Below, in pieces: positions 1 to 42,041 of a stretch of 42,041 nucleotides of DNA. Positions within the stretch are counted from its first letter, which is position 1. Each line of letters opens with the position of its first letter. The notes below the pieces were generated by a model, which ran no database searches, was not told the DNA's origin, and worked only from the letters and a program-made list of their open reading frames with translations. The stretch spans positions 1 to 42,041 of the forward strand of contig CAMDPQ010000005.1 of NCBI GenBank assembly GCA_945905275.1, given 5' to 3'. The stretch comes from Chlamydia trachomatis. Its GTDB lineage: Bacteria; Chlamydiota; Chlamydiia; Chlamydiales; Rhabdochlamydiaceae. Made by a program: the position numbers and the translations under genes.

Positions 1-597
1 GGAGCCATGCAGGCTTTTACTATTTTTTTACACTCCTTGGGAATCGATTGGGCGATTCCAATCGTTGCTGGTTTTATTATTTTAGGAGGATTATGTGGGA
101 TTTCTGCATGGATTATTGGTCCTACAAAAGGACTTATGGTAGCAAGTGAAGATGGTAGTCTACCTTTATTTTTACGTAAAAAAAACAAACATGGGGTTCC
201 CGTTAATATATTATGGATACAAGGGGTGATTGTCACGGTTTTATCTCTTGTTTTTGTTCTCTTGCCCACAGTAAATGGTTCTTTTTGGATTTTATCTGTT
301 ATTACCGCACAACTTGCTTTAGTGGTATATATCTTGCTATTTGCAAGTGCTATTAAACTGCATTATTCTAAATCGGAAGTGAAGCGCTCTTATGTCGTAC
401 CTGGTAAAACCATTGGTATGTGGTTGTGTAGTGGAATCGGTATTTTCTGTTGTGTCATAGTAATGATTTTAGGATTTTTACCGCCTATAGGGGTTGGCAT
501 ACAGAATATTTCTTTTTATGAAACCACCTTGATGGGTGGAATTGTTTTAATTTGTACTTTTCCATTTATCATCTTAAAGATGATGAAAAAAAGATAA
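1..597 (+). CDS. APC-superfamily amino acid permease, C-terminal part (GadC/XasA-like)
   Basis: Inner-membrane amino-acid transporter or antiporter, truncated by the window's left edge. The frame is open from base 1, so the first ATG at base 7 is probably internal. About 196 residues are visible, with roughly five hydrophobic segments separated by short charged loops. The stretch GPTKGLMVASEDGSLPLF, followed by NKHGVPVNILWIQG, is the typical cytoplasmic loop of the APC/GadC (glutamate:GABA antiporter) group, where a 'GP(S/T)KGL...DG.LP' pattern precedes a 'N..GVP' turn. It ends in a basic tail (KMMKKR). The family assignment is good; the substrate cannot be read from this part. Related permeases in Chlamydiae import host amino acids. 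Confidence 0.8.
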   Translation, partial: GAMQAFTIFLHSLGIDWAIPIVAGFIILGGLCGISAWIIGPTKGLMVASEDGSLPLFLRKKNKHGVPVNILWIQGVIVTVLSLVFVLLPTVNGSFWILSVITAQLALVVYILLFASAIKLHYSKSEVKRSYVVPGKTIGMWLCSGIGIFCCVIVMILGFLPPIGVGIQNISFYETTLMGGIVLICTFPFIILKMMKKR

Positions 598-659
598 TTT
601 TTGTGAGCTTAAATGACTTTTCCTGTAAAATTCTTTTGTTTTTCACCGAAGATAATTTT

Positions 660-1622
660 ATGCAACTACCTGAGTTATTACAGCAGGCCATAGAAGAAGA
701 GATGGCTCATAGATCCCTTCAAGCTATTTCCGAGGCTTCTTCTCATCTTTCTGATCGGTATAAAAAGGGGATTTCTTCTGACCGTTTTATTTTATCAGAA
801 TACGATCGATTCGCTTATATTTTATCTCGAATGCCGGCGACTTTTTCTGCTATTTTCCATGTATTAAAAGAACTCCAATATCGGACCCCTGATTTCCATC
901 CTGGTAGTTTTTTAGACTTAGGAGCCGGTCCAGGTACTGGATTGTGGGCATCATCGGTTTTATTTTCTTCTATTCATCAGTTTGAGGCTTGGGAATATGA
1001 TGAAAAATTTATGATGCTCGGAAAAAAACTAGCCCGAGAAAATATGAGGCTTTCTCAGGTACAATGGAAGCTAAGAAACTTTGCAATCGATCGAGATCTT
1101 CCTCTGTCGGATCTTGTTTTGCTGTCATATTCGATTGGTGAGATAGAAGAAAAGTTTTGGGGTCCTTTTCTCCATGAGGTATGGGATAAAGTACAAAGCA
1201 CTCTGGTCATAATAGAGCCAGGTACTCCTGCTGGGTATGCAAGGATTCTAAAAATACGAGATCAGCTAATCCAGCAAGGAGCTTTACTGATTGCTCCTTG
1301 TCCCCATATGGGAAATTGTCCTCTGAAAGGACCAGATTGGTGTCATTTTTTCGCTAGAGTTGAGAGATCTTCTCTTCACAGGAAAGTCAAAAATGCGGTC
1401 TTGAATTATGAAGATGAAAAATTTTCCTATCTTATTTTTTCTAAAGAACCAAAGGTTCAATCTTTTTCTTCTCGCCTATTAAGACACCCTCAAATCTTTA
1501 AAGGACATCTTAAACTATCTCTTTGTCGGCAAGATGGTCAAATACAAGAACAGGTTGTTAGTAAAAAAGATAATAGCTTTTATAAATTATCTAGAAAGCT
1601 AGATTGGGGTGATTGTTTTTAA
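660..1622 (+). CDS. Rsm22/METTL17-family methyltransferase-like ribosome assembly protein
   Basis: A 320-residue Rossmann methyltransferase-like protein. Near residue 85, LDLGAGPGTGLWA is a SAM-binding glycine loop. The C-terminal half has the Rsm22 signature: three cysteines in PCPHMGNCPLKGPDWC, then FFARVERSSLHRKVK and a YEDEKFSYLIF block, a fourth Cys in LCRQDG, and a terminal WGD. Mitochondrial relatives (Rsm22, METTL17) help assemble the small ribosomal subunit, and METTL17 has been reported to bind an Fe-S cluster through such cysteines. By inference this protein acts on the small subunit. The frame is open from 552, inside the permease gene, but ATG 660 gives the normal family start (QLPELLQQAIEEE), so I use it. 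The Shine-Dalgarno sequence is weak. Confidence 0.82.
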   Translation: MQLPELLQQAIEEEMAHRSLQAISEASSHLSDRYKKGISSDRFILSEYDRFAYILSRMPATFSAIFHVLKELQYRTPDFHPGSFLDLGAGPGTGLWASSVLFSSIHQFEAWEYDEKFMMLGKKLARENMRLSQVQWKLRNFAIDRDLPLSDLVLLSYSIGEIEEKFWGPFLHEVWDKVQSTLVIIEPGTPAGYARILKIRDQLIQQGALLIAPCPHMGNCPLKGPDWCHFFARVERSSLHRKVKNAVLNYEDEKFSYLIFSKEPKVQSFSSRLLRHPQIFKGHLKLSLCRQDGQIQEQVVSKKDNSFYKLSRKLDWGDCF

Positions 1623-1673
1623 TATTGTTATTTTGTATAATAGTTATAACAATTTAAATTCAGGTAAACTAAA

Positions 1674-2039
1674 ATGAGCTATCAATCATACATTTTATTT
1701 TTAAACCAATTTCCCCATAGAAAAAGAATGCAATGTCAATGGAAGGAGCATGACGTATGGATGGAAAAAAGCCCACTCGATGATGGGTTAAAGATATCGA
1801 CTAAAATATTAAGTATGTCGAATGTTCCTCTTTTTCTTCTCCAAGCCTTAACCTCTCAAGGGTCTTTTAAATGGCAATTAAAAGGGGCATACTTATCTGT
1901 AGATCGGGCAAGTGATGATCTTTATTTGATTCAAGAGGTAGCGTATTTTCGTGATTTCCTTCCTTTTAAGGGCATTATGACAGACTTTACCCAACTGGCT
2001 ACAGAATGGAAACAGAGTTTGCAAGATCTTGCTATGTAA
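1674..2039 (+). CDS. Hypothetical protein, possibly class I type III secretion chaperone-like
   Basis: A 121-residue soluble protein with no signal peptide or membrane segment. I do not recognise it by name. The second half runs as beta-strand (GAYLSVDRASDDLYLIQEV), a short loop, then an amphipathic helix (FTQLATEWKQSLQDLAM). This resembles the C-terminal pattern of CesT/SycE-type chaperones, where a strand pair is followed by a helix ending in 'W...L'. Small chaperones of this kind are common in Chlamydiae, which all carry a type III secretion system. No effector partner is visible next to it. The link to chaperones is inference from shape and length only. The start ATG follows an AT-rich leader with only a weak AGGTAA ribosome site. 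Confidence 0.55.
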   Translation: MSYQSYILFLNQFPHRKRMQCQWKEHDVWMEKSPLDDGLKISTKILSMSNVPLFLLQALTSQGSFKWQLKGAYLSVDRASDDLYLIQEVAYFRDFLPFKGIMTDFTQLATEWKQSLQDLAM

Positions 2040-2396
2040 ATTTTTTCATATGCCGTTTATTTGATATCTTCCCATCCCTAAAGGAAGTGGGTTCCTGCAG
2101 AGTTCAGATCCATTTTTTTATTCTTTCTTAGATAAAAACCCGATAATTCTGGCGGATTCCAAGGCACCCTATCTGTTAAGGGTCCCTTCGATTCTCATAG
2201 ATAGCCTGTTTGCTGATATCATAATGAGGAAAATGCACAAATACCTTTTATAAAATCGATCAGATGCCCCAGGAGTGACCTCACTAGTCCTTTCTTTTTT
2301 GCTTTTAGAGCCCTTAAGAGAAGGTGTGGTATTCGGACTGGATCCAATCGAGCCTATTATTCGAAGGCTGAGGCGTGTTAGTGTAATGTCAATAAT
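2040..2396. other. 357-base stretch without a convincing gene
   Basis: No gene is supported between the small protein ending at 2039 and the holin-like gene. A GTG-initiated frame on the plus strand starts at 2275, but it runs straight through the holin-like gene in antisense and has no family features. The minus strand holds only short open pieces broken by stops. The one structured element is the hairpin at 2071-2091. The stretch may be decayed mobile DNA, but coding remnants cannot be assigned. Confidence 0.5.
2071..2091 (-). repeat. Hairpin resembling an IS200/IS605 right end (relic)
   Basis: Read on the minus strand, CCCACTTCCT-TT-AGGGATGGG folds into about nine pairs with one bulged C and a two-base loop. 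It is preceded by GCAGGAA and followed by AAGATATCAA. From memory, many IS200/IS605 elements end with a GGAA-type lead-in, a C-rich/G-rich hairpin and an (A)GGATGTCAA-type tail just after tnpB. No TnpB zinc-ribbon or RuvC motif is readable upstream on the minus strand, so at most this is a relic. It could also be an unrelated hairpin. Confidence 0.3.
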
Positions 2397-2663
2397 CTAC
2401 TTTATTTTGCGAAAAATATTATATAGTATAGATATAAGTAACCCTCCAATAAAACCATCTATAAAGGCCCAAATACCCCCGATGATTCCTCCCCAAAAGG
2501 ATGAGGCATATGCTACATACATCCCACCCATCGTTTTCACAAAGGGAATTCCCCATCCGAGGATAGAACACCAGCCCGCTAGTAGAGCAAAACCACCCCA
2601 TACGATTCCAATGGCTAAAGCCAAACTAATATTAGAAATTTTTTGGTATTTTTCTTCTTTCAT
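2397..2663 (-). CDS. Small holin-like membrane protein
   Basis: An 88-residue integral membrane protein with about three hydrophobic segments (near residues 12-33, 45-62 and 64-82), a charged N terminus (MKEEKYQK) and a basic C terminus (FRKIK). The glycine-rich end, GGIIGGIWAFIDGFIGGLL followed by ILYN, matches small proteins that databases label 'bacteriophage holin' or 'membrane-associated protein', found singly in many bacteria with no phage around them. There are no phage genes nearby, so a lysis role is not implied and the function is unknown. An AAGGTG ribosome site lies about 7 bases before ATG 2663. It has its own divergent promoter candidate in the AT-rich gap shared with dapA. Confidence 0.72.
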   Translation of the reverse strand: MKEEKYQKISNISLALAIGIVWGGFALLAGWCSILGWGIPFVKTMGGMYVAYASSFWGGIIGGIWAFIDGFIGGLLISILYNIFRKIK

Positions 2664-2703
2664 AAATTACACCTTATCAATTTATTTGTTTATATAAGGT
2701 CAT

Positions 2704-2731
2704 ATTATAGTATAATATTATTATTAATCAA
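2704..2731 (-). promoter_or_regulatory. Candidate sigma-70-type promoter for the holin-like gene
   Basis: On the minus strand there is TTGATT at 2731-2726 and a perfect TATAAT at 2709-2704, with a 16-base spacer, about 40 bases before ATG 2663. On the plus strand the same AT-rich stretch also offers TTGTTT (2686-2691) and TATAAT (2711-2716) with a 19-base spacer, which could serve dapA. Neither is more than a consensus match in very AT-rich DNA. Confidence 0.4.
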
Positions 2732-2841
2732 AAAATTATTTTCATAATAAACGAGAAAGTATTTATTTATTAAAGCAAAAAAAGAGGAGTTGTATTCTTT
2801 TGCCGTTACAGTACACTGATGACAATCCAGGAGAGAAAAGT

Positions 2842-3717
2842 ATGTTCAAAGGATCGATCGTTGCCCTCATCACTCCCTTTTTACCATCAGAAGCCGTTGA
2901 TTATTCCCATTTTCGTGAATTGATCTCTTGGCACATCAAAGAAAAAACAGATGGTTTTGTCATTTGTGGAACGACTGGAGAAGCTCCCACCCTATCTGAT
3001 GACGAGCAGATGCAGCTATTACGTATCGCTATCGACGAGTCGGATGGAAAGCTTCCTGTCATTATGGGTACGGGTAGTAATGATACTAGGACTTGTATGC
3101 GAAAGACAAAAGAGGCCAAAGAAAATGGCGCAGATGCAGCTCTTGTGATTGTGCCCTATTATAATAAGCCCTCTTTTCAGGGATGCCTTGCCCATTTTAC
3201 CCAGGTAGCAAGTGTGGGACTGCCCCTTATTATTTATCATCATCCAGGCAGAACTTGTCTGAAATTTACAGCACAACAACTCAGCCAGATTTGCCAGATC
3301 CCCGGTGTCATAGGCTTAAAAGAATCTTCGGGGGATCTCGATCTTATAGCAGAGTTTATGCAGACCTCTTCTGTGTCGGTTTTTTCTGGCGATGACACTC
3401 TGGCCTTGCCAATGATAGCTCTCGGTGCCTCGGGTGTCATTTCTGTGGCAGCAAATGCCATTCCGAGGAAGTGGAGGGATTTTGTGGCAGATTGCTTACA
3501 GGGGGATTTTTTTCGGGCTAGAGAGAAGATGAAATTGTTGTTTCCTTTTTGCAAAACTCTTTTTTTAGATACCAATCCGCAGGGGATTAAGTATGCGATG
3601 AGTCTGATGGGTAAATGCCAGCCTTTTCTGCGCCTTCCCCTGATCCCATCCAGTGAGGCAATTCAAGAGCAGATTCAACAGGCATTGCTCCCTCTCATCG
3701 AGAAAGAATTGGATTAA
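2842..3717 (+). CDS. dapA: 4-hydroxy-tetrahydrodipicolinate synthase
   Basis: Condenses pyruvate with aspartate semialdehyde in the diaminopimelate/lysine pathway; cytoplasmic TIM barrel. The protein has 291 residues, a normal length. Visible active-site features are GTTGEAPTLSD (Thr44, Thr45), VPYYNKP (Tyr107), IYHHPGRT (Tyr132, Arg137) and the Schiff-base lysine in GLKESSGDL (Lys160). The usual YN.PGRT is YHHPGRT here. A TTG-led frame is open from 2800, but ATG 2842 begins at the conserved MFKGSIVALITPF and has GGAG eight bases upstream, so I choose it. It stands alone, with no other lysine genes beside it, and faces the convergent GMC gene. Chlamydiae need DAP for their small amount of peptidoglycan. 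Confidence 0.93.
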   Translation: MFKGSIVALITPFLPSEAVDYSHFRELISWHIKEKTDGFVICGTTGEAPTLSDDEQMQLLRIAIDESDGKLPVIMGTGSNDTRTCMRKTKEAKENGADAALVIVPYYNKPSFQGCLAHFTQVASVGLPLIIYHHPGRTCLKFTAQQLSQICQIPGVIGLKESSGDLDLIAEFMQTSSVSVFSGDDTLALPMIALGASGVISVAANAIPRKWRDFVADCLQGDFFRAREKMKLLFPFCKTLFLDTNPQGIKYAMSLMGKCQPFLRLPLIPSSEAIQEQIQQALLPLIEKELD

Positions 3718-3735
3718 GCTGCAAGGAAGATTTTG

Positions 3736-5286
3736 CTAGTTTTTTAGCCTATCCAAAAGATGATCACCGACGCGCAGCGCATTGGCAATAATCGTAAGGC
3801 TTGGATTCACAGCAGAACTGGAAATGAAAAAGCTACCATCAACCACGTATAGGTTGTCGAGATCATGAGCTTTACAGTTTCTATCCAGAGCAGACGTGTT
3901 GGGATCATTGCCAAACCGTACCGTACCACACTGATGGGCGGTACCTGCTAATGGTATTTTTTTTCCAAGGTAGGCGGAATTAGATAGGAGATGATGATAA
4001 ATCCCTGCTTCATTTAAGATTTTCTTTAACTGTTGAATGAGTTTTTTGTGAGCTGTGGTATTATTGGGCGTATAATCCAGTTGTATTCCGGATTTTCCAG
4101 AAAGCCTTACTCGATTTTCAGGATCTGGAAGATCTTCTGTTGTAAGCCAAAAATCAATGCTATGTTTTGCAATAGGATCGAGTAAAAAAGCAGGAACAAA
4201 CCCTGCAGCATCGGCTTTAAACATGTATTTATCGGACTTGCCGAGCATCTGAATATGACCCATTGGAAAAGCCCACTCTTCTGATTCGTAGTAGAAATCA
4301 TTAATGCCCATCGTCTTTTGAAATTTTGTAGGGTTATCCTCTAAGGAGATAGCGATCATGGCTGAGTTGTTATGGCACATATAGAATCGACCGACTACAT
4401 CAGAGCGATTGGCAAGACCTGTGGGATGTTTATCATTTTTCGACCGTAGCAGTAAGGCTGCAGAGTTAATAGCGCCACAAGCTACCACCACAATATCTCC
4501 CTTATAGATTTCTTTTTCTCCATTTCTATCGACAAGGACAGAAGTAATTTCTTTTCCAGAAGGGGAGGTTTCGAGCTTTTCGACATAGCAACCGGTACGC
4601 AGGGTGACATTAGGATACTTTAGTGCAGGATCGATCCAGGCGATTTGTGCATCGGCTTTGGCATCTACAAGACAGGGAAATCCATCACATGTATTACACT
4701 TAATACACAGACTTTTTTGTGGATTTTTTTCATCGAGCTTAATGCCTACAGGTAGGTAAAATGGTTTCCTTCCTGACAGAATCAGATCATCACAGAGCTT
4801 TTGGATTTTGGGTTCGTGTTGTATGGGAGGGTAAGGGTATGGCTCTAGGCAGGGTGGTTCCGTAGGATCCGATCCCCTGAGCCCATGCACATGGTAGAGC
4901 TTTTCAGCTTGTAAATAGTAGGACTGCATCTCCCCATATTGAATAGGCCACGCAGGTGAGATCCCACCATGATGATTGACTACTCCAAAATCTCGCTCAC
5001 GCATCCGCAGTAATGCTGCCCCATACATTTTTGTATTGCCGCCGACATAATAATGTATGCCAGGATGAAACTCATTGCCTTCTTTATCGGTCCAGGGCTC
5101 TTTTGCACGGTACTTGCCCTTCATAAATACATCTGATGAGCTCCAGTTTTCTTTTTCTCTTTGCAGGTATTCCCCTCTTTCTAACAGCAGGATTTTTTTA
5201 CCAGAAGCCGCTAAATGGTGAAATAAAGTACCACCCCCTGCTCCGGAACCAATGATGATCACGTCATATTGTTCTGTTTTAATCAT
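3736..5286 (-). CDS. GMC-family FAD-dependent oxidoreductase with cysteine-rich insert
   Basis: A 516-residue flavoprotein that oxidises alcohols or sugars. The N terminus carries the FAD-binding GSGAGGGTLFHHLA (residues 13-26) and an E-R-G segment (LLLERGE). GGNTKMYGAALLRMRERDF is the GMC 'flavin loop' region. The C-terminal domain has GTAHQCGTVRFG and VDGSFFISSSAVNPSL, including the expected active-site His and the N-P near the end. A CIKCNTCDGFPC cluster near residue 200 is a distinctive subfamily mark and might bind metal or form disulfides. I start at ATG 5286 because AGGAGG lies 6 bases upstream; the longer frame to 5307 would overlap the SDR gene. It begins 4 bases after the SDR stop, so the two are co-transcribed and probably share a substrate. 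The substrate is unknown. Confidence 0.87.
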   Translation of the reverse strand: MIKTEQYDVIIIGSGAGGGTLFHHLAASGKKILLLERGEYLQREKENWSSSDVFMKGKYRAKEPWTDKEGNEFHPGIHYYVGGNTKMYGAALLRMRERDFGVVNHHGGISPAWPIQYGEMQSYYLQAEKLYHVHGLRGSDPTEPPCLEPYPYPPIQHEPKIQKLCDDLILSGRKPFYLPVGIKLDEKNPQKSLCIKCNTCDGFPCLVDAKADAQIAWIDPALKYPNVTLRTGCYVEKLETSPSGKEITSVLVDRNGEKEIYKGDIVVVACGAINSAALLLRSKNDKHPTGLANRSDVVGRFYMCHNNSAMIAISLEDNPTKFQKTMGINDFYYESEEWAFPMGHIQMLGKSDKYMFKADAAGFVPAFLLDPIAKHSIDFWLTTEDLPDPENRVRLSGKSGIQLDYTPNNTTAHKKLIQQLKKILNEAGIYHHLLSNSAYLGKKIPLAGTAHQCGTVRFGNDPNTSALDRNCKAHDLDNLYVVDGSFFISSSAVNPSLTIIANALRVGDHLLDRLKN

Positions 5287-5290
5287 TGAA

Positions 5291-6148
5291 TTATCCTCCT
5301 GTTGCAAATCCTGGAAATAATGTCATTCCACCATCGACAAAGAGAGTGGTTCCTGTAAGATAATCGGCATGGTCTGATAAGAGCCATGCAGCACATCTTC
5401 CGATATCTTCTGGTTCTCCAATCCTTTTATAGGGAATCAGGTGCATTAGACTGTCTAAAGCCTCTGGGGTGCTCCATGCGCCGGTATTAATATGGGTCCG
5501 TATTGCTCCCGGAGCTATGGCATTGACACGGATTCTATAAGGAGCCACTTCTTGTGCAAGACTCATCATTAAAAGGTGAATACCCCCTTTCGAGGCTGCA
5601 TAGTTCACATGGCCGGCCCAGGGGATCATTTGGTGGACAGAGCTCATGCATATAATTTTGCCTGCTGAACAGGAAATGTTTTTTACGACCCCTCTTCGTT
5701 TAAATTCTTTAATGGCTTCTCGTGAACAGAGGAATTGACTGGTAAGGTTTGTATTAATCACTGCATTCCAGTCCTGAAGTGTCATTGTATCGATCGGTGC
5801 ATCTTTTTGAATCCCTGCATTATTTACCAGTATATCGATCGTCCCCCACTTTTTTTTAAGGACTGTAAACATCTCAAGGACATCTTGTTCATTAGATACG
5901 TCCGCTTTATGGGCGTAGCTATCCACTCCGTAGCTTTTAATTTGCTGAACGACCTCTTGCGCTTGATCATCTCCCGCATAATAGTTAACCACAACGCTTG
6001 CACCGGCCTGAGCAAGGGATACCGCAACGGCTTTTCCAATACCCGAGTTAGCACCGGTCACAACAGCGATTTGTCCTTTTAAAAGAGTGAGTATTTCAGG
6101 ATTCGGCATAACGACTGGTGCAGGAGGTTCGCTCGTTTTGGGATTCAT
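5291..6148 (-). CDS. Short-chain dehydrogenase, glucose 1-dehydrogenase-like
   Basis: A 285-residue classical SDR oxidising a sugar or polyol with NAD(P). Features in order: a proline-rich 20-residue leader; the cofactor loop TGANSGIG (31-38); DILVNNAG (105-112); the catalytic set with Ser169/170 in CMSSVHQ, Tyr183 and Lys187 in YAASK; NAIAPGAIRT; and the terminal LTGTTLFVDGGMTLFPGF. The sequence is close to bacterial 'glucose 1-dehydrogenase' proteins, which as far as I recall often sit beside GMC oxidoreductases, as here. It is first in a two-gene minus-strand operon, with an AGGA ribosome site before ATG 6148. The true substrate is not known; a two-step oxidation with the GMC enzyme is inference. 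Confidence 0.88.
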   Translation of the reverse strand: MNPKTSEPPAPVVMPNPEILTLLKGQIAVVTGANSGIGKAVAVSLAQAGASVVVNYYAGDDQAQEVVQQIKSYGVDSYAHKADVSNEQDVLEMFTVLKKKWGTIDILVNNAGIQKDAPIDTMTLQDWNAVINTNLTSQFLCSREAIKEFKRRGVVKNISCSAGKIICMSSVHQMIPWAGHVNYAASKGGIHLLMMSLAQEVAPYRIRVNAIAPGAIRTHINTGAWSTPEALDSLMHLIPYKRIGEPEDIGRCAAWLLSDHADYLTGTTLFVDGGMTLFPGFATGG

Positions 6149-6415
6149 AATTATCCTGTGTATTGAATATTTTGGTTTTTCTTTTTAATTATTTTACGCG
6201 AAAAATCATAGTTTCTCTGGGAAGGATATTGCAATCGCTGTACAATACACCCTGTTTAGTCATTACAATTTTCTATAACTTTATTGATAGTTAATTGCTA
6301 AAAAATTCCTTTCTCCTAAGGGAAAGGTTAGAAAAGACTTTTTTTTAATCTTCTTTTTTGAGATGAATTCATATTGACTTTCACCAATTTAGGTCTTATT
6401 TTTAAGGAGAATCGT

Positions 6416-6616
6416 ATGAACATGAAGAAATTACTAGGTGTTTTAGGTGCAGCAGCCCTTTTCTGTCAGATGGGATTTGCAGATGTTGCAGTAGATCTGA
6501 TTGCTGAAGAGCAAACAGAAGAAATGGTATCCTCAGCTGATGAAGAGCTGCTTTTAAAGAAACAAGCGGTGGCTGTTGAAGATACACATGTTGCTGAGGA
6601 AGGACACTCTCACTAA
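6416..6616 (+). CDS. Small secreted acidic peptide, unknown function
   Basis: A 66-residue protein. It has a clear signal peptide, with a MNMKK basic start, a hydrophobic LLGVLGAAALFC core and a likely cleavage after GFA (about residue 22). The mature part is about 44 residues, strongly acidic (many E and D), and ends in a GHSH tail that could bind metal. An AAGGAGA ribosome site lies 7 bases before ATG 6416, so this start is preferred over the upstream in-frame start at 6374. The stop overlaps the stop of the convergent hydrolase gene by four bases. I do not recognise the family. The good signal peptide and Shine-Dalgarno sequence make it a likely real gene. Confidence 0.62.
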   Translation: MNMKKLLGVLGAAALFCQMGFADVAVDLIAEEQTEEMVSSADEELLLKKQAVAVEDTHVAEEGHSH

Positions 6617-7407
6617 GAGTCTAAAAAAGTTTGGATCTCTTGGCAAAGCTGATCCGGCACTTCTTCATTAATCATATGGCCCTGTTGAGGAATCACCTTC
6701 ATCTGGGCCATTTTTATTTTTTCTGTAAGCAGGGTAGAACAAGATAGGGGTGTGGACAAGTCGTTTTCTCCTACCACAATCAAACAAGGGCACTCGATAT
6801 AGGACAGTTTATCTGTGCTATTAAAGGCTTTTAATGCCTCTACTTGCCCTATATACCCCTCTGGTTTTTGTGGATAAGGATCGTCAAGCATGGCTTGGAT
6901 GATTTTTTCTGGATTGCCATCGGTGGATAGGCACTGGCTGCTAAAGAGTCCCGGTAAGACAGTCTGAAAGATAAATTCTGGAGCCACGCCAGCCAGAGCC
7001 ATTTCCGAGACCATCTCCATTTGCATAATACAGGGATATGGTACTTGGGAAAAGGAGGAGCAAATGACGGCTTTTTTTACAAGCTCTGGATAATCAATAC
7101 ACAGCTGCTGCAATATAGCTCCCCCCATAGAATGACCCACAAAAAAAGCGGTTTTTATTTCGAGTATTTTGAGGAGCTCGGCTACATCTTTTGCCATTAT
7201 TGCGATCGAATAGGGCGGGCTTGGATGTTGTGTTCTGCCACTACCCCGGTTATCCAGTAGAATTACCTGATATTTTTTTTGCAAACTTTCCGCCATATGG
7301 CGCCAGTTTAGCAGATTTCTTGTAAAACCTTGCAGAAGGATAAGCGGCTGCCCCTGACCGTGTAGTTCATAGTACATTTTTATTCCATTCACATGAGCAT
7401 GTGGCAT
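6613..7407 (-). CDS. Alpha/beta-fold hydrolase
   Basis: A 264-residue cytoplasmic hydrolase of the alpha/beta superfamily. The fold is plain: HVNGIKMYYELHGQGQPLILLQGF with an oxyanion loop, LDNRGSGRT after strand 4, the nucleophile elbow GHSMGG (Ser93), the acid in VVGENDLSTP (Asp216), and the base in QQGHMINEE (His244). Length and motifs fit esterase, lactonase or 3-oxoadipate enol-lactonase-like members; the substrate cannot be told. It lies downstream of purB on the same strand with a 48-base gap, so it may be read from the thrS-parA-purB transcript or from its own promoter. Confidence 0.85.
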   Translation of the reverse strand: MPHAHVNGIKMYYELHGQGQPLILLQGFTRNLLNWRHMAESLQKKYQVILLDNRGSGRTQHPSPPYSIAIMAKDVAELLKILEIKTAFFVGHSMGGAILQQLCIDYPELVKKAVICSSFSQVPYPCIMQMEMVSEMALAGVAPEFIFQTVLPGLFSSQCLSTDGNPEKIIQAMLDDPYPQKPEGYIGQVEALKAFNSTDKLSYIECPCLIVVGENDLSTPLSCSTLLTEKIKMAQMKVIPQQGHMINEEVPDQLCQEIQTFLDS

Positions 7408-7455
7408 AAATAGACTCCTTCAGACTAGGTTAAAGAAAACATGCTAGTATATTAT

Positions 7456-8892
7456 TTAAACAAATACAAGAGCCTTGTAGATAGAAACATGGGCATACCG
7501 TTTTAGTAGTGGGTGGACTTCATCATGCATAAATTCTGCTACTTGCTTGGAGGCTCTTCCAATAAAGTGCTCTTCTCTCATCATTTCATCAATCTCTTCG
7601 CGAGTAATATAAAAGGTTGGGTCTGAAATAATCTTTTGGATCAATTCGAGCGCGGATCCCCCTTCATGGATTTGTTCCATTGTTTCTCGACTGTATTTTC
7701 GTAACGATTCGTGCAGAGACTGTCGATTGCCTCCCTTTTTTACCGCATGCATCAGAATATTTTCTGTCGCCATAAAGGGGAGTTCTTGCAGTAAGTTTTT
7801 TCGAATCGATTTTGGGTGTATCACAAGCCCTGAAAGCGTGTGAATAAGAAGGTTTGCAATCCCGTCAGAGGCAAGAAATGCCTCGGGAAGGCAAAGTCGT
7901 CTATTGGATGAGTCATCAAGTGTGCGTTCAAGCCATTGATTGGCAGCTGTATAAAGAGGATTCTCATTAAGAGATATGACAAATCGTGCAAGACCACATA
8001 TTCTTTCTGATCGGGTTGGATTTCTTTTATAAGGCATTGCAGAAGATCCAATCTGCTGTTCTGTAAAGGGCTCTTCGAGCTCGTGTAAGTGGGATAGTAA
8101 TCGAATATCAGTGGCTATTTTATGGGCGGTGGCTGCAAAGCTGCTTAAAACAGAACACACTCGGATATCTTGTTTTCTGGTGTATGTTTGTCCAGACACC
8201 GGTATTAAATGATCAAAACCCATTAATTTTGCAATAGCTAAATCTAGCTGTTTGACTTTATTGTGATCACCAGAAAAAAGAGATAAAAAAGAGGCTTGTG
8301 TCCCTGTTGCTCCTTTAGCCCCGAGAAATTTTAAGGAGTGCATCTTATCTTCAATATCATGCAGGTCCATTAAAAGATCTTGAATCCAAAGGCAAGCTCT
8401 TTTCCCCACCGTTGTCGGTTGTGCGGGCTGGAGGTGAGTATAACTCAGGCAGGCAACAGAAGCGTTTTTTTCTGCAAATTCTGCCAGATGACGAATGACC
8501 TGGAGGATTTTAGTATGAAGGAAATGAAGGCCTTCTTTCATCTGAATCAGATCAGTATTATCCGTGACAAAACAAGAAGTTGCGCCTAAATGCAGGATCC
8601 CCTTTGCCTCATGGCATACATCACCAAATGCATGCAGATGTGCCATGACATCGTGCTTAAATTTTTTTTCATACTCTGCCACAAGATCGAGATCTAGTTC
8701 ATGCAAGTTTTTTTGCATACTCTGTATTTGCTCTTCAGATATAGGAAGACCAAGATGTTTTTCAGCTTGAGCGAGCGCGATCCATAGTTTTCTCCATGTG
8801 ATATATTTATTTTCATCGGAGAAAAGAGAGGACATTTCTCTGCTAGCATAGCGCTCAGAGAGAGGGGACTTATAGATATATTCTGTATTCAT
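7456..8892 (-). CDS. purB: Adenylosuccinate lyase
   Basis: Splits adenylosuccinate to AMP and fumarate, and SAICAR to AICAR; a tetramer of the fumarase/aspartase superfamily. It has 478 residues. Visible conserved regions are DVMAHLHAFG (81-90), SYTHLQPAQPT with the catalytic His153, and the family signature GSSAMPYKRNP (282-292) in the mobile catalytic loop. The length and the spacing of these blocks resemble the longer, eukaryote-like ADSL group rather than the ~430-residue Bacillus type. The start overlaps the stop of the pGP6-D-like gene by four bases (ATGA), so translation is probably coupled. No other purine-synthesis genes are in the window, which is notable because Chlamydiae import nucleotides. 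Confidence 0.93.
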   Translation of the reverse strand: MNTEYIYKSPLSERYASREMSSLFSDENKYITWRKLWIALAQAEKHLGLPISEEQIQSMQKNLHELDLDLVAEYEKKFKHDVMAHLHAFGDVCHEAKGILHLGATSCFVTDNTDLIQMKEGLHFLHTKILQVIRHLAEFAEKNASVACLSYTHLQPAQPTTVGKRACLWIQDLLMDLHDIEDKMHSLKFLGAKGATGTQASFLSLFSGDHNKVKQLDLAIAKLMGFDHLIPVSGQTYTRKQDIRVCSVLSSFAATAHKIATDIRLLSHLHELEEPFTEQQIGSSAMPYKRNPTRSERICGLARFVISLNENPLYTAANQWLERTLDDSSNRRLCLPEAFLASDGIANLLIHTLSGLVIHPKSIRKNLLQELPFMATENILMHAVKKGGNRQSLHESLRKYSRETMEQIHEGGSALELIQKIISDPTFYITREEIDEMMREEHFIGRASKQVAEFMHDEVHPLLKRYAHVSIYKALVFV

Positions 8893-9644
8893 AGTTTTAC
8901 ACTCGCCTCATCTGTCAAATTGGCAATTTGTTTTAGAAGAGCTTTGATAGCTTTTTTTTCTTTTGTAGAGGCAGAAAATGGATTGTCGCAGAGGACCTGG
9001 TGCAGCCGTCCTAAAAGGGTAATCGTATAGGAGGAAAAGTCTTGAGCCCTTTTATCAGTGCCTGACAAAGGGAATTGTTTCCTAATCAGCTCTAGAAGCT
9101 CCCGTTTGGTTTCCCCTTGATAGTTCTTAATAATTTCCTCTTTTAGCTCCATAGAACCATCTCGACTGGCGAGCGTATATAACGCTTGCTTGGGCATGGA
9201 AGAGAGTTTCGGGATCAATACTTGAGGTAATGCAATATAAAGCTCATAGTATTGTAGAAAGTTATAAGGGGTTTGCCGGTTCCCATAGGTTTGCATTAGC
9301 CAGGCAGAAAAAGCCCCGTCCTGATATCGTTTGAGAATTTCTTGTGCTTTTTTGATTCTTTCACCATGGAGAATGGACGCTTGGTTGTTAATGGCTTTCA
9401 CCTCAGATGTTAGAGAGACAAGTTGCTCTAAATCGCGAAGGGATGATCCTTCTTCTTTTCTATACTGGGTGAGTAGTTGTTGCAGATTCTCATGTTCTTT
9501 AGTGCTTAGTTGAGCTACTCGAAACACACCCGAAAAACTGGAGAGATTTCCTGAGGAAGACATCTCTGCAAGAGTGGACATTTTAGAAAGTTTCTCACTC
9601 GGCTTTTTTAAGCGTTCTGTAAGAAGAGTATTAACTTTTGCCAT
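8889..9644 (-). CDS. pGP6-D-like protein (chromosomal homologue of the chlamydial plasmid protein)
   Basis: A 251-residue soluble, lysine-rich helical protein. I recognise it as the chlamydial pGP6-D/CT583 type from its position directly after thrS and parA and from its central block (YGNRQTPYNFLQYYELYIAL, then PKQALYTLASRDG and KEEIIKNYQGETKRELL). The function is not established. In Chlamydia the same family is encoded on the virulence plasmid, and the chromosome keeps a second copy in this location. Its constant pairing with a ParA ATPase suggests a role in DNA partition, perhaps as the DNA-binding partner in place of ParB; that is inference. It starts 14 bases after parA and its stop overlaps the purB start. 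Confidence 0.82.
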   Translation of the reverse strand: MAKVNTLLTERLKKPSEKLSKMSTLAEMSSSGNLSSFSGVFRVAQLSTKEHENLQQLLTQYRKEEGSSLRDLEQLVSLTSEVKAINNQASILHGERIKKAQEILKRYQDGAFSAWLMQTYGNRQTPYNFLQYYELYIALPQVLIPKLSSMPKQALYTLASRDGSMELKEEIIKNYQGETKRELLELIRKQFPLSGTDKRAQDFSSYTITLLGRLHQVLCDNPFSASTKEKKAIKALLKQIANLTDEASVKL

Positions 9645-9658
9645 AAAGTAAAGCCGTT

Positions 9659-10411
9659 TTACATTCGTTCAAGGAGTTCTTTTGTTAGATCTAGGTAGTC
9701 TTGGGCCGCCCTACTTTTAGGTGCCGTCTCAAAGACAGGTTTTCCAAATACAGAAGATTCAGAAATCGTGATATCTCTTCTTATTTTATTTTCTAATATT
9801 TTAGTGGGAAAAGTGCTTTCAATGACTTCGAGAAAGGTGTTATTGCTTTTTCCTCTCGGATTCCAAAAAGAAAGGGCCACACCAATCACGCTTAACGGGT
9901 GTCTCTGTGAGATATTCTCTAGGAAAGAAGCAAGTCTTTGTAGACCTTTTACACTGTAAAACTCAGGAGTTGCGCATACAAGAGAATGTTGAGATGCAAT
10001 CAAGGCAGATTCCGTAAGCCAGCAGAGTGATGGAGGGGTATCAATGATGACGACATCATATTTCAAGGGTCTTAAAATTTCCTTCAAACGTTCATGAGAG
10101 TACCTGTCTGCGGCAAGAGAGCCTGTTACCTCTACCCGTTCCAGCCAGGTATCGGCTGGGACAAGATCGAGATTAGGGATCGATGTCTTTAAAATCACCT
10201 GGTCTACATTTTTTTGCCCTTGCAGAACTTCCGCCATGCTATCTTGGGCATCGGGATCGAATCCAAGGCCTGTGGTTAGATTGGCCTGAGCATCAAAATC
10301 GATCAGAAGCACCTTTTTTTTATGATACTTGGCCATGGCCGCTCCTAGATGGAGCGTTGTCGATGTTTTCGCGGTGCCACCTTTAAAGCTACTTACTGTG
10401 ATTTTCTTCAT
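9659..10411 (-). CDS. parA: ParA/Soj-family partition ATPase
   Basis: A 250-residue deviant-Walker ATPase for chromosome or plasmid segregation. It has the N-terminal P-loop KGGTAKTS (10-17) with the signature first lysine, then VLLIDFDAQANLTTGLG (Walker A' with the DxD.Q pattern), and VVIIDTPPSLCWLTE (Walker B). A basic end (RAAQDYLDLTKELLERM) could contact DNA. ATG 10411, preceded by GAAGGAAG, gives the standard MKKITVSSFKGG start; the frame also extends to a TTG at 10429. Either way it begins inside the end of thrS, overlapping it by 23 bases, so the two are transcribed together. No ParB or parS-like site was recognised; the following pGP6-D-like protein is the candidate partner. Confidence 0.9.
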   Translation of the reverse strand: MKKITVSSFKGGTAKTSTTLHLGAAMAKYHKKKVLLIDFDAQANLTTGLGFDPDAQDSMAEVLQGQKNVDQVILKTSIPNLDLVPADTWLERVEVTGSLAADRYSHERLKEILRPLKYDVVIIDTPPSLCWLTESALIASQHSLVCATPEFYSVKGLQRLASFLENISQRHPLSVIGVALSFWNPRGKSNNTFLEVIESTFPTKILENKIRRDITISESSVFGKPVFETAPKSRAAQDYLDLTKELLERM

Positions 10412-12335
10412 GGCTTCCTTCTTTAGCAAAGAGCGAAATTAAAGATCGTTCTTTTATTTCTTCTTCTAGCGTCTTTATGAAATTGGAGATATTTATCTCT
10501 CCGTGAACAACATTGTCTCTGGTTCGCAGGGATGCTGTTTTATTTTCGATCTCTTTTTCCCCTACCGTCAGCATGTAGTTAATCTGCATCATTTGCGCAT
10601 TTCGAATCTTTTTATTTACCGATTCGCTTGCATCATCTATATCGCATAAAAAGCCGGCCGTTTGGATTTTCTTCGCAAGCTCATACGCGTACTCCCTGTG
10701 CCTATCCGCAACAGTGATGATGCGGACTTGCAAAGGGCTAATCCAAAGTGGGAATTTACCTACAAAATGCTCGATTAAAATCCCAAAAAATCGCTCTATA
10801 GATCCAAAAAGAGCTCGATGAATCATTACAGGACGTTTTAATACTCCATCTGTATCCATATATTCTAGTTGGAATTTTTCTGGAAGAGCCATATCAAGTT
10901 GCACGGTACCACACTGCCATGATCTGCCGAGGGCGTCTTTAATGTGAATATCAATTTTGGGGCCATAGAAGGCTCCATCCCCTTCATTAATACGGTAGGG
11001 CTGCCCCCACTCATCTAAAGCGTCTTTAAGGCCTGCAATAGCCACTCCCCAATCTTGATCGGTTCCTATGCTTTTTTCAGGCCTGGTTGAAAGCTCTAGT
11101 CGATAGGAAAGGCCGAAAGCCAAGTAGATCTCTTCAGTCAGTGCAAGCACTTTTAAGATTTCTTGTTTAATATCAGAGGGCTTCATAAATAGGTGAGCGT
11201 CATCCTGGTGAAAGCTTCTGACTCGGAAAAGACCGCTTAGAGCACCAGAGGCCTCATGTCGGTGAACATGCCCCAGTTCTGCGACTCTTAATGGGAGCTC
11301 ACGATAGCTATGGGAATGGGATTTATAATAGAGCATACATCCAGGACAGTTCATCGGCTTAATGGCAAAACGTCTGTTTTCAATTTCAAAGGAGTACATA
11401 TTTTCTCTATAATGGAACCAGTGCCCTGATGTTTCCCAAAGTTCTTGGCTCATTAGCTGAGGGGTCTTGATTTCGATATAGCCGGCTTTGGTATGGATTT
11501 TTCTCCAGAAGTCGATGAGCTTGTTCCATATAAGCATCCCTTTAGGGTGAATAAATGGCATTCCAGGAGCCTCTTCTTGCAGAGAGAATAGGTCCAGTTT
11601 AGGCCCTATTATCCTATGATCTCTTTTTTTGGATTCTTCTAGCATAAAGAGATAGTCTTTCAGCATTTTCCGATCAGGAAATGAGATCGCATATACACGG
11701 GTGAGCATCTCGTTTTTGGAATCCCCCTTCCAATAAGCACCAGAGGTTTTTAAAACTTTAAAAGCTTTGATTTTTCCAATATTTGGCAGGTGAGGTCCTC
11801 TGCATAGATCGAAGAATTCCCCTTGCTCATATCCGCTAATTAAGGAGTCATTAAAAGAAGTAATCAGCTCTTGCTTGTATTTGTTATGCGCAAATTTATC
11901 CAAAGCTGCTTGCTTGGATGCAAATTCAGATCTTTTGGGTTGATAATTTTCTTGAATGATTTTTTGTACTTCATTCTCAATTTTTTCAAAATCAGTATCT
12001 GAAATGGTAAGATTTGCAAAGTCGTAGTAAAATCCATTCTCGATCGGCGGGCCTATTGTTGGTTGAGCATCAGGCCAAAGGCGTAGTATGGCTTGGGCGA
12101 GGACGTGGGCAGAGGTATGCCAGAATACTTCTTTTCCTTCTTTGTCTTCGAAGTTCCAGAGTGTGACTTTATCAGATTCGGATAAAGGGTGGTTAAGGTC
12201 TTTTCTTTGGCCATTAATTTCTATGGCAAGAGATTGCTCTGGGTTGCGAAGATTAAGTTTTTCAGCGAGTTCTTTTCCTGAGCTACCGACAGGCAGTTCT
12301 AGGTCTTGTTGAAGATTGGTGACAAACACGATCAT
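10389..12335 (-). CDS. thrS: Threonine-tRNA ligase
   Basis: Charges tRNA-Thr. It has 648 residues, full length. Domains in order: an N-terminal TGS domain (residues 1-60, VTNLQQDLELPVGSSGKELA); the editing domain with the HTSAHVLAQAI motif near residue 73 and the later FDLCRGPHL segment; the class II catalytic core with MNCPGCM (zinc Cys), RHEASGALSGLFRVRSFHQDD (motif 2 and zinc His) and MIHRALFGSIERFFGILIEH (motif 3 and the last zinc His); and the C-terminal anticodon-binding domain (PLWISPLQVRIITV). It is the first gene of the thrS-parA-pGP6-D-like-purB operon. It is divergent from the 957-residue gene across a 95-base gap that must hold both promoters. Confidence 0.97.
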   Translation of the reverse strand: MIVFVTNLQQDLELPVGSSGKELAEKLNLRNPEQSLAIEINGQRKDLNHPLSESDKVTLWNFEDKEGKEVFWHTSAHVLAQAILRLWPDAQPTIGPPIENGFYYDFANLTISDTDFEKIENEVQKIIQENYQPKRSEFASKQAALDKFAHNKYKQELITSFNDSLISGYEQGEFFDLCRGPHLPNIGKIKAFKVLKTSGAYWKGDSKNEMLTRVYAISFPDRKMLKDYLFMLEESKKRDHRIIGPKLDLFSLQEEAPGMPFIHPKGMLIWNKLIDFWRKIHTKAGYIEIKTPQLMSQELWETSGHWFHYRENMYSFEIENRRFAIKPMNCPGCMLYYKSHSHSYRELPLRVAELGHVHRHEASGALSGLFRVRSFHQDDAHLFMKPSDIKQEILKVLALTEEIYLAFGLSYRLELSTRPEKSIGTDQDWGVAIAGLKDALDEWGQPYRINEGDGAFYGPKIDIHIKDALGRSWQCGTVQLDMALPEKFQLEYMDTDGVLKRPVMIHRALFGSIERFFGILIEHFVGKFPLWISPLQVRIITVADRHREYAYELAKKIQTAGFLCDIDDASESVNKKIRNAQMMQINYMLTVGEKEIENKTASLRTRDNVVHGEINISNFIKTLEEEIKERSLISLFAKEGSHEENHSK

Positions 12336-12430
12336 GGATGATGCCTTATTTGTATTGTTCTAAAGGAATTTTTTAGCTAATTCTAAATAAGAACAACACA
12401 AATTACAAATCCAAAATAAAGATTAGCGTT

Positions 12431-15304
12431 ATGGGGGGGGGTGGGTTGAATAGTAATGATCTAGAATATGTCAGAGAGCATCTACATGGAGGCTCCCCGT
12501 TTTACCCTGCTGTTTTTCAGAAACTTCTCGCTGCAGAATCTTCTGAAATAAGCTCTCTCTGGAATCTTTCTGAAGACAGTAAAATTTCCTTTTTAATACA
12601 GGAAGAGGGTCTGCAAGATCCTTTTAAGTACCGATGTATGCAACGCTCCATTCAACTTGCAGCAGCTATTTTAGATCAAAAAGGAGATTTATGCGCCGAT
12701 AAGATAGAAAGGGTGATTCCTTGGATAGAACGCTATGGGTATATTCCCACGCCGGAAGGCTATAGTGATACAAGCTTTATCACTCAGGTGTTAGAACTTC
12801 TTAAAAAACTGCGCTCTAATAAAGGGCTGGATACTCTGCTTCGCCGATGCCAGCTGCCGCTTGCAAATCTATACATAGAGCAGATGATTAAAGATTGCTT
12901 GTCTTTATCGGAAGAGCACGTACTTTCTAACAAAGATGTAAGGATAGCTGTTCTGTCAGCTTGTTTTTATCCCTTACGACAAAATGTAGGGTCTTGTTTT
13001 GCAACAGCTCCGGCTATCTTAATACAAAAAGAGCAAGTTGAAAATTTGATCACAGATCTCATTGACCTGCTCTCGATAGGAACCATAACGAGGGTGATTG
13101 CTGGAAAAGAGCATAGTGTCCCTTTAAGTCCGAGTTATGGGATCGGCGATTTAAAAAAAATAATACCACACTCTCACCTAGCAGCTGGAAAAACTATTCC
13201 CTGGAGCATTAAACGGGCTTTAGAATTAGTTGGGGTTCTATCTAGCGATGGGAATGCTGATGAGCAAAGGGATTGGTATGCGCGAAGGCTTTCTGTCTTT
13301 TTTTCTACATACACAAGTATGACCATTAATGATTTTTTTGAGTTTGTGGTTTTTGCTCATTTTTCTGTAAGCAAAGAAGATTTGAAAAGGTTTGTTATCG
13401 AAGAGGAGAACCTTTTTAAAGAATCAAAAAAGTCCTCTGTAGTTACAAAACGACAGTTTTCTGATAAACAGAGCCGTTGTAAGCACGCTAAGCAGAGTCT
13501 TCTTCGTGTTCAGCGGTTCTTTTTAAGTAGGACTGAGCATTTCTTAGCGCGGTCATGGGAATACACAATCGCCTCTTTTTCAGAAGTAAAGATGGAGTTT
13601 TCTGGTTGGAATCTATATTCCAGCCTCGGCCTCCATCCTAATGAAGAGGGAGGGCTTGGTTGTATCATCTATCAGTTTATCGAAAAAAAACTCACTGCAT
13701 GTAATCAGAGGCTTGAGGAGCTTCAACGAGATTATGAAATCGCCTTTGATCAGCTCAGATCAACAGAGATCTTGCTTAGACAGGCCTCTTCCGAATCTGA
13801 AGGCAGGCATCTGCAAGCAGAGTTTCATAGTAGAAATTACCATATGCAAGCAAGTCTTGATTTGCGAGATCGCTTTTATAAAAAGTCTTCTTTTTACCCT
13901 CATTTACTCAAATTTCTTATTGAGCAGTTTGATAAAAGGTTCCCAGAGTACTTTCAAGAGATTTACGATCCAGAAATGCAAGAGCTCAAAGCCTTAGAAT
14001 ACGAAGATAGTAGCGCGGGGTTTCGTCTTCTCTATAAGCACGGAAGACGAGATGCATCCGTTTGGAGTATGATTCATACGCAAGAGCAATTTATTGATTC
14101 TCTTATAGAATTTTTTTCCTATCTGGAACCACAAGTCCTCGTAGATGCCGAAGGGAAAAATTGTGAAGAGGAGATTCTCGAGATTTTTTCTTTAATGATT
14201 TTCCATATAAGGACAGAGGAATTTATTAAAACAGCCTTTCAAAGAAGCTCAAGGATACACCGGCAATCTAGTTCTATAGGATCTGGTGATGCTAAAGAAA
14301 GAACACCCTGGGCCTATAGCTCCGGTGGCGTGATGGGCACATTGATTAACATTTATTATCGTAGAGAGGCAAGCCTTTATGAAGAGTCCTTTTCGGTTGA
14401 TGGAGCATTAGACCTACTTACTCTCATTATCGAAACCATGAAAAGCTTGCCTTATAATTTTACGGCGTATTTTCCAAAAGGGACAGATAAGCATATACTG
14501 ATGCATTCCCCTAATCATGCTTTTTTACTACGGCCTTATGCCAGTCCTTTTTTTGAAGCTTGGGACGATAATGGATTTACGTATACATGGATTAGAGATC
14601 GGTTTTTACGGCCATCTAAGGATTTTTTTAGATCTCAGATCCTTTCTGTACAAGACCAGCAGATCCTTTTAGATTTATTTGCTAAGCAGCTTCCTGATCC
14701 CATAGGAACCAAACTGCTCTTTTCTATACAACCTGAAGGCTCTATTGGAGTTCAGCAGTTTGTGCAAAAGGTTCTTGGTGTGTTCCCTTTTGAGCCTTTG
14801 ATCAAAGACCTCCTGGATTCTTTTTTGTACCAAAGCCTTCCACTGATTCCTTCTCAGGGTTATAAGAGCGCCATCTATGCTCTATTAGAAGAGAAAACCG
14901 GGTCTGATCTGCTCAATATACTAAACCTCTTACCAGATCTAAAAGAGACAAGTATTCCCGCTAACACCCTGCGTGATTGGGCAAAAGGAGCGTATCTTCT
15001 TTTTAGGCAAACAGCCTGTCTTGATTTTGATTTACACGAGTATATTACCCATAAATCCGCAGCTCTTTGCTTATCCCCTCCTGTCCCCTTGTTTTTTGCA
15101 GATACAAATTGGGCTCAATATTACTTTGCTTTTGTGATCAATCCCTCTTCTGAAGAATTGGAGCTGTGGCGTGTAAAAGAATCGAGTTTTGAAGGCTTAT
15201 TTATGCGCTCTTGGTCTGTGTATTTTGCCAAAGCAAATAAGCATGTATGGAGTGTGTATGCAAAACCTCAAGAATATGCTCAAGTATTTGATAGGCTGAT
15301 GTAA
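12431..15304 (+). CDS. Large conserved chlamydial protein, unknown function, cysteine-protease-like motif
   Basis: A 957-residue soluble protein with no signal peptide or membrane segment. I do not recognise it as any named family. Features: QNVGSCFATAPAI (Gln184, Cys189), reminiscent of the Gln...Ser-Cys-(W/F)-A core of papain-like peptidases; a coiled coil at about 415-480 (FIEKKLTACNQRLEELQRDY onward); a His-rich stretch DKHILMHSPNHAF (687-698); and near the C terminus FADTNWAQYYFAFVINPSSEELELWRV (889-915), which has Asp/Asn/Trp as a papain-type Asn-Ser-Trp site might. Protease activity is a hypothesis only. ATG 12431 runs straight into nine G, giving MGGGGLNSND, and has no Shine-Dalgarno sequence before it. 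The in-frame TTG 12446 would instead use the G tract as its ribosome site. Divergent from thrS. Confidence 0.8.
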   Translation: MGGGGLNSNDLEYVREHLHGGSPFYPAVFQKLLAAESSEISSLWNLSEDSKISFLIQEEGLQDPFKYRCMQRSIQLAAAILDQKGDLCADKIERVIPWIERYGYIPTPEGYSDTSFITQVLELLKKLRSNKGLDTLLRRCQLPLANLYIEQMIKDCLSLSEEHVLSNKDVRIAVLSACFYPLRQNVGSCFATAPAILIQKEQVENLITDLIDLLSIGTITRVIAGKEHSVPLSPSYGIGDLKKIIPHSHLAAGKTIPWSIKRALELVGVLSSDGNADEQRDWYARRLSVFFSTYTSMTINDFFEFVVFAHFSVSKEDLKRFVIEEENLFKESKKSSVVTKRQFSDKQSRCKHAKQSLLRVQRFFLSRTEHFLARSWEYTIASFSEVKMEFSGWNLYSSLGLHPNEEGGLGCIIYQFIEKKLTACNQRLEELQRDYEIAFDQLRSTEILLRQASSESEGRHLQAEFHSRNYHMQASLDLRDRFYKKSSFYPHLLKFLIEQFDKRFPEYFQEIYDPEMQELKALEYEDSSAGFRLLYKHGRRDASVWSMIHTQEQFIDSLIEFFSYLEPQVLVDAEGKNCEEEILEIFSLMIFHIRTEEFIKTAFQRSSRIHRQSSSIGSGDAKERTPWAYSSGGVMGTLINIYYRREASLYEESFSVDGALDLLTLIIETMKSLPYNFTAYFPKGTDKHILMHSPNHAFLLRPYASPFFEAWDDNGFTYTWIRDRFLRPSKDFFRSQILSVQDQQILLDLFAKQLPDPIGTKLLFSIQPEGSIGVQQFVQKVLGVFPFEPLIKDLLDSFLYQSLPLIPSQGYKSAIYALLEEKTGSDLLNILNLLPDLKETSIPANTLRDWAKGAYLLFRQTACLDFDLHEYITHKSAALCLSPPVPLFFADTNWAQYYFAFVINPSSEELELWRVKESSFEGLFMRSWSVYFAKANKHVWSVYAKPQEYAQVFDRLM
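12433..12441 (+). repeat. Homopolymeric tract of nine G at the start of the 957-residue gene
   Basis: Nine consecutive G directly follow the A and T of ATG 12431, followed by TGGGTTG. A change of one base would shift the frame read from this ATG, or alter the spacing before the alternative TTG start at 12446. It is the longest G or C run I see in the window. Poly-G tracts of this kind vary in length in chlamydial pmp genes. Confidence 0.85.
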
Positions 15305-15412
15305 AACAGCTTTACAATGGCGATGTTGATTTTTCATTTTGCAAATTCAAAAAATGAGTGTTATCTTTTGTTTTTTGTATGTATTTATCAATGTTTTTTC
15401 AGGGGTTATGGG

Positions 15413-16213
15413 TTGAATCGTATTCTAAAAGTCGCTATTACTGTGTTTCCTTTTTGGTTTTCCTCTCCTTGCCATGCCCTCTATAATGGCAATCCAAGTG
15501 CTCCTGAACTGCCGGAGAGCGGGTGCCTGATTGGAAAAGATTTTTTTCTGGGTATTAAAGCCGGATATATCGGTGACCTCGTTTTTTCCCGTAGCATGAT
15601 TGTAAAAGCGAGTCAAAGTCAAGCTGACCATGAAATCAGCTCTTTTAAATCTTTGATGAATGCCGGGATCATCACAGTCGATTTTATGAATCGTGTCGAT
15701 CTTTATACAGCTATTGGCACTTATCAGATCAAGCTTTCACAGAAGATCAGAGAAAATAATCGGATCCACTATACTTCAGATCACCATATAGGAGGTATGG
15801 CCGGGATTAAAGCCGTTCTAGCTTGTTGGGGAGATACACAGATAGGTGTCGATGTAAAAGGCTTTCTTAGTTGCCCTCGTATCGAGGCAATTCATGTTAA
15901 TGATTCTCATGCAGATGTAGGTCATAGTAAATGTAGCGATCGTCAGTGGCAGATAGGCGCTGCCTTATCCCAAAGGGTTGGTTGGTTTGTTCCTTATATA
16001 GGGGCTACATATACCCATGCAGAGCTAAAGCTCAAATCTCTTTCTTCTTTGCAACAGTATTATCCTAAGAAAGAAGTCCTTCTTACCAATAAATATAGCT
16101 TCGGTTTTATCCTAGGATTTGGTCTAGCATTTGATTCGATGTTATCATTGAATCTCGAAGCTAAAATGATCGAAGAGACTGCCGGGTCCTGTTCTCTCGA
16201 CTTTCGCTTTTAA
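15413..16213 (+). CDS. MOMP-like outer membrane protein
   Basis: A 266-residue beta-barrel outer-membrane protein resembling the chlamydial major outer membrane protein. The signal peptide is NRILKVAITVFPFWFSSPCHA. The mature start, LYNGNPSAPELPESGCLIG, then FFLGIKAGYIGDLVFSRSM, parallels the MOMP opening GNPAEPSL followed by GYYGDFVFDR. It ends CSLDFRF, with the terminal aromatic residue that outer-membrane proteins need for insertion. About six cysteines remain after cleavage, compatible with disulfide cross-linking of the chlamydial envelope. The frame is open from ATG 15317, but that start adds a hydrophobic, Cys-rich 32-residue leader; TTG 15413, preceded by AGGGG, gives a clean signal peptide. 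It is shorter than classical MOMP (~370-390 residues mature). Confidence 0.75.
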   Translation: MNRILKVAITVFPFWFSSPCHALYNGNPSAPELPESGCLIGKDFFLGIKAGYIGDLVFSRSMIVKASQSQADHEISSFKSLMNAGIITVDFMNRVDLYTAIGTYQIKLSQKIRENNRIHYTSDHHIGGMAGIKAVLACWGDTQIGVDVKGFLSCPRIEAIHVNDSHADVGHSKCSDRQWQIGAALSQRVGWFVPYIGATYTHAELKLKSLSSLQQYYPKKEVLLTNKYSFGFILGFGLAFDSMLSLNLEAKMIEETAGSCSLDFRF

Positions 16214-16353
16214 ATAAAAACTGGAATAAGTAGATCACTCCTTCGTTTAGTTTTCTTTGAAAATAATTCCAAAACACCCTATAAGATTTAGACTAGTTCA
16301 TTTTTTTGAGAGCTTTTTTGTACTTTGTGGTAACGTAGGATAAAGGTTATTTT

Positions 16354-17625
16354 ATGATTCGAATGCGTAATTTTGGCAGCCTAAGCTTATTTCTTCTTTT
16401 GGCTTCCTATGGGTCTTTGGTGGCGAATACCATTGATAATGATGATGATACACGTGCAGTGGATATCAACGCCTTACAAGAATGGATGAACACAAAGCGA
16501 CAAGTAACGATTAAAGAGATTGGAGGGAACCTTTCTTTAAGTGGAGAGGTAAGGACCGAGATGCAGTCGATGGGTGAGACTCGTGATGGAGTCAAGCAAA
16601 GGGGAACAGGATCAGCTCCCTTAGGGCCTGATGGAACTCTTCTCCCTGCTAACGTCTATGACGTAGAAGTCAATATCATGCTTGACTACCGGATTGACCG
16701 TGGTTGGGCCGCGATTAAGCTGGAGTTTGATAATGATGCAGGGGTGTTTAATGGCACATTAAATAAATTAAAGGTTGAAAAAGCCTATTTTGGAGCCCGG
16801 GTTGTAGATACCGATAGTACGACATTTGATATTGAACTGGGAAGAAGAAGGCTTGGAAATAGTTTTGATTCGAATCTAGAGTTTGCGGCCTTTATGGATG
16901 GGATCCTTTTACGATATGATGTAGGCATCGATAATTGGGGTGATATGTATGCTCACCTTGGGGCGTTTGTGGTAGATGAAAGGGTGAATCAGTATGGGTA
17001 TATTGGAGAGCTTGGATTTTTAAATATTGGAAGTTCTGGGTTTTATACTAAGTATTCTTTGATTGACTGGGATACTAAAGACTATGGTAATGAGATAGAT
17101 CGTCTTAGGTTTGATTTTCTAGTCTCTCAGCTCACTATTGGGTATAAATGTTTTCCTAAATGGTTTAATCGTCCTATTCGCACTTATGTAGCAGGTCTTT
17201 ATAATCACAATGCAAAACCACATAGCTTTACAGATCATAAAAAAGCGAATTTCGGTGGTTATATAGGGTTTTCTTTAGGAGAGATTCGTAAAAAAGGCGA
17301 CTGGGCTTTTGATTTTAACTACCAAGCGCTTGCAGCACAATGCGTTCCTGATTTTGACGCCTCAGGCATTGGCATGGGCAATGCAGTGAACTCTAGTTTA
17401 TATAGCACTGTTGCTAACGCCAAGGGACCAAAAGCTATAGCTACGACTAAAGAAACGGCAGCTGGCAATGGAAACTATAGAGGATTTGTAGCTACGCTCG
17501 ACTACCTGCTAACGAATAATTTAACATTCCAGCAACAGTGGCAGCAGACGATCACTCTGGATAAAGACATCGGTCCTTTTAGACGATATAAGCAGTATGA
17601 AATTGAATTTATTTACGGCTTCTAG
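16354..17625 (+). CDS. Putative outer membrane porin of environmental chlamydiae
   Basis: A 423-residue exported beta-barrel protein. The signal peptide is MIRMRNFGSLSLFLLLASYGSLVA, with cleavage likely before NTIDND. A short periplasmic segment (RAVDINALQEWMNTKRQVTIKE) precedes the first strand (GGNLSLSGEVRTEMQ). The rest is alternating strand-turn sequence rich in Gly, Tyr, Asp and Asn, for example YDVEVNIMLDYRIDRGWAA and FDIELGRRRLGNSF, ending EIEFIYGF with the terminal Phe expected of outer-membrane barrels. Similar proteins exist, as far as I recall, in several chlamydia-like organisms. General diffusion is the simplest guess. It follows the MOMP-like gene by 140 bases and ends in a clear terminator. 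It has a GGATAAAGG ribosome region before ATG 16354. Confidence 0.78.
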   Translation: MIRMRNFGSLSLFLLLASYGSLVANTIDNDDDTRAVDINALQEWMNTKRQVTIKEIGGNLSLSGEVRTEMQSMGETRDGVKQRGTGSAPLGPDGTLLPANVYDVEVNIMLDYRIDRGWAAIKLEFDNDAGVFNGTLNKLKVEKAYFGARVVDTDSTTFDIELGRRRLGNSFDSNLEFAAFMDGILLRYDVGIDNWGDMYAHLGAFVVDERVNQYGYIGELGFLNIGSSGFYTKYSLIDWDTKDYGNEIDRLRFDFLVSQLTIGYKCFPKWFNRPIRTYVAGLYNHNAKPHSFTDHKKANFGGYIGFSLGEIRKKGDWAFDFNYQALAAQCVPDFDASGIGMGNAVNSSLYSTVANAKGPKAIATTKETAAGNGNYRGFVATLDYLLTNNLTFQQQWQQTITLDKDIGPFRRYKQYEIEFIYGF

Positions 17626-17635
17626 TTTTTACTAA

Positions 17636-17675
17636 AAAACAAAGATCTTTGTTTTTCCGCAAGGATCTTTGTTTT
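17636..17675 (+). terminator. Intrinsic terminator after the porin gene
   Basis: A perfect 12-base inverted repeat, AAAACAAAGATC (17636-17647) and GATCTTTGTTTT (17664-17675), with a 16-base loop, starts 11 bases after the porin stop. Its right arm ends in TTTT. The stem is A/T-rich at its base, and the T tract is part of the stem, so it could work in both directions. Confidence 0.72.
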
Positions 17676-17747
17676 GCAAAATGATATTCCGTTACCAAAC
17701 CTCTTTCTATCTAAATTCTTTTTTTTCTCTAATTCAGATTAAATATT

Positions 17748-17779
17748 TTGTTAAATAAATAGTTCTCCGTCTATATAAT
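17748..17779 (+). promoter_or_regulatory. Possible promoter of the ABM-like gene
   Basis: A perfect TATAAT lies at 17774-17779, 46 bases before ATG 17826. The best upstream hexamer is TTGTTA at 17748-17753, which leaves a long 20-base spacer. The -10 match is good; the -35 is uncertain. Confidence 0.35.
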
Positions 17780-17825
17780 GAATAGAGTGTTTATATTGTA
17801 GATCTGAATAAAAAGAAGGAAAAAA

Positions 17826-18104
17826 ATGAGAATTGTTATTAGAAAATATCAAGGAAAAGGGGCTAAAGAATTGTTTGATCTGATCGATCAGAAAAAAGGG
17901 GAGCTTCAAAGCCTTATGCATTCTATTTCAGGGTATGTCAGTTATACACTAGCTCGTACTAGCGAAGGAGGGATTTCAGTGACGGTGTGTCAGGATGAAT
18001 CGGGTATCACAGAAAGTGTAAAACGGGCTAAGGAATGGATTGCAAAAAATGCGGGTAACACTGGAGCTGGATCCCCTGAGATCATCTCGGGCAATGTAAT
18101 TTAG
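17826..18104 (+). CDS. Small dimeric alpha-beta barrel (ABM-like) protein
   Basis: A 92-residue soluble protein. The pattern MRIVIRKYQGKG, helix ELFDLIDQKKGELQSLM, strand GYVSYTLARTSEGGISVTVCQD and helix SVKRAKEWIAKNA is that of a ferredoxin-like dimeric alpha/beta barrel, as in antibiotic-biosynthesis-monooxygenase-type domains and related stress proteins. No catalytic residues can be singled out, and the function is unknown. An AAGAAGGAAA ribosome site precedes ATG. It stands alone between the porin terminator and a 330-base gap, with a good TATAAT box upstream. Confidence 0.72.
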   Translation: MRIVIRKYQGKGAKELFDLIDQKKGELQSLMHSISGYVSYTLARTSEGGISVTVCQDESGITESVKRAKEWIAKNAGNTGAGSPEIISGNVI

Positions 18105-18434
18105 CTTCCATTTTTGCGTTCGTGTTTATTCTTTACATGCCTCGAATTATCCTAGATTCCGTGGAAAAAAGGAATATGTGGATGAGGCATGTTTATTCTT
18201 GTTAAAAAGGATTCTGACTATCTTAGAGACTCTTGTTAGAGGTTTTCTATAGTGCTATACGCAAGAAACAGTGGCCCCCTTGCCTGCTTACTAAAAAGAG
18301 CTTGTCGGTTATCAATAGAGATTCCATAAATTAAACATTCTTTTTTACTTTTTGATCGCGTCCTTGGCTTGAGAAGTTTATGGCACTAAAACAGAGCTTT
18401 AGGCTACACTCTGTAATAAAAATACAGAGATTTT
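18105..18434. other. 330-base gap without a gene, before yggT
   Basis: No open frame with family features is present in either direction. The gap holds the hairpin at 18135-18192 close to the preceding gene. The following 230 bases to yggT must carry the promoter of yggT-dus-acylphosphatase, but no convincing -35/-10 pair stands out (TACACT near 18412 is the best -10 guess). No tRNA, RNase P, SRP or tmRNA motifs were seen. Confidence 0.5.
18135..18192. repeat. Inverted repeat with nested stem and flanking direct repeat
   Basis: ACATGCCTC (18135-18143) pairs perfectly with GAGGCATGT (18184-18192). Between them, ATTCC and GGAAT form an inner stem. The sequence TGTTTATTCTT occurs both just before the left arm (18123-18133) and overlapping the right arm (18190-18200). 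It could be a weak terminator for the ABM-like gene or a small structured RNA; there is no strong T run. Confidence 0.4.
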
Positions 18435-18689
18435 ATGTTAATTATCGTCAGTATCGTACATTATCTATTTTTTGCTTATACCATTTTGCTAATGGCTCGT
18501 ATCATTGGTTCTTGGTTCCCCTCGTTTGCAAGGTCTAAGTGGATGCGATTTGTAGAGTATTATACAAATCCTTATTTAAACTTATTTAGAAGGATCATTC
18601 CTCCGATAGGCAATCTTGATTTAAGCCCTATTATCGCTTTTTTTGCTCTGCAGATCTTAGAAAGTCTTATTATGCGATTCCTTTTGTAG
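18435..18689 (+). CDS. YggT-family membrane protein
   Basis: An 84-residue inner-membrane protein with two hydrophobic segments (about 3-26 and 60-82) around a conserved loop. The loop RIIGSWFPSFARSKWMRFVEYYTNPYLNLFRRIIPPIGNLDLSPIIAF carries the YggT/YlmG features: a Trp-Phe-Pro early, then 'TNPYL...RR.IP..G..DLSPI'. Family members are linked to cell division and membrane organisation in bacteria and plastids; the biochemical role is not settled. It is first in a tight operon, with dus starting 2 bases after its stop. Confidence 0.9.
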   Translation: MLIIVSIVHYLFFAYTILLMARIIGSWFPSFARSKWMRFVEYYTNPYLNLFRRIIPPIGNLDLSPIIAFFALQILESLIMRFLL

Positions 18690-18691
18690 TT

Positions 18692-19732
18692 ATGAAACAA
18701 CCGTTACCTCAGCTTATTTTAGGTGATCTCGTACTGCCTTCCAATGTTTTATGTGCTCCTTTAGCTGGGTGCTCCGACCTTCCTTTTCGTAAGATGACTG
18801 CTAAATATAAGCCAGGTCTTGTCTATTGCGAGATGGTTAAAATGGATGCCTTAGTCCGTCACGATCCCCATACCTATCATCTGCTTGATTTTGAATCGTC
18901 CATCCATCCCATCGGCGCGCAGTTATGTGGCAGTAAGCCAGAGCTTGCTGCGGAATGTGCAAAGATCGTTGAACAGATGGGATTTGATGTGATCGATTTA
19001 AACTGCGGCTGCCCAGTCGACAAGGTAACAAAAGACGGTAGTGGTTCAGGTCTTTTAAAAACCCCTAAACTCATCGGTGAGATCCTATCGAATATTGTAG
19101 CTGCAGTAAAAATTCCTGTAACAGTCAAGATTCGAGCAGGATGGGATTTTCAGTCTATTAATGCAGCAGAAGTCACAAAGATCGCAGAACAGGCAGGGGC
19201 CAAGGCCATCTGTATCCATGGAAGAACTAGATCTCAGGGCTATAAGGGTCCTGCTAACTGGGAATTTATTAGACAGTGCAAGGAAGTTGCAACATCGATT
19301 AAGGTCATTGCTAATGGGGATATCAACTGCGCAGACAGCGCACGCCGTGTTTTTGCGCTAACAGGATGTGATGCTGTGCTTCTAGCTAGAGCTACGATGG
19401 GTAGGCCTTGGGTAATAGAAGATATTCAAAGATCGATGATGGGATTAGATCCAATAATTCGGACATGGGAAGATTACAAGAATAACTTCCTAGAGCATAT
19501 AGACTATATCTTAACCTATCAGAATGAAAGACGCGCCCTACTCGATATTCGTAGAGTCGGCTGCTGGTATTTGCGATTGGGTAAAGGAACTAAAGCTCTG
19601 CGAGAAGGGATTAATCGATCTAGACAGCTATCAGAGGCATTAGCATTAATCCATCAGTATGACTGGGTAAATGGAGATTTTCAAAGCGATCTTACGGCCG
19701 ATGAAGTGCAATGTGCCTCTGAAGGGTGCTAA
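18692..19732 (+). CDS. dus: tRNA-dihydrouridine synthase
   Basis: An FMN enzyme that reduces uridine to dihydrouridine in tRNA D-loops. It has 346 residues, the usual DusB/NifR3 length. The TIM barrel opens with VLCAPLAGCSDLPFRKM. The catalytic cysteine is Cys107 in DLNCGCPVDKVTKDGSGSGLL. FMN contacts are VKIRAGWDF, HGRTRSQGYKG, VIANGDI and CDAVLLARATMGRPW. A C-terminal helical tRNA-binding domain follows (residues ~250-346). It is coupled to yggT (2-base gap) and to the next gene through a one-base TAATG overlap. Confidence 0.95.
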   Translation: MKQPLPQLILGDLVLPSNVLCAPLAGCSDLPFRKMTAKYKPGLVYCEMVKMDALVRHDPHTYHLLDFESSIHPIGAQLCGSKPELAAECAKIVEQMGFDVIDLNCGCPVDKVTKDGSGSGLLKTPKLIGEILSNIVAAVKIPVTVKIRAGWDFQSINAAEVTKIAEQAGAKAICIHGRTRSQGYKGPANWEFIRQCKEVATSIKVIANGDINCADSARRVFALTGCDAVLLARATMGRPWVIEDIQRSMMGLDPIIRTWEDYKNNFLEHIDYILTYQNERRALLDIRRVGCWYLRLGKGTKALREGINRSRQLSEALALIHQYDWVNGDFQSDLTADEVQCASEGC

Positions 19733-19998
19733 TGGATCATATTCATGTTATCATTACAGGTAGGGTACAAGGTGTTGGCTTTAGGGTGAAAGCCCAGCAG
19801 ATGGCTAAAAAGCTCGGTTTATGCGGCTTTGTAAAAAACCTGTCCGATGGTTCGGTAGAAATATATGCTGAAGCTCGATCCGAATGTTTAGATCAGTTTA
19901 TGAAGTTGCTAAGCGACTACTTTCTTTCGCATATTGTAGGTATTGAGCCAGCAAAGGTCTTGCCTCTTGGTTTTTTTCACGATTTTCATATTCTTTAA
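19732..19998 (+). CDS. acyP: Acylphosphatase
   Basis: A small cytoplasmic enzyme hydrolysing carboxyl-phosphate bonds. It has 88 residues. GRVQGVGFR (residues 10-18) supplies the phosphate-binding loop and the catalytic Arg18, and GFVKNLSDGSVEIYAEA supplies the catalytic Asn36; both signature motifs are intact. Its ATG overlaps the dus stop (TAATG), which fixes the start over the GTG at 19726. It converges on the GT90 gene with only 6 bases between the stops. Confidence 0.93.
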   Translation: MDHIHVIITGRVQGVGFRVKAQQMAKKLGLCGFVKNLSDGSVEIYAEARSECLDQFMKLLSDYFLSHIVGIEPAKVLPLGFFHDFHIL

Positions 19999-20004
19999 TT
20001 TTTT

Positions 20005-21153
20005 TTATCGTAGAGATTTTTCTAGCTGTGCATGCTTTTGTACAACCAGGTATAGATAGCTGTAGATACTTTGTGGGCTGAGATTGTTTGCACCATATAG
20101 ATTAGCATTTTTCACGATCTCTTGGGCTTCTATATCATGATTTTGCGCCCATAGTAATTGTTCTTTTAGATCAGATACATCCCATGCAAAAGGCACATAG
20201 TGGACAAAAGGAATTAAAGAGTTGTAAAACCACTGTTGAAAGGGAGATGATTGTTTAAATACCAGACAGTTAGAATGTAGTTGCCATATTAAACGAGAGT
20301 ATGTTGAGGCATTACCATCGAGGGTAATTTGGTATTTATATAGAAGATGTGCTTTGACTGGAATCGGTTTACAGAAGAAGGAGCTGAAGTTGGCTTGAAT
20401 ATTCTTCGCGTCATTTGTCTGACAAAGAGAGGTAAATCTAGCATTGATAAGGGTTGTATTTTCCAGAGAGAGTTGGACACATTTCGATCTTGGATAATCT
20501 AAAAAGTTACTGAGAGAATAATCCCCTCCCGTTGTGGCTCCTCTCCAAAAAGCTAGGTTCTGTTTCTGATGCCATGGGTACTCATGTATACCTTCTTGAA
20601 CAGCTTTAAGCTTATCCTGATTCCCTCCAAGGGCTTCAAAGTCGGGGATCATAATACAATGATCTGAAGTCATTCGTTTGCTAAAACATAAAATAGGCCC
20701 ATGATTTGCAGGGTAGCTATCTTCACAATCATCAAGTAGGATAACGATATCAAACTCAGGGAGATTGTGCATTTTAATCAGTTTGCAGAATGCTGCATGC
20801 ATATGCCTGAGTCTACCTGAAAAAAGACTTTTATCGGACCCTGGATTCACGCACTGATTCTTCCAATTACGAATGAGTAGATGCCGATTTTGATAGGTCA
20901 CTCTCATAAGACCTTGATAGGTTGGTTGTATTTTACTATCTTCTACGATCTGTTCGGCACGATGAAAGACAAGACTTCCATTTATAAATGGCAAAAAATC
21001 TCTGTCAATTTGTGCAGACATCCAGTCTTGTGGGGCGCAGTGTCGCAGTTGTTTAGGTTTTTCAGAGGCGTTTAATAGAAAATAAGAGGGCGTAGCAAGA
21101 GTGATAAGAATAGCTAGTAAGGCACCATTTTTGTATGTAGTTCGAATTCGCAT
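20005..21153 (-). CDS. CAP10/GT90-family glycosyltransferase, membrane-anchored
   Basis: A 382-residue protein with an N-terminal signal or anchor (GALLAILITLATPSYFLL), so the catalytic part probably lies outside the inner membrane. The body has GT90 (CAP10, O-glucosyl/xylosyltransferase-like) marks: QNLAFWRGATTGGDYSLS around residue 200, then KYQITLDGNASTYSRLIWQL, a SNCLVFKQSSPFQQWFYNSLIPFVHYVPFAWDVSDL block and a final 'W...HD..AQEIVKNA' helix. Family members add sugars (often xylose or glucose) to capsule, LPS or protein. The sugar and acceptor here are unknown. It is the last of a minus-strand group and has its own 79-base upstream gap. Confidence 0.85.
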   Translation of the reverse strand: MRIRTTYKNGALLAILITLATPSYFLLNASEKPKQLRHCAPQDWMSAQIDRDFLPFINGSLVFHRAEQIVEDSKIQPTYQGLMRVTYQNRHLLIRNWKNQCVNPGSDKSLFSGRLRHMHAAFCKLIKMHNLPEFDIVILLDDCEDSYPANHGPILCFSKRMTSDHCIMIPDFEALGGNQDKLKAVQEGIHEYPWHQKQNLAFWRGATTGGDYSLSNFLDYPRSKCVQLSLENTTLINARFTSLCQTNDAKNIQANFSSFFCKPIPVKAHLLYKYQITLDGNASTYSRLIWQLHSNCLVFKQSSPFQQWFYNSLIPFVHYVPFAWDVSDLKEQLLWAQNHDIEAQEIVKNANLYGANNLSPQSIYSYLYLVVQKHAQLEKSLR

Positions 21154-21232
21154 ACATTGTCCATAATCTATAAATTTAGACTATTTTTATGAATGAATGT
21201 GCGATTTAAAAACAACCACATTTATCCGTAGA

Positions 21233-21715
21233 TTACTCATGGCTCAAATCATCAAGGAGTTTTTTTTCGAAGATCTTAAGAAGTCTTGCAGTTTGTGAGG
21301 GAATGTCTTGGAATTGTTTTTCTTGTGATACTTTTCTTTTTTTAGAGAAGAGGTGTTGAAATTCTTTCATTGAAAGCACCTGCGATCCCCGTAAACGACA
21401 TTTATCGCGCAGTTCTCTATCCAGGGTAACCACAGTGATGTTTTTTGGTTGTTGAGCTAATTCTACTGCCTGTTCGATGTACTGATCTGCAGTTTGTTTT
21501 TTAGGAGTAAAAATAATTTCTAAGGATTTATAGTTTCCCTTTGAGCTGATATCTCTTGAGGGATCTGAAGAATCAAAAACAAGCGTTACAAGACAGTTGC
21601 GATCAAGAACGAGCTCATGTATAGCGTGAATAAACCCTCGCCGCCGTATTTCTAAAGATTCGGGCGTTTTAGGTGTTCTGAAAAGCCAGTTATACCCGTC
21701 TATGTAGTAGTGCAT
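21233..21715 (-). CDS. YacP/Rae1-like NYN-domain ribonuclease
   Basis: A 160-residue PIN/NYN-fold nuclease. Conserved acidic residues are Asp6 in YIDGYNWLF, Asp48 in VTLVFDSSDP, Asp77 in QTADQYIEQ and Asp99 in VVTLDRELRD, which together would hold the metal ion. The Bacillus relative Rae1/YacP cleaves mRNA at the ribosome; the same role here is inference. A basic C-terminal tail (SKKRKVSQEKQ) may bind RNA. Its start lies inside the end of the RdgB-like gene (26-base overlap), so the pair is translationally linked. Confidence 0.87.
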   Translation of the reverse strand: MHYYIDGYNWLFRTPKTPESLEIRRRGFIHAIHELVLDRNCLVTLVFDSSDPSRDISSKGNYKSLEIIFTPKKQTADQYIEQAVELAQQPKNITVVTLDRELRDKCRLRGSQVLSMKEFQHLFSKKRKVSQEKQFQDIPSQTARLLKIFEKKLLDDLSHE

Positions 21716-22310
21716 CTTCTACAAGGGTATTGAGACTGAGTTTGAGTTTATCAAATGCTTTTCTGATATGGGAGATTTTGTTTTTTGTTTCTTCTTCTAG
21801 CTCACCCAGAGTTTTACTATAATCATGTTTTAAAAAAAGGGAGTCGTATCCGTAGCCATGGTTTCCACGTTCTTGTGCTAAAATAACCCCTTCAGAGACT
21901 CCTTGTACTGATTTTTTGAGTCCACTGGGCGTAGCAATAGCTAGCCAACATTCAAGATAGGCAGATCGGTCTGTGTCTTGTAGATTTTGCATTTCAACAA
22001 GCAATTTACTTCTATTTTCTTTATCTGTGGCCGCAGATCCGGCATAGGTAGCAGATTGAATTCCTGGGTTCCCCTGAAGAGAGGGTACAATAAGACCAGA
22101 ATAAGAGGCTATCGCGACCATACCAATGGCTTGTGAGGCATCTATTGCCTTAGCACAACCTATTTCTTGCAATGTAGAACCAAGATGCTTGGGAAGTGAG
22201 TAGGTAGGGAAATCATGGAGTGAATAGATGTCAAAAACGCGCATGCTTTTCAGCATTGCGCGTAGTTCTCTAATCTCATGCATGTTTATGCTTGCTATAA
22301 CTATTTCCAT
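21690..22310 (-). CDS. RdgB/HAM1-family protein with degraded active site
   Basis: A 206-residue homologue of the pyrophosphatase that removes ITP, XTP and dITP. The fold marks are present: ASINMHEIRELRAML at the start, GNPGIQSATYAG (81-92), RSAYLECWLA, ERGNHGYGYDSLF and KISHIRKA. Several catalytic positions are altered. The usual S/T.N..K lysine is Glu12; the usual E-N-A becomes QEIG; the conserved DDSGL becomes SYSGL (Ser69, Tyr70), removing both metal-binding acids; and SHR becomes SHI. The Chlamydia homologue, as I recall it, keeps DDS and ENA. So this copy is probably inactive as a standard RdgB or has a new role. It lies in a group with yacP-like and greA. Confidence 0.85.
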   Translation of the reverse strand: MEIVIASINMHEIRELRAMLKSMRVFDIYSLHDFPTYSLPKHLGSTLQEIGCAKAIDASQAIGMVAIASYSGLIVPSLQGNPGIQSATYAGSAATDKENRSKLLVEMQNLQDTDRSAYLECWLAIATPSGLKKSVQGVSEGVILAQERGNHGYGYDSLFLKHDYSKTLGELEEETKNKISHIRKAFDKLKLSLNTLVEDALLHRRV

Positions 22311-22346
22311 CGTGGCTACTATAATTTTTATAAGTGTTAACTTGTC

Positions 22347-22373
22347 ATGCTCTATAAATGGATCTTAGAGCAT
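22347..22373 (-). terminator. Hairpin between greA and the RdgB-like gene
   Basis: ATGCTCTA (22347-22354) pairs with TAGAGCAT (22366-22373), giving an 8-base perfect stem with an 11-base loop, starting 9 bases after the greA stop on the minus strand. There is no good T run after it, so it may only attenuate transcription or protect the mRNA end. Confidence 0.42.
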
Positions 22374-22381
22374 AAATACTT

Positions 22382-24565
22382 TTACAGGTAGCTTTTGATT
22401 TTCTTAATTACAAACTCATCTCCTTGAAACTGGAATTTACTTCCCGCAGATAAACCTTTCATGGCTTGAGCCAGCTTCGATTGAAATGCTAGGATGTTTT
22501 TATCTGGATCCGCATCCCAAGGCCCTAGTAATGTATAGGTAGTGATCTGACCGTGTTTATTTTCACAATCTACTATGCACCCTACACCTACTTCATTGGT
22601 GTTGATATCGGAATCTGTAATCACCCTTGTAGTATTCATCTGGGCAGATAGGAGTTTAAGTTCCGATTGTAGACGGTCTCTTTTTTCTAAAGCCGCTTTA
22701 AATTCAGCATTTTCTCTGAGGTCACCATGTGATCTTGCCACTTCAATTTCTTTGGCATTTTCGATTGTTTCTACCGTCGCAATCTGTTGAATTCTAGATT
22801 GGAGCTTTTGAAAGCCTTCTTGCGTTGTCCAAAGAATAGAACTTTCTTCTTCAGGGATCGATTTTTTCGATTTTTTGAGTTTGGCAAGAGCGGGATGTGC
22901 AACTTCAGCAAGAGAGTGGAGAATTTTAATGTCATGATCACTTAAAGAATGGCATTTCGTGGAAAGAAGAAGGAATTCTTGCACCTCTTCCATGGAGGCC
23001 TCTTGCATAATTTGACGGACAATCGCATATCGATCGCCAGATACAATAGAGTGGATTTTTTTGACCATCTCTCTCGATTCAGGATTCGATTCTATCTTGC
23101 TGAGCAGAATCAGTAAGGATTCGAAAAAACGGATTCTACCTGATTGATCAGAGAAAGGAACTTTTTTCTGAGAGATCGACTTTTGGAAATACCATAAAAA
23201 TGTTTCTGGGTATTTGCCGGGATAGGTATAGAGCTCAACAAGACGCTCCTTTACTTGATCTTCTTGCTTTTCATTGAGTAGCTCGCTCAGTAAATAGTCT
23301 CTAATTGTGTTTTGGTCTGAAATAAGCAGTAAAGCAAGGAACACCTCTTTCCAGTCAGCTCGATTGCTTCGAACAGCTATTAGAAAGCGTTTTTTAAAGG
23401 AGAGTACTTGGATTTGGGCGATGATTTCTTGAATAGACGCCTGGGAAGCGACTTCTTCTGCGATGTTTTTAATTTTCGCATCATATTCACTCGCATCCTC
23501 ACTGAGGTCTTGCATAAAAAAATACAGTTGGAGTTGCTGAGTCCTATTGATTTCAGGATAGGAAAGCATTTCTAACAGTTTAGAATGGAGCAAGGTTTTA
23601 AATTGTCCATTTTTTAACGTTTCTGGAAAGTCTTTCATGAACGAATAGACCATTTGGATCAGGGTGGTAGCATCGGGCTTGTTTTCAAGAGCTTGCTGCA
23701 GTCTTGATTCATGGGTGACCTCAGATCTTCTGAGCTTAAACGGCTTGCGTAGTTCTTCAGGGGTTTCAATCATGGTGTCTTTTTTAATCTTTGTCCGCGC
23801 ATTCTGCCACCATTTAGTCCACTCACTGGCAGGAATCACAAGCTCTTCCAACTCATCTTTAATCTCGGCAGCCGTTTTTGGCCCAAGATCTCTAAGCAGC
23901 ATTTTAATTACGCTAACAGGGTCTTCTTTGGCTTTTTTTTCAAATCCATCGGGATTGCCAAAACGCTGTGCTAAGAAATGGTCGTTGGGGATAGGGATTA
24001 AGTGTTTAAAGGCCATCTCGAAAGAGACTTCTTTTTTACCAGGGACATAATCGAACTCTACAGTGAGCTGCTCACGAACAAGAGAGTAGTCTGCAATTTC
24101 TCCAACACCCCATCCCCCTGTATGAAATACAAAATGACCTTTATGGATATGGGAAAGTAGGTCATAGTTTCCAACAGCTCCTTGGAAGCTATCACGGGAT
24201 TGCTTGTCTCTCATTCCAATCAATTTCATTTTTTCTTGAAAGTACTTGTCGCCGATGTTTTTTTCTGTCAGGTAATCATAGACTAGATCTCTGAGTTTTT
24301 GAGAGTGTAAGGTTTGGATGTCTATGACCAGTTTAAAGATCTCATCTTTTTCTATAGAACTTGCCATTTTTTCCCAGAGAGGGAGAATTCTATCTACATG
24401 CTTACCAAAAAAATCGGAAAAATCAGCTTTTTTAGCAGCTTTAAGAATTTCTATAACTTCCTGCCCATCGAGCTCATCTCCGTTGCAGTATTCTTCCCAG
24501 AGGCGAAGAAATGGGGGGTAATCGTGATGCGATACATGTTTAAGAAACTCTTTTAGATAACTCAT
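22382..24565 (-). CDS. greA: Transcription elongation factor GreA with long chlamydial N-terminal extension
   Basis: Rescues backtracked RNA polymerase by stimulating transcript cleavage. The true GreA part is only the last ~155 of 727 residues: the N-terminal coiled coil with the acidic tip ARSHGDLRENAEFKAALEKR, then the FKBP-like domain (VGVGCIVDCENK, TYTLLGPWDADPD, and the terminal FQGDEFVIKKIKSYL). The preceding ~570 residues are a charged helical repeat-like region, with a CarD/KOW-like strand stretch around GHFVFHTGGWGVGEIADYSL (about residue 145). As far as I recall, C. trachomatis GreA (CT636) has the same architecture at ~715 residues. The extension may tie GreA to polymerase or another partner. 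It starts at ATG 24565, with an AAGGG site upstream. Confidence 0.92.
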   Translation of the reverse strand: MSYLKEFLKHVSHHDYPPFLRLWEEYCNGDELDGQEVIEILKAAKKADFSDFFGKHVDRILPLWEKMASSIEKDEIFKLVIDIQTLHSQKLRDLVYDYLTEKNIGDKYFQEKMKLIGMRDKQSRDSFQGAVGNYDLLSHIHKGHFVFHTGGWGVGEIADYSLVREQLTVEFDYVPGKKEVSFEMAFKHLIPIPNDHFLAQRFGNPDGFEKKAKEDPVSVIKMLLRDLGPKTAAEIKDELEELVIPASEWTKWWQNARTKIKKDTMIETPEELRKPFKLRRSEVTHESRLQQALENKPDATTLIQMVYSFMKDFPETLKNGQFKTLLHSKLLEMLSYPEINRTQQLQLYFFMQDLSEDASEYDAKIKNIAEEVASQASIQEIIAQIQVLSFKKRFLIAVRSNRADWKEVFLALLLISDQNTIRDYLLSELLNEKQEDQVKERLVELYTYPGKYPETFLWYFQKSISQKKVPFSDQSGRIRFFESLLILLSKIESNPESREMVKKIHSIVSGDRYAIVRQIMQEASMEEVQEFLLLSTKCHSLSDHDIKILHSLAEVAHPALAKLKKSKKSIPEEESSILWTTQEGFQKLQSRIQQIATVETIENAKEIEVARSHGDLRENAEFKAALEKRDRLQSELKLLSAQMNTTRVITDSDINTNEVGVGCIVDCENKHGQITTYTLLGPWDADPDKNILAFQSKLAQAMKGLSAGSKFQFQGDEFVIKKIKSYL

Positions 24566-24859
24566 GTGAACCCTTGACTTAAGTTAAAACAGTGGCATGA
24601 AAGGGGTGTGATGCCTGACCCATCTCGGCTAAGAGATTTGTAATGATGGGAAAATAGACATCAAATCAGGTTTTGAATCCTTTCTATGCAAGAGAGTATA
24701 GGTAAGGGGGGTAATTAATACAATTGGATTTAAGAAATAATTACAGGCGAGTTGCTCTTGCAAAAAACAACCTTAATCTTTAAGTTATACTTCATATATT
24801 TACAGTTTTTTTGAATTACCATCGACAATTCATCTTTTGAACGACAAACGACTCTTTTC

Positions 24860-27040
24860 ATGAATTTCTTATCCGTCACGGTATTCTCTTTTTTTCTCTG
24901 CCCCTGGGCCTTATATGCACAAAGTCAGGGTCTTTTAGAGACGCAATCTGATTTTGTAGAATCGGACGCCTCTCTTTTTCAAGATTTGGAAACGGTAGAG
25001 AAAATTAATAAAGCCCTCCACGACCGTCTTCCTGTTTATTACAATGTCAATGCCATGGTCGGCTACTTCAATATGCCTTCTGCTAGAATGAATCAGAATG
25101 GGAATGTGGCTTTTGGAGGAGGCTACGTCGCTCCTTATAATGTATATGGATTAAATATTCAGCCGTTTGATCGTATAGAGCTATCTGCTAATTACATCAT
25201 CTACAAAGGGGTCATTGAACAGAACTTTGGTCACGAAGGATTTGGGGATGATGCAGAGCGCGTCGGTAACATCAAGTTAGGGGTGCTTACTCCGTCCGAT
25301 GGATTTTCATATCTCCCTCTTATCTCGATTGGTGCTATTGATTTTATTGGAACCAAGAGATTTAACGCAAAATATCTGGTGATGACCAAATCATGGTTAC
25401 AAGCAAATATAGAACTAACTCTGGGTTGGGGTGAAGGTCGGATGAAGGGGGTGTTTGGGGCCGCCAGCTGGACTCCTTTTAGACAATATTCCAATGGGTT
25501 TTTTAAGGACCTGTCTTTTGCATTAGAATATGACAATAATAACTACAAAAAACACCCTCATGAACACCCGTCAGGAAGGGATGTGAAAAGTCGGTTTAAT
25601 GCAGGAGTCCAGTGGCTTTTATGGGATTCAGTCCAGCTATCGGTAAGCTCGGTGCGGGGCGAGGATCTTTCTGCTCTGGGATCATTCCGTATTCCTTTAG
25701 GCTCGTTTAAAGGGATATTTCCGAAAATAGACGAGCCCCTTCCTTACAAGACCCCGATCGATACAGAGCCCCTTGGATCTTCACGTCCTGAAGCAGATTT
25801 TGTTCAGGAGCTTGCTTATGCTTTAAGCGATCAGGGGCTCGATTTATTCACAGCACAACTCTACTTTGACGGGGAAGGAAAAAAACATCTTTGGCTTAAG
25901 GTTGTTAATAACCGTTATAGAGTCAATGAAGTAGTCAGAGATAGAGTGCAAAATGTTTTAGCTTCTTTGCTGCCCTCGGATATAGAATCAACGACAGTGG
26001 TAATCGAGGCAGATGCACTCGACTGTCAATCCTATACCTATCGGACGCAAGACCTGTACCACTTTAGGCATAGTCAGATCAGTAAATTTGAGCTGGAAAC
26101 CCTCTCTCCTATTCAAGAGGCTGCAAGTGCCCCTGGCGAATATGACTCGATGCTGCTATTTCAAAGAAATAAAGAGATTTGGAGTTTTACTCTGAAGCCT
26201 CGATTGATCAGTTTTTTTGGTAATGCCGAAGGCAAGTTTAAATACAACTTAAGTGGAGTGGCCTCCCAGGAGGGATATGTTTTTCGGGATGTATTTTATA
26301 AAATCCAGGGCAGCTATTCTATTGTATCGTCAGCTGCAAAATTATCCGGGGTAGATAAACTCAACCCCTCCCATATGTATGTCGTCAGATCAGATTCCGT
26401 TAAATTTTATCAGACCAATAGCCTCCACCTGGAACAGGGGTTCATGCAAAAGGGATGGAACCTAGGTAAAGGTTGCTTTATGCGCTTAGCAGGAGGTTGT
26501 TTTGAAACAGCCTATGCCGGAATTGCCTCCGAGCTTTTGTATTATCCAGTAGGGAGTTGTTTTGCAATTGGGATAGAATCCGCTACAGTATGGAAAAGAC
26601 ATTATGATGGCATGGGATTTTTTCATAAGATCCCCAGATATGATGGGACAAAATACAAGTATCACCCCTTTACGGGGATTCAGTATTTTTTAGATCTGTA
26701 TTACGATTTTCAGCCCTTGAGCATAGACTTAAAGGTTAAAATCGGTAAGTTCCTTGCCAAAGACAAAGGGGCCCGTTTTGAGGTCGGCAAATATTTTTCT
26801 AGTGGAATGCGATTTTCTCTTTGGTATTCTTTAACCGATGCCAATGAAAAGCTCAATGGAAGTAAGTATCATGATAAGGGGTTTGCATTTATGATCCCCT
26901 TAGATATGTTTTTAAAGCAAAGCAGTAGAAACTATGTTGGCTATGCGATGGCCGCCTGGCTTCGAGACCAGGCAGCTTCTGCAGATACAGGCAAAAAGCT
27001 CTACTATACGTTATATGAAGAGAGAATTAAGTTGCCTTAA
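24860..27040 (+). CDS. YjbH-domain exported protein, likely exopolysaccharide-related
   Basis: A 726-residue envelope protein. The signal peptide is NFLSVTVFSFFLCPWALYA. From about residue 60 the sequence NVNAMVGYFNMPSARMNQNG, then AFGGGYVAPYNVYGLNIQPF and RIELSANYII, matches the YjbH-like family (called 'exopolysaccharide biosynthesis protein YbjH'): 'G..NMPSAR' first and 'PF.R.E....Y' next. The C-terminal part keeps strand-rich, Tyr-rich sequence consistent with an outer-membrane barrel. Enterobacterial yjbEFGH affects exopolysaccharide production; the exact role is unknown. Here no yjbEFG genes are present, but glycan genes lie 8 kb away. It is followed 95 bases later by the exported sulfotransferase-fold gene. 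It is divergent from greA across a 294-base gap, in which I found no convincing promoter. Confidence 0.82.
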   Translation: MNFLSVTVFSFFLCPWALYAQSQGLLETQSDFVESDASLFQDLETVEKINKALHDRLPVYYNVNAMVGYFNMPSARMNQNGNVAFGGGYVAPYNVYGLNIQPFDRIELSANYIIYKGVIEQNFGHEGFGDDAERVGNIKLGVLTPSDGFSYLPLISIGAIDFIGTKRFNAKYLVMTKSWLQANIELTLGWGEGRMKGVFGAASWTPFRQYSNGFFKDLSFALEYDNNNYKKHPHEHPSGRDVKSRFNAGVQWLLWDSVQLSVSSVRGEDLSALGSFRIPLGSFKGIFPKIDEPLPYKTPIDTEPLGSSRPEADFVQELAYALSDQGLDLFTAQLYFDGEGKKHLWLKVVNNRYRVNEVVRDRVQNVLASLLPSDIESTTVVIEADALDCQSYTYRTQDLYHFRHSQISKFELETLSPIQEAASAPGEYDSMLLFQRNKEIWSFTLKPRLISFFGNAEGKFKYNLSGVASQEGYVFRDVFYKIQGSYSIVSSAAKLSGVDKLNPSHMYVVRSDSVKFYQTNSLHLEQGFMQKGWNLGKGCFMRLAGGCFETAYAGIASELLYYPVGSCFAIGIESATVWKRHYDGMGFFHKIPRYDGTKYKYHPFTGIQYFLDLYYDFQPLSIDLKVKIGKFLAKDKGARFEVGKYFSSGMRFSLWYSLTDANEKLNGSKYHDKGFAFMIPLDMFLKQSSRNYVGYAMAAWLRDQAASADTGKKLYYTLYEERIKLP

Positions 27041-27135
27041 CCTATGGCATTATTTCCTGGATTTCTATGGGTCTCGGATTTGTTTTTTAATAAATTTTTG
27101 ATATCCATCTAAACGAGATTAAACTTCGGGGTTAT

Positions 27136-27924
27136 ATGAACTATCAGAGGGTTTTTCTGCAGATATTGTTGAGTTTGGGCTTTATCACGAATTTTGTGTG
27201 GGCTGAGGCTGTAGAAGGGCCTTTTATAAAGAAGCGTATCGAGCTAAATAAATATACCGATCGGGCCGACGTTGTTATGGTTGCAAGTATTGGCAGGTCT
27301 GGTAGCTCGGTGTTATATCACACTCTCCTTGCATGCGCGGATGGCTATACTGTCCTTAAAACTCATATATTACCTCCTGATCCTACATTCAAGGGTAAGA
27401 TCATATTTATTTTTTCCAAACCGGATACATCGATAGAGTCGGCTTTATATCAGTCTTTGACTAATCAAGGGTTTATAATAGATCACTTTAACAATATGGA
27501 GTTATCGGATCGTGGGTGGTTAGCTCAAGTTCATCGAGGAGGTAAGCAAACAATTTCCAATAATTTACTCTGCTATGACGCTTTAGGATATGGTAGACAA
27601 ATGAACCAATGGCTTGTCTTAAAAACGGTTAAAGCTGATCACCCGGTAGATGCACAGATCATGGCTATAAAATATGAGGATTTATGGGATCCTGCAACGA
27701 TTCAAGGGGTTATGGATTTTTTAGGGGTAGAATCGCTTCCCTTGCCCTTCCAAAAGGATCGTCGCTATAAAGATAGAGCAGATCATCCTGCACAAAGGAT
27801 GTTTATTGAGCGCCATAATAGAGGAACAGATAGTGATCCGATCTACCAAGCGTATGACGAGCCGAGAAAATTATGGGCACAGGCACCTGCATTTCAGTTT
27901 TTGAATCTAACAGATGCCAGGTAA
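27136..27924 (+). CDS. Exported sulfotransferase-fold protein
   Basis: A 262-residue protein with a signal peptide (MNYQRVFLQILLSLGFITNFVWA, cleavage about residue 23). The mature N terminus gives a strand and P-loop, VVMVASIGRSGSSVLYHTLL (residues 46-65), followed by VLKTHI (73-78). These match the 5'-phosphosulfate-binding loop and the 'LKTH' strand of PAPS-dependent sulfotransferases. IKYEDLWDPATIQGVMDFLG (about 180-200) is the typical late 'YEDL..P......I..FLG' block. Export is odd for a bacterial enzyme using cytoplasmic PAPS, so it may have another donor, act before export, or be a fold-only relative. It sits next to the YjbH gene and may act in the envelope. Confidence 0.68.
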   Translation: MNYQRVFLQILLSLGFITNFVWAEAVEGPFIKKRIELNKYTDRADVVMVASIGRSGSSVLYHTLLACADGYTVLKTHILPPDPTFKGKIIFIFSKPDTSIESALYQSLTNQGFIIDHFNNMELSDRGWLAQVHRGGKQTISNNLLCYDALGYGRQMNQWLVLKTVKADHPVDAQIMAIKYEDLWDPATIQGVMDFLGVESLPLPFQKDRRYKDRADHPAQRMFIERHNRGTDSDPIYQAYDEPRKLWAQAPAFQFLNLTDAR

Positions 27925-27943
27925 ACACTCACAGCAGGCTTTG

Positions 27944-28912
27944 TTATAGTCTATCGAGTATAAAGGGGGCTGCATACGTGAAGATGAAATCTGCGCCGGC
28001 CCTCTTAATGCTGAGAAGGGATTCGTAAAACACACGATTAGCATCTAAAAAGCCCTTTTCTTCCCCTGCTCTTATCATCGCATACTCTCCACTTACCTGA
28101 TACGCGCAGATGGGGAGGTTGGTGCGCTCTTTCATTTTTGCGATCACATCGAGGTAAAAGCCTGCGGGCTTAACCATAAGAGCATCGGCTCCTTCTGCTT
28201 CGTCAAGGCTTGCTTCCAGAAGAGCTTCTCGAATGTTGGCAGGATTCATCTGGTAAGATTTTTTATCACCGAATTGCAGAGTAGATCCGATAGTATCACG
28301 AAAAGGGCCGTATAGAGAGGATGCATATTTGGCTGTATACGAGATAATCCCGGCTTGGGTAAGACCCTGTTGATCCAGCAGGGTTCGGATTTTTTGCACT
28401 CTGCCATCCATCATATCACTGGGGGCTAGAAAATCAGCTCCATATTGTGCGTATAGAACAGCGGCTTTTGCCAGTATGTCGACAGTTTCATCATTGAGAA
28501 CCTGTTGATCGGTCCCTACGATTCCGTCATGCCCATGTGAGGTGTATGGGTCCAGAGCTACATCAGCGATCAGACACAGAGAAGGGATCTCTTTTTTGAA
28601 AAGAGCAAGTGTTTGTGGAATGATCCCGTTTGGGTCAAGGGCAAGACTTCCTGACTGATCTTTCCAGCCTGCTTGGTATACGGGAAATAGAGCAATGGAT
28701 TGAATCCCCTTTTTATGAAGGGCTTCTGCTTCTTTTAAAGCCAGGTCTGCAGACATCTTAAAGATTTGAGGCATTAAAGGAATCGCTTCTTTTTGTTGAC
28801 TTCCTTCTATAATAAAAAAAGGGACAACCAGGTCCTGTGGCATGAGATAATGTTCTTGTACAAGAGATCGGATCGACTCATGCTTGCGATTTCTTCTAGG
28901 GCGTTTTAGCAT
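27944..28912 (-). CDS. hemB: Delta-aminolevulinic acid dehydratase (porphobilinogen synthase)
   Basis: Joins two 5-aminolevulinate molecules to porphobilinogen in heme synthesis; octameric TIM-barrel enzyme. It has 322 residues. Both substrate lysines are present: Lys195 in ISYTAKYAS and Lys248 in DALMVKPAGFY. The metal site region reads DVALDPYTSHGHDG (117-130), the aspartate, cysteine-free form typical of magnesium-dependent bacterial enzymes rather than the Cys-rich zinc form. LAPSDMMDGRV follows. The frame is open to a TTG at 28915, but ATG 28912 gives the normal MLKRPRRNRKHES start. It is convergent with the sulfotransferase-fold gene and divergent from thyX. Confidence 0.95.
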   Translation of the reverse strand: MLKRPRRNRKHESIRSLVQEHYLMPQDLVVPFFIIEGSQQKEAIPLMPQIFKMSADLALKEAEALHKKGIQSIALFPVYQAGWKDQSGSLALDPNGIIPQTLALFKKEIPSLCLIADVALDPYTSHGHDGIVGTDQQVLNDETVDILAKAAVLYAQYGADFLAPSDMMDGRVQKIRTLLDQQGLTQAGIISYTAKYASSLYGPFRDTIGSTLQFGDKKSYQMNPANIREALLEASLDEAEGADALMVKPAGFYLDVIAKMKERTNLPICAYQVSGEYAMIRAGEEKGFLDANRVFYESLLSIKRAGADFIFTYAAPFILDRL

Positions 28913-29067
28913 CAAAAAAACCTCATCTTGGAATTTGCGCTATTCTGATTATTTGCGATCAATTAGTATAAAAAAAACTATAAATTTTACGGGAGGCTAT
29001 TTTTCTCTTGATAGAGGGAAAAGAATATGCCAGGCTAATCTCTATTTTATACAGAAGAGGTCCTTAA

Positions 29068-30714
29068 ATGACAGAAGGCTATGAAGAATTTTCAGAGAAT
29101 CAAATTAAAATTCTTTCAAGGTATGTAACCAATACCTCTAGTAATATCTTTGCTCTACGAAACCTGCCAGAGGTCATTAAGGGAGCTCTGTTTTCTAGAT
29201 ATTCTAGATCGAGCCTCGGCCTTCGATCTCTGCTTCTTAAAGATTTTATTCTCAATGAAGAGACCGCTTTTGCTGCTATCTCTGGTACACAGCCTTCCGA
29301 AGAAGATCTCGATCATGCAGATCAATCGATTGCCACAAAAAAAGCGCAAAACTTTTATGATCGGATCCTGGATGGTTATGGCGATGATTCGATTGGGGAA
29401 TTAGGGGGCGGGCACCTTGCTCTAGAAAATGTCTCTATGATTGCTGCTAAGGTGATAGAAGATGCAAGGATTGGGGGATCTCCTCTGGAAAAATCGACCC
29501 GATATATTTATTTTGACCAGAAGGTGAACGAAGAATACCTGTTTTATAAAGAGCCGATTTTGATGACCTCAGCCTATCGGGAACTATATGTAAAAACATG
29601 TAATATGCTGTTTGATACCTATTCTCAGTTAATCTCTCCCCTGACTGAACTTATGGAGAAGAGATTCCCAAAAGAACATGAAGTTTCAAAGGTGGCGTAT
29701 TCCGCTGCTTTAAGAGCTAAGGTTCTAGATTGCTTAAGAGGGCTTCTTCCAGCCAGCGCCCTTACGAATATGGGGGTATTTGGTAACGGTCGGTTTTTTG
29801 AGTCCTTAATTCAAAAGCTCAATGGGCATACTCTATCAGAGATGCAAGATGTTGGTAGAAAATCTTTTGAAGAGCTCTCCAAGGTCATTCCCTCCTTTGT
29901 CCGTAGGGCGGAGCCGTCCCATAAGTATCAAAGATCCTTTCTGGAATTCCAAGATCAAGTCGCAGCTGAGCTTAAACAATTTGCCATCTATCATGCAGAC
30001 GATCTTGAAAAAATGGATCATCCAGGCCTTAGGTTATTGCGTTTTGATCAGGAAGCCCCTGTGAAGGTGGCAGCGGCTCTTCTATTTACTCACTCACAGG
30101 CAGGCCTTTTAGAGTTGCAAGAGCATTGCAGGGGGCTATCTACGGAAGAACTTGGTAAAATTTTTGATGCGGTATGCAATAACCGAGAGAATAGACGTCA
30201 TAAGGGGCCAAGAGCCTTAGAACATACGATGTTTACTTTTGAGATCTTAGCAGATTTTGGGATCTATAGAGACCTGCAAAGGCATCGGATGCTGACGCAA
30301 GATAGGCAGCTACTGACGTGTAATTTCGGGTATTATGTGCCAGCCGAAATTAAAGATACAGAGATGCAGCAAGCGTATATAGGCGCCCTTGAACAAGCCA
30401 AGCTTGCGTATGACACGCTGGCTCAAGAGCTGTCCGAGGAAGCTCAATATATCGTTCCTATGGCCTACAATATTCATTGGTACTTCCATGTTAGTTTAAG
30501 AGAGCTCATCTGGATATGTGAGCTCAGATCCTCCCCTGCGGGCCATCCAGCCTATCGGTATATTGCACAAGAAATGGCAAAGCAAGTAAGTCTTGCTGTC
30601 CCCGCATTTGAACGATTTTTTAAATTTGTAGATTTTGAAGGATACGAGCTTGGTCGCCTTGGACAGGAGATCCGTATTGTGGAAAAAATGCAATCAAAAG
30701 GGATTAAGACATGA
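29068..30714 (+). CDS. thyX: Double-length ThyX-like flavin-dependent thymidylate synthase
   Basis: A 548-residue protein made of two ThyX-like halves; ordinary ThyX has about 220-250 residues. Half 1 (about 100-250) keeps SPLEKSTRY (138-146), the S..E.S.RY end of the signature, but not the preceding RHR, and continues with RGLLPASALTNMGVFGNGRFFESLI. Half 2 (about 380-510) keeps QRHRMLTQD (404-412) but has lost the E, S and R that should follow, and continues EEAQYIVPMAYNIHWYF and LRELIWICELR. The two halves thus share one signature between them. Dependence on FAD, NADPH and methylene-tetrahydrofolate is expected from the family. Long ThyX also exists, I believe, in Chlamydia (CT632). AGAGG precedes the ATG; the stop overlaps the tyrP start by 4 bases. 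Confidence 0.87.
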   Translation: MTEGYEEFSENQIKILSRYVTNTSSNIFALRNLPEVIKGALFSRYSRSSLGLRSLLLKDFILNEETAFAAISGTQPSEEDLDHADQSIATKKAQNFYDRILDGYGDDSIGELGGGHLALENVSMIAAKVIEDARIGGSPLEKSTRYIYFDQKVNEEYLFYKEPILMTSAYRELYVKTCNMLFDTYSQLISPLTELMEKRFPKEHEVSKVAYSAALRAKVLDCLRGLLPASALTNMGVFGNGRFFESLIQKLNGHTLSEMQDVGRKSFEELSKVIPSFVRRAEPSHKYQRSFLEFQDQVAAELKQFAIYHADDLEKMDHPGLRLLRFDQEAPVKVAAALLFTHSQAGLLELQEHCRGLSTEELGKIFDAVCNNRENRRHKGPRALEHTMFTFEILADFGIYRDLQRHRMLTQDRQLLTCNFGYYVPAEIKDTEMQQAYIGALEQAKLAYDTLAQELSEEAQYIVPMAYNIHWYFHVSLRELIWICELRSSPAGHPAYRYIAQEMAKQVSLAVPAFERFFKFVDFEGYELGRLGQEIRIVEKMQSKGIKT

Positions 30715-31928
30715 CAAAACCAGGGAGTCTATGGGGCGGCATTTTACTCATCGCAGGTAGCTGCATTGGTGCTGGGATGCTCGGTCTTCCGATTATCACG
30801 GGAATTTCTGGGTTTTTCCCTTCCCTTTTCATGTTTTTCTGTGCCTGGGCTTTTATGACTCTTACAGGCTTGCTTATGGTAGAAGTCAACGCCTCCTTCC
30901 CGCATCAAGTCAACATGCTCTCTATGATTGAAAAGACGTTAGGAAGGGGTGGTAAGGCTTTATGCTGGGGCACTTATCTTTTTCTGTTTTATGCGCTTCT
31001 TGTCGCTTACATTTCAGGTAGTGGTAATTTATTTTCCACATTCATGTATGGAGCATTTGGAATCAATACTCCGATTTGGACGGGTAGTTTATTTTTTGTG
31101 GTTCTGTTCGGATGTATTGTTTTATTAGGTACAAGAAAAGTGGATCTGTGGAATCGGGTGCTTATGGCGGGTAAGATCTTGTTTTTTTTAAGTCTTATTT
31201 GGCTTGGGGCAAGGTATATCAATCCGAAGTTTTTACTGCGTACGAATCCATCGGCTGCGTTATTTTCCTTGCCAATCTTGATTACTTCCTTTGGGTTTCA
31301 TAATATGATCCCTAGCTTATTTACTTATATGAATAGGGATATTAAAAAAATTAAGATCACTATTATAACAGGTAGTTGTTTTGCTTTTTTAGTTTATATC
31401 ATATGGGAAGTGATTGTTTTAGGCATTGTTCCTATAGGAGGAGCTGCAGGGCTTCTTGCATCGTTTAAACAAGATAGGGAAGCTTCTCAAGCTCTTGCTA
31501 TGGTGATTCGCTCCCCCTGGCTTGCTGGCTTTTCTCAGGGGCTTGCCTTCTTTGCCATCCTGACCTCATTCCTTGCTCAGTCGCTTAGTTTAGTCCATTT
31601 TCTTGCAGATGGATTAAAGGTAAAAAAGGAAAAAAAGGAAAGCATTCCTTTATGCTTGCTGGCCCTTCTGCCCCCTCTTATTTTATCGCTGATCTACCCT
31701 CAGCTTTTTTTTGCAGCATTAAATTTTGCCGGCGGTATATGTGCAGTTATTTTATTCGGAGTCCTCCCTATAGTTATGGTATGGATAGGTCGGTATAGAA
31801 AACAGCAGCCCTCCTCTTATTTATTGGGAGGGGGAAAGCCTCTGCTCTGTTTGATTGCCTCCTTTGCCATCTTTATTTTTTTGTTTCAGATTTCAGCGAT
31901 GTGTGGTTGGATCAGTCTGTCACATTAA
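30711..31928 (+). CDS. tyrP: TyrP-like aromatic amino acid permease, copy 1
   Basis: A 405-residue inner-membrane transporter of the HAAAP (Mtr/TnaB/TyrP) family, with about 11 hydrophobic segments. It opens with GGILLIAGSCIGAGMLGLPIITG, the family's glycine-rich first helix 'G..lI.G..iGaGMLaLP'. LITSFGFHNMIPSLFTYMNRDIKKIK and IYIIWEVIVLGIVP in the middle are also typical. It imports tyrosine or tryptophan with protons. Translationally coupled to thyX (ATGA overlap) and followed 28 bases later by a second copy. As far as I recall, Chlamydia also carries two tyrP genes in tandem (CT817/CT818), where copy number differs between strains. Confidence 0.92.
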   Translation: MTKPGSLWGGILLIAGSCIGAGMLGLPIITGISGFFPSLFMFFCAWAFMTLTGLLMVEVNASFPHQVNMLSMIEKTLGRGGKALCWGTYLFLFYALLVAYISGSGNLFSTFMYGAFGINTPIWTGSLFFVVLFGCIVLLGTRKVDLWNRVLMAGKILFFLSLIWLGARYINPKFLLRTNPSAALFSLPILITSFGFHNMIPSLFTYMNRDIKKIKITIITGSCFAFLVYIIWEVIVLGIVPIGGAAGLLASFKQDREASQALAMVIRSPWLAGFSQGLAFFAILTSFLAQSLSLVHFLADGLKVKKEKKESIPLCLLALLPPLILSLIYPQLFFAALNFAGGICAVILFGVLPIVMVWIGRYRKQQPSSYLLGGGKPLLCLIASFAIFIFLFQISAMCGWISLSH

Positions 31929-31956
31929 TTACATCTATTTTTAGAAGGTATATACC

Positions 31957-33174
31957 ATGTTTCCAATCTCTAATATGCGTTTTGTTGGTGGCGTTCTTCT
32001 TATTGCGGGAACCACGATCGGAGCTGGGATGCTCGCCTTGCCTGTGATTACTTCTTTTGGTGGATTTTTTCCTTCCATCCTGATTTTTCTGGTGTGTTGG
32101 CTCCTTATGCTATGTAGCGCTTTTTTCTTTTTAGATGTGAATCTATCAGCGGGAGGAGAATCTAATCTTATTTCGATGGTTGGTAAAACACTCGGCAATA
32201 AAGGTAAAGTGCTCAGCTGGATTCTTTATCTTCTGCTTATGTATGCTCTAGTGGCAGCCTATATCTCCGCAAGCGCCCCCCTTTTTGAAAAAGCTATATT
32301 TGCCCTTACCGGTTTTACAGTGCCCGCGACTCTATCAAGACTTTGCCTGCCTTTTGTATTTGGCAGCTTTATTTATCTTGGCACTCGAGGCGTCGATTAC
32401 ATTAACCGTTTATTGATGTTTGGTCTGATCCTTTCTTATCTTGTTTTAATCGGTTTTATCCCCTCTCATATCCAGTACTCCCTATTGGAGCACGTAGATT
32501 TTTCAGCTAGTTTAGTTTCTATCCCCATTGTGCTAACTGCATTTGGCTATCATATTGTAATCCCAAGTCTTACCACTTACTTGCGCCATGATGTTATCCT
32601 ACTTAGGAAAACAATTATTGTTGGGAGTATCATTCCTATACTCATTTATATTATATGGCAGGTGATTGTCCTGGGAGTCGTTCCTCAAAGTTATTTATCC
32701 CAGGCATGGATCCATGGATCGAGCGCAAGCGCCCCTCTTGCGGCTGTTCTTACAAATCCGTTTATTGGTAAAAGCGCAGTATTTTTCTCATTTTTTGCTT
32801 TGGTTACTTCTTTTCTAGGGGTTTCTTTAAGCTTATCTGATTTTTTGCGTGATGGGTTAACGCTCAAACAATCTTGGGAGGGTAGGCTTGCAGCTTTTGC
32901 TCTGACATTTATTCCTCCTCTTGTTTTCGTGTTTTCTTCAGAAAGAGGATTTTATTTAGCTTTGCAGTATGCAGGGATTATTATCGCTATTTTGCTTGGC
33001 ATCCTTCCTTCTATCATGGCATGGAAACTGAAACGAAATCGGTTTTATCAGTCGATAAAAGGGAAAGTTCTGTTATGTTTTGTCATCCTCTTATGTCTTT
33101 TTGTAATCGGTTTAGATGTAATGGAAAAGCAGGGAGCCCTTCGGGGTTTAATCAGTTCTTACCTCGAATCCTAA
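31957..33174 (+). CDS. tyrP: TyrP-like aromatic amino acid permease, copy 2
   Basis: A 405-residue paralogue of the gene before it, exactly the same length and with the same order of blocks: GGVLLIAGTTIGAGMLALPVIT, LTAFGYHIVIPSLTTYLRHDV, IYIIWQVIVLGVVP, and a C-terminal pair of hydrophobic helices. The two proteins are clearly diverged over most of their length, so the duplication is old and the copies may differ in substrate (Tyr versus Trp or Phe). An AGAAGG site precedes ATG 31957. uvrB follows 13 bases after the stop, so all four genes thyX-tyrP-tyrP-uvrB look like one transcript. Confidence 0.92.
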   Translation: MFPISNMRFVGGVLLIAGTTIGAGMLALPVITSFGGFFPSILIFLVCWLLMLCSAFFFLDVNLSAGGESNLISMVGKTLGNKGKVLSWILYLLLMYALVAAYISASAPLFEKAIFALTGFTVPATLSRLCLPFVFGSFIYLGTRGVDYINRLLMFGLILSYLVLIGFIPSHIQYSLLEHVDFSASLVSIPIVLTAFGYHIVIPSLTTYLRHDVILLRKTIIVGSIIPILIYIIWQVIVLGVVPQSYLSQAWIHGSSASAPLAAVLTNPFIGKSAVFFSFFALVTSFLGVSLSLSDFLRDGLTLKQSWEGRLAAFALTFIPPLVFVFSSERGFYLALQYAGIIIAILLGILPSIMAWKLKRNRFYQSIKGKVLLCFVILLCLFVIGLDVMEKQGALRGLISSYLES

Positions 33175-33187
33175 TAGGAGCCGAACT

Positions 33188-35182
33188 ATGTTTCATTTAG
33201 TCTCATCCTTTACCCCTCAAGGTGATCAACCAAAAGCGATAGATGCTCTTGTTAAGGGATTAGAGGCTAAGAAAAAATCGCAGGTCTTGCTGGGCATTAC
33301 GGGGTCTGGGAAGACATTTACTATGGCAAATGTGATTTCTCAAGTCCAGAGGCCCGCTCTTATCTTAGCTCACAATAAAACACTTGCAGCGCAGCTATAT
33401 CAAGAGTTTAAGTCCTTTTTTCCAAAGAATGCCGTGGAGTATTTTGTCTCCTACTATGACTACTACCAGCCAGAGGCATATATTGCCAGAACCGATACTT
33501 ATATAGAGAAAGATCTGGCAATTAATGAACAGATTGAAAGGATGAGGTTATCGGCTACAAGGTCTTTAATAGAAAGAGAGGATGTCATTATCGTCTCTTC
33601 TGTATCGTGCATCTATGGACTCGGGCTGCCAGAATATTACCGTCAGATGCAGCTGAAATTATCTGTAGCGCAAGAGGTGCGTCGGGATGATATTCTGTTT
33701 CATCTGGTAGATATGCATTATAAAAGAAGCGATTACGAGCTTGTGAGAACCACCTTTCGTGTTAGAGGGGACATCCTTGAGATTATGCCTGCTTATGAAG
33801 AGGAGATTGCGTATAGAATTGAATTCTTCGGTGATGAAATCGATAGGATTAGTGAAATCGATCCTCTTACAGGAAGGGTGAATCAACGGCTTGATCATGT
33901 AACGATTTTTCCAGGATCCCACCATGTAACACCAAAAGAAGTTCGATGTAACGCCGCCGAGACAATTCAAACGGAGCTGCAACAAAGGATGGCCTTTTAT
34001 GAAAAAGAAAACCGCTTTATTGAGCATCAGAGAATTAAAGAACGGACCTCCTACGATCTGGAAATGATCAGAGAAATGGGTTTTTGTAAAGGGATTGAAA
34101 ACTATTCTCGCCATTTTAGCAAACGAAATATAGGTGATCCGCCCCCCTGCCTTTTGGACTATTTTCCTGATGATTTTCTGATTTTTGTCGATGAATCCCA
34201 CCAGACTCTACCTCAGATCCATGCGATGCATAATGGGGATCGGGCGAGGAAGGAATCTCTTATTGATTTTGGGTTTAGGCTCCCTTCTGCATTCGATAAT
34301 CGACCTTTAAAATTTGAAGAGTTTTATCAAAGGATTCAACGGGTCATCTATGTTTCTGCAACCCCTAGTCCTTGGGAAATGCAAGAATCTGGTGGAGATG
34401 TGATAGAACAGATCATAAGACCCACCGGCCTTCTTGATCCGATCATCGAAATTAGACCGGCTACAAATCAAGTAGATGACTGTTTAGAGGAAATACGGAA
34501 GGCTACTCAAGAAGGAAGTCGGGTTCTTGTTACAACACTTACGAAAAAACTTGCTGAAGATTTAGCTAAATACCTTACCGAAATAGGGGTGAAAGCTAAG
34601 TATCTGCATTCTGATATCGATACCCTAGAACGGGTGCAGATTATCAAGGAGCTTAGGATAGGAGTATTTGATGTTCTTGTAGGGATAAATCTTCTGAGAG
34701 AAGGGATTGATATCCCAGAGGTTTCTTTAGTAGCCATTCTCGATGCAGATAAAGAAGGTTTTTTGCGTAGTCAAACAGCGCTTATTCAAACCTGTGGTCG
34801 TGCGGCAAGAAATGTAAAGGGTCGTGTGGTCATGTACGCAGATAAGATCACAAAATCGATTCAAGCGACAGTGGAAGTCACGAATAACCGCAGAAAGATC
34901 CAAGAAGAGTATAATTCTGTCCATGGGATTATCCCTTATACCGTAAGTAAGCTAAAGGCAGAAGATCTTGTCGAGACCTTTGGAGGAAAGAGAGCTGGGG
35001 TAAAAAATAGCGCAGAAGAGAAAACGGATCACTATACACAGAAAGAGCTCGAAATGCAGATCAAGAGCCTAGAGCAAGAGATGAGAAAATCTGCTAAAGA
35101 GCTTCGTTTTGAAGAAGCTGCACTCCTTCGTGATCAACTCAGGCACTATCAGGGCATGAGGCTTCTAGAAGAGAATTTATAG
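33188..35182 (+). CDS. uvrB: Excinuclease ABC subunit B
   Basis: Damage-verification helicase of nucleotide excision repair. It has 664 residues, full length. Motifs in order: Walker A GITGSGKTFTMANVI (about 36-50); AHNKTLAAQLYQEFKSFFP; the beta-hairpin region YYDYYQPEAY; FVDESHQT (DEAD-like box); VIYVSATPSPWE; GINLLREGIDIPEVSLV; and QTCGRAARN. A C-terminal UVR coiled-coil pair (RKSAKELRFEEAALLRDQLRHY) recruits UvrC. AGGAGCC before ATG 33188 is the ribosome site. It converges with the glycosyltransferase on the other strand, with 22 bases between the stops. Confidence 0.97.
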   Translation: MFHLVSSFTPQGDQPKAIDALVKGLEAKKKSQVLLGITGSGKTFTMANVISQVQRPALILAHNKTLAAQLYQEFKSFFPKNAVEYFVSYYDYYQPEAYIARTDTYIEKDLAINEQIERMRLSATRSLIEREDVIIVSSVSCIYGLGLPEYYRQMQLKLSVAQEVRRDDILFHLVDMHYKRSDYELVRTTFRVRGDILEIMPAYEEEIAYRIEFFGDEIDRISEIDPLTGRVNQRLDHVTIFPGSHHVTPKEVRCNAAETIQTELQQRMAFYEKENRFIEHQRIKERTSYDLEMIREMGFCKGIENYSRHFSKRNIGDPPPCLLDYFPDDFLIFVDESHQTLPQIHAMHNGDRARKESLIDFGFRLPSAFDNRPLKFEEFYQRIQRVIYVSATPSPWEMQESGGDVIEQIIRPTGLLDPIIEIRPATNQVDDCLEEIRKATQEGSRVLVTTLTKKLAEDLAKYLTEIGVKAKYLHSDIDTLERVQIIKELRIGVFDVLVGINLLREGIDIPEVSLVAILDADKEGFLRSQTALIQTCGRAARNVKGRVVMYADKITKSIQATVEVTNNRRKIQEEYNSVHGIIPYTVSKLKAEDLVETFGGKRAGVKNSAEEKTDHYTQKELEMQIKSLEQEMRKSAKELRFEEAALLRDQLRHYQGMRLLEENL

Positions 35183-35204
35183 AGAGAGACTCTCAGCCAA
35201 AATA

Positions 35205-36308
35205 TTACGGTAAGAGCTTGGCTATTTTTTCTGCTAATGTTTGAGTCGTAGGATAGCTGTGTTTTGCTGGACCCTTGGTCCACTGTATTTTTATGTCGAA
35301 TAAGGGAGCCAACTGAGACTGGAACTTTTTTTTATCCATAAAGAGGCCCTCATTTTCTGCGGCCTCCCTCATTTCTTCGATATCAAAGCAGGCAATAGGG
35401 GTATGGCAGGCTCTGGCCTCCATAAGGGGCATGCCATATCCTTCATAAAGGGAAAAGAGCACAACCAAGCGTGCCGCAGAATAGAGTGCAGGCATATCTA
35501 TATCGGGAACAAATCCTAGAGGGATGAAATGATCAGGGTATAATTGACGCATCCTTGCAATCCTCTCTAAGACAGTTGTATTCTTCCATCCACCCCCCCC
35601 TACAATCACCAAAGGAATAACAGAAGAAAGAGTCTTTTGGATCAGTACCTTTTCATAAAACTCCATGAGTTGCATGAGGTTTTTTTTTGGCTCAATCGAT
35701 CCTACGGTCAGGATGAATTCTTTATAATGTAGTCCGTACTTCTTCAGGACATCTCGACACTCATAGGCCTTTTTATGTGTGATTGTATCTCTTAATGGAG
35801 GGGTGACAATGTCCGTAGAGTCGATACCATACAACAGCTTAAGCTTCTTGGCGGTGCCCTTTGAATTGCAGAAAATATAGTCGGCGGATCTATAAGATAA
35901 TCCGTTAAATAGGTGCATCAGGTAATAACGAGATCTCGATATAGATTCTGGCGCAATCCGGTAGACAAAGTCATGGACCGTAATAATGGTTTTTATTTTT
36001 TTTTGTATAACTAGAGGCATGATTTGAGCGGGAGCCCAAAAGAAGTCAGGGCTATCTTGATAAAGGGCAACAGCCAGGCTCGTTTGTGTCCAAAGGCTGT
36101 GAAAGGAGGAGAAAGTGCTTATGCTTCGTATCCTTACATTGGGAAACTGTAGTAACTCTGAAAAATCGCCAATTGGGGATCTAGTATATAAAATAAATAG
36201 CCAATTCGGTCGCATCGGAATCAGTTGTTTCAGAAGGCAGAATAGATAAAAACTGATTCCTCCAGATAGGTTTTTTAAAACAAAAGCATCGATCCCAATT
36301 GTATTCAT
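35205..36308 (-). CDS. GT4-family glycosyltransferase (MtfB-like)
   Basis: A 367-residue cytoplasmic GT-B glycosyltransferase that transfers a sugar from a nucleotide donor (GDP-mannose is likely from the nearby manC) to a glycan precursor. Visible: IGIDAFVLKNLSGGISFYLF at the N terminus, TIITVHDFVYRIAPES, ILTVGSIEPKKNLMQLMEFYE (the phosphate-binding region), then FSLYEGYGMPLMEARACHTP with the E..G.P..EA nucleotide-sugar motif. Eight consecutive G at 35593-35600 (read on the minus strand) encode part of VIVGGGGWK, where a K is usual. Last gene of the three-gene minus-strand arm of the cluster; it starts 36 bases after the ABC exporter gene. Confidence 0.87.
   Translation of the reverse strand: MNTIGIDAFVLKNLSGGISFYLFCLLKQLIPMRPNWLFILYTRSPIGDFSELLQFPNVRIRSISTFSSFHSLWTQTSLAVALYQDSPDFFWAPAQIMPLVIQKKIKTIITVHDFVYRIAPESISRSRYYLMHLFNGLSYRSADYIFCNSKGTAKKLKLLYGIDSTDIVTPPLRDTITHKKAYECRDVLKKYGLHYKEFILTVGSIEPKKNLMQLMEFYEKVLIQKTLSSVIPLVIVGGGGWKNTTVLERIARMRQLYPDHFIPLGFVPDIDMPALYSAARLVVLFSLYEGYGMPLMEARACHTPIACFDIEEMREAAENEGLFMDKKKFQSQLAPLFDIKIQWTKGPAKHSYPTTQTLAEKIAKLLP
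35593..35600 (-). repeat. Homopolymeric tract of eight G inside a glycosyltransferase gene
   Basis: Eight C on the plus strand, eight G on the coding strand, within the codons for VGGGGW at about residue 240 of the GT4 protein. A one-base length change would truncate the enzyme in its C-terminal domain. With the nine-G tract at 12433 it is one of only two G or C runs of eight or more that I found in the window. Confidence 0.8.
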
Positions 36309-36343
36309 CGTAGGGTTCTTTTTCCTATTGTATCAGTGAACTA

Positions 36344-38125
36344 TTATTGCGCATTCCAAAGACTTGTATATCGACCTTGTAAAGCAAGTAGGGCTTGGTG
36401 ATCACCTGATTCTACGACCCCTCCCTTTTCGATGACATGGATGATATCAGAGTCGGTAATCGTTGATAATCTATGAGCGATAACAATAAGGGTTGTTGTG
36501 GCTCGTAAAGAGGATAAGGATGCTTTAATGAATTGTTCCGATTCATTATCTAAACTCGAAGTAGCTTCATCTAAAATCAGAATCCGCGGCTTTCTAATTA
36601 GAGCTCGTGCAAGCGCAATTCTTTGCTGCTCTCCTCCAGAAAGACGGATCGCTGTTTCACCAATCTTTGTTGTATACCCATGCTCTAATGCCATAATAAA
36701 TGGATGGGCTCCTGCAAGCCTTGCCGCCTCATGCACCTCTTCTATCGAGGCATCGGGGCAGCCCATGCGAATGTTATACTCAATCGTGTCGTTGAACAGG
36801 TAGGGGTGTTGGGAGACGATACCAATAAGAGATCTCCAACTTGTGCTGCAAATCGTATTAAGATTTTCCCCATCGACCCAAATAGAGCCGATTGAGGGCT
36901 TATGAAATTTCAGCAGTAGGTCTATGAGTGTTGTTTTCCCCGATCCTGAAGGACCTACTAATGCTGTAACTGTATTTTTTTTAATCGTCAGATGACAATC
37001 TTTGATCGTAGGGTCTGTCCCTTGGTCGTATTGAAAAGAAAGGTTTTCTAATCGGATCTCGTTGGTGAATGATGCCTGTTTGTTCAAGCTATCGATCTCT
37101 TGCGTATCACACATTTCGTTTAAGAATCCTGTAATAGCTTGTAATCTTCCTTTATACATAAGAATCTGAACGAGGGAGTTGCTAAATCCAATCATTCTCA
37201 TAGAAAGTCTCAGAGAAATCGGTAAAAAACTCAATAGCAGGATAAAGGCTGTATCAGGTTGTTGATCATTCAGAATAAAATAACCGGCTGCGATTGCGGA
37301 CGATATTGCGATGATAGCAATTATATCGTTTAAACCAGTGACCATCCCATTATAACAGCTGATTTTTTTATGAATTAAAGCGGTGGTTTTTATGGAATGA
37401 TCCATTTTCTCTTTCATTTTTTTTTGGAAGTTAAACAGATGAATCTGTTTTATCCCATAAATCATTTGGGAAGAAAGTTCAGTTTTTATAGCCCCTTCCT
37501 GCGCAGCTTGTATAGATAATAATCCTATGATTTTGATCATCATTTTTTGCAAAAAGCCTGCCAGGCCGAAAATAGACAGAACAATAAGCAGTAGTTTCGT
37601 AGAAAAAAAGAGCAGGACCACTAACGCGACTATAATAAGGAAAAAGTTGGAGATAAGCTGATTGAATAAATGCATCCAATGAGGGAAAAAGATAGGAATA
37701 GATGATACGAGATCTGTCAGTGTTCCCTGCTTATAATTAAGGATGGAGCGATAGCTGGCTGTTAGAATCCTTTCATTAATTGATTTCAGTAAAAACTGCA
37801 TCCCCTTGTCTGTGATACGAGAAAAAAAAAAGGAACTAAAAAAAAGGCAGAGACCTCTACATACTTGTACCAGAATAGCTGTAGATAGTGAGATGATAAG
37901 CAGCGTGTCATTCGATACGTGGTCGATCCATTCTATATGTTGGATGTATCTCGGAAGAAGGTTCTGGTTTTGGGTTATTGCTGTAAATGCAAGGATAATC
38001 ATCCCGTAGGATACCCCTTCTAATAGAGATCCTATCCCACTTGCTATGCATGCAAAGCTGGTATCTTTGATGTTCTCTTTAGAGCAAATAATCGATCCGA
38101 TCAGCAGGGAATAGGTGGTATGCAT
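36344..38125 (-). CDS. ABC exporter (fused membrane and ATPase domains), glycolipid-type
   Basis: A 593-residue half-transporter of the MsbA/HepA/PglK type, working as a homodimer in the inner membrane. Residues ~1-330 form six hydrophobic helices; residues ~350-593 are the ATPase. Motifs: Walker A GPSGSGKTTLIDLLL, Q-loop VSQHPYLFND, signature LSGGEQQRIALARAL, Walker B ILILDEATSSLD and the H-loop IVIAHRLST, all intact. Placed between two glycosyltransferase genes, it is most likely a flippase for a lipid-linked sugar product made by its neighbours. Ten T in a row (coding strand, 37831-37822) lie in the codons for SSFFFS within a membrane helix. The gene starts 75 bases after the upstream transferase. 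Confidence 0.9.
   Translation of the reverse strand: MHTTYSLLIGSIICSKENIKDTSFACIASGIGSLLEGVSYGMIILAFTAITQNQNLLPRYIQHIEWIDHVSNDTLLIISLSTAILVQVCRGLCLFFSSFFFSRITDKGMQFLLKSINERILTASYRSILNYKQGTLTDLVSSIPIFFPHWMHLFNQLISNFFLIIVALVVLLFFSTKLLLIVLSIFGLAGFLQKMMIKIIGLLSIQAAQEGAIKTELSSQMIYGIKQIHLFNFQKKMKEKMDHSIKTTALIHKKISCYNGMVTGLNDIIAIIAISSAIAAGYFILNDQQPDTAFILLLSFLPISLRLSMRMIGFSNSLVQILMYKGRLQAITGFLNEMCDTQEIDSLNKQASFTNEIRLENLSFQYDQGTDPTIKDCHLTIKKNTVTALVGPSGSGKTTLIDLLLKFHKPSIGSIWVDGENLNTICSTSWRSLIGIVSQHPYLFNDTIEYNIRMGCPDASIEEVHEAARLAGAHPFIMALEHGYTTKIGETAIRLSGGEQQRIALARALIRKPRILILDEATSSLDNESEQFIKASLSSLRATTTLIVIAHRLSTITDSDIIHVIEKGGVVESGDHQALLALQGRYTSLWNAQ
37822..37831 (-). repeat. Homopolymeric tract of ten T inside the ABC exporter gene
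   Basis: Ten A on the plus strand, ten T on the coding strand, within the third hydrophobic segment of the exporter (codons for SSFFFS). Runs of this length can slip during replication or transcription. T and A runs of seven or eight are common in this window, so this is less remarkable than the two G tracts. Confidence 0.7.
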
Positions 38126-38200
38126 AGGTCGGTGTGCTTTACTGCTCGTATGATTTAGGTCATGTAACGAAATAGATTCGATCCTTGGTGTTGATCACCT

Positions 38201-39325
38201 TTATTGCATTGCCACTATTTTGCTTATATCCAGAAATTCTGTGTATTTATCCGTTACAAAAGACTGAAATTCTTGTTCAAATCTTTTTCTACTAAATCTT
38301 GCAGCCGATGCTTTTATATACTGAGGGTCAAATCGATCTCGGTCTTGTTCAAATTGATCGATAGCCCCTATCAAACAGGATGGAGTCTGATGGGGGTATA
38401 AAATTCCCATTTTTCCATCCAAAACAATTTCGCACGCACCACCTTTTGCGAGCGCTATAACAGGGGTCCCGGAAGAGAGGGCCTCTACCATCACAATACC
38501 AAAGTCTTCTTCAGCGGCAAAAATAAGGGCTTTTGCCTGGGATAATAGCTGCCGCAGCTCTTCATTCGAGCGAAATCCAAGGAGTTCTATATTCTGGGTT
38601 GCTCGTTTTTTGAGCTTGGATAGTTCAGGACCAGCACCTACGATCAGGAGTTTTTTATCTGGCATATTTCGAAATGCTTCCACTATCAGATCCATTCTTT
38701 TATAAGGAACAAGCCGGGAGCAAGCTATAAAATAGTCTTCTTTCGTAGCACTGATGTAGAACGAATCTATTTCAACAGGTGGATAGATGACTCTTGCTTT
38801 CTTGCCATAGAGTTTCTGTATTCTTTTTGCTACATAGTAGGAATTGGCTATAAAATGATCAACTCGATTCAGAGAGGATATATCCCATTTTCTGATCCCG
38901 TGCAGTACGACTTGAGCCACGGTTTTTGTAAACCATCCCAAAGGCTCCATATAGGATGGGTATAAATCCCATGCGTATCTTATAGGGGTGTGGCAGTAGC
39001 AAATATGGAGTTGATTGGCATGTGTCAGGACCCCTTTAGCTACTGCATGGGATGAAGATAGAATCACGTCATATCCGTTTAAATTAAACTGCTCGATGGC
39101 GATTGGAAAGAAAGGGAGATAGTTCCGATGCATTTTTTTTGCTATAGGCAGAGATTGTATAAAAGAGGTTTCGATTGGTTTATCTGCAAAAAAAGTGCCT
39201 ATTAGTAATTTTGGATCTTGGACAAGCGTATGAATTTTCGAGGGGTAAAGACCATAGATCGCTTCCAAGACTTTTTCTGCCCCACCGATACTTATCAGCC
39301 AGTCGTGTACCAATGCAGTTTTCAT
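38201..39325 (-). CDS. GT4-family glycosyltransferase (WbaZ-like, probable mannosyltransferase)
   Basis: A 374-residue GT-B transferase. The N terminus ALVHDWLISIGGAEKVLEAIY and the stretch VILSSSHAVAKGV followed by HICYCHTPIRYAWDLYPSYM are typical of the WbaZ-like GT4 subgroup, which includes O-antigen mannosyltransferases. Then VDHFIANSYYVAKRIQKLYG, ARVIYPPVEIDSF, and the donor-site EDFGIVMVEALSSGTPVIAL with the two conserved Glu. First gene of the minus-strand arm; a 98-base gap separates it from the divergent transferase at 39424 and must hold both promoters. The mannose donor is inferred from manC in the same cluster. Confidence 0.88.
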   Translation of the reverse strand: MKTALVHDWLISIGGAEKVLEAIYGLYPSKIHTLVQDPKLLIGTFFADKPIETSFIQSLPIAKKMHRNYLPFFPIAIEQFNLNGYDVILSSSHAVAKGVLTHANQLHICYCHTPIRYAWDLYPSYMEPLGWFTKTVAQVVLHGIRKWDISSLNRVDHFIANSYYVAKRIQKLYGKKARVIYPPVEIDSFYISATKEDYFIACSRLVPYKRMDLIVEAFRNMPDKKLLIVGAGPELSKLKKRATQNIELLGFRSNEELRQLLSQAKALIFAAEEDFGIVMVEALSSGTPVIALAKGGACEIVLDGKMGILYPHQTPSCLIGAIDQFEQDRDRFDPQYIKASAARFSRKRFEQEFQSFVTDKYTEFLDISKIVAMQ

Positions 39326-39423
39326 ATGTTATCGGTTGTAGGTAAGGTAAATGTTGGATCATAAGGGTGGTTGGTATATCTTGCAATAGGCTATTGATCA
39401 TCTAATGAGGTCATATTGCAGGA

Positions 39424-40533
39424 ATGAAAACTCTTTGTATCGATTTAAGAATGTATGATGCATCAGGTATTGGTGTCTATCTACGTAATATAGTTCAGAG
39501 GCTTGCTGGTTGTGACACTTTTCGTATACGAGGTATTGTCTCCCCCCGATCCCTTCAACAAATCTTAGAGTTGCCCTCTATAGAGATCGTGATTTCTACT
39601 GCACCTATTTATTCCATTCAGGAGCAAATAGATATTCCCTTAAAAGTGGGTGCTTGTGATGTATTTTGGACGCCTCATTTTAATGCTCCCGTAGTTCGGC
39701 TCCAAGCTAAAAAAAGAGTGGTGACAATTCACGATGTTTTTCACTTAGCCTATGGAGATGTGCTTCCTTGGTATAAACGGATCTATGCAAAACAAGTAAT
39801 TTGTCGTGCAGTGCAGTTAGCGGATGCTCTTATTACGGTATCTGATTTTTCAAAGTCTGAAATCCAGCGCTATACAGGGGTTCATGCAGATAAGGTGCAT
39901 CCTATCCTGAATGGTGTAGATACCGCTTTTTTTCAGCCTAGTTCAGTAAGGCAGTATGTTGGAGCGGATATAGGGAGGTATTCGATGGATAGACCGTTTA
40001 TTTTATTCGTAGGAAACTTAAAACCACATAAAAACTTGGATGGCCTTCTTCAAGCCTACAAAAAATGGATCGGGGTGCATGGCACAGAATATCATCTTAT
40101 CCTAATCGGAAAAACATTTGAGAATTATCCCATTATACAAGCCATACAAGATGATCCCATATATCGAGGCCAGGTCCATGTCTTTTCTGATGTGACGGAT
40201 GTAGAGCTATGCTTATTTTACCTAAAAGCTGCCGTATTGGTAATGCCCTCGTTCTATGAGGGCTTTGGGCTCCCTCCTCTTGAAGCGATGAGCTGTGGAT
40301 GTCCCACTATTGTTTCTAAGTGTACAAGCTTGCCTGAGGTATGTGGAGATGCGGCGTTTTATATTGATCCTTATTCTGTTACGAGCATCTATCACGGTCT
40401 TTGTGCTGTTTTGCATAACCCGGCCCTACGGGATAGAATGATCGACCAGGGATATGCTCAAGTAGTTAAATTTTCCTGGCAGGCCTCTTCGCAAAAACAC
40501 TTGCAATTATTTGAGAGATTACTAAGTGTTTAG
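39424..40533 (+). CDS. GT4-family glycosyltransferase (MtfB-like, probable mannosyltransferase)
   Basis: A 369-residue GT-B transferase. [21 protein letters not shown] (N-terminal acceptor loop), [54 protein letters not shown], and the donor-site [25 protein letters not shown] with the E-x7-E pattern are all intact. It is most like MtfB/WbpY mannosyltransferases. It opens the plus-strand arm of the cluster and is followed 18 bases later by manC. Only a very close AGGA precedes ATG 39424, but that start fits the family. Confidence 0.89.
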
Positions 40534-40551
40534 GAGTTAGTTTTTTTATGT

Positions 40552-41949
40552 ATGGTTTTTATGAAAGTGATTATTTTAGCAGGGGGGAAAGGCACCCGTT
40601 TATGGCCTCTATCAAGAGAGTCTTTTCCTAAGCAATTTTTGCATTTTGGAGATCGGCTATCTCTTCTACAAAAAACGATCTTGCGATTTTCCGCAGCCTA
40701 TTCTTCAGAAGATATTGTGATACTGACGAATCAAAACTACTATCATCTCGTATGTAGTCAGTGTAAAGAGATCGACTCTGATTGTACATACACCATTCTC
40801 ATTGAGCCAGAAAGTAAAAATACAGCCGCCGCAATAGCGCTTGGGGCGAAATATTTACAGGAGATCAAGGGAGTTACGGGAGACGATGTTTTTTTAGTGG
40901 CTCCATCAGATCACCTACTACACCCAGAAAGTGCATTTCTCTCGCTCTTACCGCTTGCAGAAGCCCAGGCTAAACTCGGCCACATCCTTACCTTTGGAGT
41001 CTATCCGAATGCTCCAGAGACGGGATATGGATATATTAAGTACCTTCAGGAAGAACATAGTGATGTATATACAGTGCAGGCGTTTATTGAGAAACCATCA
41101 CTCGATCGGGCACAGTCCTATCTATTGTCGGGTGATTATCTGTGGAATAGCGGAATTTTTGTTTTTAGCATGACAACATTTTGGAAAGAATTGCAGATCT
41201 ATGCACCTGGTATCGGCGATCTATTCGAAGGCAGTTTTGCAGAATCTGTGGGTCGTTTCGCTGAGGCTATAGATATTTCCATTGATCATGCTCTTTTAGA
41301 AAAATCACAGGTGGTGAAAGTGATTCCTATGCATCTGAGCTGGTCGGATGTCGGGTCTTGGGATAGCGTCTATGCATCGATGGAAAAGGATAGCGCATCT
41401 AACGTCAAGGTGGGCAATATTATCGATATAGATACGAAAAATTGTCTTATCTTTGGGGGTAAGAGGCTTATTTCTACGATTGGTCTTGAGGATATTCTCA
41501 TTATCGAGACAAGTGATGCTCTGCTTGTCAGTAAAAAAGGGCATTCTCAAAAAGTCAAAACAGTAGTCCAAAGACTTGCAAGTAACAAGATGGATCAGTC
41601 TATAGAGCACATCACCTCTTATCGGCCATGGGGAAGTTACACCATCTTAGAAGAAGGTTATCGGTATAAGATAAAAAAAATTAGCGTGCACCCCCATCAG
41701 AGACTGAGCCTTCAATTGCATTATCATAGAAGTGAGCACTGGGTCGTTGTACGGGGTACTGCTAAAGTAATGATCGGAGATGAGGAGTCTATTTTACTCG
41801 AAAATGAAAGTATTTTTGTCCCTAAATCCAAGGAGCATAGGCTGGAAAACCCTGGAAAAATCACATTAGAGCTTATTGAAGTTCAGGTAGGGGAATATGT
41901 TGGAGAAGATGATATCGTCCGAATACAGGATGATTATGCTAGGGTATAA
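40552..41949 (+). CDS. manC: Bifunctional mannose-1-phosphate guanylyltransferase / mannose-6-phosphate isomerase
   Basis: Makes GDP-mannose, and in this type also isomerises fructose-6-phosphate. It has 465 residues. The N-terminal nucleotidyltransferase has ILAGGKGTRLWPLSRESFPKQFL (about residues 7-29), LIEPESKNTAAAIALGA, APSDHLL and VQAFIEKPS. The C-terminal cupin (about 350-460) has RPWGSYTILEEGYRYKIKKI, LSLQLHYHRSEHWVVVRGTA with the metal-binding His and Glu residues, and EHRLENPGKITLELIEVQVG. Full length. Starts at ATG 40552 or the in-frame ATG 40561; AGGAG at 40532 favours the first, though its spacing is long, while the domain itself begins at the second. It supplies the donor for the glycosyltransferases of the cluster. 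Confidence 0.94.
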   Translation: MVFMKVIILAGGKGTRLWPLSRESFPKQFLHFGDRLSLLQKTILRFSAAYSSEDIVILTNQNYYHLVCSQCKEIDSDCTYTILIEPESKNTAAAIALGAKYLQEIKGVTGDDVFLVAPSDHLLHPESAFLSLLPLAEAQAKLGHILTFGVYPNAPETGYGYIKYLQEEHSDVYTVQAFIEKPSLDRAQSYLLSGDYLWNSGIFVFSMTTFWKELQIYAPGIGDLFEGSFAESVGRFAEAIDISIDHALLEKSQVVKVIPMHLSWSDVGSWDSVYASMEKDSASNVKVGNIIDIDTKNCLIFGGKRLISTIGLEDILIIETSDALLVSKKGHSQKVKTVVQRLASNKMDQSIEHITSYRPWGSYTILEEGYRYKIKKISVHPHQRLSLQLHYHRSEHWVVVRGTAKVMIGDEESILLENESIFVPKSKEHRLENPGKITLELIEVQVGEYVGEDDIVRIQDDYARV

Positions 41950-41959
41950 ACTGGGAGGT

Positions 41960-42041
41960 ATGAGACCTTTTATTGCAGTTACCGATCGGATCCGTAGCTC
42001 TTCCCTCTTTGTAGACTGTCTTCTTTTCTTCTATTTTATCA
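41960..42041 (+). CDS. Start of a further gene in the glycan cluster (cut by window end)
   Basis: An open frame begins at ATG 41960, 10 bases after manC, and runs to the window edge (27 codons). It has MRPFIAVTDRIRSS followed by a hydrophobic stretch FVDCLLFFYFI, consistent with a membrane protein such as a polymerase, ligase or sugar-phosphate transferase. GGGAGG ends one base before the ATG, which is closer than usual, so the real start may be a little downstream. The product cannot be named from this length. Confidence 0.45.
   Translation, partial: MRPFIAVTDRIRSSSLFVDCLLFFYFI

Follow-up and report, generated by a model that had tools for sequence, protein, structure and literature searches.

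Two fused ThyX domains in Chlamydiota appear to divide the subunit roles of the classical homotetrameric thymidylate synthase

The analysed stretch of DNA (the window, 42,041 nucleotides) contains on its plus strand, at 29068-30714, an open reading frame of 548 amino acids in which the peptides SPLEKSTRY and QRHRMLTQD begin at residues 138 and 404, respectively, all as given in an earlier note on this DNA. In the surrounding block (27944-35182), thyX lies with hemB (minus strand), uvrB and one or two genes for Trp/Tyr permeases, a gene neighbourhood kept at most chlamydial loci, and thyX overlaps the first permease gene by 4 bases. Pfam Thy1 (PF02511) matched the protein in two stretches with 143.9 bits against a curated cut-off of 24.8, and the NCBIfam TIGR02170 thyX equivalog model scored 58 bits, below its cut-off of 87.9. 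A phmmer search of the window protein against the PDB gave no match, and our PDB search turned up no experimental structure of any tandem ThyX. The window protein is two ThyX (Thy1) domains fused in one chain. The gene and its halves are listed here, with subunit roles as defined further below.

29068..30714, plus strand: tandem (two-domain) thyX gene, 548 aa (ORF; Pfam PF02511 in two stretches; AlphaFold2 pLDDT 90.6, pTM 0.88)
29125..29919, plus strand: half 1, ThyX domain, roles B and C, approximately residues 20-284 (hhalign to single-domain ThyX, E 2.5e-28; role table)
30016..30642, plus strand: half 2, ThyX domain, role A, residues 317-525 (VIA-align Z 17.3 to 5chp; hhalign E 5.7e-27)

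Profile-profile comparison with hhalign matched both half 1 (36 tandem proteins, E 2.5e-28) and half 2 (E 5.7e-27) to single-domain ThyX, and the two half profiles to each other at E 1.3e-9. The alternative of a single ThyX domain joined to an unrelated half, named in advance as fatal to the proposed split, was thus not borne out. An AlphaFold2 model made from chlamydial sequences alone was poor (pLDDT 67.6) and was set aside for one with diverse viral tandem proteins in the alignment (pLDDT 90.6, pTM 0.88). Helices and strands follow one another in matching order in the two halves of this model: H107-111/E114-123/H124-131 of half 1 matches H382-386/E388-396/H397-404 of half 2, and E231-240/H241-252 matches E467-476/H477-487. 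Half 2 superimposed on Thermotoga maritima ThyX 5chp with Z 17.3 and rmsd 2.4 over 192 aligned residues (VIA-align; the match covers half 2 only). By its sequence profile and the matching element order in the model, half 1 is predicted to have the ThyX fold as well.

One classical active site is drawn from three subunits. In Mycobacterium tuberculosis (Mtb) ThyX, R95-H96-R97 and R199 come from subunit A, S71 and R190 from subunit B, and R87, S105, R107 and the lid Y108 from subunit C (PMC6514825), in agreement with the earlier statement that ThyX sites lie at subunit interfaces. Because the donors are different subunits, the signature RHRxxSxNExSxR is never used whole in a single site: the beginning belongs to one site, the end to a neighbouring one. 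The corresponding residues of the window protein are given below in T. maritima (Tm) and Mtb numbering, the latter confirmed on the Mtb chain in the PDB alignment.

29389..29391, plus strand: S108, equivalent to Mtb S71 / Tm T55, FAD-binding, subunit B donor (Ser or Thr in all 36 half 1s, Arg in most half 2s; no variation across 67 tandem proteins)
29479..29505, plus strand: SPLEKSTRY, residues 138-146, with E141, S143, R145 and Y146 equivalent to Tm E86, S88, R90 and Y91 (S, R and Y in 100% of half 1s and 0% of half 2s)
29737..29739, plus strand: R224, equivalent to Tm R147 / Mtb R172 (100% of half 1s, 0% of half 2s, 98% of single ThyX)
30280..30288, plus strand: R405-H406-R407, equivalent to RHR (Tm 78-80, Mtb 95-97), FAD/dUMP binding, subunit A donor (35/35 half 2s; first Arg in no half 1)
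30526..30528, plus strand: R487, equivalent to Tm R174 / Mtb R199, dUMP binding, subunit A donor (35/35 half 2s, 0/36 half 1s)

The contiguous signature is complete in neither half of the window protein, and the full set of known FAD and dUMP contact residues is obtained only when both halves are combined. By homology, SPLEKSTRY would bind dUMP and provide the tyrosine lid, a contribution of subunit C in classical ThyX; QRHRMLTQD of half 2 spans residues 404-412, with QRHR at 404-407. A role table in Tm numbering was compiled from 36 half 1s, 35 half 2s and single-domain ThyX proteins (n = 17, later 47). S88, R90, Y91 and R147 occur in 94-100% of single ThyX, 100% of half 1s and 0% of half 2s, and the reverse holds for R78 and R174 (96-100% of single ThyX, 0% of half 1s, 100% of half 2s). 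H79 is found in 17% of half 1s and 100% of half 2s. The claim that half 1 keeps only the end of the signature and half 2 only its beginning needs one amendment, as the third RHR position is Arg in 64% of half 1s, including the window protein (R134). Both halves conserve the FAD-binding role B residue R165 (Mtb R190), and the assignment of role B to half 1 therefore comes mainly from S71 / Tm position 55. The earlier note had also reported copies of an 'LP' turn and an 'LRE' helix in each half; the LP turn is present twice (P228 and P464), but LRE occurs once, at 477, its half 1 counterpart at the helix start being GRFFE (241-245), with LRG (223-225) upstream of it.

Residues S138-Y146 and R405, H406 and R407 were invariant among 39 chlamydial homologues, the split being constant in 39/39 of the aligned long proteins. 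Over 67 tandem proteins, with identities down to ~20%, the invariant positions include S108, E141, S143, R145, R224, R405, H406 and R487. The split motif is not a chance feature, since both of its parts are invariant in the chlamydial and in the diverged tandem proteins, and the complementary loss proposed from this one sequence holds throughout Chlamydiota and far beyond. In Bacillus-type tandem members the RHR reads RHNR, with one residue inserted. The lid tyrosine is replaced in some phage tandem proteins, by Ala in L177 and L189 and by Lys in L195.

The tandem family was found in 110/116 genomes of Chlamydiota, and throughout the phylum a single frame of ~550 aa usually carries both Thy1 matches, also in the family with ~1.1-Mb genomes that was taken as Chlamydia. 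A metagenome-assembled genome labelled Chlamydia trachomatis (L030) carries a ThyX 89% identical to the window protein; its species label is probably wrong. Outside Chlamydiota, 99 genomes were sampled, one per family code; ThyX was present in 71 and the tandem form, each case checked by sequence, in 19 of the 71. Plasmid-borne tandem genes were found in Parabacteroides, Euzebya, Miltoncostaea, Bacillus and Paenibacillus, and phage-borne ones in Ma-LMM01, Tunturi_5, Vibrio jumbo phages and Mvi-JY20. Scans of viral contigs gave more than 50 distinct contigs with tandem ThyX, always with SxR in half 1 and RHR in half 2; the scan of viral contigs with L072 gave no match.

Two candidates were rejected. 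The 600-aa protein of L078 (G325), considered as a tandem ThyX, is a single-domain ThyX in which an intein that contains an HNH endonuclease domain interrupts the RHRxxSY motif (L078:758-2557). L234 was considered as a free half 1 but proved to be a single-domain ThyX in which RHR is replaced by RSR. Two viral contigs (L164:1725-4433 and L166:1782-4508) encode tandem ThyX proteins of ~900 aa with an intein-like insert in half 1 that contains a LAGLIDADG domain; in L164 the insertion point is GHS / SVAEH, adjoining the FAD-binding serine.

A joint tree had one branch that set the half 1s apart (SH-aLRT support 94) and another that did so for the half 2s (97). When the functional columns were removed, support was 11 for the half 1 group and 89 for half 2. 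Trees built separately from the halves had 16 of 32 splits in common, deep ones included, and three tip-level conflicts among well-supported splits. Because half 1 support drops without the functional columns, a single origin rests mainly on the congruence of the two half trees, which fits one ancient fusion followed by long co-inheritance of the halves. As to the root among half 1, half 2 and single ThyX, the joint tree is compatible with internal duplication and with fusion of paralogues alike. It is possible, though less likely, that two ThyX paralogues specialised first as subunits of a heteromer and were fused later, in place of an internal duplication followed by loss. This would account for the distance between half 1 and half 2 (E 1.3e-9), which exceeds that of either half from single ThyX, but quicker divergence once the labour was divided would produce identical distances. 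An unfused pair with another complementary loss is present in chlamydial genome G150, yet no free-standing relative of either half came to light, and the order and linkage of the halves are the same in all tandem proteins.

The G150 pair consists of two adjacent unfused single-length ThyX genes in a 0.8-Mb chlamydial order-mate (G150:C11:10200-12000; L235, L238, L239). In one of them H53/S55 are retained, but R90, Y91 and R147 are missing and RHR is replaced by RCR; its neighbour contains RHR and SARY without H53/S55. Judged by these residues, the pair seems to have divided its roles independently, as a heteromer. We lean towards the tandem proteins being an ancient separate class of single origin, with two fused domains of divided labour and half the usual number of sites, that spread through perhaps one in four of the bacterial families with ThyX and through giant phages, role specialisation having also arisen independently as the two-gene pair of G150.

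ThyA was detected in 2 of the 116 chlamydial genomes (G044 and G023). In G044, ThyA is present and ThyX absent, and ThyA has likely replaced ThyX there. C. trachomatis ThyX has been cloned, purified and assayed; it was active and was inhibited by 2-bromo-8-hydroxy-1,4-naphthoquinone (PMC3498832). From the genomes of the family taken as Chlamydia, we infer that this enzyme is of the tandem type, and provided that it is, the tandem proteins as a class very probably function as thymidylate synthases. Activity of the class is made probable by the rarity of ThyA (2/116) against ThyX (110/116) in Chlamydiota, together with the activity of the C. trachomatis enzyme. A two-domain ThyX relative without catalytic activity, or one that acts as a methylase on a different uracil compound, is a very unlikely reading of the protein. 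Its score below the TIGR02170 cut-off, and a fold common to a UMP/dUMP methylase (PolB), would agree with such a reading, but every known FAD and dUMP contact is retained, ThyA is almost missing from the phylum, and the putative C. trachomatis orthologue was assayed as a ThyX.

A composite site is the natural reading of these data because the residues are divided between the halves along the lines of their donor subunits in classical ThyX, and the split is workable because the classical site is already assembled from three subunits. Half 2 would make the A contribution, in which FAD and dUMP are held by RHR and the distal Arg. Half 1 would make the C contribution, with SxRY and R224 holding dUMP and supplying the Tyr lid, and also the B contribution, with S108 holding FAD. 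Two chains may form a pseudo-D2 tetramer in which half 2 takes positions A and D, and half 1 takes B and C; the predicted outcome is two complete and two dead sites per dimer, or one complete site per chain, as against four per classical tetramer. Less probable still than a change of substrate or a loss of catalysis is a complete, atypical site in one half alone, with the other reduced to a pseudodomain of structural or regulatory use. Half 1 often has Arg at the third RHR position and R190 is kept in both halves, but each half lacks several dUMP- and FAD-contacting residues of single ThyX, and it is precisely these that never vary in the opposite half. We hold with high confidence that the window protein is a fused two-domain flavin-dependent thymidylate synthase whose halves share out the roles of the classical homotetramer. 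The analysis shows the homology of both halves, their constant complementary conservation, its agreement with the published subunit roles and the joint inheritance of the halves; the dimeric assembly, the two sites, catalysis by the window protein itself and the origin by one ancient duplication or fusion are inferred. The interpretation put forward in the earlier note, of one composite site built across two halves, is largely supported.

The window protein resembles the homotetrameric ThyX (FDTS) enzymes of T. maritima (TM0449) and M. tuberculosis in its fold and its cofactor and substrate contacts, and, as predicted, in a shared site to which one unit gives RHR and another SxRY. It differs from them in having two fused domains, no contiguous RHRxxSxNExSxR and one set of subunit roles per domain. 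Griffin et al. 2005 is reportedly the key study of the C. trachomatis enzyme. A duplication of the ThyX domain, uncharacterised, was noted by Valas and Bourne 2009 in Chloroflexi and 'a few other species' (PMC3224940); those proteins are very probably of the same class as the window protein, and the source notes the duplication alone. C. trachomatis ThyX is a probable orthologue, and the available part of its description (PMC3498832) mentions neither a two-domain structure nor a split motif. The thymidylate synthase of Microcystis phage Ma-LMM01 (PHROG 36506) is also two-domain and has the same split, with ERSTRY in half 1 and NRHR in half 2; it is very diverged from the window protein and is a full-length two-domain match in BFVD. 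The complementary split was not described in the literature searched, which did not extend to subscription papers, notably Griffin et al. 2005, so an earlier description is possible. Duplication of ThyX is thus known, and the complementary partition of the active site between the halves, for which no description was found, is apparently new.

The tandem proteins offer a clean natural example of how fusion and complementary loss may turn a symmetric oligomer into an asymmetric one. By sorting residues according to role, they would also serve as a natural mutational dissection of what each subunit supplies. ThyX is an antibacterial target and, to our knowledge, almost all structural work on it concerns single-domain homotetramers. 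If the ThyX of Chlamydiota, pathogens included, does have two composite sites instead of four identical ones, its inhibitors and mechanism would need to be studied on the tandem class itself.
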